Source: Lineus longissimus (Eukaryota > Nemertea > Pilidiophora > Heteronemertea > Lineidae). From it: a DNA stretch of 64,000 nt. Positions 1-64,000 of this stretch are shown here, one piece after another (position 1 is the stretch's first letter; the number at the start of each line of letters is the position of its first letter). The translations under genes were made by a program, and so were the position numbers. The notes under the pieces were generated by a model that was not told the DNA's origin, did no database searches, and was given only the letters and a program-made list of their open reading frames with translations. Location: positions 5,024,001-5,088,000 of the forward strand of contig NC_088316.1 of the NCBI RefSeq assembly GCF_910592395.1, read 5' to 3'.

Positions 1-989
1 GGGAAGTATTTCTTTAATTAACAGGATTAAAGGGATTCTATAGGTAGGGGGCAGGAAGGTCAGATTGGGCTACACGATGTTTCAGATAACGATCTCTCGA
101 TCCTATCTATACAGTATATCGAATATACTTCACGCATGTACATGGAATGTATTGCCCGTAGAATAAAACTAGACTCTCGCAGCAGTCTGTTTCGTTATGA
201 TATTCATTCTGTGTGGGAGACTGCCCCGAATGGTGGGGATTGAGGTGCATGCATGATTAGCCAATGATCACCCTTCTGGAGGACAAGTGACCTACATGTA
301 CACTATGTACTCGTTGGTGCCTGGCAGCCTGCCATACTTCGTTGTCAGTACAGAAAACCATCACAAGTTGCACTGGTTAGGGGAGGTACGAGACCGGTTC
401 ATTGCACATGTGAATGGAGTATAAAGAAAACACGAGGCAGTCTTCGAACTGTGTGCGTAGTCACTTGAGTACGAACAATTTGACCTCCTTTATAGCTCCT
501 GTCTATAGCCCTTCTTTAATATAAAAGACCATGAAAACCTCCACTATGCTGTATAGGCTACTGTAAGTTCTCTGCACCCTCACTTAACATTACCAACGTT
601 CCTTCAAATCAGGGAAGGAATGTAACATTAAGTCTTGCCTCCCGCTGAGAAACTAGAGTTACCATCTGTGTGTCAATTAAGTACTAAAATATCTGAATGT
701 GTGTCAAATAATTACCAAGTCGGAAATATGATTCTAATAAGAATTTATGACTTGATTGCAGATCGAGATATCAAATTTGTGATTGTTATTGTTATCATGA
801 TAAACAAAAGCTCATTATTATTTGTATTTACTGTAAACCACACGATATTGGCGGATGTTTTCTTTTGGGTGAACTTGGCGAAATATAACAACTCGCGAAA
901 ACAAAAATCGCGAAATTACATTTTCTTATTGAATAAGCTGAAGCAAGTTCCGCAGTTATTTGAAACGACGTTTTCTATTTGCTTTCCAG
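1..989. other. No gene seen; probably intron of the gene ending at 1870
   Basis: I see no coding support here. The stretch 635-989 happens to be open in the frame of the exon that follows, but it is AT-rich, reads as low-complexity hydrophobic sequence and ends in a strong polypyrimidine tract and AG at 988-989, so it is best read as intron. Around 885-920 there is GCGAAA-type sequence of a kind common in dispersed repeats. Confidence 0.5.
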
Positions 990-1870
990 ATGTATTGCTA
1001 AGCAATGCTCAGCTTCCTGATCAGTTCTTCTACGCCTACGAAGGGAGCAAGCTCAAGAAACATCTGAGGAATGGTACGGGTCATGGTCAGGATACGGTTG
1101 ACGGTGCGGAGCAGATTACGGCGACAGTCTCAAGCAATGTGCACTCCGAGCGCCAGACATTGGAGGAAATGGCGGCGACACGACAGCAGAGGTTAAAGCC
1201 AAATAGCAACTCTGTGCGGCAGAATGTACACGTCGATCATGAGGAGTCGGACATCAAAGGAGAACCACATCTTTTTCATGCAGATGGCTCAGACGCCAAC
1301 TCACTTGATTTATTGACCTTTGACACCGTTTCTGAAGACGTGAACCTAGGTGTTAAAGATGGCGTCGCGCAGGTCGAGGTCAAGGTAAAATGTGAACGGG
1401 TTTCTCCGATTGAAGGTTCAGCGGACATGTGGCGAAAGAGTGCAGTGATTATCACCAGGTTGATTCAGATTAACTTAGAAGGAAATGATGAGAGGCGTGA
1501 ACTGTACCGTAAGATCTTGACCAATGAGTTAGGCGGAAAGCCTATGATTGACAATAAACCAGCCAATCTGGGAACTTTTCAGAATGGGGAGGTAGTCCTC
1601 GACAAGAAACAAACATTTCATGTTTATTCCGCGCTGATGGGGATAGCAGATGAGGAGGAGAGGGAGGCCTTGTTGGAGAGAAGGCCAAGTAAACTTCTCT
1701 CTCTTGACTCCGGGGAACCCGAGGATGTTGTTGGTGACGTGCACCGCTACGTCAAAGCGAGAAAGTCAATTAAGAAGGAGCGATCTCACAGAAAGCATCA
1801 TCATCGTAAGTCAAGCAAACGCGGGGACGCTTCGGGACCAAGTATTACGTCCGCTGATTTGTTGTATTAG
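990..1870 (+). CDS. Terminal exon of an unrecognised, probably nuclear protein (C-terminal ~293 residues)
   Basis: The exon starts after TTTGCTTTCCAG at 989 in phase 1 and runs open to TAG at 1868-1870; earlier exons lie left of the window. The product is hydrophilic. It has two psi-K-x-E sumoylation-type sites (IKGEP and VKCE), a helical-looking middle (ADMWRKSAVIITRL then RRELYRKILTNELGG), a segment ending in GEVVLDKKQTFHVYSALMG, and a basic tail (KKERSHRKHHHRKSSKR) that would serve as a nuclear localisation signal. I do not recognise the family. The middle segment has a faint look of BEN-type DNA-binding domains, which I cannot confirm. Length, acceptor and biased composition support a real exon; a nuclear or chromatin role is inference. 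Confidence 0.5.
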
Positions 1871-1963
1871 TTTTGGAAATTTGGAAATACTAGTACAACT
1901 TTTAAACTTTGCAAAGGAGATGCATCGGGACCAATTGTCACAAGTCCGCTGATTTCTTGGGCG

Positions 1964-2914
1964 TACTGGACTTTGCGCAATATTTCGCCAAAAAAGTATT
2001 CTACGCAACGGTCCCTAGGTGACTTTTCCTATTCATAATACACAGCCTGTCCATCCTAGATCGTGGTTACATGGGGAGTAATCGTTGTAAAATTAGGCCA
2101 AACGCAAAGACAGTTAACCCGGGTACCACTATGTTTACGATGCGAACAAACCGTGTAAGTCATTATCAGCATTTTTTTCATTGAACATTTGCGGATACAG
2201 CGTCACAGGGAGCAGCATTGAACGGTAAACAGGTTTACATCATATTCAGACAACGGCTTAACGACCACACAGGAAACGATTCGTATCAACAAAACTACGG
2301 GCCGTATCGTCTGTTTCATGTGTTTTTGCATTACGCCCCCTGGTGCCAAACAAAGAATAATTTTGGAACGAAATTTGGTGTGAATTTGTAAACAAAGTTT
2401 TAAGTCCAGACCTCAAGCGGTTACGGGTACACACTACATTTATTATAAAATTGCTAATGCATTAAAAAGTTGAATTGGTCAAGTTTAGCGCCCCATAGAT
2501 TTTTCCCATACGTGCCGATGAAAATGAATTTCCGGCAGATAATACAGCCCGGGGTTAGATCTTCAAACCATAGAGATTTTGTTGTGGGCTAACCGTGATA
2601 ATTACCAGGTTGGGGTCTGAAGTTTTGGGGGTCATTTTCGACCATTTGTGACCGGTGAATCGACTTTTCAGCCAACGAGGGATTAATTTGGCCATTGGGA
2701 CCACAAAACTTAGGCTCCTAAACTGAAACGTCGTCATCGTTTTCTTCTAATGGAAAGGAAATTCATGATTTTGATTTTTAAAAACACGTATTCATAATGG
2801 AAAACACATCCATACTGGTGACTGACATCATGTATCGAACTTGACGTACCGGGGTAAAACATAATGGTCGCTCCTCCATTTCGCTCGTTTCGTTTCGTTG
2901 CGCAAAGTCCAGTA
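1964..2914. mobile_element. 0.95-kb element with 17-bp inverted ends
   Basis: TACTGGACTTTGCGCAA at 1964-1980 is repeated exactly, inverted, at 2898-2914. TA at each edge fits a Tc1/mariner-type target duplication. No transposase frame is present, so it would be non-autonomous. It sits 93 bp after the stop of the upstream gene. The host sequence just before it (about 1825-1966) is itself partly repeated after it (about 2914-2983). A related end, GTTGCACCAAGTCCAGTTA, lies near 12413. Confidence 0.55.
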
Positions 2915-3298
2915 AGCCGATTTCTTGTGGTATTCGTAATTTAGAAATATTAGAAATGGAACCTTTAAACGTCGCAAATTGTATAGGCGTGTCATCATGC
3001 AGTAGTTAAGGATTGACCGTAGGTACCGTCATTTTGGCTACAACATGAAATCTTGAAATCCTAAAGCAATTAAAACTTTTTTAAAACGTAGTGAATGCTC
3101 ATTTCAAGGGCGGGAGTCTGTTCTTTGTTTTCCAGAGAGCAGCCTCCAGGGTTTTAAATGAGCATTGACTTCATTTGGAAGGAGTTCAAATTGCTTTAGG
3201 ATTTTGAGGTCTAGCCAATGTGGCGGTACCTGCACATATGGAACAACACTCAGCGACGCTTACGCACAATATAGATTTGTATGTAGCTTGACCTGCAT

Positions 3299-3830
3299 GT
3301 ATATTGAAATTATACAGGTCGTCCTCGTGAATATACCGGTATCGGGTGCCATTTTTAAGAGGCCTCTTGGGCACCTATTCCATAGAGCTATACCCTATAC
3401 TATACTATACGCGAACAATAGTTTCATGGTCATGCACCCTTTGTGAAGCCATTGTTCGCGTATAGTGTAGTATACCGTATACCTCTATGGGGAAGGTGCC
3501 TTAGGGTGCCATATATTGCATGTATTATAACTTGCTATTTTATACTCCATGAACACTGCTTTTAAGTTGTTATTGTGTGCACAGGTCGTCACAGTCATTG
3601 GCTAAAGATCTGTAAGCCACACCAGCGGGTATTTCGAATGTTTTGTTAGTCAATGTTCTAGGGCGGTATGGGAAGCGGTGCTTTGCAGATTCTGCATGAC
3701 AAGTCACAATAAAGGCGGGACCAGGGCCTACTAAGTCCTACTGCTACCTTTTTGTGGACCTCTGAAATGCATGGTCCTACTTTTATAGTAGGCCTACAGA
3801 AAGGACAGGCTACCGGTATTCACGAGGCCA
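3299..3830 (-). repeat. Inverted fragment of the 12.6-kb tandem unit
   Basis: The reverse complement of this stretch follows 43385-43762 (and 57175-57560) of the array: the same order of CCGGTATTCACGAGG, the 'CAAAAAGGTAGCAGTAGGAC' type block, GATCTGTAAGTC and GGTGCCATATATTGC blocks, at clearly lower identity than the array copies show to each other. It is interrupted by a fold-back insertion at 3370-3500. Confidence 0.7.
3370..3500. mobile_element. 131-bp fold-back insertion
   Basis: Two arms of about 49 bp (3370-3418 and 3451-3500) are near-perfect inverted repeats around TATACGCGAACAAT / ATTGTTCGCGTATA, with a loop of about 32 bp. It interrupts the 3299-3830 repeat exactly where the array copies are continuous (between CCTCTTGGG and GTGCCATATA), so it is an insertion. 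Confidence 0.65.
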
Positions 3831-5734
3831 TCCCGTATTTGCACATTCGGTTATTTCGAAATGTAAACTGGATGTAGTAGTTGAACACGTCTCAATAGGG
3901 ATGTATGTAGACATGTCATCATTAAGTAAACCGGGAGATGTTTTTGTCACATTTGAACATAGTTGGAATGCTTGACTATAACAATTTTGAATCATTTATT
4001 AGTGTAGTATGTCAAAAGGTACATGAAAACTAGCTCAAAAACTTGCCCAGAAAAGTTATACTTTGAAATCTACGTACAGTCATCGTATACAAATGCACAG
4101 CAGATGTAATCTTATATCGTTTAGATCATATCCCGGTACAGTCCTCTATTCACTAACTTTTTTCAGTGTTAGAGACGTCAATGAAACAAATGATGTAACA
4201 TTATTCAAAAGTTCCAAAAAATGTAAACTTGATGTGTCAGTCATTTTGTTTCGAATTATATCCATTTATGAATGCAAACTTGTGATAGATTTGTACAGAA
4301 TTATATAATAAGCTTTTGCACATATAACATTTAAGAAAAACTGCTGTTTTTCGTGCAATAATGATTCAATGCGCATTGCAATTCTATTGTAACAGACAAA
4401 GGCCTAGTTCCACTATAAGGCGTTGTTGCCGTCGTAGGACAAAGGTCGAAAAGAGCTCTAACGAAGTGGCAAACTACTACGGTTTTTGCTTAAAACCGGT
4501 GCCAACGTTTCCTTTTGTGTTTGATTGAAGTTGGCGCCAACCGTGGAGCCAATAACTTACACTGTGTTTTGGCCATTGCAGTCCTTGGTGAGGCCCATAC
4601 TCGGCAATTTGTTGTTCACCAACTGAGATGAAAATCAAACTTTAAAGGGGATATGTAGTCAGGCGAGTAGTGCACTTCAGACAAGCCTAAGAAAAAAAAA
4701 ACAAATCACGGCTTTATCTTGTGACAAACCATGCTCAACCGCTGAATATGGATTTATTTTGACAACATGTCATGATGCATGCACAGGCTCCAATTTGAGC
4801 GACACCCATAGGGCACACGAATACTTAAACGTCCCGTTTAAGAGCATTAAGAGCAGGTAGAGGTACGACTCCATATCCTCTAATATATTACTAAATATTT
4901 GTCATATCGGCATGTCGATGGCTAAGAACATGTACCAATTCATCTTTTTATCTTTTATCATATGATCGACCAAACGTAAAGCTGTCATATTTGAATATGT
5001 TGTCGACCAGTAAATAAAAATGCTGTAAAACGTATCTGTATCGGGGTCACAGAATATCGGTTTCTCGCCACTGGCATAAAACAGTTTACAACCACCCAAA
5101 GGCTCCACATAAACTGTGAGGGTAGCAATCATGCGCAGTATGTCGTTGCACAGGCCTAATAGCCCATTTTACATTCGTCGTGGTTTGATCTAACGATTTA
5201 TGTGTAAACAGATATCTAAAGCACAATTTTATTTTCAAGTGAAGTCTCAAGTATTTTGTTCTGACTGTAAGCTTCATAATCGAATGATCGTTTTTTTAGT
5301 ATTTATTTGAAGTATCATTGTCAGGCACAACAGCAGCCAAATGTGTGCATATGGTTTAATCTGCATGTAATAGCGCATTTATGATACAAAGTTGTTCCAT
5401 AATAAATAAAGAAAATGTCAACACTGATTCCTGTATCACTTTGCTCGGGCCAAAATAGATCAATTTTGCCCTAGACAAAAGTCTATTGAAAAATTTACTG
5501 TTTTTAATATATTGTGTTTCACACTCACTGGCATGTTGTTGGAATTTGGATCAAACCATATTTGTGTAAGTCATTTGTAGATAATGTTTTTTTGGTCATT
5601 TGAAATATATTTTAGATCACTTGTGGTAGCTTTTTTCTTCTCCCCTTGTTCATACTTACAGGGACGACAATATCAGGGGCAGTGTCATTACAGGTTGAGA
5701 ACTGAAACGGCCTTGTAGATAGATCACTGACCTC
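3831..5734. other. No gene seen
   Basis: Only short, unconvincing open frames on both strands. Composition is AT-rich with scattered runs (A9 near 4693). I see no splice-flanked exon or repeat structure. Confidence 0.4.
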
Positions 5735-5920
5735 ATGATCGAACTGCGAAATCTCGTGATATTTTGCTGGTTTATCGCTTCAGCATACGGAGCTTTTTCT
5801 ATTTGGGAAGTTGATCAAGAACCCCAGCTTATCATGGATTATGCTTCGTTCGGATACAACTCCGTCGAAAGAGACGAATTTTATCTACATTTCGATCCAT
5901 ATACGGATAGGAATCCTTGA
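5735..5920 (+). CDS. Small secreted-protein-like ORF (61 aa)
   Basis: The ORF starts with an ATG and a textbook signal peptide (MIELRNLVIFCWFIASAYG, likely cleavage about residue 19-20). An acidic, aromatic-rich stretch of about 40 residues follows (IWEVDQEP, SVERDEFYLHFDPYTD) with no cysteine and no dibasic processing site, then TGA. No donor site is evident before the stop. It could be a lone small secreted gene, a first exon whose donor I missed, or chance. No family recognised. Confidence 0.25.
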   Translation: MIELRNLVIFCWFIASAYGAFSIWEVDQEPQLIMDYASFGYNSVERDEFYLHFDPYTDRNP

Positions 5921-6674
5921 AAAGTCACTGATCTCAACTGAGATGTGCATGTATGTGTGCGATGACATGAACGAGGCTGCAACTATAGACTACTTGCAAA
6001 GTCCCGGCCCGGAACTAAGATTTCTTGATCATTCCGTAACCTGTAACACAGGGCGCTATTATTGAAGTCCTTCACCAACTTTAAGGATTCTTGACGTCAA
6101 TTTTGACTCGTGAAGATATGTGTTCGTTTGCATGGGAGGGGGGGGGGGGGACTTATTGATCGCTGATCAAGCTCATCGCTTGGTACACATTTTAACTCTC
6201 ATAGTCTTTGCATGACTTTAACGGCATGTTTTAAGCGGGGGTCGCTACAAGTGCCATTGTCAGGATACTGTACTTTATATCTATATCTTCTTGCGCCATC
6301 TATAACAATACAAAAATTTTTACAGTCAATTGTTTTTCTTTTCCTTTCTTTATTTACAAATCACAATATACCAGAACTGCATAATGCTGACAAAAACCTG
6401 AATCTTCCTCAAAGTCTTTCCTGCAAAGTACTCACTCAGGGCAATTTTATAATGGCAGCACCTTGTGCGTGGAGACATATTAACGAAAAGCGAAAACATG
6501 ACTATACAGTGTGTAAAAAATTGTGTTGGCAGTTTTAACACGTTGAGATTTTAAGAAGTTTTTTCCTAACACATACTTTCTGATGCCAACCATAAACAAT
6601 GATTTAAAAAAATATTGAGTTGAGAGCTGAGCATCAACGAGGACATTATTAGCTCTTTAAACAATCTTGGGCGA

Positions 6675-6760
6675 TTGCAATGTAAGTAGGAGGAAACTGG
6701 AGAACCCGTAGGAAACCTACGCTGTCGAAGAGAGTCGCCCTCTCTTTTACATGAAAGTCT
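6675..6760. repeat. Fragment matching the tail of the SINE at 15280-15440
   Basis: It shares the block GCAA.GTAGGAGG ... GTACC/CGTA ... CTACG ... GAAGAGAGTCGCCCTCT in the same order with 15282-15345. It lacks the tRNA-like head, so it is a truncated copy or a shared 3' module. Confidence 0.45.
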
Positions 6761-6971
6761 GCTTGGCGAGAATTTACCACCCTTAGCAGCATGTTTCAGT
6801 GGAAACCAAATGAAGCAGGGCTAATGGGACTTACAACAAATGGTTTTGCTTCTAGTTTCATTTGCAAATATCGTTTTCAAGAGGGAGCACTTGATAAAAA
6901 ATGCAATTAAACATTAGCGAGACAAATCTTACACCTTGTACCTTGAATCATACAATGATCGACACTGCACA

Positions 6972-7039
6972 GTATTTGATTCTCCAGATAATGGCATTCA
7001 AGTAAAACTGGAATGCCATTATCTGGAGAATCTAATACT
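6972..7039. repeat. Near-perfect short hairpin
   Basis: A 28-bp stem (GTATTTGATTCTCCAGATAA... paired with its complement) has one mismatch and an 11-12-nt loop. Size and pairing are like a small-RNA hairpin, but a degenerate fold-back transposon end would look the same. Confidence 0.6.
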
Positions 7040-7975
7040 GGCACATCAAACTTTTGGCTTGCTCTACACCGGTGTAACAGTAACAAATGCCCCCCTGGAA
7101 AAAGTGTCCGGCCCTATTGTATTCTGCAATATGGTTCTATAGAGACCCTTACCGTCAATAGCTCAGAGATTGAAGCGCATAATAGAATCCTTTGTTTCCC
7201 GGGCATTCTATCCTAGGACATTTTAAACTTCTACACCGGCATCAGAAGATGCCAAAAGCTGGATTTCATGTGAGAGGACTAAAGAATTTTTTTCTCTGTT
7301 TGACTTGACACCCCTCGACACCCTTGCCGAGACTCTACTTGTCAAAGTTGAAAGCGTACCACGTATAATACGTACGGTGTACACATACATACGTCTTGAC
7401 CATCAATGTTTACAAATTATCAATTACACAATGCTGTAATTTCAACACACTGAAATGGACTCCCCGACCCCCATGTTAAAATTCAATCCCATTCTAATGG
7501 ATTCACCCCATACCCCCAAGATATTGTTCGTGAAAAGTAAATGTTCGTGAGCTATAAAACTACTTCGAGCTCCATTTGGTCTAGACAATCGAATTTGTGA
7601 TGTCTGACAAAACAAATGATCACAATCATATCCATTCCACGGAGGGAGATTTCGTGGTGTTCAGTCATAATTTCTATTCGTCCAGAATTGGTCTTGTGAT
7701 GACGAAATCACAACGAGGATGCATGGTTTAGTGAACTCACCCATCCATTCTGGTCGTCATTTTGTCTTCAAAAGATTAACGGGTAGAGATGATTTAGATG
7801 GCAATCCCAGAGTACGATTATATCTCATTCTCTCATATGACCCAAATTTTGCAAATTTCAAATTGGCTTAGGAGTATTTCTCCTTTAGGCCATTAAATCA
7901 GCGCCACAGTCGGCAGAAAGTGGAAAACTATTTTCTGATTTTGTATCCGAATTTGCATGCGCAGTCTGGTATAAA

Positions 7976-8481
7976 GTACATGTATGTACGAAAGCCCAGA
8001 AGGCTCATTCAATATTCAAAATTCAAAATTCAACAAATATTGAAGTTTGAATTTTGAACTATGCTCTTCTGTGACTTCAAAATTCAAAACCCAACGAATT
8101 GAACTTTGAATTTGGAACTATGCTATTTTTTTACTTCAAAATACAAAATTCAACAAATGTTGAACTTTTAATTTTGAACTATACCCTTCTTTGACTTCAA
8201 AATTCAAAACTTAACAAATATTGAACTTTGAATTTTGAAGTCAACCAATTGGCGACTTAAAAATTCCAAAAATTTCAAATTTCAAATTTTGAATTTTGAA
8301 TTTTGATGTCAACTAATTGTGCGACTTCAAAAATTCAAAATTCGAAATTTCAAATAGTGAATTTTTAATTTTGAAGTCAGAGAAGAGCATAGTTCAAAAT
8401 TCAAACAATATTTGTTGGATATTTCGAATTGTGCATTTCGAATATTGAATGAGCCTTCTGGGCTTTCGTACATACATGTAC
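7976..8481. repeat. 506-bp fold-back element, 42-bp perfect arms
   Basis: GTACATGTATGTACGAAAGC at 7976 opens a 42-bp arm that recurs exactly inverted up to 8481. The interior consists of degenerate TTGAATTTTGAACT-like repeats and their complements, so almost the whole element can fold on itself. Weaker pairing continues outside (TTCTGATTTTGTATCCG near 7933 with CCGAATACAAAATCTGAA near 8523). It lies 250-755 bp past the channel gene's stop codon, possibly within its 3' UTR. Confidence 0.75.
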
Positions 8482-8730
8482 TCACGAGACTTTGCTACGG
8501 TACTCATTTAACCTTGGCGTAACCGAATACAAAATCTGAATTTCTTTTCTAACTTGTGCTGATTCATAGAAGTCTGTGTTAGCAGAGGAGACATCATACG
8601 GGGCGCTTTTTATGACATTGTTTTAGTGTATGTAATTAAAGTAGAAATACGCTCGCTCTCGATTCGCTCCGGTTTTTGACCAAAAAATGTACAAAATGTA
8701 TTTACAAACAGACCTCCGTTCACACAGCGG

Positions 8731-9075
8731 CTAGAATCTATGAGATACTCCTTGTAAATAATGAGTCCAGTATGCTATGTTAAAAAAGAAGTAGGCCAAT
8801 GGGAATAGAATTCGACTTAACACTTCCACTCTCTCCGACCACTCTGTCTTTTTCCAATAGGTACATACAGATTTTTTAGTTCGTCCAAAAGTGATTGGTT
8901 TCGGCCGTTTTGTTGGTTTTTGTCTAATTCTGACGTCATGTCTGACATCAGCATCAGCAATGCCACTGTCCGTACTTCCACTGTTGTTAGATAATGACGT
9001 CATCATATGGCCGTTACTCATGGTGTTCGCACTCATTGATAGGACTGCTTTAGTGTTCATCCGTAGCCCCCTCAC
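8731..9075 (-). CDS. Channel exon 9: M3-M4 loop end, M4, stop
   Basis: The acceptor is GTTTTGCAG and entry is phase 0 (VRGLRMNTK). 114 residues: a Ser/Asn/Met-rich cytoplasmic stretch, a basic KRPKPITFGRTKK segment, then ERVEVLSRILFPLAYFFFNI, the M4 helix, and a short tail ending SHRF. M4 shows the usual R-I-x-FP-L-x(4)-FN-x-x-YW pattern. Confidence 0.92.
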   Translation of the reverse strand: MRGLRMNTKAVLSMSANTMSNGHMMTSLSNNSGSTDSGIADADVRHDVRIRQKPTKRPKPITFGRTKKSVCTYWKKTEWSERVEVLSRILFPLAYFFFNIAYWTHYLQGVSHRF

Positions 9076-12000
9076 CTGCAAAACATTAAAACGAGGACAG
9101 ATCAGCCTATATGTCTGACGACAATAACCAAGTCATTTTCCATTGCATAAAAAAGCATTTGGAATTATATCGTTCAGGGACAAAAACTGTATGACCCATT
9201 GAGTAAAAAACTACGGCAACATTTTAGTGCCACTAAAGAAGAAAAAAAAGAAAACACTTCTCGTAATAACGACTTTTAATCTCGTAATAACGACTTTCTT
9301 TCTCGTTATAACGACTTTTAATCTCATAATAACGACTTTGTTTCTCATAATAACGACTTTATTTCTCATTATAACGACTTTCTTTCTCGTTATAACGACT
9401 TCCTTTCTCATAATAACGACTTTTAATTAAAAGTCGTTATTACGAGATTAAAAGTCGTTATTACGAGAAATGTTTTCTTTTTTTCTTCTTCTTTAGTGGC
9501 ACTATAATGCTGCCGTACAAAACCGAGGGAATTACCTAGAAACCAGCAACAGTTTTTGGGCGGATGACACCGTGACTACAGTACAGTGTCTGTTTTATCA
9601 ATCTTGTCATTGGATTTGGCTAGCTGACTGTGTTTGTAAACAACCTATTTCACCCGCTAAGAGTTATTACAGCGAGGCGATATACAGTGTTCTAAGTCTC
9701 CGTCCTATACACTATTTAATGATATCGATCTCGCCATGTGCATGTACGTTCAAGCATAGTACACATTAACAAATTTATCAAAAGTACAATAGTACGTCTG
9801 GACAAATACAACACGCTGCTGAATCTCGCCTCAGTTATACTTGTGCGTCACCATACAATGTCAATAGAGTGCATGGCTTGAAGAGAGCATGAGAAAACAA
9901 TGCTAGGTACCACTCCGATGCAGCGAGAGGGCTGTTCAAAATGTTCAAGAGTTGTAATAAATACGCCATGCCAACGGCATGTAGAGTTTGCCGGTATATG
10001 TTAAAGTTATAAAATGACGTCATGTTGATATGACTGACGTATGTGTGTACCATAGATTCACCGGTATCAGACCGGATGATTGATTAATATGACATCGAAA
10101 CAAAAGCCAAACAGGAACACCGGCAAAATATAAACATGATAAATAGTGGTGCTAATTGCAAGCAATTGTTCATTATCCAAATTGAACACGCTGTACGGCA
10201 GCGATTAAAGTGCTCATTATTTGGTTTGAATTGAATATTCATGATTGATCTTATAGGGGAAATTAGAGTAAATGAGCCGAAGTAGGCAAAACACTTTCAT
10301 CGAAAACCCTTAACACCAATGACCTTCTTTTTCGCATAGTTTAAGGGTTTTTTGTGACCGGCAGCCATTTGGGTTCAAATTTTGGAGGAATATTGGCAAT
10401 AGTTTCCCTCTCTCGCATTAGTTTGGTACTACAATATTCGGAGGCGGTCAAGCAAAGGAGGTATGCATACACATTTTGTGGTGGACGTTTGCTTTTGGAG
10501 CATGCTGCATAATGCATTGTTACTACTATTTGCACATCACAACACCTTTCGAAAGCAGTTATTAGCCCAAAATTACAAACATGTACGTTTTGAACACAGT
10601 CTTCTAGAATGTACAGGAATTGCCGTGCAAAAAGGATATACTGGGAAAAGAAACTATTTGCAAAAATGTAACCAAAATTTGACTTCCAAAATCCAAGATG
10701 GCGTCCGATAACATAACCCATAAGAATATAAACGATGTATCTTAGAAATGTTTGGGCTTGTAAAAGACGTCACGTGTCATCTTAGCCCTCGTCTTGTGAA
10801 ATAACAGCAATGCCCCTTAAACTTTTATCGAACATATTATCATGACACTTCCTCCAGCGGGACGCCAGATCCTTTCACATCGAATAACCCTCACCGTGAT
10901 TGTCCTTGGAGGCAATGGCCCTACGTCGTCCCCTTCATCCGACTCAGTGTCCGACACTTTATATTTAGGACCCCCTCTCTTTAGACGTCTCTTTGCCTCT
11001 TGCCTTGCAAGCACGTTCACCACGGCAAACTCGAGGAAGGCAATGAATACGAACACGAGATTCGTTAAAAGCCAGACGTCTATTGCTTTTACATAAGATA
11101 CTCTGAAAACAAAAACAAACATTAAATGAAGAGTTTCAAAAGCTTACAAGCTCCGTCCTATCAATCAGTACCTCAGATATTAAAGAAATCCAGTCGTGGC
11201 ACAAAAAGTTTATTAAGACTAGCTAAACTTAGTAAAATAACTAAATTGGTTATTTTACCTCTTATGCAGTTCATTGACTGGAGTCAGTAATGTTATGCAA
11301 TGTTAGGCAGATGCCCACCTCATGTAATCAACTACCTGGGGGAACTCGAAACTTCTAAGATTCATCAATGGAAGCTTATTCCTACCTTAAGTTTTAACCG
11401 GGCCGTTCAAAAATCCCCATTTTTATAAGCGTTTCGTGACAGGTTTCATTTAAAAGCGCGAAAAAACCGCATTTGCACTAAATATACTATTTGCACTAAA
11501 AATATTATTCTAGGACAATTAAAACTGTTATGCACGATCGTAGAAGTGCTACATTGTGTTTGCTGATGGATTAAAACTAATTTGATGACTGGATTTTTAC
11601 GAATTTAATACTCTTATCTCAATAACATATGATTATAATGACAGAGGAAATAAAATAGTTGACACCCGGAAATATCAGTATCCTCTGTGAAGCAAGTGCG
11701 GCCAATGTGTTTTAGTGTAATTTTAGTTGTCGTATTCGATCGCAGTAAATCTAGCAAATGGAAATGGGTGACGGGTGATTAATACGCTGTTACCGCTGCT
11801 GCATGCCTGAACAACTGCAAATTAAAGTAATCATCATGATAAGTTATATTTACATGAGAGAAATCGCGTAGGAATAACATAATTTTAACTTAGATTGGAG
11901 ATCGTGGATATCGATCGGAGATGTGTTCCAAACCCTAGGTAGGGCCAATCTATTTGGACCGTGGTACAATGAATTTCGGAGTTACCTTGGCAATGTAGAC

Positions 12001-15000
12001 CTAAGTCCGGAGGACTGCGTTGTGGTCGTGAGAATGGTCAATATCCCGAGTGAGATTCTCGCAGGGACGGAATTGACGTCCAACCAGAAGGATACCCATG
12101 ACAATATGACTGTGAGCACACTTGGAATATACAAGCCGACTATGTAATAGCCTATTTGGCGTGTCATTGGAATACCTGCTGTAAGCAACATGAATGTACC
12201 TGGAAAGAAATTGGGAGTAGTTTACAAGGCATGATCATAAGCGCCATCCTGCTTGAACAAATTCTGCAGGATTTTTATCAGAGGAAATACCAAATTTTGT
12301 TAATGAAAAATATATGAATGATTTTTATGGCGTGTTAGTCCATTCCCAACGCAAACATTGCCGCAGTCAAAAACAATTACATGTAATCGCTCTATTTCAT
12401 TGATTTCCTTCCGTTGCACCAAGTCCAGTTAGCCATTTACATGTGTAGGGAGCAACTATGAATCTGAAAAGAATCTAATCAGTTTTTTCGACCTCGCTTT
12501 ACCGGTTTGATACGATTCCATTTTTTCAGACCAGAATGGTTCTCCTTGGTTGAACTCTTCTACCACCACGTCGTCTGATATTTTTATCGCCGGACCCACT
12601 GTATGCCATTGTAACAATATCTCGTCAGTTGTGTGACCATCTGAAGTGGTAGTATGTCTTATAGTTATGTTATATTTCTAACAAGAAGAAAACGAAATGA
12701 GCAAGCTCGTCAAATGACAAATGATGTGTGCACGTGAAACTTGAAATAATTGTGCAACAGGAGTCTTATGTTAACCGGCTATAATGTTTTCATAGTTTCT
12801 CTCCTGGTCATTTTGACGCAAAATGGCATTGGGTCCATTAGACCGAGTTTCCATATGATGTTGTAAGTTGTCACAGTTTATGTTTTACATGTCACTTGAC
12901 ACGTTATAGGCTTAGGCTTGAAAACACGACATGGATGAGGGAGAAAATGATAAAGAATTGTGTAAGAACACAAACAAAAAAGACTGAGAAGTTGATTTTG
13001 AATTATCAAGTAGGTTTCATGATCACAATTCCTAACTACTTTAAAAGAATACATATCGGTATTTCTGAGGTGAATCCCATGCAGCCCGCTCACTTTACGT
13101 TTACACGTTCTTAATTGGGTGTTTTCGCAGAACCCCTGAAACGTCAACGAAAATGCCCATCCCACCGTTCGAGCTCCTGGTCACGATATCTAGCCATGGG
13201 ATAGGCGCTCGCCTGGGGGTTTCGGGGCTTTGCGAAAACTCCGTAATTATAAATTGACCCGTTATATCGTGACAACGTGACTTCTATGACAAGCTAGGTT
13301 GACAAAACTGTACTTACAACTTTCTACTTTGATTTTACACGTTTGGTTATCCATTGGAAACTTCACGAGGTCCATGTGACAGGAGAAACTTAACGTCAGC
13401 CTGAAGGAGAGTACATTCCAATTCAAAACCATACTGACAATACCAGTCCTCTCTACAAATAAGGACGTTACTCTACAGTATATTGCAGATCTATTGATTA
13501 CAAATTTACTTCCAATGTACTCGTTTGGATTGGTCTTTGGCTTCAAAATCATGCAAATTAACAGTTACGTTGATATTTGAATGCATGTGCTATAATATGC
13601 TCAGTGCAGTGCACGTAAGATATGTAGTTCTTATCTTATGCACATGCCCACTGTGAATGTTTATACCGGTGTGAACCTTGTTACAACCGTAAAACCGAAA
13701 GGTTTTGAGTCAAGAACGAGAAATCAGACGAGACATAAAAATAACAGTAAAAAGGTGTGTGTGAGAAAAAAAGAAACAATGGAATCATTGTGTATCTTGC
13801 CAAGAATATAGCTCAGAAAAAGCTTTAAAATGTTCGAGCTCAAAGCCTTTATGCTGCAAGCGACGCACAAGACAGGCAAGTACGGATGAACACATCCAAA
13901 ACGATGATGAGCAAGCGAAAAGGGAAGGATGGCAAGTTGGGAAGGATGACACGGATGGGTTATCAATCGACATTTGGAAGGATCGCAGTGTTCATATTGA
14001 CTAAGCTAGACGACAAGGGTGGCAGGGGGAGATGACCAAGCGTGCGAAACAGGGTAGAGATGTAGACCAAGCGACACAAGAGGGGTAGCAAGGGCGGCCG
14101 ACCAAGTAACACTCATCATTAGAGACTTTTTACATCATTAGAGAGTTTTTACTTCGGTGGTACCACGTACATGAATCCTGCGCCTTTTATCATTCACATT
14201 TCCCATTAGTAACCTGTTTCGTATGCACGAGCTGCTTTGAATAAAAAAGGACGTGCCAAAGAACAACTTTATCGATATATTTTGAATTGTAAAATGACAC
14301 TGATTGACCAGAGGTGTTTCTATTCTGACTACATTCATTATAGGCCATTAGAAGAAATAGACGAGTCGATTAAGAATAGAAAAATCGAAAGATAAAGTTT
14401 GATCCAGCAGCATGACAAACTGCGATCGTGAATACAATTTTCCAAGGAATTTATAATTGTTCAAAAAATACTTGGTGACCATGTCGAGTAAACAGTTTTC
14501 AGGGAATAACCTTTGATGTCTGGTGAAACAGGTTTTCAAATCCTCTCCCCATGAATTAAAAAAGTGTTGGAATATTTTGCAACTAGCAAAGTCACACAGT
14601 ACCCTTGTTTTCCCCATGCAATGGAAAAAAAGAAAATTACGTCTCAGCAGCAGCGGTCTGGATTGTATAGAAAATATGCCCAAAGGCGACAATGTTGTGG
14701 TTTTGAGCATATGATAGGCATGTACTTGAAAGAGCGAACGCTGCGAGCTGCTTAAGTTAGCGTCCATACTGGGTTTTTTTTGTGTGGTGATGACATGAAG
14801 GGTCGTATTTTGAAAGTTTTCGTCCATTTTGATGATCACCAAATATCTTTTAAACCGTCAACTACTATATCTAACCTGGTTGAGTACACAATATGTCCTG
14901 TTCTATTCACTCGAAGGAGGACATTGGGAGTTGTGATAACGTGATCAGTGGCCTCTTTCTCTCCAGGAAAGTAGGTGTCCGGTAGCCAAATCCGGTCAAG

Positions 15001-17799
15001 CTGCGCGTAGCCAAGGGTGATTTCATCTTCGGGAAATTGATCCTTCGTAAAGATTAACCGTCGGTCACGCCAGCGTTGTATCAAGTACATGCCTATGTTT
15101 ATTTCCTATAAGCGAGAGAGAGAAGACTATGTCAGATCGAGGCCTAAAGAATACACGCCAAATAAGGAAACAGGTGCAGCGGGTCCATGTATCAAGTCCA
15201 AATGGGTCTGATAAAACCAAATGATTCGAAATATGGTATTTTGACTTTATTTGCTCTATGCATAATATTTGGCATTTTTCAATGCAAAGTAGGAGGTGAC
15301 CTAATCGAGTACCCAAAACATACGCCGTAGAAGAGAGTCGCCCTCTTTATCTGCACATAATTATATACTGACACCGACCGGGAATCGAACCGGGGACGTA
15401 ACAGGCGCTGATGTGTCCACTGCGCCACTCTGACTGCCCAAATGTACATCTCAATGTCTTTTTCCTTAACATTTTTTCAATGGCATTTGAGGAAGGCGAT
15501 ATGATACATCATGAATTGTTGGCTGTTCTTCCTTAGATTTTACTACCTTTTTGCCAGTGTTTTCGTAACTGTTATATCAAGTGCATGTAGTGGAAGACCT
15601 TTCTTTTTGTCAGGTCACCATAAGACATGTTAGAGCACTCGTTTGGAAATGGTCAACTTAAGAAATGTAGCTCAATGATATGCCAGTCTATTTTCTTGCG
15701 TTTCTAACACGAAGGCATTCCAGAAAGGCGTGTTACTATTTATTTTGAAGGCCTTGAATTAATTTTCATAACTTAATTTAATTTCTTAATTGTAATTATA
15801 TCCCCCAGGTAGGCAATACATGAACACACTACAGCCGCGCGCAAAGCGATAACGATGTCTTTAAAATACTGTAAACCGGGAATGTTCGATTGCGAGTCAG
15901 AGCATATCATTTTCACACATTTCACAAATTTTATAATTATGTGATGCTAGATACCGAAATTGATCAGTCAATTAGTTTTAGTTCTATCATTTTCATGAAA
16001 TATCCACCCTCGATGGTGAACGCTTTGATAAACTCAAATCGTTTACCTTCCCAAAATAAATTTTCCCATACATTTAGCGCCACGAATAGTCCTGGTTCAC
16101 ATCCTCAGCCAACAGAAAGACACCAAGTGAATGATCTGTTCAAATGGTCGTCTACCTTGTGGTGTATAAGACATCACCATCTTCATTTATCCTCAGCAAG
16201 ACATTGGGTGTTGTAATTGCATGCTTAATTGCCCGTTTCTCAAAAGGGAAATATGTATCTGGGAGCCAGATTTGCCCGAGTCTAAGATACCCTAGGGTGA
16301 TATTTGGTTCATGCCAACTAGACGAATTATAGGCCAGTCGTTTGTCTCTCCATCGTTGTCTGAGGAACATGCCAATTGTAAGTTCCTACACAAAATATAA
16401 TTACATCAACAAGATAAAGTTATGTGACCGGCCCTGGCTAAAAGATCCGTATCCATTTTTTTAAACGATTTAGAACTTCAACTGTGTCCAGAGGTGTTTA
16501 GAAACATATAATACAGTAAATGTAAGTGTAAGTGTTCCCTCAGATTTTCTTACAAAAAAAATTAATAGCCTATATACGGAAAACTTTGAACACCTGCTAG
16601 TGATGTATGATGAATTCGTTTTGTCACTCAATCCTTAACAGATTGTCATGCATTAATATCAAAGTCAAAGATAATTTTGTGAGAAATCATTAATTACATG
16701 TACTCAAAAATGTAGTTTTACTCATTATAGTACCGATTTAGCCAGAGCCCATCACATATTAATGATGAAATGGCCAGGGCCATTGTGCTCACCTCATTTG
16801 GAGGAAAGATGGATAAAGAGCATGGTCTTGTGTCATGTAGTGTTAGGTTTGATGTAGGTCCAAGCAATTACAATTTCCCCAAAATGGCCAATACAGTACA
16901 TTCGACCTCTGTGACCTTGAAAAGTAGGTCAAATCAAAGAAGACCCGGGTGACACATTGAATGGTTGTTAGAATAAGATGTACCTATGATATAAAATTGG
17001 TGCCAATCGGGCAAGTCATTACTAGGAATAATGGCATTTTGAAGAATTTAGGATTTGGCCCCCTCCCTGGAGGCCAAACGGCAAATCAGATCGCACCAAA
17101 CTTCGATACCTGAGATCACCTGACCAAGGGGTACATGTGTACTTAATTTGTGATCAATAGTCATTGCAGTGAAGAAACGTGCCATAGTTACGGCCTGACG
17201 GCGAATTTACGCCATTTGACCTCTGTGACCTTGACAAGAAGGTCAAATTAAAAACCTGTGTGACATATACTGTATGGTGGTTAGCTGTACCCATGATATC
17301 AAATTGGTGGCAATCGGGCAAGAAGTTAAGGAATAATCACATTTTTAAGGCTTTTGGATTTTGCCCCCTGGTGGTCAAGTGGTGAATCATATTGGACCAA
17401 ACTTCGGTCCCTGAGATCAGCTGACTAAGGGGTAAATGTGTACCAAATTTGGTATCAATAGTCATTGCAGTTTAGAAACGTGCCATCGTCACATCCTAAC
17501 GGCCAATTTACACCATTTGACCTCTGTGACCTTGAAAAGGAGGTCAAATCAAAAACCCGGAGGATATGATGCACCTTTGCTAGAAGTACCTACCATATTT
17601 TTTTCAAAATTTCCCGACTACTATTAAGGGAGATATTGTATATTTTCACTTTTAACGTTTGGCCCCCTGGTGGCCAAACCATGAAACGAATCGGACCGAA
17701 ACTTGGTCTCCCAAGTGTCATTACATAAGGGTACATGTGTACCAAGTTTCAACTCAATAGCTCTAACAGTTACGAAACGTGCCCTGCTAACGGACGACG

Positions 17800-17858
<59 letters not shown>

Positions 17859-20800
17859 ACGACGGACGCCACGGTATGGGATAAGCTCACCTCTGCTAAG
17901 AGGTGAGCTAAAAACGTCAGTATAGCGTGTCAATAAATGTACACTGAACTATCCCGGCATTTTTGTCAACTTGACAATGGTGCACAATGTAAGGTAGCAT
18001 GGGGTAATTGTAGCCCCGGTTTAATTGTAGCTCCTGCCTGTGATATTGATTGATATCCCCATGCATCAAACAAGGCAGGGGCTACAAATACCCCATTCTA
18101 CTCTAAATACACGATGAGGAGTGCTTATTCTGAACAACAGCGCGTAAAGTTGTACTTCTGAAATAGGTGCCATCTTTCTATATATCATCTCATGATGGCT
18201 CAAGGATACCAGAACTACGTCACGTCCGCGTGCCTGATTTATGCTTAACTACAAGATCAGCTGATATGCTTGTCTTTTTGTCAGATTTTACCCTCGAGGC
18301 GATGAAAAACCAACCTCTACTAAGTGCCATTCAAGTTTGGAGTAAAATGGATCAGGTCTTGGTCCTCACCTTCTGAATTTTCATTGAAAAGGAAATTGGA
18401 ATGCTGGCATCTATGAGTAAACGGATGAAGCTACATCAGTAAGCTTCTGTCAGAAAATACCATTCAGTGTCAGAGGTTGCAACATGCACCGCACTCATTT
18501 TTTCCCAAATTGTCACCTAGTAGACTTTCTGGTTCTCTGATCACCGCCCCACTTACAAAAGCGGCAACGTGTGCACCAATAGCCAATGCTGGCTTTGAAT
18601 ATTGCTAACAGTGGACTTCAATATTTGGTCTGGAGAGTACGGTGATGCAAAAACGAGAAAAAAAATCCATTGGGATTGTTTTGTTTTATCTGAATTTTCA
18701 TTTATCAATCATCATTTAATAATTACCATCTTAACTGCACTAATCTCGGCGATATCTATTACCAGCATCTGTATGGTGACTTTTGTAGTTCCTGAAAGAA
18801 AAGCATTTCCGAAATAGTTTTTGCGGTATGATAATCGAATATCAGTGAAATGGTTTCCAGCAAGAAGTCCAAAACCACTATTGCGCACACGTGCTAATTG
18901 AATCTCATTAAAACTCATTTAATCACGCCACTGTATTAAAACTAATCTAGTTTGCACTCAACAATTTTCCATACATACATTTTAATGTAACACTACAAAA
19001 ACACCATACAATCGACGAACATTAAAAAAGAAGGCCAAAAAGGAAGGCCAGTCCGCCTTTGCCGAAACGCTTATAATAAATTATCGTTAATTCTAGGCCA
19101 TCAAAAAGCCCTTCTTACAGCAATATTTCAGACAAAAGCACGAAATATTTCGTACAAACATAACATTACAACATTTTCTTAATTGTTGGAATAAGAAAGG
19201 CAAAGCAGGTCCTATTGTACAATTTCGGAAATTTTAAAATATATGACAGCCAATATTATTCAATGTAGCTAGCAAGACCGCTTCACCACACTACTATATT
19301 ACTGCGGGGAGGGGCAAATACGTACCCTTTCCCGCATCTGGTCTGATCTGTCTGTCATATCGATCCGGCCCGAGGAGACTATTCAGGAATTTTTGCAGAT
19401 CCATATCCCCATTAACTGCAGTGTTATCCTCCGCACTGAAATGGAGATTTCCAGCTTAAAGTTACAGATATTCAAATATGCTGTATTTCATATACTGTAC
19501 GTGGTCAGAAGGTTAACCGGTGTACAGTCTCAAATGTCACTCTTGCAAAAAGAGTCCGTCCGGGTCATGGTGACGGAAGATATAATAGATGCATGACATA
19601 ATGGCGGACGCTTGCGCACTCGATCACTAACGGAACCTTATTAATGCGGTTTCAAATTGTTATGCAGCAATGGCTATTACTTTTGCAGGCACTTCATGCC
19701 TTATATTTGACCGTCTACAGGCTGGCCCGGAAAAATCTCCCCTTGCACAATAGAATTCTATTGTATATTCATTGTGTCAGGGAAACGTTTCCTGGGCCAC
19801 TCGGTAGTGTAATTGCAACACCGGTAACATTCTGTTGAATGCTTCTTTGGAAATCGAGTTTCCAAAAAGAGGTGATACTGCTGCCCTGTCAACGACTTGA
19901 GTACATGTGTCGAATCATTGATGATGAGCATGGAGGGAATAAACTTGGTATCTAACGTAGGCCTATAGCTGGAAATTATATCAATTAGATTAGACTTATG
20001 TGGAGTTGGGGGGAGGGGGGCATTTGCCTGCCTTTTTAACTTTCTCTTTGAACTGGAGGCGAGTTTTATGGAATCCAGGCAGCGCAATACAATGATTCAA
20101 AACTTAGCGTCCAGCGTCAAGCGTCTAAATCAGCGTCCAGGTTTTACCAACTACCGTACAATCACATATGTTTGTCAATCGGGCCGTCAACCATGGATCC
20201 GGATGGGGTTGCCAGCTCCCCAGCGCATAAAATGGGTATTTGAAACCTATGGATTATAAAACTGTGGATTGGACTGGGAAAGTCTGGACTGACACTGACA
20301 TTGAGCTCTTATTTCCACGTGCCTGTGGTGAGAGTAGGACCACCTCACCACACTACTATTACTACTATATCTGCACCGAAGTGGGCTGAACGCCGTTTAC
20401 TCTTCTTACGGTAGATGACGCAGTTTTAAACTAGTATTACTCTGTCTATCTGTCCTGTAAAAAAAAGACGATCGTGGCTCTTGGCTCTTGGCTCTTGGCT
20501 CTTGGCTCACAGATAATGGTGTCCCGTAACTAGTACTGCATCAAGAATTCTCTCCACACGGATACACATTGCCAAAGGCAACACAGTAAATCACAATATC
20601 ACTCCAAATTCGCAAGTATCTTTTGAATGGAGTTTATTTCCAGAGTTGATTTCAACAATGACCGGCTGCGTTCAAGTGAGGTTGATCCGGTGTATTCCAT
20701 TGTATCGATTTGCAACATTTGCAGCGAGTCCAATTTCATTTCTGAAATCCTCACAACAGCATCGGTGCACGTTAACAAGACTTGCTTCAGACCAATTTTT

Positions 20801-23800
20801 CGAGAAGAAAAGCAGCAGTTGATCAACGAAATGTTTTCGTCCATGCGAAACTTTAAAGTTTTAGTATCGAAAACACTCGCTCTGCCAAAATCAGACGATT
20901 CATGAACGATTAGTCAAAATTCTCGCCACAAGTGCCAATTCACTCATTCAGTGAATAATTATATAGTTCATTGCATTAAGATAATAACACTACGTAGTTT
21001 CAAATTTGAGTCGATTTATATACAATAGGGTTCGAAGTATCTACATACAATAGTATTGGCATTTCCCCGTGTCGTCCCCCTATTTAATTTTTGCCTGAGG
21101 TATATATGGAGTCCACAAAAGGCTGCTGTCCGCCTTTGTGGGATCTTTAACTTGCCCTAGCATAGAGACACTCGAGTACAAGGGACCACTGCTGTTTGGT
21201 CTTATCTGACCGACCCTCATCAATTGATATCATATTAGTTTCTCGAAAGCCACGCCGGTATAGAAGTTTGAAATGTCCTTCATGTAGGACAGAATGTCCC
21301 GTGAACGAACAAATTCTATTATGCGCTCTCCATTGCTCAGGATCCATCGGAATTCACAATTTGATAAGGGAAAAACACTTTTTCAAACGGGACATTTTCT
21401 ACTTCCCCACCGGTTCATCCAGAACTAAAATCCTCAGTGGTTCTCTGAAGAATTGAGCCTGGCGTATGTAGTACATTATGAGTGTTTTTGTGTGCGAGTG
21501 TTTCCCCTGCAATAGATCAGGCCTCGAATGGGTCTTGTTCGGTTAGTGGTCTCATTCTCCGTAAATAGGGGAACACTAATGTTACACCGGGTCTCATCCC
21601 GTGGTGGTAGCCACTATCCTTAAGCTTTTGGCTCCCTTTATAATTGACGCATAGCCTAGCCGTTTCGTTTTGCACTTTTGTGGAGGAGGCCTACATGTCT
21701 AAATGAGCTAATGAATTAATTATACACGGACTGGTCTGACATTGATTCTAAAATCTCACAATGTCTAGTGTTGATACGAATAACTCAGTCTTAGAGTGAA
21801 TGAAGTATTTCTATTGGAAATCGTAGAGGCTTTTTGACATTTTCCTTACAGTGTGACTGTGTATGAGCCTTGATAGTGTACAGTAAACTAGGACAGAAAT
21901 CTAGAGCAATGATTTTTTTCGTACGGTGATAAGTACTAACACGCTGTGCATTGCAGCGTTGGGGACTCCCCTTCCCCAGTTTTAACCTCGTGATATGATC
22001 TTTTGCCTTGGTGAGTTTCAGTCCGTGTTTTTCCCCTTTTATCTCGCCTCAGCCATCATGAACTTCACTAGCTGCGACCCTCGAAGCCAACGGGCCTATC
22101 TCAATGTATAATGGTCTATGACATCTTCCAGCATTTATTGAAAGTTCAATTTCAAATTCGTACCCTGATCCCCTGAAAGAGTGGGGAGAGGGAGGGGTGG
22201 GGGGGGGACCCAAATTACAGTTGGGGGCATTTACCTTGTGTCCTTGATCACTTACCTTATGCAAGAACTTAGCGCAGCTAATATAATCCAGTGTTGAATC
22301 ATCATGCTTAGAATGTGTAGGTGTCGCTACTTCGAATCACATCACGTTAATCTAAAGATGAGAAGAGAAAAAAACTCTAGCGTCAACGAACTAAGATCGC
22401 TTTATTAATGACGAAGAAATCGACGACCACGCTGAATATTGACGTCCTGAAAAAAAAGGCGATTTACTTGCTGTCGCCAACCCATTTTTTATTCGAATAT
22501 TGCAAATGGAGTGTTTATTCCGTCATATTGATATCGAACGACCATGTGCATCATCCATTTCGTGAATATTCAGAAATGTGTCAAAAGTCATACCTCAGGT
22601 GTGGATCGTTGAAACTAAAGTATATCGAACAGAAATATTAAGAACTTTTAAACACGATTGAATAAACTCCACAAAGATGAGACATCAATGTAAATGAATA
22701 AAGTTCGTTTTCTGAATATGTTAAAAAATATCGAGAAATCTTGGATGTGACCTCCAGGCGAATAAACGCCTAGTTCATTTTAAAGACACTACAGTTAGAT
22801 TATTCAAGCGCTGATCAAGAAGTTTTGAGACGGGTTTAAATTCAAAACCGCTCTAGGTGATGAGTGTACGAAATTTTAAGAAAGATCCCTTTCTAAGAAA
22901 ATTGTCTCAAACTTTACATTTTGTACTGAGCTTATTTCACAAAAACTGCACAAGTGTGCTGCCCCCTAGCTGTGGCGGTCATTGGGCAAATCCCTCAACC
23001 ATGATGTAATATTAAAAGGTTTGCAAATTAAACTATAACTAGTTCAATCTCCGCTTCGGTTCATCATTAACACGTTCCATTCCCGACCGATGTCATACGT
23101 ACGCTTTAAAAATGTGTATGATAATCGTCTGCTAAACAGCATTCTGAACCATCAGAGTTAATCAGCATTGCATCAGAGTGCAGTTTCTTTGACAAAAATA
23201 AACATGATAGAATAGCTGTTGGAAGAAATTGATATTAGGATGTGAACAAATCGGTCAATAAGGTTAGTGAGTAGTTTTCGCAGTTTACGCACACCCGGTA
23301 GTGTGTCTGGTCATTCTTTTTGACGCTACTTTACCCTAGAGTTACTCGGCCCTGGCGCGAGAGCGTTCGGGTTCAATTCATACTGGGCATGCCCTTCAAG
23401 GCGTGAGATCCGGTGCTTCCCGAAGCGCGGCGCTTGAAATCGAACATGCTTAAAGATGACTCAGAGTCTCAGTCTCTAACATCACATGCATAATTATATT
23501 CAACTTCTTGTTCCGTCTATTCATATTGATCGTCCATGAAGTGGTCTTCACTTTACAACGTTTGAAGTACCGGCAGCTGTCTATATGATAATATACCAGT
23601 TGAATGTTGCACTACCCAATGCACACAGAAAAAAAATCAAAATACAACACCCAGCTTCTGGCAGGAAATCTGGAGGATATGCTGGCTGATTTTTGTCCGG
23701 AAAAATCAACACTGTGTTTGAAATCTATCGGACACTGTTTGTTAATCATGTGATCTGGGGGGAGGGGCATCTAAGGGGTAGCTGGTATGGGAAGAAAGCC

Positions 23801-25567
23801 CCCAATAAGTAACCTGAAAATAATTGTTTCCCAAATGCCGTGCAGTCAACAACTTCCTCCTACTTATTATGACCAAATATCACATTATCAGGATTCTAAA
23901 TGTGGAAAGGCTAAACAATCTGTACGCGGGTGTCAACGGGACTCGCCATCGCAACACAATACCTTTTTCTGGAACTATCGACAAACTTATTTTACCAAGG
24001 TACACTATATAACCATAAAGGAAAATGGTTTACATTCCACTTTCGCAAAAGAGAGGAAGTTCTACTGTTAATCCCTGGTACATGTACTTTTACTCATTCA
24101 GAAACAACGCTAATACATTTACAGCAGTGTACTTCTCCGGCCAACGATTGCCTCAATTCTTTTGCAACTTGTAAATTTAGACATAAAATCCATGAGGTAA
24201 CTAATGCGCAATACAGCTACATGTAGGTAATAATGACCGCAATTTGTCGATAACGAATACAATGAGGACATCTCTTGCCCCGGAAGAGGGCCAGCTACAG
24301 GAAATATCAACGCATCTAAAGTGATACCCCGAAAGAGATCAATATAGCCTTTTAATCTACTTGTGTAACTACTGTTAAAATGGTGTGCTATGATGTACGA
24401 AGTGCTATAATGAATATACATTGATCGGCTAGTGTCTTCATTTTGTAAAAAAACAACAACCTGCAAAATTAATAATAGTTCGATAAAAATGGTTATATCG
24501 GGTTATTCAGAAGAGGACAAATATGCCTGTTTTAATGTTCTATATCTCAGAGATAGACCAACAACAAGTGTCCAAATATTGTACACGTCTCTGATGACGT
24601 GTTCTAATCTCATGTAACTTTCAGCATCCCATAGCTATTGAAACTATTAAAAGTAACGAAATGAAAAAAATCACAGTATCTGCGAACAATTCCATTTTTC
24701 TTTGGAAACCTACGCGTGATACTACAAAAAATTTTGGAACAAAGGCCTGTTCTGTGAAAGTCTAACCGCTTGAAAATGGGTGTGGGCCAAACAAGATGCA
24801 CTCAAGTAGATACAAATGGTCCATTGTGAGGAGCTAATTAGTATTTACCTTTATATTAGCACCTCATTAACTCCAACTTCAACATACGCCTTTAATCTTT
24901 ACTGCACAATATTGGGAAGCCCTGGTAGTGTAAACAGATTTCCTAGAAATCCATGCATTTCAGGGAAAAGTTGGACAATGTCGGATATTCGTCGGAAAAA
25001 TCAGGAAAAGTAAGAGAATTCGTTATCAGCAGAAAAATCATCCTACTAGTGTGTGCGTTTATCCTTTATATACTGTATATATATATGTGTACAGTCATGT
25101 ACTACATTTATCCCAAATGCAATAATGAATACAGAAAATATAGGCAATTCTTTGTGTTTACGTATTTGTGCGTGACTCATCTGTAAAACCTAAGCGCCCA
25201 GAAAAAGTGATGACGTCACATCGGTGGAAGCCGATATATACATGTATATACAGTATATGAAGGATAAACCCACACACTAGTAGGATGATTTTTCTGATTT
25301 CACACTAAAAATACGTTCACCGACAAAATATACAATCCACTGTATATATCCAAATACTCAAGAACTCTGCCATCAGCTGAACAAAATGAGGACACTTCCA
25401 CTGCTAGTATTCTTGAATGAATGCATTCAGTTGGTTGAATGTATAAGGAAAGAAATGTTTTCGAAATAACAAAATAATAAGTATACTTACGAATTGATGC
25501 TGTATCAAAGTGACACCTAGTCATGCGAGGTCTGGCTCTATCCAGATATCCAGCACCGATCGCCCAA
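8731..25567 (-). CDS. Cys-loop ligand-gated anion channel subunit, exons 2-9 (exon 1 not found)
   Basis: A pentameric ligand-gated chloride-type channel of the GABA/glycine receptor superfamily, in the plasma membrane. Transcribed exons are 25491-25567, 18727-18791, one of 16156-16385 or 14876-15105, 13318-13400, 12503-12640, 11986-12199, 10895-11102 and 8731-9075. All have GT-AG borders and consistent phases, giving about 452 residues plus exon 1. Landmarks are YLIQRWRD (loop D), IWLPDTYFP (loop A), a Cys loop with 13 residues between cysteines, YGHTTDE (loop B), YQTGTF (loop C), RQIGYY before M1, PAR and TTTTQSSG in M2, SYVKAIDVW leading M3, and FPLAYFFFNIAYW (M4). There is no second cysteine pair near loop C, so it is not a standard glycine or GluCl type. 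The ligand is unknown. Large introns hold several mobile elements. Confidence 0.93.
9212..9516. mobile_element. Hairpin MITE built from AACGACTTT repeats
   Basis: TACGGCAACATTTTAGTGCC at 9212 pairs with its near-complement ending 9516 (TA at both edges). The arms of about 45 bp include AAAGAAGAAAAAAAAGAAAA. The interior is a tandem of about 20-bp TCGTTATTACGAGA / TCGTTATAACGAG units. It lies in the intron between channel exons 8 and 9, about 140 bp upstream of exon 9. Confidence 0.75.
10895..11102 (-). CDS. Channel exon 8: M3 and cytoplasmic loop
   Basis: 208 bp between TTTTGTTTTCAG and the donor GTGAGG. It encodes SYVKAIDVWLLTNLVFVF, the conserved M2-M3 linker plus M3 of anion-type receptors, then a basic ARQEAKRRLKR stretch followed by an acidic DTESDEGDD stretch. 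Residue 1 completes Arg from the previous exon (AG/A). Confidence 0.93.
11986..12199 (-). CDS. Channel exon 7: loop C strand, M1 and M2 pore
   Basis: 214 bp. The strong acceptor TTTCTTTCCAG is chosen over a weak internal TTACAG because only it restores YQTG-T-F and the usual 12 residues between TG and RQIGYY. M1 is YYIVGLYIPSVLTVILSWVS. M2 runs P-A-R (-2' to 0') then ISLGILTILTTTTQSSG. Position 6' is Leu (codon TTG), where most anion-channel subunits have Thr. Donor CCAAG/GTAAC. Confidence 0.94.
12503..12640 (-). CDS. Channel exon 6: loops B and C
   Basis: 138 bp, the same length as the corresponding exon in vertebrate glycine/GABA receptor genes. After ACTTCAG it encodes GHTTDEILLQW (loop B strand, with Tyr completed across the junction), then VGPAIKISDDVVVEEF and the loop C tip FWSEKMESYQT. 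There are no cysteines. Donor ACCG/GTAAAG. Confidence 0.92.
13318..13400 (-). CDS. Channel exon 5: Cys loop
   Basis: 83 bp, the canonical Cys-loop exon length. The acceptor is CTCTCCTTCAG. It encodes LTLSFSCHMDLVKFPMDNQT then C, i.e. C-x13-C with the MD...PMD signature. NQT inside the loop is an N-glycosylation sequon. Donor AGTT/GTAAGTA. Confidence 0.95.
14876..15105 (-). CDS. Channel exon 4A: loops D, A and E (alternative copy 1)
   Basis: 230 bp between CTTATAG and AG/GTTAGA, phase 0 in and phase 2 out. It encodes EINIGMYLIQRWRDRRLIF, DEITLGYAQLDRIWLPDTYF, PGEKEATDHVITTPNVLLRV and ends YSTR. The NRT sequon near loop E is specific to this copy. It is the copy nearest exon 5. See 16156-16385 for its twin. 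Confidence 0.93.
15280..15440 (-). mobile_element. tRNA-derived SINE
   Basis: Read on the minus strand from about 15439, it has a tRNA-like head with an A box (GAGTGGCGCAGTGG) and a B box (GGTTCGATTCC), followed by a GTCAGTATATAATTATGTGC linker and a tail with GAGGGCGACTCTCTTC. The head does not complete a tRNA (no closing acceptor arm or CCA region), so it is a SINE, not a tRNA gene. It lies in the intron between exons 4B and 4A. Confidence 0.65.
16156..16385 (-). CDS. Channel exon 4B: loops D, A and E (alternative copy 2)
   Basis: 230 bp, the same length, phases and borders as 4A (acceptor TTTTGTGTAG, donor AAG/GTAGAC). It encodes ELTIGMFLRQRWRDKRLAYN, NITLGYLRLGQIWLPDTYFP, FEKRAIKHAITTPNVLLRIN and ends YTTR. 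By hand count about 46 of 77 residues match 4A. Differences gather after the loop D strand, after loop A (PFEKRAIK against PGEKEATD) and at the loop E turn (NEDGDVLY against NRTGHIVY). An NIT sequon is specific to this copy. Confidence 0.93.
16770..17915. mobile_element. Non-autonomous element with three internal ~310-bp repeats
   Basis: The outer motifs GCTCACCTC (16787) and its complement (GAGGTGAGC, to about 17908) are inverted, and the right end is itself a hairpin (GCTCACCTCTGCTAAGAGG...). The body is about 3 diverged copies of one module, each with GACCTCTGTGACCTTGA (16904, 17219, 17520), 'TTGGCCCCCT' and 'CATTGCAGT..AGAAACGTGCC'. I recall this type of end-hairpin repeat from other marine invertebrate genomes. 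It is in the intron between exons 3 and 4B. Confidence 0.65.
17791..17868. repeat. (GAC)n microsatellite
   Basis: About 25 near-perfect GAC triplets inside the right part of the 16770-17915 element. They produce poly-Arg frames on both strands that are not genes. Confidence 0.95.
17998..18099. repeat. Small fold-back around GGGGTAATTGTAGCCCC
   Basis: ATGGGGTAATTGTAGCCCC on the left pairs with GGGGCTACAAATACCCCAT on the right. The inner CTCCTGCCT/AGGCAGGGG also pairs. Probably a MITE remnant. Confidence 0.55.
18727..18791 (-). CDS. Channel exon 3: first beta strand
   Basis: 65 bp between CTTTTCTTTCAG and ATG/GTAATT. It encodes TTKVTIQMLVIDIAEISAVK then M, the superfamily pattern V-x-V-x(2)-x-V-x-S/D-I-x-x-I-S-x-V-x-M that leads into exon 4. 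The first two bases complete Arg with exon 2. Confidence 0.9.
20475..20508. repeat. Short tandem repeat (TTGGCTC)n
   Basis: About four to five perfect 7-bp TTGGCTC units, in the intron between exons 2 and 3. Confidence 0.9.
20599..20905. other. Intronic segment open on both strands
   Basis: Minus strand 20599-20844 gives 81 residues starting MDENISLINCC and ending IQKILANLE, hydrophilic with heptad-like leucines. Plus strand 20627-20905 gives 92 residues. Neither has a recognised domain. Overlapping opposite frames of this length in AT-rich DNA are unusual, but there is no second copy to test conservation. It could be a nested gene remnant or chance. Confidence 0.2.
25491..25567 (-). CDS. 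Channel exon 2: N-terminal helix region
   Basis: 77 bp between TTTTCACACAG and ATTC/GTAAGTAT. The only open frame that fits exon 3's phase gives WAIGAGYLDRARPRMTRC then HFDTASI. GYLDRARP matches the GYD-x-R-x-RP motif that precedes strand 1 in this superfamily. The 6.7-kb intron to exon 3 is long but phase-consistent. Confidence 0.75.
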
Positions 25568-28252
25568 CTGTGTGAAAATGATAACCATCTCGATCAGATG
25601 TAACCATGTCAGAAACATCAAAACGTCATCTAATGTATACCTCAGTCTATTCATTAACGTATGTACGTATGCTAAGAACATTTCTTGCCTGTGAAATTTT
25701 CACTATTTCTGATCGGAAGTGTTTCAGACAGAAATGAGCTTTTATAATTCCTTCACTTTATGCTACCGTAGTACATGGAAAAGTCATGGTTTTCTTTCAT
25801 AGCAGTTATTGGATTGATTAAGACACCAGTCATGCCAGTTGTACCATTTCACCAATTAACCAGCTAGGACATGTACACTGAACGTAACTTTTGGTTGTGC
25901 CTCAACAACCCTTCCAAGATACACACCATCTGCTGGACGTTTTCTAGATGATCGATCTCTATTGTATATGAAATTGATCAAAATGGTCACAATAAACTCG
26001 TGTATCCCCTGCAGCCATGAGGACGCCAGTCCAAATGGTGTTCTCAAATATCAAAGTCTCAAATATATTTAAGTGCGGTATTGCAAACGTACAAAACTAC
26101 ATAAGTAGATATTTTGTGAATTGCAATTCTATATGCTGCTCGTGTGGCAGTTAATTAATAATGCATCCAGCAAACCTTTTCAACTCGACCTGTGGAACTT
26201 TTCACTTTAACTCAAGTACCTAAGCTGTCAAACTATATCTACCTCAAATATAAAAGCCGTTAACTTATAGCTTTTGGCAACAGGCTACTACATGTATATA
26301 TTCCGCCCAGTACTTGAACGGGCGGCAGCTTTTCACTTTATGCAAATATAATGTTTGAATGTTTACGCCTCTCGTGGTCATGTTCTATTTATTATATAAT
26401 TGCCTGCAATATAACTGTTATAAAAGTTGATCGAGATAAAAAAATATACGGTGGATGGGAAAGGACATGGTGATTTTTTTCAATGACGACGCTTATTTTG
26501 TTATCTCAGAGTAATTCAGGCGCCTGACGTACTAACTCAGGCGCCTTACTTATGAAAATGAGGCTGGTGAGTTCAAGATGGTTGCCACCGAAAGTCAGTC
26601 GCCTAAGTCAGTGAGTCAGGCACCTGAGATAAAAAGATAAACGTCGTCATTGAAAAAAATCATGTCCTTTCCCAGCCACCTTAAAAATGTACCACAAATC
26701 CTGTTTTTTTCAATAATATACCTAAAGAGGTCGGCCCATTGCATTTTACCCAAATATTATGACGACTCACCACCTTTACAGCAGGCCTCTAGAAGAGAAA
26801 TATCTCGTACCTAAATTGAGTCTCCGTGATTCTTTGGAATAATTTCTTCACAACATCCTGATCTCAGTGCTCTTAACTAGCACTCTCTGTGCTGACATGC
26901 CTTGTAGTGAAACTGGCTAATAAAACCGATATAACGTGAACAACATTGTTGCCAATTGGGTTATTATATAGTACATGTACTACCAGAATAAATAATAGAG
27001 TATGTGTATAATGGCCGTGATGGTATTTATTATTTAGCTTTGTTGTTATTAAACACTGCTACGGTAAAACTGTAATATATGATGTGGAAAACAAGACGAT
27101 TGTAACAATGTGAAAACGTTGAGACATAGCTCCCTCCCTCATCTGCTAATCGAACAGATTGTCATTGTCGCCTAAAAATCGCCCTAATTAATCAATACGC
27201 TCACGATCAATCGATAAAAAACAGAATAGAAGGTATTAGATATTACACTTTCACCGCGTACACCAAATAGTTCACACAACGATTGATATTCCAGGTTGTT
27301 TTAATCCGAATGTTTACATCTACAGAATCGATTCCCCAGCAGGCCGAGAATCAGGCAGACCATTAAATTTGGGGAGCTGGCCTGTCTCAGGAAAAGAGGA
27401 TGTGTTTTGATTAATGTTGTACAAACAAGTTCGGTTCGGTTGAGGATGAGCGCAAATTTGACGGTTGTTGTACATTGTATATCAAGGGAATGATTATTGG
27501 TCTTGCTGGTAGGTTAAAATGGCTGCTTGTTGAATATCAAAGACTGGAATACACTTCTCGTCAAGTTTGAAACTTACCGTATCCTCTAGCACAGTGGTTT
27601 AGCTATTCGCAGGATTGGTGCTCATTAATAGATTGGCAGCTGTCGATCAAGTGATTGATAGATTGATTTTTGAATTCTCACTCGTCTGTGGTTTGGCGTT
27701 TATAGTTTGAGATTCTTGATTTAAAACGATAGTTTCAAATGAAAAGCTTTTAATAAAACACAGAGCTATCTTGGGCGAAATCGCAATAGTCAAGTGAGTG
27801 CGACTTGATACGATTGTTGAGTTAAATAGAGGTATTACTTGAGGAAATAAAAGTCACTTCCATTAGCCTTCCTTTTGACCTCCGAGTTTTACTCTAAACA
27901 AAAATGATTTTGATTGGCGTTAAGTGGTCTTCAGGCACGACGGCGCACCTCCGCGGAGTTGAGAATTTCCTTAGTCCTGAAGGTATACGCTCCACTATAA
28001 CGGTTTAATTGTTCCTCCATAACACTCCAAATATTGGTATTATTAAGAATGAAGGTTATCGGGCATTTTATATATCACGCGAAACAACTAGTGCATTTAA
28101 AACAAAGCAATTAAAGTGCTTTGAGAGCCAATTGAGTTTAGACACAAGGGCACTGGCGCCGAGCCCAGTGCTTTTGATCTTGGCGCAAATAACCCGAACA
28201 CCCTTCTGGAAAGTCCTCTCGTAGTTTATTGCGGCTAAGGATGGATTAACTT
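25568..28252. other. Upstream region of the channel gene; exon 1 not identified
   Basis: Exon 1 (signal peptide) and the promoter should lie here or farther right. A minus-strand stretch at 25856-26047 contains a hydrophobic segment (EFIVTILINFIY), but its only good donor leaves the wrong phase for exon 2. The fold-back element at 26450-26680 is the only clear structure. Confidence 0.35.
26450..26680. mobile_element. 231-bp fold-back MITE
   Basis: GGTGGATGGGAAAGGACATG at 26450 pairs with CATGTCCTTTCCCAGCCACC ending at 26680. The arms continue through TTTTTTTCAATGACGACG for about 42 bp with few mismatches, and the inner TATCTCAGG / CAGGCGCCTGA motifs also pair. No coding capacity. Confidence 0.75.
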
Positions 28253-29240
28253 ACTGGATCCACTCACCAATATGATCCCAAGCCCGACAATACCGGATTT
28301 GTACCATGGGTAAAGTCTAAACAACTGAGCACAACAGTAGGCCTTCTATGGCAAGCCAAAGCGGAAACAATGCAGGACTTCATTTGTACGTATAAGAACA
28401 CAAATTTAACGTCAGGACCTTTCATTTTCTTATCTAAATCTCCTTTTTTCCATACTTTAAAACAAAATCATATCTTAAATTTTTTTCAAAAGGGCTTTTT
28501 ATTCATCATGGCTTCATATTTTCATATCCGTGAACTATCATCGATCATGTCAAAAATATTTCGTTCTGTAAAACGATTTTTCATATCAATTTTTTTTTCA
28601 TTTAGTAAAGACATTTTTTATATACAGAAAAATGTTTATCATACAAATATTTTTATCATATCAGAATTTTTTTCGTTTAGTAAAAATATTTTCATACCAG
28701 GAGCACGTGACCTTCCAGGAGCACGTGACCGCAAAAATTGTTGACGTCACGTTTGGTACTATTGTCGTCTTGCAAAAATGATTCCATGCTTCATATTGTA
28801 ATCCTCCTGTATCATTCAATTCCTCCCGAAATCTAAGTCGTGTACCGGTAATAGACATTATGATGCAAAGACGACATCCAGATGATGAAATACAATTCTT
28901 ATTGTCTCTGCCTCGTTGAATTTGTGTTCTTATACGTACAAATGAGGTCTTGCATTTTTTCCGCTTTGGCTTGCCATACCTTTCGCAGCCATAAAAGGGG
29001 TGGGATATCTAGTCAAGAGTTAACAACGTTATCGTCGTGAATAGTCATCAAGGCTCTATAGCGGAACTTTTCATATTACAATTAAAGACCAATTGGAAGA
29101 AACGAAGACAAGATATCCCACCCCTTTTATGGCTTCGAAAGGCCTAATATTATGTCCGGTTGTTTGGGTTCGATCGATCGAGGCGGTAGCAGAAATCGGG
29201 TATTGTCGGGCTTGGGATCTTATTGGTGAGTGGATCCAGT
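28253..29240. mobile_element. ~330-bp inverted-repeat MITE (family A, copy 1), split by another element
   Basis: The ends share ACTGGATCCACTCACCAATA inverted, and the arms extend about 43 bp (through GATCCCAAGCCCGACAATAC). A second inverted pair inside is ATAAAAGGGGTGGGATAT. The left arm is separated from the rest by the insertion at 28347-28978. The uninterrupted relative is at 30432-30761. Confidence 0.8.
28347..28978. mobile_element. 632-bp MITE (family B) nested in family A
   Basis: Terminal arms of about 65 bp start TATGGCAAGCCAAAGCGGAA and are inverted with about four mismatches. The flanks CCTTC / CCTTTC suggest an imperfect 5-6-bp target duplication. Inside is a duplicated CCAGGAGCACGTGACC (28698 and 28714), each carrying a CACGTG E-box. 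The AT-rich open frame inside is not a gene. Confidence 0.8.
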
Positions 29241-30431
29241 GTACATAAAAATTATTGTGGTCAGGTTTACTAACAAGACTGTGGCTTAAGAGGAACAGAA
29301 ACGATGCAACAGAAAATTTAACTCCCCCTTGCCAACTTTCTACACACAGGCATTAATATTTTCTACGAAAATTTAAAAAAAAGAAAATACACCCTTCACA
29401 AAATCCATAACAAAAATAGATAAAAACGTTTAAGAAATATCCATAGAACGTTTTCGTAGAACCAGTACAGAGTTTTTTAGGTTTTTTTTCATAACGTACA
29501 TGTACGATTTAAATGGTAAACAATATACTAGTAAGTGTAGTTTATTCTCGATCTATGACTGTACATGTTTCGTCATGTACTGCGAAATCGACACACAGCC
29601 GAAGCATGACAACACGACAATCGACTAGACAAGTTTGATGTCGCCAGGTAACCCACTGACTTTCCAAATTGAACAAGTCATGTCGTAAATGGCATCGAAC
29701 GAACATGTGCTAATTTTGGAGCGACTTTGATATTCTGAAACGGTCTCAGATTGGTAAAAGAAAACTTAGGTAGAACTTGGATCTTAAAACATGTAATTTA
29801 TAAGTTGGATCTTAAAACATGTAATTTATAAGTTGAAAATTCCTAACATGTACAGGTTTTGCATCTATGTTACATTTCTATAGATTTTTAACGGCCTATT
29901 TTTTCTATCGATTTTTTAACAGAAATTTTAGACTGTGCTTGCCTATATCATACTTCATAAGATCAATACGTAAAATAAAGATATATCGCATTTCTGGAAA
30001 GTGAACCTGTATTGACTTTTAGGTGTTGGTGTCAAAATTCTGGTGACTTGATGCAAATTATTTTGTATCACCGATAACTGAACTGTGAATAAAAACTGCC
30101 AGTAGTTTTTTTGTTCAGAAGATGTTGAATAATTTAGACACGTGACCATGGTGACAGGTGTGTCGACTTCAAGTTGGCAAGGCATCAATGTCTGAGAGCC
30201 TCGGCTTGGCGCGCAATAAAGTACTTGGCTTCATTTCATATATTCTTTGTAATCAGGGAGCACCTCCTGAAGGATCCTCGCGGGATGGAGCAGCTTGTCA
30301 ATTGACTATTTTCTTACACCTTTGGTTACATTCATTAGCATTTTTGTGTGTATTTACCTAGTGTTCTCGTTGCAGTTTTGGTGTCGCTTGGTACGAATTA
30401 TAAATATTCTCACTCGGGTGTTTTAGAATAT
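29241..30431. other. No gene seen; short tandem duplication
   Basis: The only structure is a 28-bp unit (TTGGATCTTAAAACATGTAA...) present twice head to tail at about 29777-29833. The rest is AT-rich without supported exons. Confidence 0.4.
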
Positions 30432-30761
30432 ACTGGGTCCTCTCACCAATAAGATCCCAAGCCCGACAATACCCGTCTCGATGGGTAGAGCAAGCAAGTA
30501 GGCCTTTCGCAGCCATAAAAGGGGTGGGATATCGTGTCTTCGTTTCTTTCAATTGGTCTTTTATTGTAACATGAAAAGTTCCACTGCGGAGGCATGACTA
30601 TTCATGACGATTACCTTGTTAACCCTTTAATAGATATCCCACCCCTTTTATGGCTAAGAAAGGCCTACTATTGTGTTCGGCTGTTTGCACTCTACCCATC
30701 GAGGCGGTGGTACAAGTCAGGTATTGTCGGGCTTAGGGTCTTATTGGTGAGTGGATCCAGT
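30432..30761. mobile_element. MITE family A, copy 2 (intact)
   Basis: 330 bp with inverted ends ACTGGGTCCTCTCACCAATA / complement. It shares the TAGGCCTTTCGCAGCC and GGGGTGGGATATC blocks with 28253-29240 and shows the empty site of family B (TAGGCCTTTCGC continuous). AT-rich flanks suggest a short TA/AT target duplication. Confidence 0.8.
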
Positions 30762-31111
30762 ATACCCCCAGCCGCTCCCAACCTAAACCAAGGCACCCGA
30801 GAATAGCCAGCATTGCTTGACTAATTTCGTAACTATGAATGTTATTTCATTGATTGATTGCTTTAACCAACATGCTGTTGATTGACTACTAGTACCGTAT
30901 ATGCAAAGCCTCAGGGATCCTCTATAAATATTGGATTTGGAGCAACCCTGACTGATGAATGTTGAGTATTCCGGGCTTGCAGTTTTTGCCTGCGGTGAAG
31001 AGTCTCGTGGTGCTATGGAGCATTTTTGACTGTTTTACGCACGCTGTAAACAATTCGTTAACATGAAACATTGCTTGGCATTTATGAAACGTTCGTACCC
31101 TGGCCCCCATA

Positions 31112-31152
31112 CCCCCCCCCCCCCCACACACACACACACGCACACACACACA
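31112..31152. repeat. Poly-C / (CA)n microsatellite
   Basis: A run of 14 C followed by about 13 CA units with one CG interruption. Glycine/valine-rich frames here are artefacts. Confidence 0.95.
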
Positions 31153-31674
31153 ACAAAATGCCTGGATCCGCTCCTGGATATAATGTCAATCAGAACAAAG
31201 CAGATTTGACGGGCATAATTGCAGTTTACTTTTAACAGGTTAAGCATCATAGATGCTGGTTCCTGATGTGTTTCTTAGAATATGACCAATTTTAAACTAA
31301 TCAAAAAATAGTGAATTTTAGTTTAAGAATGTAAAACTTACATTGTGAATTCATTTTGTAGTCCAAACACTAATGAAAGTACCTTGTCCTTAAAGTGGTC
31401 ACTGATGACAACATATCGATGCCTTAGTTACTTCCTATATGATGTATAGCGTATACGGTTTATGTATAATGTGTTAGATGTGAAGAGGAACTTGGGAGCT
31501 ACATGACTGAAACAAAATCTATACAGAGAAAACAGGTGTTTGTCAATATATATCAATTACGACACCCAGTTGACACTGTGAGAACTAAACCTATGGTGGG
31601 CTCTAAATCAAACCCAAAGAGTGGGACCTGGTTCGCGTCAGCATGGTGCACCTGCTGACTTTCGGTGATGTAGG

Positions 31675-32082
31675 ATGAACAAAGCCCTATTGGTACGTTT
31701 AATGAAAATGATTTCCGTGATAAAAGTTTTATTTTTGAATACATTATCAGATTTAAAAGATAGTAAACTTATGTTTCCACGACAAAAACTTTATTCTAGG
31801 TTTATGACTTGGTCATCATCACATGGATTTTTAAATCTGTTCGAGATTCATATTCGTCATTGGAAAATACAACTTTTTTGTCCCCAAAGTCTTTCATATC
31901 AGGCGGCAATAAGGCTCATTACCGACATGAGCCTTGGACATCTTCATTTTGTTCATTTTGAATTACAGTCGTGTGGCGGAGTAATCTTGCAAGTTTACTT
32001 TACTGACAAGCACAACGAACGTGTCATTCCTTGCAAACTAGAAAGAAGAACTAGGCCCTATGGTATGTCGACATTGGTCTAG
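31675..32082 (+). CDS. Uncertain 135-aa ORF crossing the array border
   Basis: It starts with ATG and is mixed hydrophobic/basic (RFMTWSSSHGFLNLFEIHIR, QSLSYQAAIRLITDMSLGHL). Its last 14 codons lie in array copy 1 (from 32041), so the end is not ancestral. No domain recognised. It could be a decayed mobile-element frame or chance. Confidence 0.2.
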   Translation: MNKALLVRLMKMISVIKVLFLNTLSDLKDSKLMFPRQKLYSRFMTWSSSHGFLNLFEIHIRHWKIQLFCPQSLSYQAAIRLITDMSLGHLHFVHFELQSCGGVILQVYFTDKHNERVIPCKLERRTRPYGMSTLV

Positions 32083-32205
32083 CCAGACTAACAAGTTTCA
32101 ACCAGACCGAATTCCGAACTGTGACTTAGTCAACCAAAAGTCTTTCAATAGGTTTATAAATTTATTGAAAAACTCTGGTCAACCAGTTTGGAAACATCAT
32201 CATTA

Positions 32206-32443
32206 TCATACGGTGAACCAAGGCGGGAATCTCCAGAATCACTCGGTCCCCAAATGCTGCATGTTGATCGATGAACCTCGTGTGTGGCTTCTGTGCACAT
32301 AACTGTCTGAGTACCTATAGTCTCCATACCCGCTTCCGGGCAGCGTCCCCAAGTCTCGCTGTTGACGCCGATTCAACAGCGCCTTCTGTCGTCACCCGGT
32401 CCTCCATCCCCGGGCTCGATGTTCCCGGGTTCTCTGTTTTCAC
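32206..32443 (-). pseudogene. Decayed copy of the array's minus-strand exon
   Basis: Same position and acceptor (TTTTATCGTACAG) as the open copies at 44810-45047 and 58906-59143. In that frame TGC has become TGA (GGG TGA CGA) and a second TGA falls near the end (GAG TGA TTC). The start region further upstream also has CAA changed to TAA. Copy 1 is therefore non-functional in this frame. Confidence 0.5.
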
Positions 32444-33152
32444 CTGTACGATAAAATACCAGGTTTATGTTAGGGTACGACGTTCGTGTTTATTGTACGT
32501 ATATACTCTAGGATCAGGAAAATAGAACTACACAATGCCGTGGAGCAGTTATTCATGTACATTTGCTGAAACCTGGGAAGATATATTTCAATTATAAAAT
32601 ATATCAAGTTTTAGTTGCTGGTTTTAGTTGTATTACTATCTACAACATTTATACCCAGAGTGCGTATTCACACAATTAGAATTGTGAATATTACAGCGGG
32701 AATATTTGTGCGAGGCGATCATTCTTCATTTGGGTGGGGAACCAGGTGAGTCGCGTACAAGGTTGAAATGTTGAGAGACGGAGTGTTTTCCAGAGCGAAT
32801 AGGCCCAACCATTTATTTTTTGAAAATCCATAATGCAATACTTGCTATACGATAACTAAAATAAGATGAAATTTCAACTTTCCTACACTTGAAAAAACCC
32901 TACCGATCGTATTGATCGGAGGGTATTGATCCTTTTCGATTTCACATGTAGAATCATAGCTGGCCTGTATCTCCTTTGTTGCCATTATATTTCTTTTTTA
33001 CTGCACGAAATACTGCTTTGTCAGATCTACTGTTGCAGTGATAGATATAGCATCGTCATATATATGATAAGGCATATGCATGATAGAACGTGTCCGGGTA
33101 TTAGTCCGCATGCACTTCCATCCAAGCCAAGATACTCTAGTCCGCGGACTAT

Positions 33153-33550
33153 AGCCGCACTTACATTACCTGAAAATGGACCACCAATCTTGGTTCGGGA
33201 ACCAATGCCGCACCATCGAAAATCCACCAAGCGCTTACACCAGCGCTGCAGCTAGTTATAAAATCCGGCTACAGATGGCGCGCAAACAATAAATTGCATG
33301 CGCAGAAAGCGCCATTTCGAAAGCGCCGCCTGGAGCCGAACCATCCAACTAGCTAATTGCCGAACCATTTGCGCGTACACCACGACAAAGCCGAGCTTTT
33401 AGCAAGCCGGGCGAATTTGGACCATCAAGCTTGGTGGGACAAATTCGCTCGGCAATTTGTATCGGCAATGGATTGCCGAACCAATTTGTCGCGGCAATGT
33501 GGTGGTGTAAGTGCAATTGGTCCACCAATATTTCGTGGTGTAAGCGCAGC
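33153..33550. mobile_element. 398-bp MITE, private to array copy 1
   Basis: Copies 2 and 3 read GCGGACTATGTTCCGC without a break, while copy 1 has this segment between two TAT. The ends are imperfect inverted repeats (AGCCGCACTTAC / AGCTGCGCTTAC). The inside holds several inverted ACCACCAA / GCCGAACCA motifs. The empty sites in the sister copies prove insertion. Confidence 0.8.
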
Positions 33551-33895
33551 TATGTTCCGCCCCTTTTCTACAGTAGAGCTGCATATTTGAATTCAGCGTT
33601 TGAAGTTTTCTAGTCATAGCTACTGGGAAGATATAGACAGCTCTCGAATCGGCTCACATATATGTACTTAAAACGCGATGTTTGAAGAAGGCCGGACACA
33701 GTGAATGCAACACCTCTTAATCTCACGTTTCGCTATACAAATATAGGTAAGTTTACCGTTTATTATCACCAAACTTGCTTGAAAAACACAGAGTTCAATC
33801 TTTTAATCTTGTGATTCAATACCCAATGCATGACTGAAATGCAGCATCGAGAAGAGAAAATTAGGCATTGCATCGTTTAGTCGTCGGTTTGTCCT

Positions 33896-34176
33896 TTGAT
33901 CTTGTCACGCAAAACTTCGAAATCTTATAAAAAAATTAAATGTCAGTCGGTTTTAAATGTTTCTCCAGAAACAATGGTTATTTTTACAGTCAGTTTATCG
34001 GTATGTGTCACCTTCCCTTCCTCAGAACCGAATTTGTTCTTAAGATATCAGGTTCTCTACCAATCTATGAGCAGAAACACGATGTTCACCGGCGCAATGT
34101 TATCATTTCGAATGATAGTCATCCTCGGAACGGTGCTTTTAGTTTTGTCGCTCGTATTTTAGATAGTGAGTTTTGA
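33896..34176 (+). other. Conserved block with two overlapping frames, array copy 1
   Basis: One frame begins at ATG 33974 and reads as signal-peptide or membrane sequence (MVIFTVSLSVCVTF, later MIVILGTVLLVLSLVF, stop). A shifted frame (33940-34176) is hydrophilic (SGSLPIYEQKHDVHRR, FSFVARILDSEF, stop). About 90 bp in the middle (AAGATATCAGGTTCTC to GAATGATAGTC) are identical in all three copies. Which frame, if any, is used is unclear. Confidence 0.3.
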
Positions 34177-34369
34177 AAGGCCGGACAACGGCTGGCGTTT
34201 GATACAGTAACCACAGCAAGTATAGGACTTTGTTTGCTTACATTGTAATCTGAGACCACGTCACTGCGCTGCGTACAATGTACTTCCATTGACGCGTTTG
34301 GATGGAAACTATCGCAAATAAAGGGATCAGTTGATATTGACGCTCAAGAGAGTCTATGATATTATATCG

Positions 34370-34582
34370 ATGGGAAAATTCCGTTTTCCAGCGATATTTT
34401 GTTGGTGGTACCCATTGTTTGGCACCTATTCGGTGTATCGCCCTTGTTTTGGGAGAGATGCAGTTATCGAGCTGGGACGTGACATAATCACAGTAGCCCT
34501 AAACATGCTAAAGAAAAAACGGTTGGGGGCTCAGTCCGAGAGATGTGGGTATGTTCAAGGAATTGATACCGAACTGGAGTAA
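34370..34582 (+). CDS. Conserved ~70-aa ORF, array copy 1
   Basis: MGKFRFPAIFCWWYPLFG start, then YRPCFGRDAVIELGRDIITV and ALNMLKKKRLGAQSERCG. It may end at TAA 34580-34582 or splice at a GTATGT donor near 34549. The N-terminus is mildly signal-like. Not recognised. Open in all three copies, with mostly amino-acid-changing differences in the first half. Confidence 0.35.
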   Translation: MGKFRFPAIFCWWYPLFGTYSVYRPCFGRDAVIELGRDIITVALNMLKKKRLGAQSERCGYVQGIDTELE

Positions 34583-35842
34583 TTGGTTGCCTCACCATAA
34601 ACCGCTCGGGTGAAGCTAACTGTTGACCAAACCGAGGTGTAGCCGAGGTTTTGGCCAACAATTTTCTATATTTAACTCCAGCCACCTGAGCGTGAGGTAT
34701 CAATTTCTATTCTAAAACATCTCCAATGGAATAACGAATAATGCGTTTTTAAGCGCTTTTCGACTGCTTCCATATTTTGCACCGACCCAAGCGGTTATGG
34801 TTGCCAAAACATAACCACTAAATTCAGAACGAGGGTTCTTTGGCGCATAGTGCATTTCCACTGTAAAGTACGGTTCATTCTAAATCCAGGTGGTGGCATC
34901 ACATAGTTACATGAGATAACATGTGTTTAAATCAGCGAATCTTGTCTTAGTTATTTCTTTCTAGATTCGAATGCACATACATGTATTACCTTAAACATAC
35001 GAAGATATGGCAGGAGAAGGCCATTGATCTTGCGGAGGAACAATGAAATGACTTGGATTTCATTGAGGAGATGCTCGGAACATGGACTTGTCTCAGGCCT
35101 AATACTCCGTTTTTATCGCTCTTAGGCACAGCGACAACGATACTTGTCAGTCACCCCATTACCTATATTTCAATGTAGGACGATAACTAGTACATCGATT
35201 TTGATAATACCTTCAGATATTTTATAACCGCCCCCCCCCCTCTTTTACAAACGAAAGAACCCCTTTCCTTCGATTGAAATATAACGAAAAATCTCGATTT
35301 AGTTGGCGGTAGATTTCTGTGAAAAAATGGAAAATCGCACCAAACGAGAAAATGGTGATATTTGAAGATTGGGGAGGCTAGAGAAACAACGAACACACGC
35401 CATTCGAAATATATCAACGCCAATCTAAGGCTCGTGTGTTGCCCATTATAAGGGTAGAAAATACATCGGAAGCTCGGATCTCCTTAAACATTTCAAAGGA
35501 GAGGTCGTTTTCAATATGCTTTTTCAGCCCTGTTGGGCTTAAATAAGCTCTGGAGCTATAACGGCATTATCAACATGTGGCACACTTAGTTGGCTTTGTG
35601 TGACGCAGTTTGTAACATCAGTTAGTAACATATGCTCGCACAAATCAGCAAATTTTGTTTCAGTCATTTCATTATTGACCAGGAACCAATTATCAGCAGC
35701 AATTATCAGCCTACTACGAGACCATTTTCTTTGCGGGAGAGAGCCACAGCTTTTGCAGTGGAAGAGGAAAGAGGAGATCACTTAGGAGTATGAGATGCTC
35801 AGAAAATGGACCAGTCTCGTTATATCTCGATGTTCTTATTAG

Positions 35843-36131
35843 GATTTTGATTCTCATGCTGGAAACGTCGTCTCTAAGGGAAATGGAAGGCCTGCAGAAA
35901 ACAGCATGCTTCGATAATGTCATGACTAATATGACAATCCTCACGCCAGTAATAGGAAGCTTATTGGTTGTATCCCGTTTGAAGTGTGCTACATTCTGCC
36001 TTGGAATAAAAAAATGTAGGTCGGTAGCCACACATCACTTTGGCAACCGCCAGATCTGTCAGATAGATGGACGGAAGAACTTTCGTGTTGATGGAGGCCA
36101 TCAAAAATCATGGAGATTGTACAAGATGAGG
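35843..36131 (+). CDS. PAN/apple-like domain exon, array copy 1
   Basis: A frame open from 35790 runs ILILMLETSS (hydrophobic lead) then TACFDNVMTNMT, LLVVSRLKCATFCLGIKK, CRSVATHH, a fourth-strand loop NRQICQIDG and HQKSWRLYKMR. The pattern C...C-x3-C-x5-C-x12-C is that of PAN/apple modules, extracellular disulfide domains for protein or sugar binding. A donor AGG/GTAAGA follows. The downstream exon of this copy is frameshifted and split by the 36484-37250 insertion, so this copy is probably a pseudogene or makes a shortened product. Confidence 0.55.
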
Positions 36132-36483
36132 GTAAGATTGTTAGTAAGTCATTCATTAAATGGTTACTTCACCGTCAATCGCTATGCTATATACTAAAAG
36201 CAATTGATACTATCAAAGCTGAAAAAAACCCGATGTTTTCAAACCTCCTCCGACGAAGTACGGTCTGATGACAAATATATAAATTAGATATATGCGTGTG
36301 CCACAACTACTTTTTGGGTTATAAGAACAAGGACAAAAATTCGTGTTATGTCACATAATAATGTTGACGTCACAGGCGGCATCATCTTTAACGCAACACA
36401 CGAAAGTACTAACAACAGGTCACGTAGCTGTAATTAACGTCTAAAACTTGCACGATCCACAGATCTTATTGTTTCCCAAGACT

Positions 36484-37250
36484 CAAAGGGAAGTGCCCGG
36501 GAAAAAAGGGGAGTTTTGCACGGCCCGGTCAAAACCTTAGGCGGGAATAAGGTTTCATTGATAAATATAAGGAGTTTCAAGGCCCCCAAATCACTTGTAA
36601 GGTTCAATAGATACTGGCCTTTCATTGGTTTACCGTTTGCGTATCATTTACATACTCTCATCTTGAAAAATATGACAATATTTGCGATCACGTTATTGAT
36701 TTTTGCAACATTTTCGGTAACGCGCCCCTTGCGGATCTGCAAGGTACCATTCGGATGCTTGAAAAATGCCTCGTCTCGTCGATTCGCTCGCGGATAAACG
36801 CATCAGGTTGACTGCAGCAACTTTAATTGTTGGAGACAGAGAAGGAAGGAATATGATTATCAGTTTGATGAAGACTTTGCAAAGTGTCTTCTTGGGACTC
36901 GTAATCCATACTACTATTCTCTCCATTTTCCATTTTCTCCTCTCTCCAACTCACTACTATCGCTATTGACTGCGTAACATACACTAACATTCTTTCGCTA
37001 TCATTGCTAACTTCATTTACCAGACCACTGGCCTCTTTGTAGCTGATTATGTAACCCATAGTGGAAACACCTGACAGCGCCGCCCGGCATGATCCACGTG
37101 CTACTGGCATATTTATAACTCGTAGTAAATAAGGTTGTAAAAATATGCAAATGAGATGCCGTATATGGAAACCATGACGTCACTAAGCAGTTCTTATTTC
37201 TGCTACGGGTGGCGCTGTTGCTTGCTTTTGGAGGCGCTATGCAACCTCTT
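36484..37250. other. 767-bp insertion private to array copy 1
   Basis: Copies 2 and 3 read CCAAGACTTAATCAGCG. Copy 1 is split after CCAAGACT and resumes at TTTAATCAGCG. No inverted ends or clear target duplication. It contains the small ORF at 36672-36797, an octamer ATGCAAAT (37144) and a CRE-like TGACGTCA (37175). It is unlike anything else in the window. Confidence 0.75.
36672..36797 (+). CDS. Candidate 41-aa secreted peptide precursor
   Basis: The ATG opens MTIFAITLLIFATFSVT, a compact signal peptide. A 24-residue rest follows with one C-x5-C pair (CKVPFGC), basic residues (SSRRFARG) and Gly immediately before TAA, which in peptide hormones marks C-terminal amidation. The layout (signal, small disulfide ring, amidation Gly) is peptide-hormone-like, but I recognise no family and there is no second copy. 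The frame is also open upstream to 36516. Confidence 0.3.
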   Translation: MTIFAITLLIFATFSVTRPLRICKVPFGCLKNASSRRFARG

Positions 37251-37732
37251 TAATCAGCGAGGAACGCTTTCATGCTCAAACATCAATCCGAGCCTGTCAG
37301 ACCATGACATTTTTGTGTTACGTTATGTGTGATAAAAATCCAAGGTTTGGGAGGTCTGAACATGGTGGCGATTTTTCATTGATTTTCACCGGGGCACTCA
37401 TATTCGGATAAATGGACTTCTGCACTTCTTTTTTCCTTGACCACCAGTAATTACGAACGGCGTACCCCTTTAAACCGTTCGGTATTGACATCCACAAAAT
37501 AGAGGTTAAGCTCGAATCACTGTCCAGTACCTAATGATTAACAGTCGTGCCAAGTTTCTTATAAATTCACACAGTGTGCCGTTAAACGATACAGAAAGAC
37601 ACTGTCACCCGTTCCTTTCATACCCCCTTTATTGACCTTGGAACAACGGGATAGCTGGTTTCGTAATGGAGAGCACAAACTATTCGTGTTCTTCTTTGCT
37701 GGAATAAGTCTTTGGCCCGGTTGTTCAAAATC

Positions 37733-38797
37733 CCATGACTCAACATGATGTTATCTTAACATTTCACGTTAAACCTCCACACATTACACTAAAAACCCTG
37801 CCAGGTTTCGTCAAAACGAGAAATTAAGATGACTAACCCCCTTTTCCCAGGATAAGTGGATCATGATCATTACTCGGAATGAGTAATATTGCATCGTCAA
37901 TTTGAGCAAGACAGTACTCGTTTTGAGTACTCAGCCTTGGACGTATGGCAAGATTTCGCCACTTTTGAGGACGGACGTCTGTGAATAGACGTACATCCGT
38001 GATTTGAGTAAGGCTTACATCTCATGTTTGTGATTCCTGATTTAATCTGACTTGTTGTTATTTGTTCGAATATTAAGTAGTCTGATTTGGGAAGCTAATA
38101 TTTCTTTTGATTCCTTCTGAGAATCGTTATAGATTCCACCAGGAAAGAGCAATCAACCCTCATCAGAGGAATCATGTTGGCAGTCCAACTGAACGGTATA
38201 AAAATACATTAGGTGGTAGCTGATAAGGCGTCATGCCTGTAACGCATTAAGACTTGGCAGGTACATGCACTGTTGTACGATTGTGCATTGATGAACACAT
38301 GTATCTTGGTTTCAAAACCACCAAATCCGAATATTTTTTAAAACCTTCTTTTTAATAGCGGGGTGGAATGCAATGTCCTTGTCATGTCAATATAATTAAG
38401 ACAGATAGGCACATGAATTGTAATGCACCTTTATTACGTAAATATCCACTAGTAGAACTTAATTTTACCTTGCAATTTTCGGAGCATCCTTATGAACCTG
38501 ATGACTAACTTTGATTACTCCATTGCTTACCCACTATGAGTAGTACAAACCTGATGATGAACTCTTTGCTTACTCACTCTGAGTAGTGCAAACCTAACAA
38601 CCAACATTGATTACTCATTGCTTACTCACTCTTAGCTGCACATTGCTTAGAATCTTGGTGAGTACGTGAAATTACCCAGGATGAGTAGGCCTGGGTTTTC
38701 AGTGTATGTTATCTAACATAACGTTAAATTCTGTTGTTCAAAGTCACGTTAGCCATCATGTTAGCTGTTATGATATTATTTTGCTTTGTTTTGTTAG
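37733..38797. promoter_or_regulatory. TIR-like and TACTCA/TGAGTA-rich region before the Myb-like ORF, copy 1
   Basis: It opens with GCCCGGTTGTTCAAAATC..., the look of a Harbinger-type terminus, and a related GTTGTTCAAAGTCACGTTAG lies at 38733 just before the ORF. Between them about 11 TACTCA or TGAGTA hexamers occur, several as inverted pairs (TACTCACTCTGAGTA). These could be binding sites for the Myb-like protein; that is inference. Confidence 0.4.
38495..38660. repeat. ~50-bp minisatellite with TACTCA...TGAGTA palindromes, copy 1
   Basis: About three units of GATTACTCCATTGCTTACTC.. CTGAGTAGTACAAACCTGATG. Copy 2 has about five (52980-53225), so unit number varies between array copies. Confidence 0.75.
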
Positions 38798-38818
38798 TTG
38801 CAAAGAACATTACCAAAA

Positions 38819-39286
38819 ATGACCTCCCCTTATTGGCCACTTCCTTCTGAAATGGAAGCCATGGGAGAAAAGAGTGATGAGAAAAAGGAGAGAGGGAAGA
38901 ATTGGTCGCTTATCGAGAAGAAGTTGTTGGTCGATCTTGTATTCAATGCATTAAGAATCACTCGGGGAATATTGAAGGAGAGTGGTTTCACAAATAAATT
39001 TAATAATCGCATTTGGGAAGTAATAACTACAAATATCAATGCTCTTGGGTTAGCAGTGCGAAAAGTTAATGCTGTAAAGGACAAGTGGAAGCAGCTTCTC
39101 TCCAAATCGAGGAAAGAGTTTGCTGAGCGCCGCACCCACACTGGTGGTACTGGAAAAGGTTCTAGGCGCCGCCCTGCAGACCCCGTCTCTGAAAGAATAA
39201 TAGCGAGATTAGAGCGGGATGCCAGTCTCAAGAGCATTGAAGGCGGGTTCGAGTCACCTGACGGCCAGCCGCAAATGACGTTCTAA
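38819..39286 (+). CDS. Myb/SANT-like DNA-binding protein, array copy 1
   Basis: 155 aa from ATG 38819. The domain runs from RGKNWSLIEKKLLVDLVFNA through RIWEVITTNINALG to AVRKVNAVKDKWKQLLSKSR, the trihelical Myb/SANT pattern with spaced Trp (W, W, W) seen in Harbinger-associated and FSBP-type proteins (Pfam Myb_DNA-bind_5-like). Then RRTHTGGTGKGSRRRPA and a C-terminal SERIIARLERDAS. It has one exon and no transposase beside it. It may be a transposon accessory gene or a domesticated one. Confidence 0.7.
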   Translation: MTSPYWPLPSEMEAMGEKSDEKKERGKNWSLIEKKLLVDLVFNALRITRGILKESGFTNKFNNRIWEVITTNINALGLAVRKVNAVKDKWKQLLSKSRKEFAERRTHTGGTGKGSRRRPADPVSERIIARLERDASLKSIEGGFESPDGQPQMTF

Positions 39287-40310
39287 TGTAACAGAACAGC
39301 AGAAATCCTCACTGACACTGACACAACAAGAAGACCCACTTCGAGTTCTAGGAAGGAATATCCCATATCAGTTGTATATGTACATTACGTGTGTACATAG
39401 CTTTTGGCGAAAAAGTATCCCTTGGGCTAATCAATCTTCACCAAATTTTATATGTGTTGAGAAAAACTCTTTACCAATACCATGATTAAAATTCTACAAC
39501 ATTTCATGATCAATACCAATGGGCTGCGAAAAATGACTTCTTACAGCATATCATCCATATCGTCACTCGCGCATTGACATTCCCTACTAAAATACAAGTT
39601 CTAAACTGACCGGTGAGACCATATTTTCTATAGATATCATCAAAGAGCATATTTCTGTTATGGCATGACTCTGCATATTTGGAATCAACCACAGATTGAG
39701 AATGGATTCCGCTTTGATCCATCCCAGTCATGTATTTACCACAACTTGACATTTTAATAAGGAGCCACACTTCTGGTCACGGATTAATACATGTCTCTGC
39801 AGCTCTAGTATCCTGGTATATCCGGAGGTTTTCAATTCACTCCTCCACTTGATGACGTGGGAGTGAAAACTTACACTGAATCGCAGGATGGATATGATTC
39901 GGTAAGGTAACAAAAAGGGTGTGATTAAAGGGCCAACCACTAAAGCAACTGACTCAAGTAGAGAAGCCTTGCAACTGCACCTGGGTTATCACCAATATCA
40001 CTACAGTACTGCAAAAGATAGACCTTTAGTGGACTAATAAACCATGAAAAACCACTTCCTATACAAATCAATTTAGATAGAAGCTTTAGCTTTAAGCTGG
40101 ACAAAAATAACGTCGTCTAAAATGGGAAGAAATACGTTTGAAGTGTGCCCTATAACAATATTTTACATCTTTAACATTTTTGAACCGTACACCCGAATAA
40201 TCGAACATTAGTATTTTTGTTTGTACGTGTCGATCAGTGTACGCACGTCTTGATGTGATGTTCCAGTTTGATATCATAATATCATCCTAATGAGAGGAAA
40301 TGAAATATCT

Positions 40311-40551
40311 GATGATACAGGACCTGTGTATGCTGTGTTAACTGCTGGCCTATACATGTATAGCAGTCTTCAAGATATCCCTTGAAAAGTGCCTGTTGTT
40401 TATTATTGCCAACCATGGCATTTCACCCTCGCATTCCCTTTGTTTTCATTAAGAAGAAAATTCTTAGAATGATGATACAGGACCGGTGTATGCTGTGTTA
40501 ACTGCTGGCCTATACACGTATAGCAGTCTTGAAGATATCCCTTAAAAAGTG
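40311..40551. repeat. Two direct copies of an ~80-bp block
   Basis: GATACAGGACCTGTGTATGC... at 40313 and GATACAGGACCGGTGTATGC... at 40475 run for about 80 bp through ATAGCAGTCTT.AAGATATCCC. The same pair occurs in array copy 2 (about 54868 and 55025). Confidence 0.85.
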
Positions 40552-40618
40552 TCCGTCGTGACGGGTTAAGGGTTCTATAGACTCATGACGTCCAATACTT
40601 GTCCATCAAGCAGGAATC

Positions 40619-41143
40619 AAAAGCGGTTCAGTATCATTTTCGTAAATGAATATTTCCCCTTCTTTATCATCTATTTAGCCAACATAGAATTACTTACTGC
40701 ACAGCGTGTAGCTTCGTTGCAACAGCTCTAACTGCCACTGCGATTAAGCTGGATCAAGAGCGGTTCACTATCATCTTCGTAAATCAATATTTCCCCTTGC
40801 TTATCATCTATTCAGCCAATATAGAATGACATACTGCACAGCGTGTAGCTTCGTTGCAACAGCTCTATTAAACTGCCACTGCGAATAACCTGAATCAACA
40901 GCGGTTCAGTATCATCTCGGTAAATAAATATTTCCCCTTGCTTATCATCTATTCAGCCAACATATAACGACTTACTGCACAGCGTGTAGCTTCGTTGCAA
41001 CAGCTCTAACTGCCACTGCGATTTAGCTAAATCAAGAGCGGTTCACTATCGTCTTCGTAAATAAATATTTCCCCTTGCTTATCATCTATTCAGCAAATAT
41101 AGAATGACATACTGCACAGCGTGTAGCTTCGTTGCAACAGCTC
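40619..41143. repeat. Four-unit ~140-bp minisatellite, expanded in array copy 1
   Basis: Units begin AGCGGTTCA at about 40621, 40758, 40899 and 41037 and share TATTTCCCCTTGCTTATCAT and ACTGCACAGCGTGTAGCTTC. Array copy 2 has a single unit (about 55200-55340), so copy 1 expanded or copy 2 contracted. The last unit is split by the MITE at 41147. Confidence 0.9.
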
Positions 41144-41146
41144 TAA

Positions 41147-41573
41147 AGCCTGCAGCACACTAGCCGCCAACATCGGAGTTCACAGGCGTTTTTTGCCGCA
41201 AGAGTCCAGAACGCCTGAAAAATCCCTAGTCAGCTACGAACGGCGTCAGCGAACGCGACTTGACGCCACTTGCCGCAATTAAACACCAAATATCTAACAT
41301 GTTTGATTTTTGACGCGTGTCGCCGCGTTGAACGCAAGAAGAAGGCAGGTGTGCTACGGATGGCCGCCTGACTTGGCGTCGGCGTCGAGGCTATTGCCAA
41401 TCAGCTTGCGTCTTGATGTCACATGATTTCAAAGTGGCGGAAAAGATGCTGCTGGACGCCTATTCTGGGCAGGTGTGCTCTGACAGGGATCCACTGGCCG
41501 CCAACTTTGGCGCCGAGAGGCGTCAGGCGAACGCTTCTTGTCGCCAAATTTGGCGGCTAGTGTGCTGCAGGCT
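41147..41573. mobile_element. PIF/Harbinger-type MITE, private to array copy 1
   Basis: 24-bp perfect inverted ends starting AGCCTGCAGCACACTAGC, flanked by TAA on both sides (41144-41146 and 41574-41576), the 3-bp TWA-type duplication of PIF/Harbinger elements. 427 bp, no ORF. The interior is rich in GGCG/CGCC motifs unlike its AT-rich surroundings. Copy 2 shows the empty site. Confidence 0.9.
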
Positions 41574-44500
41574 TAACTGCCACTGTGATTAAGCTGAACC
41601 GATAAAAGAAGGGGGAAAAAACAACAACACATCATATATTTTCTATCGGATCTTTTTATATGTTTCTCGTACAGTTCTCAAAAGAGGCAAATGAACGGAA
41701 TATTTGTAAACATGTGCCTTTCTTATTTGTGGTCGACACATTTAATTCTCGCTTGTCGTTTCGCTGAAACTGTATGTAATACCGGAAAAAAAACGAAGTG
41801 ACATTATTCTAACCTTCTCTATGACTTAATCATTTTATGAAAGATGTCAAATTATGAATTGGTCATTTCGATAAGACTGATTGCATATGGAGTCTCCTCA
41901 ACTTGGCGCCCAAATACACTCATAAACTCTACTGTACATCCAAGCGCTATATAAAATTGTCACCTGAACTAGTTCCTCTGGTCCCTTAGTCAGAAGTCAT
42001 AGTCAAGTAGCAAGAAGTCGCCAAATCGAAACCCCGCAATTTGACTTCGGGTGGAACTTGATGCAGTTTGATCGCCGGTTTGACGAAGATTGGTCGGTTT
42101 AGCCATGCCAGCATGCACGTGGCTCAATATAAAAAATGGACAACCTCTAAATCGAGTTGTGACGGCATCAAAAGACAAAGCAAATTGAGAAATCATCATT
42201 TAAATCAACAGGGACATGAGCAGATCAGCACGTCTATGGCAAAACCTATTTTCTTTTATAAATGACATGGGTTATTGCGAGAGAGTGAGGTCTGGATGGG
42301 CGGTATTAATCTGAAGCTGGTTTAAAGGGCAAAGTGGCTTGAAAGGGCTACTGCTCTCCCACGGGCGGGCATTTTAACCTGACTACAGACATGGCACAAT
42401 GGCATTTGTTCATTAATCATGTCGAATTAAAAAATCAGGTGATGATATGCAATCTTACTTAATTAAGTAAGATTGCAACTATTAATTTCTTTGCGAAAAT
42501 ACCTTTCATTTGATGTGCAGAAAGGCTATGCAGGTGTGTTTTGCGTTTGAGTAAATTCACGCTTATCAAAAATATAGGTTTTTCAGCTCATTAACATCCT
42601 TTCAGGTTTTTTTGGTAGGTTCTTCAGAAAAACTTGTGAATCCCTAAAAGGTTTTGAGCTCGTGAAAAAACTCAAGGAGGTTTTTCATTTTTCGGAAAAT
42701 CCCGTATGGCGTGAATATTTGTGTTGGCTAAAACACAATAAAAGGTTTTTCAAGAGCAACACAACTTCAGTTTGCGTGTAGAGCTGAAATCACTGAAGTC
42801 ATTGTTACAGTATAGCATAGTATTATGACAGTGCATCAGACGAAAGGTAACTATTTTCTTATTGCATTACAACTTCAACTCTCTGCGGCCTGTGTAAACG
42901 AGCTGCAAACTAGGGAAGGAGAAGAATGCAGATCATTAGTATTTTTTTGATGCAAATTTGTGAAGAGGGCATGGATATTGGATGTGGGATATGGGATGTG
43001 GGATAAATGATATACGTACCATACTTGGCAGCGTTTGTTTTCACTGAAAGATTAGATGACATGAATCAGAGCAAAATATGACTAACAGCATAGGCCAAGC
43101 TAAGTGGTATTCACTGTCTCTCGTCTCCTTATGCCGCTATTTTTGCCGAAGCATGAATTTTCTTCCTTTTTTTAGTTTTAGGGTAAGGACACACACTGTA
43201 CAAACATTACCGACAGCAACTCCGTTATACAAGTTCAAATTCTTGATCATACACTGAGTTATTAGGTAGAATTCCTATCCACCCATAACACGTGAGCGAT
43301 TTTGGAGAACGTGTAACGTGCTACCAGCACGAACATCTTTGAGCACTCTAATTATGACTCTGATTACATTCGGTGAATTATATATAAGGATGGCCTCGTG
43401 AATACCGGTAGCCTATCCTTTCTGTTTTATAAAAGTAGGACCATACATTTCGGAGGTCCACAAAAGGGTAGCAGTAGGACTAAGTAGGCCCTGGTTCCGC
43501 CTTTATTGTGACATGTCATGCACAATCTGGAAAGCGCGGCTTCGCATACCGCCCTGAACGATGACTAACAAAACAATTAGAAATACCCGCTGGTGTGACT
43601 TACAGATCTTTAGCCAATGACTGTGACGACCTGTGCATACAATAACATTTAAATAACACTGTTCATAGAGTATAAATAGCCAATTATAATTCTTGCAATA
43701 TATGGCACCCCAAGAGGTCTCGTCTTAATGACACCCGATACCAGTATTTACGAGACCTGTAGGGTTACAATATCAACCCGAATACTTAGGCCATGTCAGG
43801 AAAAGATCGGTGTCTGTTACTGTAATAAAGTAAGAAATCTTGCAGTTAAATATGACCAAAAAACAGTTCCTAAAACTACGAATCAAGGCCTGCTGATTAA
43901 TTCAGCGGCCAATGGAAACCGTGTTAACCCCTGGTCAGTGCTCGACGAGCAATTCGACGTCAAAATCAAGTCACATTTTTGAGTTAACTATTTGTTATTA
44001 TTCCCTTTTGCCGGTTTCGTTTGGTTTAAAGACCGAGTATTGGGCTATAATAATATAGGCCTGGATTTTTTAACTAGGAGGTAAGGGGCAAAATCGTAAT
44101 GTGTGACTCTGGAAGTTTTTCGATTCGTTTGTGGGGTATGAATAACAATTCGAACCCTGACCCTAAACAATATTTCAAAACGCCGATTACCTAACTGAAA
44201 AGGGTGTCAGAGATTTTACTAGCCGTTGCCCCGGGAAAAGCCTGGGAGAGACGGGGAAATATGCGCATGAAGTTAAAGAAACTAGGTGCGCTTATTGCGC
44301 TGATGCATTCACTGTAGGTTCATCTGGTATACCACTGAAGTTCAAAGTAAACATACAACCGGGTTACTCTCTTCATCTCTTCAAATACCATTACTCTAAT
44401 TGGCTTCCTTATAATGCCTCCCAATCTCGGTTCAAACAATTTGTTTGCAACTGCAGATTGAATAGGTGGCGCATTTTTCTTCATACATGATATTACAAAT

Positions 44501-44809
44501 CATGATGCGCGAAAAACGTTATCACCAAATGAATAAAACTGTATTTTGCTGAATAATAAACGAATGTATTTTTTCTACCCAAATAGAGAGTGAATTTGAA
44601 CTTTCTTTTAAATTACGTTGCTTAGTTCAAATAATGAGGGGAAAACCAGAAAGAAGAACCAGGCCCTAGGGTATACCGACATTGATCTAGCCAGACTAAC
44701 CAGTCTCAACCAGACGGAGTTCCGAACTGTGACTTAGTCCAAAAGTCTTTCAATAGGTTTATAAATTTATTGAAAACTCTGGTCAAGCAGTTTGGAAACT
44801 TCATCATTT

Positions 44810-45047
44810 TCATACTGTGAACCAAGGCGGGAATCTCCAGAATGCCTCGGTCCCCTGATGTTGCATGTTGATCGATGAACCTCGTGTATGGCTGCTGTGC
44901 ACATAACTGTCTGAGTACCTATAGTCTCCATACCCGCTCCCCGGCAGCGTCCCCAAGTCTCGCTGTTGACGCCGATCCAACAGCGCCTCCTGTCGGCACC
45001 CGGTCCTCCATCCCCGGGCTCGATGTTCGTGGGTTCTCTGTTTTCCC
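44810..45047 (-). CDS. Conserved minus-strand exon in array copy 2
   Basis: After the acceptor TTTTATCGTACAG the frame is Arg-rich (GKQRTHEHRARGWRTGCRQ), then Tyr/Ser-rich (GSGYGDYRYSDSYVHSSHTR) and ends EAFWRFPPWFTV at TGA. It could be the cytoplasmic tail or end of a protein whose other exons lie to the right. The same frame is also open upstream to 45160. No family recognised. Confidence 0.35.
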
Positions 45048-46105
45048 CTGTACGATAAAATAGCAGGTTTATGTTGGGGTACGACGTTCGTGTTTATTGT
45101 ACGTATATACTTGTGGATCAGGAAAATAGAAATACACAATGCCGTGGAGCAGTTATGCATTCACATTTGCTGAAACCTGGGAAGATATATTTCAATTATA
45201 ATATAAGATGTATCAAGTTTTAGTTGCTGGTTTTAATAGTTGTATTGCTATCTACAACATTTATACTCAGAGTGCGTATTCACACAATAGAATGTTCGAA
45301 TATCTTATACAGCGGGAATATTTGTGCGAGGCGATCATTCTGCATTTGGGTGGGGAACCAGATGAGTCGCGTACAAGGGTGAAAGTTCCAGAGTGGGAGT
45401 GTTTTTAAGAGCAAATAGGCCCAACTATCTATTTTTAAAGTAGATAATGCAATATTTGATATACGATAACTAAACTAAGATGAAATTTCCACTCTCTGTT
45501 GCTTGAAAAAACCCTACCGATCGTAAAAGTATCGATCCATTTTTTAATTTCCAGTAAGTGTACTATCATGAATAGCTGGGCCGCATCCCCTTTGTTGCCA
45601 TTATATTTCTTTTTTACTGCACGAGAGACCGCTTTGTCAGATCTACTGTTGCAGAGATAGATATGGCATCGTCATATATATGATAAGACATATGCATGAT
45701 AGAACGTATCCGGGTATTAGTCCGCATGCACTTTCATCCACGCCAAGATACTCTAGTCCGCGGACTATGTTCCGCCCCTTTTCTACAGTAGAGCTGCATA
45801 TTTGAATTCAGTGTTTGAAGTTTTCCAGTCATAGCTACTGGGAAGATATAGACAGCTCTCGAATCGGCTCGAATGTACTTAAAACGCGATGTTTGAAGAA
45901 GGCCGGACACAGTGAATGCAACACCTCTTAATCTTATGGTTCGCTATACAAATGTAGGTAAGTTTACCGTTCATTATCACCAAACTTGCTTGAAAAACAC
46001 AGAGTTCAATCTTTTAATCTTGTGATTTAATACCCAATGCATGACTGAAATGGAGCATCGAGAAGAGAAAATTAGTCATTGCATCGTTAGTCGTCGGTTT
46101 GTCCT

Positions 46106-46369
46106 TTGATTTTGTCACACAAAACTTCGAAATCATATAAAAAAATTAAATGTTTCTCCAGAAACAATGGTTATTTTGACGGTCAGTTTAACGGTAAGTG
46201 TCACCTTTTCTTCCTCAGAACCGAATTTGTTCTTAAGATATCAGGTTCTCTACCAATCTATGAGCAGAAACACGATGTTCACCGGCGCAATGTTATCATT
46301 TCGAATGATAGTCGTCCTCGGAATGGTACTTTTAGTTTTGTCGCTCGTATTTTAGATAGTGAGTTTTGA
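46106..46369 (+). other. Conserved block with two overlapping frames, array copy 2
   Basis: Counterpart of 33896-34176. TATAAAA at about 46136 lies roughly 30 bp before ATG 46167. The membrane-like frame reads MVILTVSLTVSVTF and ends at the same stop. A donor-like GTAAGTGTC (46194) is present here and in copy 3 but is GTATGTGTC in copy 1. Confidence 0.3.
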
Positions 46370-46575
46370 AAGACCGGACAACGGCTGGCGTTTGATACAG
46401 CAACCACAGCAAGTATAGGACTTGGTTTGCATACATTGTAATATGAAACCACGTCACTGCGCTGCGTACAATGTACTTCCATTGACGCGTTTGGATGGAA
46501 ACTATCGCAAATAAAGGGATCAGTTGATATTGTATATATTGACGCTCATATAAGAGAGTCTATGATATCATATCG

Positions 46576-46806
46576 ATGGGAAAATTACGTTTTCCAGCGA
46601 TATTTTGTTGGTGGTACCAACTGTTAGGCACCAATTCGTTTGATCGCCCTTGTTATGGGAGAGATGCAGTTATTGAGCTGGGACGCGATTTAATCACAGT
46701 TCCCCTAAACATGCTAAAGAAAAAACAGTTGGGGGCTCAGTCCAGAGATGTGGGTATGTTCAAGGAATTGATACCGAACTGGAGTACTTTGGTTGTCTCA
46801 CCATAA
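46576..46806 (+). CDS. Conserved ~76-aa ORF, array copy 2
   Basis: Counterpart of 34370-34582 with YQLLGTNSFDRPCYG. A one-base difference in CCGAGAG/CCAGAG shifts the end to QSRDVGMFKELIPNWSTLVV, a more protein-like tail than in copies 1 and 3. This may be the less damaged version. Confidence 0.35.
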   Translation: MGKLRFPAIFCWWYQLLGTNSFDRPCYGRDAVIELGRDLITVPLNMLKKKQLGAQSRDVGMFKELIPNWSTLVVSP

Positions 46807-47180
46807 CCGCTCGGGTGAAAATAACATGTAGACCAAATCGAGGTGTAGCCGAGATTTCGGCCAACAATTTACTATGTTTAGCTCCAGCCACCTGAGCGTG
46901 AGGTATCAATTTCTATTCTAAAACATCTCAAATGGAATAAAGAATAATGTGTTTTTAAACGCTTTTCGACTGCTTCCATATTCTGCACCGACCCAAGCAG
47001 TTATGGTTGCCTAACCATAACCACTGAATTCTGAACGAGGCTTCTTTGGGACATAGTGCATTTCCACTGTAAAGTACGGTTCATTCTAAATCCTGGTGGT
47101 GGTATCACATAGTTACATGAGATAACATTAAATCTTAAAAGCTTAAATCCGCGAATCTTGTCTTAGTTATTCCTTTCTAG

Positions 47181-47368
47181 ATCCGAATGCACATACAGGT
47201 ATCAGCTTTTACAAACATACGAAGATATGGCAGGAGAAAGCCATTGATCTTGCGGAGGAACAATGGAGAGATCTGGAATTTATTGAGGAGTATGAGACGC
47301 TCGGAACATGGACTAATTGTCTCAGGCCTAATACTCCGTTTTTATCGCTCTTAGGCACAGCGACATAG
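47181..47368 (+). CDS. Exon-like frame in array copy 2, broken in copies 1 and 3
   Basis: It follows the acceptor TTATTCCTTTCTAG. One frame gives FYKHTKIWQEKAIDLAEEQW then RDLEFIEEYETLGTW, a helical, charged segment, and stops at 47368. In copies 1 and 3 the same place reads CAATGAAATGAC, giving a stop, plus a small shift before it. A second frame (RRYGRRKPLILRRNNGEIW) is also open in copy 2. Possibly an exon lost in the other copies. Confidence 0.2.
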
Positions 47369-47389
47369 ATACTCGTCAGTCACCCCATT

Positions 47390-47868
47390 TCCATTTCTAT
47401 GTAGGACAATTATCAGTGCATCGATTTTGATAATATTCAGATATTTTATGACTCCCCCCCCCATCTTTTACAAACGAAAGACCCCCTTTCCTTCGATTGA
47501 AATATAGTGAAAAATTTCGATTTAGTTACCGGTTGATTTTCTGTAAAAAGTGGAAGATCGCACCAAACGAGAAAATGGCGATATTTGAAGATTGGGGAGG
47601 TTAGAAAAACAACGTCAGTCAGTCAGTCAGTCACCCCATTTCCATTTCTATGTAGGACGATTATCAGTGCATCGATTTTGATAATATTCAGATATTTTAT
47701 GACTCCCCCCCCCCCCATCTTTTACAAACGAAAGACCACCTTTCCTTCGATTGAAATATAGTGAAAAATTTCGATTTAGTTACTGGTTGATTTTCTGTAA
47801 AAAGTGGAAGATCGCACCAAACGAGAAAATGGCGATATTTGAAGATTGGGGAGGTTAGAAAAACAACG
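47390..47868. repeat. Local ~240-bp tandem duplication in array copy 2
   Basis: GTCACCCCATTTCCATTTCT to GGGGAGGTTAGAAAAACAAC appears twice (about 47383-47612 and 47627-47866), joined by (GTCA)n. Copies 1 and 3 have one version. The near identity of the two halves points to a recent event. Confidence 0.9.
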
Positions 47869-48649
47869 AACAAACACCATTCGAAATATAGCAATGCCAA
47901 TTTTAGGCCCCTGTGTTGCACATTATAAAAAAATACATTGGAAGCTCGGTTCTCCTTAAACATTTCAAAGGAGAGGTCGTTTTCAGAATATGTGCTTTTT
48001 CAGCCCCGTTGGGCTTAAAGTCCACGACTCCTGCTTTTATGATTGCATGACATGCTCCGCATTAAATCAAGTTTGATCAAAATTGAAGCACCCAGTCCAG
48101 AGATAAAGCAAGATTAACTGTTTTGTTTACATGTTATGTACAGCATTGGTTAGGTTTCTAAGTGAAGTCAGGCGGCAAGTTTACTGACATAGATCAGACT
48201 GATGTTTGATTTCTTACTATAATGGTATAAATTTGTCTGTATTACCTTACCTTATTATAGGGTATATCGAAGGTTAGAATTAGAAATACAGACTAACAGA
48301 CTGCATTGGGTTTTCTGTATTGTATAAAGTGTTAGGTACACTTTTGAAATCGTCTTACAGCAGAAAATGGCAAAATACCTGGAGTTATGGCCTTTAAATA
48401 AGCTTTGGAGCTATAACGGCATTATCAACTTGTGGCACACTTAGTTGGCTTTGTGTGACCCAGTTTGTAGCCTCAGTTTGTAACATATGCTTGCACAAAT
48501 CAGCTTTTTTTGCTGCAGTCATTTCATTATTGATCAGGAACCAATTATCAGCAGCAATTATCAGCCTACTACGAGACCATTGTCTTTGCGGGAGAGAGCC
48601 ACAGCTTTTGCAGTGGAAGAGGAAATAGGAATTCACTTAGGAGTACGAG

Positions 48650-50524
48650 ATGCTCAGAAAATGGGCCAGTCTCGTTATATCTCGATGTTACTCTCGGACA
48701 TACTATACTTCACACTTGTCGAGTGCTAATAACTCTCAGCGCGAACTTTTTACAATGTTTTCAAAACTGACTGCTGATCAATCGGCTGCTACCTTGCACC
48801 TTGATGGCGTGTCTGACACTGAACTAGTTAATAGATTCGCTGATTACTTCGATCAAAAAATTGTGAAAATTCTAAACGATTTGGAAGCTGACGTGCCAAC
48901 CACGGGTCAGAAACGTTGTAAAACCACCGTCAACCCACTTACCTTCGAGTTCGAACCAACTACAGTTAGTGAACTTTACACCATAATCAGGAACACCCCT
49001 GTCAAGACTTCATCCCTTGACCCGATCCCAGCATCGTTACTCAAGGATATTCTCACCAACATTCTACCCCAATTGGTAGAATTGATCAAGGAATCCATGA
49101 GAACTGGTGTATTTCCTGATGAGATGAAACTGGCCATCGTTACTCCCATTTTAAAGAAACAGGGTGCGGACATTTCTGATCTCAAGAACTATAGGCCTGT
49201 GTCCAACCTAATGTACTTTTCCAAGCTTCTGGAGCGTATCGTCGCTGCTCGTCTCCATAAACATCTTGCTGAGCATAACCTTTACACTACAAACCAGTCA
49301 GCGTACCGTCCAGGTCATAGTGTCGAAACAGCTTTGACTTCAATTGCCGACAGTGTACTTCGTAGTCTGGATGGGAGGAAGGGTGTGGCCATGGTTCTGT
49401 TAGATTTGTCGGCCGCGTTCGACACCATTGACCCCACCATCCTTCTGAGTAGATTGCGAGAAGTCTTTGGCATTGGTGGCATGGCCCTGGCCTGGTTTGA
49501 CTCTTACCTCACGGGCCGGAGTTTCCGGGTCAAGCTCGGGGACGATTTGTCTGAATCGCACAATTTGCTTTATGGGGTTCCGCAGGGCAGTGTGCTTGGG
49601 CCGCTTCTTTTCTCTTGTTACACTCAGCCACTAGTAGCGATCCTAAACGCCCATGACCTTACTTCCCACTTGATCGCAGATGACACTCAAAACTGGCGTT
49701 CGTTCCAGCTCACTCCTACGCCATCATTACAAAGTGTCATGAACAGGGTGGAGGCATGTCTTGGCGAGGTCCGCAAGTGGATGAGTGAAAACAAACTTAA
49801 GTTAAATGACCTGAAGACTGAGTTTCTTCTACTCATGTCCCCTTCTCAGGATCAAATGCGACCAAGTGATATTGTACTGCACATGGGCAATGCTGAAATT
49901 CTGCCGTCCAAAAAAGCTCGCAATCTAGGTTTTATCTTTGACAACACAATGACTTTTCATGATCAAATATCAGGTATTGTATCCGCAGGTTATTACCACT
50001 TACGCAAAATTGCCTTGAATAAAAAATATCCCCCTGCCGGACTTTTAGTTACCTTAACCCATGCTTTTATTACATCTAAATTGGACTTTTGCAATTCGTT
50101 GTACTTTAGTTTGCCAGATTATGAACTCAACCGACTGCAGAAAATTCAAAATCAAGCTGCACGATTGGTTACCAACACCAAGAGAAGAGACCATATAACT
50201 CCTGTCCTCCGTCAACTTCACTGGCTACCAGTTCATGCTAGAACTCAATTTAAACTTTTAACCTTTGCTTACAGAGCTGTGTATGACGGTGGCCATGCCT
50301 ATCTTCGGCTGGCGCTTCTTTCGACCCAGAGAACAACCAGGGCAGAAGCGGCACCGAGACTTACTCACTGTAAGTCCAAGAAGAAAACAGCCGGAGATAG
50401 GGCGTACAGTGTCAGCGCCCCACAGCTCTGGAACAAAGTGCTAGAAAAAATTAGATTGTCCAAAACAATGGCAACTTTTAAAAAATGTTTAAAGACGCAC
50501 CTTTTTAACCTATATTTCCATTAG
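48650..50524 (+). CDS. LINE reverse transcriptase ORF with a host-derived start
   Basis: 624 codons. The first 13 come from array sequence and read in frame into the LINE. RT motifs in order: SSLDPIPASLLKD, NYRPVSNL, LLDLSAAFDTIDP (motif A), YGVPQGSVLGPLLF (motif B), then LIADDTQ where F/Y-A-D-D is expected (motif C), and the C-terminal HWLPVHARTQFKLL and LKTHLFNLY. The I in place of Y/F next to ADD, and the lost endonuclease, suggest an inactive element, although the frame is unbroken, so insertion is fairly recent. Confidence 0.88.
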   Translation: MLRKWASLVISRCYSRTYYTSHLSSANNSQRELFTMFSKLTADQSAATLHLDGVSDTELVNRFADYFDQKIVKILNDLEADVPTTGQKRCKTTVNPLTFEFEPTTVSELYTIIRNTPVKTSSLDPIPASLLKDILTNILPQLVELIKESMRTGVFPDEMKLAIVTPILKKQGADISDLKNYRPVSNLMYFSKLLERIVAARLHKHLAEHNLYTTNQSAYRPGHSVETALTSIADSVLRSLDGRKGVAMVLLDLSAAFDTIDPTILLSRLREVFGIGGMALAWFDSYLTGRSFRVKLGDDLSESHNLLYGVPQGSVLGPLLFSCYTQPLVAILNAHDLTSHLIADDTQNWRSFQLTPTPSLQSVMNRVEACLGEVRKWMSENKLKLNDLKTEFLLLMSPSQDQMRPSDIVLHMGNAEILPSKKARNLGFIFDNTMTFHDQISGIVSAGYYHLRKIALNKKYPPAGLLVTLTHAFITSKLDFCNSLYFSLPDYELNRLQKIQNQAARLVTNTKRRDHITPVLRQLHWLPVHARTQFKLLTFAYRAVYDGGHAYLRLALLSTQRTTRAEAAPRLTHCKSKKKTAGDRAYSVSAPQLWNKVLEKIRLSKTMATFKKCLKTHLFNLYFH

Positions 50525-50648
50525 ATAGTGTTTTATTCAATGTGTTTTATGGTTAAATGTTTATATCTATGTATGTATTGTAAAGCGCCGCTGACAATTT
50601 GATATAAAGCGGCGCTATATAAATTATTTTATTATTATTATCATTATT
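48690..50648 (+). mobile_element. 5'-truncated CR1/L2-like LINE in array copy 2
   Basis: ATGTT flanks both ends (48685-48689 and 50649-50653), and copies 1 and 3 give the empty site. The 3' end has the hairpin AAAGCGCCGC ... GCGGCGCTATATAA and an (ATT)n tail typical of CR1/L2-type LINEs. The endonuclease half is missing. Insertion is 13 bp upstream of the PAN exon acceptor. Confidence 0.88.
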
Positions 50649-50661
50649 ATGTTGTTATTAG

Positions 50662-50950
50662 GATATTGATTCTCATGCTGGAAACGTCGTCTCTAAGGAA
50701 AATGGAAGGCCTGCAGAAAACAGCATGCTTCGATAATGTCATGACCAATATGACAATCCTCACGCCAGTAATAGGAAGCTTTTTGGTTGTATCCCGTTTG
50801 AAGTGTGCTACATTCTGCCTTGGAATAAAAAAATGTAGGTCGGTAGCCACATATCACTTTGGTAACTTCCAGAAGTGTCAGATAGATGGTCTGAAGTACT
50901 TTCGTGTTCATGGAGGACATCAAAAATGGTGGAGATTGTACAAGATGAGG
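50662..50950 (+). CDS. PAN/apple-like domain exon, array copy 2
   Basis: Same Cys framework as copy 1 with NFQKCQIDGLKYFRVHGG in the variable loop. A LINE ends 13 bp before its acceptor (TTGTTATTAG), and in copy 2 the upstream hydrophobic lead is replaced by LINE sequence. The donor GTAAGATTG is kept. It pairs in phase 0 with the exon at 51062-51292. Confidence 0.55.
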
Positions 50951-51061
50951 GTAAGATTGTCAGTAACTCGAACATTCAATGGTTACTTCACCGTCAATCG
51001 CTATGCTATATACTAAAGGCAATTGATACTATCAAAGCTGAAATAAAACCGATGTTCACAG

Positions 51062-51292
51062 AGATCAAGGACAAATATTCGTGTAATGTCACATAGTAAT
51101 GTTGACGTCACAGACGGCATCATCTTTAACACAACACACAAAGGTACAACAGGTCATGCAGCTGTAATAATCGTTTCAGCCAATTTTCAGTTAAACTGGC
51201 AAAATTCACACGATCATATTGTTTTCCAAGACTTAATCAGCGAGGAACGCTTTCACGCTCTCAAAAATCAATCCGAGCCTGTCAGACCATGA
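51062..51292 (+). CDS. Last exon after the PAN exon, array copy 2
   Basis: The acceptor GATGTTCACAG opens a phase-0 frame: RSRTNIRVMSHSNVDVTDG, IIFNTTHKG, NFQLNWQNSHDHIVFQDLIS, ending EPVRP and TGA. Compared with copy 3 it has an in-frame 9-bp gap (THKG...TTGH against THESTSNRSGH) and ends at the same stop, which supports use of this frame. Confidence 0.4.
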   Translation, partial: RSRTNIRVMSHSNVDVTDGIIFNTTHKGTTGHAAVIIVSANFQLNWQNSHDHIVFQDLISEERFHALKNQSEPVRP

Positions 51293-52979
51293 AATTTTCG
51301 TATTACGTTACGTGTGATATAAATTCAAGGTTTGAGAGGTCTGAACATAGGTAGCGCTTTTTTCATTGATTTTCACCTGGGCACTACTTTTTGGATGAAT
51401 GGTTCAAACCAACTGACAGCAACACATGTGCATGCGTAGTGATGATCTGGAAACTTTAAGATAAATATCATATAGTATTAGCCCATATAGACCATACTAA
51501 ATTCTTATACGACTTGTTATTCAATTTTAAAATGCCATAGGCCCCTTCTATTGCATAATATCGGAATTCTTAGTTTTGAAAGAGACTATTTTCCTCAACC
51601 GGACTTTTTATTTCAGGCAATTGTATCTTAAATTTTTGTCTCTCGCTTAATATCTCCTTTACTATTTCGCACGGCCACAAGAGTTACATGCTTACGGCCT
51701 ACAACGATATCGTCGGTCACTTACTGAATTGAAAGCATTTTATTTGAGCTTTAAAGGCCTACGCCGTTCGTTGAAAATATGAAATTGTAATTGAACTTGA
51801 ATATTTCTCATTATTTCTCATTGCGTGAATAAGAACTGAATATAAATTTTAGCATTGCCGGTGTGTAGACTGATAGAAAAAGGCAATGAATATAGTTTCA
51901 GCAAATTAGTAGACTATGCATAATAAATGCACAATGGCAATGTGTATAAATGCACTTCTTTTTTTCCTTGACCACCGGTAATTACGAACGGCGTACCCCT
52001 TTAAACCGTTCGGTATTGACATCCACAAAACAGAAGTTAAGCTCCAATCACTGTCCAGTACCTAACGATTAACAGCCGTGCCAAGTTTCTTATGAACTCA
52101 CACAGTGTGCCTTTAAACGATACAGAAAGACGCCGTCACCCGCTCCTTTCATAACCCCTGTGACATTGGAACAATGGGATAGCTGGTTTCGTAATGGAGA
52201 GCACAAACTATTCGTGTTCTTCTTTGCTGGAATAGGTCTGGCCCGGTTGTTCAAAATCTCATGACTCAACATGATGTTATCTTAACATTTCACGTTAAAC
52301 CTCCAAACATTACACTGAAAACCCTGCCAGGTGTCGTCAAAACGAGTAATTTAGATTACTAACACCCTTATCTACAGGATAAGTGGATCATTCCTCGGAA
52401 GGAGTAATCTTGAATCGTCATCAATTTGAGCAAGACAACACTCGTTTCGAGTACTCAGCCTTGGACGTATGGCAAAATTTCGCCACTTTTGAGGACGGAC
52501 GTCTGTACATTGTGAATAGACCTACGTCCGTGATTTGAGTAATGCTCAAACCTCATGTTTGTGATTCTTGATTTAATCTGAATTGTGGTTTTATTTGTTC
52601 GAACATTAATGTAAGTAGGCTGATCTGGGAAGCAAATTTTTATTTCGATTCCTTCTGAGAATCGTGGTTAGATTCCAATTGAGCAATCAACCCTCATCAG
52701 AGGAATCATGTTGGCAGTCCAACAGAACGGTATGAAAAAACATTAGGTGGTAGCTGATAAGCCGTCATGCGTGTAACGAATTTGCAGGTACATGTACTGT
52801 TTATTGTGCATTGATGAATACATGTACCTTGGTTTCGAAACCACTAACTCCGAATACTTTTTAAACCTTCTTTTTAATAGCGACATATAGGCACATGAAT
52901 TTTAAGACAACTTGATGATTATGTAAATATCCACTAGTAGAACTAAATTTTACCTTGCAATTTTCTGAGCATCATTATG

Positions 52980-53225
52980 AACCTGATGACGAACTCTAAT
53001 TAATCCATTGCTTACTCACTTTGTGTAGTACAAACCCGACGATGAACTCTTTGCTTACTCACTCTGAGTAGTACAAACCTGATAACGAACTTTAATTAAT
53101 CCATTGCTTACTCACTCTGAGTAGTACACACCTGATGATGAACTCTTTCCTTACTCACTCTGAGTAGTATAAACCTGATAACGAACTTTAACTACTCCAT
53201 TGCTTACTCACTCTGAGCTGCACAT
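52980..53225. repeat. ~50-bp minisatellite with TACTCA...TGAGTA palindromes, copy 2
   Basis: Five units, each carrying TTACTCACTCTGAGTAGT with small variations (one reads CACTTTGTGTAGT, the last CACTCTGAGCTGC). Units alternate between TTTAATTAATCC and CTCTTTGC spacers, suggesting duplication of unit pairs. Confidence 0.75.
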
Positions 53226-53433
53226 TCCTTAGAATCTTGTTGAATACGTGAAATTACCCAGGATGAGTAGGCCTCGGTTTTCAGTGTGTGTTATCTAACG
53301 TAACGTTAAATTCAGTTGTTCAAAGTCACGTTAGCCATCATGTTGCTGATATGATGTTATTTTTGTTTTGCTTTGTTAGTTGCCAAGCACATTACCAAAA
53401 ATATCCTCCCTTAATTGGCCGCTTCTGGAAGCC

Positions 53434-53865
53434 ATGAGAGAAAAGAGTGAGGAGAAAAAGGAGAGAGGGAACAATTGGTCCATCATCGAGAAGAAGTTGT
53501 TGGTCGATCTTGTATTGGATGCATTAAGAATCACTCCGGGAATATTGAAGGCGAGTGGTGTCACAAATATTTTGAATAATCTCATTTGGAGACAAATAAC
53601 TACAAGGATCAATGCTATTGGTTCAGCAGTGCGAAAAGTTGATGCTGTAAAGGACAAGTGGAAGCAGCTTCTCTCCAAATCGAGGAAAGAGTTTGCTGAG
53701 CGCCGCACTCACGATGGTGGTACTGGAGGAGTTTCTAGACCCCACCCTGCAGACTACGCCTCTGACAGAATAATAGCGAGATTAGAGCGGGATGCCAGTT
53801 TCCGGAGCCATAAACGCGGATTCGAGTACCCTTACGGCCGGCCGCTACGTTTACTACATCCATAA
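53434..53865 (+). CDS. Myb/SANT-like DNA-binding protein, array copy 2
   Basis: 143 aa from the first in-frame ATG. The ATG used in copy 1 is ATA here, and a 9-bp in-frame gap precedes the start. The domain differs from copy 1 at about 15 of 50 residues in helices 1-2 (VLDALRITPGILKASGVTNI) but is identical from DAVKDKWKQLLSKSRKEF to AERRTH. The frame is fully open with a distinct C-terminus (RGFEYPYGRPLRLLHP). Confidence 0.7.
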   Translation: MREKSEEKKERGNNWSIIEKKLLVDLVLDALRITPGILKASGVTNILNNLIWRQITTRINAIGSAVRKVDAVKDKWKQLLSKSRKEFAERRTHDGGTGGVSRPHPADYASDRIIARLERDASFRSHKRGFEYPYGRPLRLLHP

Positions 53866-55722
53866 TAACTAAAAGGGCAGCAAGCCTCACTGACACTGAC
53901 ACAACAAGAAGACCCACTTCCAGATCTAGGCAGGAAAATCCCATATCAGTTGTATATGTACATTACGTGTGTACATAGTTTTTGGCGAAAAAGTATCCTT
54001 GGGCTAATCAGTCTTCACCAAATTTTATATGTGTTGAGAAAATCTCTTCGCCAATACCATGATTAAAATTTTACAACATTTCTTGATCAATACCAACTGG
54101 CTGCGAAAAATGACTTCTTACAGCAAATCAGTCATATCGTCACTCGCTCATTGACATTCCCTACTAAAATACAAGTACTAAAACTGACCGGTGAGACCAC
54201 ATTTTCTTTAAAATATTATCAAAAAGCATATTTCTGTAATGGCCTGACTCTGTATATTTAGAATCAACCACAGATTGAGAATTGATTCCGCTTTGATCCA
54301 TCCCAGTCTTGTTTTTACCACAACTTGACATTTTGATAAGGAGCCACACTTCTGGTCACGGATGAATACATGTCTCTGCCCTAGTATCCTGGTATATCCG
54401 GAGGTTTTCAATTCTCTCCACCTCTTGATGACGTGGGAGTGAAAACTTACACTGAGTCACAGGATGAATATGATTCGGTAAGGTAACAAAAAAGGTGTGA
54501 TTAAAGGGCTTACTACTTAAAGCAACTGACTCAAGTAGAGAAGCCTTGCAATTGCACCTGGGTTATCACCAATACCACTACAGTACTGCAAAAGATAGAC
54601 CTTTAGTGAACTGATAAACATTAAAAAACCACTTCCTATACAAATCAATTTAGATAGAAGCTGGACAAAAATACCGTCGTCCACAAATACGTTTGAAGTG
54701 TGCCCTATAACGATATTTTACATGCTTAACATTTTTGATCCGTACACCCGAATAATCGTACATCAGTATTTTTTCTGTACGTGTCGATCAGTGTACGCAC
54801 GTCTTGATGTGATGTGCCAGTTCGATATCCCAATATCATCCTAATGATAGGAAATGAAATATCTGATGATACAGGACCTGTGTAAACTGTGTTAACTGCT
54901 GGCCTATACATGTATAGCAGTCTTCAAGATATCCGTTGAAAAGTGCCCGTTGCTTATTATTGCCAACCATGGCATTTGGCCCTCGCATTCCCTTTGTCTA
55001 TCATTAAGAAGAACATTTTGAGTCTGATGATACAGGACCGGTGTATACTGTGTTAACTGCTGGCCTATACATATATAGCAGTCTTGAAGATATCTCTTGT
55101 GTCCGTCGTGAAAAGTGTCCGTAAAGTGTCCGTCGTGACGAGTTAAGAAAGGGTTCTATAGACTCATGACGTCCAATACTTGTACATCAAGCAGGAATCA
55201 AAAGCGGTTCAGTGTCATTTTCGTGAATAAATATTTCCCCCGCTTGTCATCTATTCAGCCAATATAGAATGACATACTGCACAGCGCGTAGCTTCTTTGC
55301 AACATCTTTAACTGCCACTGCGATTAAGCTGAACGGATAAAAGGAGGGGGAAAAAAACAACGCATCATGTATTTTCTATCGGATATTTTTATATGTTTCT
55401 CGTACAGTTCTCAAAAGAGGCAAATGAACGGAATATTTGTAAAGATGTGCCTTTCTCATTTGTGGTCGACACATTTAATTCTCGCCTGTCGTTTCGCTGA
55501 AACTGTATGTAATACCGGAAAAAGAACGAAGTGACATTATTCTAACCTTCTCTATGACTTAATCATTTTATGAAAGATGTCAAATTATGAATTGGTCATT
55601 TTGATGAGACTGATTGCATGAGGAGTCTGCACAACTTGGCGCCCAAATACACTCACTAACTCTACTGTACATCCAAGCGCTATATAAAATTGTCACCTAA
55701 ACTAGTTCCTCTAGTCCCTTAG

Positions 55723-56001
55723 TCAGAAGCCATAGTCAAGTTGCAAGAAGTCGCCAAATCGAAACCCTGCAATTTGACTTCGGGTGGAACTTGATGCAGT
55801 TTGATCGCCGGTTTGACGACGATTGGTCGGTTTAGCTATGCCAGCATGCACGTGGCTCAATATAAAAAATGGACAACCTCTAAATCGAGTTGTGACGGCT
55901 TCAAAAGACAAAGCAAATTGAGAAATCATCATTGAAATCAACAGGGACATGAGCAGATCAGCACGTCTATGGCAAAACCTATTTTCTTTTATAAATGACA
56001 T
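55723..56001 (-). other. Conserved minus-strand frame of unknown meaning, array copy 2
   Basis: 92 codons with a hydrophobic start (LLMSLLISMMISQFALSF) and a Thr/Ser/Gln-rich end (RRQTGDQTASSSTRSQIAGF). The counterpart in copy 1 (41990-42199) keeps the frame and stop but is shorter. This may be a small secreted protein or simply a non-coding stretch that is well conserved. Confidence 0.2.
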
Positions 56002-57948
56002 GGGTTATTGCGAGAGAGTGAGGTCGATGGGCGGTATTAAACTGAAACTGGTGATGTAAAGGGCAAAGTGGCTCGAAATGGCTACTGCTCTCCCTCGGGC
56101 ATTTTAACCTGACTACAGACATGGCACAATGGCAATTGTTCATTAATCATGTCGATTAAACAATCAGGTGATGATATGCAATCTCACTTAATTAAGTAAG
56201 ATTGCAAGTATTAATTTCTTTGCGAAAATACCTTTCAGTTGATGTGCAGAAAGTCTATGGAAGTGTGTTTTGCGTTTGAGTAAGTCCACGCTTATCAAAA
56301 ATATAGGTTTTTGAGTTCCTTAACATCCTTTCAGGTTTTTTTGGTAGGTTCTTCAGAAAACTTATGAATCCCTAAAAGGTTTTGAGCTCGTGAAAAAACT
56401 CAAGGAGATTTTTCAATTTTCTGAAAATCCCGTATGGCGTGAATATTTGTGTTGGCTAAAACACCCTAAAAGGTTTTTCAAGAGCCACACAACTTCAGTT
56501 TGCGTGTAGAGCTGAAATCACTGAAGTCATTGTTACAGTATAACATAGTATTATGACAGTGCATCAGACGAAAGGTAACTATTTTCTTATTGCATTGCAA
56601 CTTCAACTCTCTGCGGCCTGTATAAACTTGTGATCAAAAAATGTTGGTATTTGTATCGAGCTGCAAACTAGTGAGAAGGAGAAGAATGCAGATCATTAGT
56701 ATTTTTTTTGATGCAAATTTGTGAAGAGGGCATGGAACAGTTCTTTATCCTTGCTGCGAATGAACCGTGGAAAGAAATGTAGGATAAATTATATACGTAC
56801 CATATTTGGCAGCGTTTGCTTTCATTGAAAGATTAGATGACATGAATGAGAGCAAAATATGACTAACAGCATAGGCCAGGCTAAGTGGTATTCACTGTCT
56901 CTCGTCTCCTTATGCCGCTATTTTTGCCTAAGCATGAATTTTCTTCCTTTTTTGGTTTTAGGGTAAGGACACACACTGTACAAACATTACGGACAGCAAC
57001 TCCGTTATACAAGTTTAATTCTTGATCATACATTGAGTTATTAGGTAGAAGTCCTATCCACCCATAACACGTGAGCGATTTTAGAGAATGTGTAACGTGC
57101 TACCAGCACGAACATCTTTGAGCACTCTAATTATGACTCTGATTACATTCGGTGAATTATATATAAGGATGTCCTCGTTAATACCGGTAGCCTTTCCTTT
57201 CTGTACTATAAAAGTAGGACCATACATTTCGGAGGTCCACAAAAGGGTAGCAGTAGGACTTAGTAGGCCCTGGTCCCGCCTTTATTGTGACTTGTCATGC
57301 ACAATCTGGAAAGCGCCTCTTCCCATACCGCCCTGGAACGTTGACTAACAAAACAATTAGAAATACCCGCTGGTGTGACTTTCAGATCTTTAGCCAATGA
57401 CTGTGACGACCTGTGCATACAATAACATTTTAATAACACTGTTCATAGAGTATAAATGGTCAATTATAATGCATGCAATATATGGCACCCCAAGAGGTCT
57501 CGTCATAATGGCACCCGATATCGGTATTCACGAGACCTGTAGGGTTACAATATCAACCCGAATACTTACGCCATGGCAGGAAGAAATCGGTGTCTGTTAC
57601 TGTAAAAAAAGGAAAAAACTACGAATCAAGGCCTGCTAATTGATGCAGCGGCCAATGGAAACCGTGTTAATCCCTGGTCAGAGCTCGACGAGCAATTCGA
57701 CATCAAAATCGCGTCACATTTTTGAGTTAACCACATGTATTTGCATTATTCGCTTTTGCCGGTTTCGTTTGGTTTAAAGACAGAGTATTGAGCTATGTAT
57801 AAGCCTGGATTTTTTAACTGGGAGGTAAGGGGCAAACATCGTAATGTGTGACTCTGGAAGTTTGTCGATTTGTTTGTGGGGCATAAATTACATTTTGCTG
57901 CCTGATCCTCAAAAATATTTCAAAACGTCGATTACCTGACTGAAAAGG

Positions 57949-58299
57949 GTGTCAGAGATTTTACTAGCCGTTGCCCCGGGAAAAGCCTGGGAGAGACGGG
58001 GAAATATGCGCATGAAATTAAAGAAACTAGGTGCGCGTATTGCGCTGTATGAATTCACTGTTGGTTCATCTGGTATATCATTGAATTTCAAAGTAAATAT
58101 ACAACCGGGTTACTCTCTTCATCTCTTCAAATACTATTACTTTAACATGCTTCCTTATAGTGCCTGTCCAATCTCGGTTCAAACAATTTGTTTGCTACTG
58201 CAGATTGAACAGGTGGCGCATTTTTCTTCATACCTGATATTACAAATCATGATGCGCGAAGAGCGTTATGACCAAATGAATAAAACTGTATTTTGCTGA
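57949..58299 (+). other. Exon-like frame near the unit end, open in copy 2, shifted in copy 1
   Basis: The plus frame reads SEILLAVAPGKAWERRG, KKLGARIALYEFTVGSSG, VNIQPGYSLHLFKYYYF. In copy 1 (about 44212-44560) a one-base loss at GCTGATGCATTC breaks it. The minus strand of the same place reads NDIPDEPTVNSYSAIRAP up to a donor CAG/GTAATC (about 57938-58090), so the coding strand is undecided. Confidence 0.2.
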
Positions 58300-58368
58300 A
58301 TAATCAACGAATGTATTTTTTCTACCCAAATAAAGAGTGAATTTTGAACTTTCTTTTAGATTACGTTG

Positions 58369-58712
58369 ATCTTTAGACGAGCCCTGGCCTGATCGAGTAC
58401 AGGTACTTACTTTCGCACATATTGCCAGCAGTTTTGGTACCAGTTGGGCAAGTCCCTCCAAACATATCGGCTGCAAAGTTCCCTCCAACGGTAAATCCTC
58501 AAGAAGTAGTCTCAGTGGTGCCTGTAAACCCCCCCAAAAATGTGAATTGACAAAATGTGCAACAAGCAAAAAGACAGTTGACGCCCAGGTAAAATATCCC
58601 GATATAACTGATATTCTTTGTTAAAGGGACAACTTGGGCGTGGAAGTAAATGGGAAGGAGGAGGATGACTCTACGCTTGCCATGCGCGGCCACCAGTAGT
58701 ATCACAGAGATG
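58369..58712 (-). other. 344-bp segment at the copy 2/3 border with exon-like signals
   Basis: Absent from the copy 1/2 border (ATTACGTTG continues directly to CTTAGTT). On the minus strand, GGGTTTACAG precedes an open stretch (APLRLLLEDLPLEGTLQPIC then LEGLAQLVPKLL) that ends in a strong AAAG/GTAAGTACC donor. Upstream of it is a hydrophobic frame (ISYIGIFYLGVNCLFACCTF). There is a weak resemblance to the M3 and post-M3 region of cation-type Cys-loop receptors, not firm enough to name. Confidence 0.3.
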
Positions 58713-58905
58713 CTTAGTTAAAATAATGAGGGGAAAACCAGAAAGAAGAACCAGGCCCTGGGGTATACCGACATTGGTCTAGCCAGACTAACCAGTCTCA
58801 ACCAGACCGAGTTCCGAACTGTGACTTAGTCAACCAAAAGTCTTTCAATAGGTTTATAAATTTACTGAAAAACTCTGGTCAAGCAGTTTGGAAACTTCAT
58901 CATTT

Positions 58906-59143
58906 TCATACTGTGAACCAAGGCGGGAATCTCCAGAATGACTCGGTCCCCTGATGTTGCATGTTGATCGAAGAACTTCGTGTATGGCTGATGTGCACAT
59001 AACTGTCTGAGTACCTATAGTCTCCATACCCACTCCCCGGCAAGGTCCCCAAGTCTCGCTGTTGACGCCGATCCAACAGCGCCTTCTGTCGGCACCCGGT
59101 CCTCCATCCCCGGGCTCGATGTTCCCGGGTTCTCTGTTTTCCC
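58906..59143 (-). CDS. Conserved minus-strand exon in array copy 3
   Basis: Same frame as 44810-45047, with Arg/Lys swaps (QKALLDRR for QEALLDRR, THTR region HISHTRSS) and the same ending (FWRFPPWFTV, TGA). The frame is intact across about 390 nt up to 59295. Conservation of frame in two of three copies is the main evidence; the product is unknown. Confidence 0.35.
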
Positions 59144-60196
59144 CTGTACGATAAAATACCATGTTTATGTTGGGGTACGACGTTCGTCTTTATTGTACGT
59201 ATATACTTGTGGATCAGGAAAATAGAACTACACAATGCCGTGGAGCAGTTATTCATGTACATTTGCTGAAACCTGGGAAGATATATTTCAGTCATAATAT
59301 AAGATGTATCAAGTTTTAGTTGCTGGTTTTAATAGTTGTATTGCTATCTACAACATTTATACTCAGAGTGCGTATTCACACAATTAGAATGTTCGAATAT
59401 CTTACACAGCGGGAACATTTGTGTGAGGCGATCATTCTGCATTTGGGTGGGGAACGTGATGAGTCGCGTACAAGGGTGAAAATTTCAGAGTGGGAGTGTT
59501 TTTAAGAGCAAATAGGCCCAACTATCTATTTTTTAAAGTAGATAATGCAATATTTGATATACGATAACTAAACTAAGATGAAATTTCAACTTTCAGTTAC
59601 TTGAAAAAACCCTACCGATCGTATAATAATCGATCCATTTTTTAATTTCCAGTAAGTGTACTATCATGAATAGCTGGGTCGTATCCCCTTTGTTGCCATT
59701 ATATTTCTTTTTTACTGCACGAGAGACCGCTTTGTCAGATCTACTGTTGCAGAGATAGATATGGCATCGTCATATATATGATAAGGCATATGCATGATAG
59801 AACGTGTCCGGGTATTAGTCCGCATGCACTTCCATCCAAGCCAGGATACTCTAGTCCGCGGACTATGTTCCGCCCCTTTTCTACAGTAGAGCTGCGTATT
59901 TGAATTCAGTGTTTGAAGTTTTCCAGTCATAGCTACTTGGAAGATATAGACAGCTCTCGAATGGGCTCGAATGTACTTAAAACGCGATGTTTGAAGAAGG
60001 TCGGACACAGCGAGTGCAACACCTCCTAATCTCACGGTTCGCTATACAAATGTAAGTAAGTTTACCGTTCATTATCACCAAACTTGCTTGAAAAACACAG
60101 AGTTCAATCTTTTAATCTTGTGATTCAATACCCAATGCATGACTGAAATGCAGCATCGAGAAGAGAAAATTAGTCATTGCATCGTTAGTCGTCGGT

Positions 60197-60483
60197 TTGT
60201 CCTTGATTTTGTCACACAAAACTTCGAAATCATATGAAAAAATTAAATGTCAGTCGGTTTTAAATGTTTCTCCAGAAACAATGGTTATTTTGACGGTCAG
60301 TTTAACGGTAAGTGTCACCTTCCCTTCCTCAGAACCGAATTCGTTCATAAGATATCAGGTTCTCTACCAATCTATGAGCAGAAACACGATGTTCACCGGC
60401 GCAATGTTATCATTTCGAATGATAGTCATCCTCGGAACGGTGCTTTTAGTTTTGTCGCTCGTATTTTAGATAGTGAGTTTTGA
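60197..60483 (+). other. Conserved block with two overlapping frames, array copy 3
   Basis: Counterpart of 33896-34176. Both frames end at the same stops as in copies 1 and 2. Private changes are NSFIRYQ (for NLFLRYQ) in the membrane-like frame and FVHKISG in the other. Confidence 0.3.
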
Positions 60484-60680
60484 AAGGCCGGACAACGGCT
60501 GGCTTTTGATACAGCAACCACAGCAAGTACAGGACTTGGTTTGCATATATTGTAATATGAAACCACGTCACTGCGCTGCGTACACTGTACTTCCATTGAC
60601 GCGTTTGGATGGAAACTATCGCAAATAGAGGAATCAGTTGATATAGACGCTCATATAAGAGAGTCTATGATATTATATCG

Positions 60681-60893
60681 ATGGGAAAATTCCGTTTTCC
60701 AGCGATATTTTGTTGGTGGCACCCATTGTCGGGCACTAATTCGGTGTATCGCCCTTGTTTTGGGAGAGATGCAGTTATCGAGCTGGGACGTGACATAATC
60801 ACAGTAGCCCTAAACATGCTAAAGAAAAAACAGTTGGGGGCTCAGTCCGAGAGATGTGGGTATGTTCAAGGAATTGATACCGAACTGGAGTAA
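60681..60893 (+). CDS. Conserved ~70-aa ORF, array copy 3
   Basis: Counterpart of 34370-34582: MGKFRFPAIFCWWHPLSGTN start, same ending frame as copy 1. H and S replace Y and F at the two positions that also differ in copy 2. Confidence 0.35.
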   Translation: MGKFRFPAIFCWWHPLSGTNSVYRPCFGRDAVIELGRDIITVALNMLKKKQLGAQSERCGYVQGIDTELE

Positions 60894-61849
60894 TTGGTTG
60901 CCTCACCATAACCGCTCGGGTGAAGCTAACATGTTGACCAAACCGAGGTGTAGCCGAGATTTTGGCCTACAATTAACTATATTTAGCTCCAGCCACCTGA
61001 GCGTGTGGTATCAATTTCTATTCTAAAACATCTCAAATGGAATAACGAATAATGTGTTTTTAAACGCTTTTCGACTGCTTCCATATTTTGCACCGACCCA
61101 AGCGGTTATGGTTGCCAAAACATAACCACTGATTTCAGAACGAGACTTCTTTGGCGCATAGTGCATTTCCACTGTAAAGTATGGTTCATTCTAAATCCAG
61201 GTGGTGGTATTGCATAGTTACATGAGATAACATGTGCTTAAATCCGAGAATCTTGTCTTAGTTATTTCTTTCTAGATCCGAATGCACATACATGTATCAG
61301 CTTTTTACAACCTTACGAAGATATGGCAGGAGAAGGCCATTGATTTTGCGGAGGAACAATGAAATGACTTGGATTTCATTGAGGAGATGCTCGGAACATG
61401 GACTTGTCTCAGGCCTAATACTCCGTTTTTATCGCTCTTAGGCACAGCGACAACGATACTTGTCAGTCACCCCATTACCTATATTTCAATGTAGGACGAT
61501 AACTAGTACATCGATTTTGATAATAACTTCAGATATTTTATTACTGCTCCCCTCATCCCTTTTACAAACGAAAGACCCCCTTTCCTTCGATTGAAATATA
61601 ACGAAAAATCTTGATTTAGTTGGCGGTAGATTTCTGTAAAAAAATGGAAAATCGCACTAAACGAGAAAATGGTGATATTTGAAGATTGGGGAGGCTAGAG
61701 AAACAACGAACACACGCCATTCGAAATATATCAATGCCAATTTTAGGCCCCGTGTGTTGCACATTATAAGGGTAAAAAATACATCGGAAGCTCGGATCTC
61801 CTTAAACATTTCATAGGAGAGGTCGCCTTTTTCAGAAAATGTGCTTTTT

Positions 61850-62138
61850 CAGTTGCGGTCATGCAGGCGCAGTGGACACCAAATTGCCACGTCAACATAA
61901 TTTGTTATTATTTCCTTGGTGTCCACTGTCTGGGAACACCCCAGGGCGCTCTGGCTTTGGCACTGCACATCTTCGTGAGTGGTCGATTTTTGTCGCAACC
62001 ATTTGGGCCTGGGGCCCCGCACTGACTTCAGAGTGCATTAATAATGGACTTCAGCTCCATGAAGCTTTCATCAGTGCACCCAGCCCCTGTGGATTTCATG
62101 TTCCCCAGGTAAGTATACGTACATTGCCATTTGAATAA
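61850..62138 (+). other. ~290-bp insertion in array copy 3 with a strong splice donor
   Basis: Inserted between two copies of a ~45-bp host segment (CATTTCA.AGGAGAGGTCG at about 61808 and 62141). It is more GC-rich than its surroundings. GGGAACACCCCAG could be an acceptor and CCCCAG/GTAAGTATAC a donor, bounding a frame with REWSIFVATIWAWGPALTSE and INNGLQLHEAFISAPSPC. It could be a captured exon. Unrecognised. Confidence 0.35.
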
Positions 62139-62484
62139 ACATTTCAAAGGAGAGGTCGTTTTCAGAAAATATGCTTTTTCAGCCCTGTTGGGCTTAAACA
62201 AACTCTGGAGCTATAATAGCATTATCAACATGTGGCACACTTAGTTGGCTTTGTGTGACGCAGTTTGTAGCATCAGTTTGTAACATATGCTTGCACAAAT
62301 CAGCAAATTTTGTTTCAGTAATTTCATTATTGATCAGGAACCAATTATCAGCAGCAATTGTCAGCCTACTACGAGGACATTTTTTTGGAGAAAGCCACAG
62401 CTTTTGCAGTGGAAGAGGAAAGAGGAATTTACTGCTCGGAACAGAAAATGGGCCAGTCTCGTTATATCTCGATTTTAATATTAG

Positions 62485-62773
62485 TATTTTGATTCTCATG
62501 CTGGAAACGTCGTCTCTAAGGGAAATGGAAGGCCTGCAGAAAACAGCATGCTTCGATAATGTCATGACCAATATGACAATCCTCACGCCAGTAATAGGAA
62601 GCTTTTTGGTTGTATCCCGTTTGAAGTGTGCTACATTCTGCCTTGGAATAAAAAAATGTAGGTCGGTAGCCACACATCACTTTGGCAACCAACAGATGTG
62701 TCAGATAGATGGACGAAAGTACTTTCGTGTTGATGGAGGCCATCAAAAGTGGTGGAGATTGTACAAGATGAGG
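62485..62773 (+). CDS. PAN/apple-like domain exon, array copy 3
   Basis: Same framework with NQQMCQIDGRKYFRVDGG in the variable loop. The frame is open from 62255 (194 codons), with a hydrophobic SLYLDFNISILILMLETSS lead before the first Cys. Whether the long upstream part is coding is unclear. Confidence 0.55.
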
Positions 62774-62984
62774 GTAAGATTGTCAGTAACTCGAACATTC
62801 AATGGTTACTTCGCCGTCAATCGCTATGCTATATACTAAAAGCAATTGATACTATCAAAGCTGAAATAAAACTGATGTTTACAAACCTCCTCCGACGAAG
62901 TACGGTCTGATGACAAATATGTAAGTTAGATATATGCGTGTGCGACAACTACTTTTTGGGTTATAAGAACAAGGACAAAAATTC

Positions 62985-63209
62985 GTGTTATGTCGCATAG
63001 TTTTAAATGTTGACGTCACAGGCGGCATCATCTTTAACGCAACACACGAAAGTACTAGCAACAGGTCAGGTCACGTAGCTGTAATAAACGTCCACACGAA
63101 TTTTCAGTTAAACTTGCACAATCCACACGATCTTATTGTTTTCCAAGACTTAATCAGCGAGGAACGCTTTCATGCTCAAATAGATCAATTCGAGCATGTC
63201 AGACCATGA
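62985..63209 (+). CDS. Last exon after the PAN exon, array copy 3
   Basis: The frame VDVTGGIIFNATHESTSNRS continues with NFQLNLHNPHDLIVFQDLIS and ends EHVRP, TGA, at the same place as copy 2. The 5' part differs (about 100 bp of other sequence before it), so the acceptor is uncertain. NAT and NRS are glycosylation sequons, fitting a secreted domain. Confidence 0.4.
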   Translation: MLCRIVLNVDVTGGIIFNATHESTSNRSGHVAVINVHTNFQLNLHNPHDLIVFQDLISEERFHAQIDQFEHVRP

Positions 63210-64000
63210 AATTTTCGTATTTACGTTATGTGTGATGTTTTGAGAGGTCTGAACATGGTGGCGATTTTTCATTGATTTTCATTGGGGCACTCATATTTGG
63301 ATGAATGGTTTAAACCAACTGACATCAACTCATGTGCATACGTCGTGATGATCTGGAAACTTTAACATAAATATCATATATTATTAGCCCATATAGACCA
63401 TACTAAATTCTTATACGACTTTTTATTTAATTTTAAAATATTATAGGCCCATAATTCTTAGTTTTGAAAGAGGCTATTTTCTTCGACCGGACCTTTTATT
63501 TCAGTTACGTGACCAGCAGTAAATTGTACCTTAATTTTTTTTTTAAATTTAGATGACTAACCCCCTTATTCCCAGGATAAGTGGATCATGATCATTACTC
63601 GGAATGAGTGATCTTACATCGTCAATTTGAGCAAGACAGTACTCGTTTTGAGTACTCAGCCTTGGACGTATGGCAAGATTTCGCCACTTTTGAGGATGGA
63701 CGTCTGTGAATAGACGTACATCCGTGATTTGAGTAAGGCTCACATCTCATGTTTGTGATTCTTGATTTAATCGGACTTGTTGTTATTTATTCGAACATTA
63801 AGTAGGCTGATTTGGGAAGCTAATATTTATTTCGATTCCTTCTGAGAATCGTTATAGATTCCACCAGGAAAGAGCAATCAACCCTCATCAGAGGAATCAT
63901 GTTGGCAGTCCAACTGAACGGTATAAAAATACATTAGGTGGTAGCTGATAAGGCGTCATGCCTGTAACGCATTAAGACTTGGCAGGTACATGCACTGTTG

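Follow-up and report, generated by a model that had tools for sequence, protein, structure and literature searches.

The fourth coding exon of a glycine receptor (GlyR)-like anion-channel gene in the nemertean Lineus longissimus is present twice, and the two copies, 4B and 4A, are likely a mutually exclusive pair that arose by tandem duplication within the gene. The copies are homologous neighbours whose splice sites and phases are compatible, and the reading frame bars their joint inclusion. The single gene would probably give rise to two receptors with different binding sites. Coordinates given below without a chromosome prefix refer to the window, the stretch of 64,000 nucleotides at C9:5024001-5088000 that was analysed.

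Layout of the gene and class of the channel

The gene is of the GlyR type and lies on the minus strand of chromosome 9 (C9). It has nine coding exon positions, with position 4 present twice, and the joined exons form a 480-codon open frame with either 4A or 4B. Its features, in exon order, are:

Exon 1, 22256..22305, minus strand: open reading frame with a GTAAGT donor, open joined frame; start codon and, by eye, a signal-peptide-like N-terminus
Exon 2, 19326..19435, minus strand: AG/GT sites, open frame
Exon 3, 18727..18791, minus strand: 65 bp, phase 0 end, single copy; AG/GT sites, open frame
Exon 4B, 16156..16385, minus strand: 230 bp, loop D-A-E, loop D Arg (FLRQ); AG/GT sites, identity with 4A, constraint, tree
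4B-4A intron, 15106..16155, minus strand: 1050 nt; docking sites not above chance in a duplex search
Exon 4A, 14876..15105, minus strand: 230 bp, loop D-A-E, Ile where 4B has the loop D Arg (YLIQ); AG/GT sites, constraint, tree
Exon 5, 13318..13400, minus strand: 83 bp, Cys-loop CHMDLVKFPMDNQTC and loop B; AG/GT sites, open frame, structure alignment
Exon 6, 12503..12640, minus strand: 138 bp, loops F and C; acceptor that keeps the frame open
Exon 7, 11986..12199, minus strand: TM1-TM2, PAR motif; open frame, Pfam
Exon 8, 10895..11102, minus strand: TM3 and start of the intracellular loop; open frame, Pfam
Exon 9, 8731..9075, minus strand: TM4 and stop codon; open frame, Pfam

For exon 6, a boundary at 12677 was rejected because it breaks the frame, which 12640 keeps open. 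The duplicated exon encodes the loop D-A-E segment of a Cys-loop channel, as the earlier note on this DNA had proposed. The swapped segment comprises loops D and E of the complementary face and loop A of the principal face.

The complete proteins of both isoforms match the Pfam ligand-binding (PF02931) and transmembrane (PF02932) domains, in agreement with the initial assignment to the Cys-loop channels. A PDB search with the 4A form placed glycine receptors closest (E 5e-88). The protein has a Cys-13-Cys loop with FPxD (CHMDLVKFPMDNQTC, exon 5) and a PAR motif before TM2 (SVPARISLG, exon 7), and its loop B (ESYG) and loop C (YQTGTF) residues agree with the glycine receptor group. The gene product is predicted to be an anion-type Cys-loop receptor of the GlyR/GABA-A group. 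The protein lacks the second cysteine pair that glycine receptors have around loop C: exon 6 and the start of exon 7 contain no cysteine, whereas 6plo has two there. For this reason we label the gene GlyR-like and not a glycine receptor.

The reading frame bars joint use of 4A and 4B

Both copies are 230 bp long, are entered in phase 0 and left in phase 2, and have GT/AG sites; the coordinates, lengths, phases and sites were all as first reported. Counted over whole codons, 45 of 76 residues are identical and 31 differ, which agrees with the original hand count of 46/77 once the split Arg codon is added. The copies are 59% identical in DNA and match each other at E 1.1e-25 in whole-genome searches. 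This likeness is confined to the exons, with the flanking introns only 32% and 19% identical over 100 nt in ungapped comparison. The splice sites of the pair are unremarkable beside those of the other exons of the gene: the donors match the consensus at 6/9 (4B) and 7/9 (4A) positions, where exons 1-3 and 5-8 range from 6 to 9, and the acceptors contain 8/14 pyrimidines in 4B, as low as exon 2, and 12/14 in 4A, as high as exons 7 and 8.

When 4B is joined to 4A, the message reads ...TTR-K-stop, i.e., a lysine and then a stop right after 4B. This immediate stop had been recognized from the start; the frame is broken as well when both copies are skipped, exon 3 then running out of frame into exon 5 with an early stop. 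Site type does not bar joint use, as no incompatibility of splice-site type between 4A and 4B was seen, and steric exclusion does not apply to the pair because the intron between the copies is 1050 nt long. We propose that either 4B or 4A is joined between exons 3 and 5. Messages with both or neither would be frameshifted and presumably either degraded or left without a channel product.

The earlier note had proposed a search for complementary docking sites in the introns around 15106-16155; a search of three introns revealed none above chance. The best ungapped duplexes scored 32, 30, and 35, against means of 33.8, 32.8, and 34.2 in 60 dinucleotide shuffles each; the test covered ungapped pairings only. 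Inverted repeats such as 15771-15801 with 16395-16425 (71% complementary) were not taken as docking evidence.

The public protein model starts within 4A

The one public protein model found for the gene, P0001 (400 residues), starts at an internal Met in 4A and lacks exons 1-3 and 4B. The public proteins were clustered at 90% identity, so that isoforms merge, and the Lineus cluster to which this gene belongs has a single member. P0001 is compatible alike with an incomplete prediction, with an alternative first exon and with a double-inclusion message that uses an internal start.

On the alternative-first-exon reading of 4A, an N-truncated protein of 400 residues would be driven by a promoter in the 4B-4A intron, and the full-length channel would use 4B only. 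P0001 is exactly this truncated protein, and an in-frame TAG stands just upstream of 4A, so that a transcript from there would begin at the Met of 4A. However, 4A retains an acceptor AG, a pyrimidine-rich tract (12/14), five codons before the Met and the phase of 4B, and the truncated protein would lack the signal peptide and the first beta strand of the binding domain. We consider an alternative first exon unlikely.

Maintenance and origin of the two copies

Identity between 4A and 4B differs by codon position, with 51/76 at first, 53/76 at second, and 30/76 at third positions. We obtained a dN of 0.38, whereas dS is saturated, so that its estimate fails; 6 of 19 shared fourfold sites agree. 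A neutral simulation of 2000 runs at the third-position divergence of the pair left a mean of 10 and a maximum of 20 identical residues out of 76, and introduced a stop in 96% of the runs. The codon-position pattern and the simulation indicate that both copies have long been maintained as protein-coding sequence.

The absence of 4B from P0001 might also mean that just one of the copies serves the working channel, the other being a relic or seldom used. Both copies are nevertheless open with intact splice sites, and with third positions near saturation and amino acids conserved, a copy unused for so long would be expected to have acquired stops, which makes a relic quite improbable. That the pair serves mainly as a poison switch, lowering expression by nonsense-mediated decay with isoform diversity secondary, would fit the early stops from double inclusion and double skipping alike, but we give this very little credence because a poison exon needs no peptide conservation, yet both copies conserve their peptide.

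We return to the mutually exclusive pair and its origin. In a tree of 30 related exons, 4A and 4B are sisters with support of 100/98, in a bootstrap that the program flagged as not fully settled, and 4A has the longer branch (0.50 vs 0.26 for 4B). The genome searches matched 43 exons with 4A and 40 with 4B as query, both counts being lower bounds; for the tree, 32 of the 43 matches of 4A were fetched (11 were unfetched), and two of these were dropped, one without a clear boundary and one short. The best non-self match of 4A is 4B (59%), with the next at 51%, and the best-scoring match of 4B is 4A (59%), followed by C9:16424393 (61% over a slightly shorter stretch).

A haplotype or assembly duplication is ruled out, as the copies are only 59% identical in DNA. 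The earlier note had named, as the finding that would overturn its reading, a separate gene in which 4B has its own exons 5-9. A tblastn search with the exons of the gene over the stretch around the pair gave no match to exons 5-9 between 4B and 4A, and on this ground such a gene is rejected. These comparisons point to an exon duplicated long ago within the gene and speak against an artefact or a second gene. The best 120 of 1881 protein matches contained no orthologue from another nemertean; besides P0032 of Lineus (37%), they come from other phyla and are 34-47% identical.

Exon choice would exchange a central agonist contact

The most telling ligand-site difference between 4A and 4B appears to be the loop D arginine. 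In the structure-search alignment of the 4A form, IFLRQ of 6plo aligns with MYLIQ of 4A; the ungapped alignment of the two copies puts MFLRQ of 4B at this place. By hand count, the residues corresponding to F63 and R65 of glycine receptor loop D are Phe and Arg in 4B, and Tyr and Ile in 4A. The earlier note had placed differences near agonist-contact loops. A swap of N-glycosylation sequons had also been described; NRT in 4A and NIT in 4B are indeed present, but the additional NSS of 4B had been overlooked, so that 4B has two sequons and 4A one. In a hand alignment, exon 3 has Leu at GlyR position 44. We assume that the Arg at GluCl position 56 corresponds to R65 of GlyR.

R65 is described as a critical agonist contact in glycine receptors (PMC5640878), and R65K and R65A cut glycine potency (EC50) 200- and 1250-fold (PMC5640878, citing Grudzinska 2005), effects that were measured in vertebrate receptors. 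In GluCl, Arg 56 is reported to act with a serine and a threonine in holding the gamma-carboxylate of glutamate (PMC4178172), and for a nematode GluCl the charge of a conserved binding-site Arg is reported to have mattered little (PMC5339774). Because the R65 data are from vertebrates and the charge of the nematode GluCl Arg was of minor effect, the absence of the loop D Arg in 4A is not proof of lost binding. Leu 44 together with Phe or Tyr 63 may resemble the broad-specificity class described for Aplysia GluClAc2 (PMC4178172).

Arg occupies the GlyR-65 position in 26 of 31 exon-4 sequences. The five without it are 4A (Ile), the two copies of a second pair described below (Gln, His), C9:20412737 (Asn), and C9:20008215 (Met). 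Arg is absent in 3/4 duplicated copies vs 2/27 single exons (Fisher p 0.008), a hint that its loss is enriched among duplicated copies but not a test, since a single loss may account for both copies of the second pair.

According to our model, loops D, A, and E would change with the exon chosen, and loops B, C, and F would be the same in both forms. With Phe and Arg, 4B would form a complementary face capable of accommodating an amino-acid agonist. The complementary face formed with 4A (Tyr and Ile) would be poor for glycine-like agonists or suit another ligand, and the 4A form may act like a subunit that contributes the principal face only. A regulated exon choice could make the sensitivity of the receptor depend on cell type or stage. 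Should both isoforms be produced, one gene would yield receptors with different residues at a central agonist contact but with the pore and loops B and C in common. The pair would then serve as a naturally occurring exon swap that informs on the contribution of the complementary face.

Relation to known alternative binding-domain exons

For this comparison we assume that exon numbers correspond between phyla and that insect exon 3 is the short exon that precedes the long loop D-A-E exon. Alternative binding-domain exons are reported as established for insect Rdl, GluCl, and the nAChR subunits alpha4 and alpha6 (PMC2064938). Exons 3 and 6 of Rdl and exon 3 of GluCl are the alternative ones, with altered GABA affinity in Rdl (PMC2064938). 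The Lineus gene resembles Rdl and GluCl as an anion-type Cys-loop gene with alternative ligand-binding-domain exons and changes near loop D, but it duplicates the long loop D-A-E exon 4, whereas its 65-bp exon 3 is single. In the insect nAChRs, exon 4/4' of alpha4 changes loop E and the alternatives of alpha6 are exons 3 and 8 (PMC2064938). These too are alternative exons of Cys-loop genes that most likely arose by tandem duplication (PMC2064938), but they belong to cation channels, and the nicotinic-type duplications of Lineus involve a 110-bp exon.

Within the closest vertebrate family, glycine receptor alpha2 has the alternative exons 3A and 3B in its extracellular part (PMC3484359). There, exon 3 is affected and two residues change, as opposed to 31/76 in Lineus, including the central agonist contact. 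A human survey reports that 377 of 629 mutually exclusive exon clusters (60%) have lengths not divisible by three (PMC5740500); those clusters were validated by splice-junction reads, whereas the Lineus pair is a candidate predicted from genomic sequence. By word search, the main text of a survey of lophotrochozoan nAChRs mentions neither Nemertea nor alternative splicing (PMC6896357). We found no earlier report of the exon pair or of Cys-loop splicing in nemerteans among the PMC titles and abstract openings listed. Alternative binding-domain exons as such are already known; the Lineus pair differs from them in the exon, the number of residues exchanged, the removal of a central agonist contact and the phylum.

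Duplicated loop D exons in other genes of the genome

By coordinates, three same-strand pairs among the listed exon-4 matches lie within 10 kb of each other: the pair in the window, C9:18485614/18485894, and C9:15750119/15756600. The last was rejected as an exon pair because it represents two genes, each with its own downstream exons. C9:15750119 is followed by its own exons 5, 7, 8, and 9, with no match to exon 6, and the 10 kb read for C9:15756600 contain exon 5, a weak match to exon 6, and exon 7.

The second pair consists of two 218-bp exon-4 copies, C9:18485614-18485831 and 18485894-18486111, which are 62 nt apart in a GlyR-like gene whose downstream sequence matches exons 5, 7, 8, and 9 and, weakly, exon 6. 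The copies are sisters in the 30-exon tree (100/97), share 47/72 residues and show a dN of 0.21 vs a dS of 1.10 by one method. Exon 4 appears to be duplicated in two GlyR-like genes, with search counts that are lower bounds, and the second pair appears to have arisen independently of 4A/4B.

Starting from the best 150 Pfam matches and then reading the sequence, we found three nicotinic-type genes with tandem 110-bp loop D/A exons:

C16:1088985, 1089575, 1090120: nicotinic-type triplet of 110-bp loop D/A exons
C2:1474775, 1474203: nicotinic-type pair of 110-bp loop D/A exons, 78% identical
C2:5532181, 5532019: nicotinic-type pair of 110-bp loop D/A exons, 52-nt intron

Two genome searches with 110-bp exons listed 64 and 63 matches. 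The pairs C1:8592357/8602107, C1:6284256/6288748, C5:2252709/2257331, C9:14385609/14389782, and C20:138244/142336 were excluded, as each member has its own downstream binding-domain match.

In every one of the five genes the copy length is 2 mod 3 (230, 218, 110), so that a message including copies together would lose the reading frame. Where the introns are as short as 62 and 52 nt, steric exclusion might act in addition; for this, the human survey applied the criterion of less than 50 nt from donor to branch point (PMC5740500). The earlier note had presented 4A/4B as an independent case in another lineage. The pair does lie outside the insects, in a nemertean, but it is not isolated, with four more duplicated-exon genes in the same genome.

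More tentatively, the splice choice might toggle the complementary half of the site between an amino-acid-binding state (Arg) and one that binds something else or nothing (Ile; Gln, His). At least two GlyR-like and three nicotinic-type genes might have acquired such switches, in repeated events, as a general means of diversifying a large Cys-loop family. If both isoforms are made, five such genes in one genome would offer a direct test of whether binding-site exons are repeated targets of tandem duplication in expanded Cys-loop families outside insects.

The downstream match of the C2:5532 gene includes a TGA, which lies directly behind a GTAAGA donor and reflects read-through into an intron.

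Exon-4 matches on chromosome 9 and a second gene with the exon duplicated

The expansion of the exon-4 family in the Lineus longissimus genome (G000) is largely chromosome-bound. Among the matches listed in the genome search with exon 4A, contig C9 carries at least 31 of at least 43, spread across 20 Mb. A second GlyR-like gene on this contig contains the same exon in two copies separated by 62 nt, and in both of them the loop D Arg is replaced, by Gln and His.

G000:C9:18485614-18486111 (stretch L037, 1495-1992), 218-bp exon, two copies, second GlyR-like gene

Tandem loop D/A exons in nicotinic-type genes

Exons of 110 bp encoding loop D/A are arrayed in tandem in nicotinic-type genes at three sites (stretches in brackets).

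G000:C16:1088985-1090227 (L056), three exons
G000:C2:1474203-1474885 (L057), pair, 78% identity between the two exons
G000:C2:5532019-5532291 (L058), pair, parted by a 52-nt intron

Annotation and introns of the window gene

Neither the signal peptide nor exons 1-3 or exon 4B are represented in the public protein model of the window gene (P0001, 400 residues; gene at 8731-22305), whose annotation looks N-truncated.

By eye, the intron between exons 4B and 4A contains a tRNA-like stretch with box A/B-like letters (window 15365-15440). Since ARAGORN called no tRNA within window 13000-19000, this stretch is perhaps a SINE remnant. Intron 3 contains repeats at about 300 bp spacing (16883-17557), close to a CGT-rich simple repeat.

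Elsewhere in the window, an open frame of 627 codons has a match to RVT_1, a reverse transcriptase family (E 7.7e-26), and represents a retrotransposon piece.

48641-50524, plus strand, retrotransposon piece
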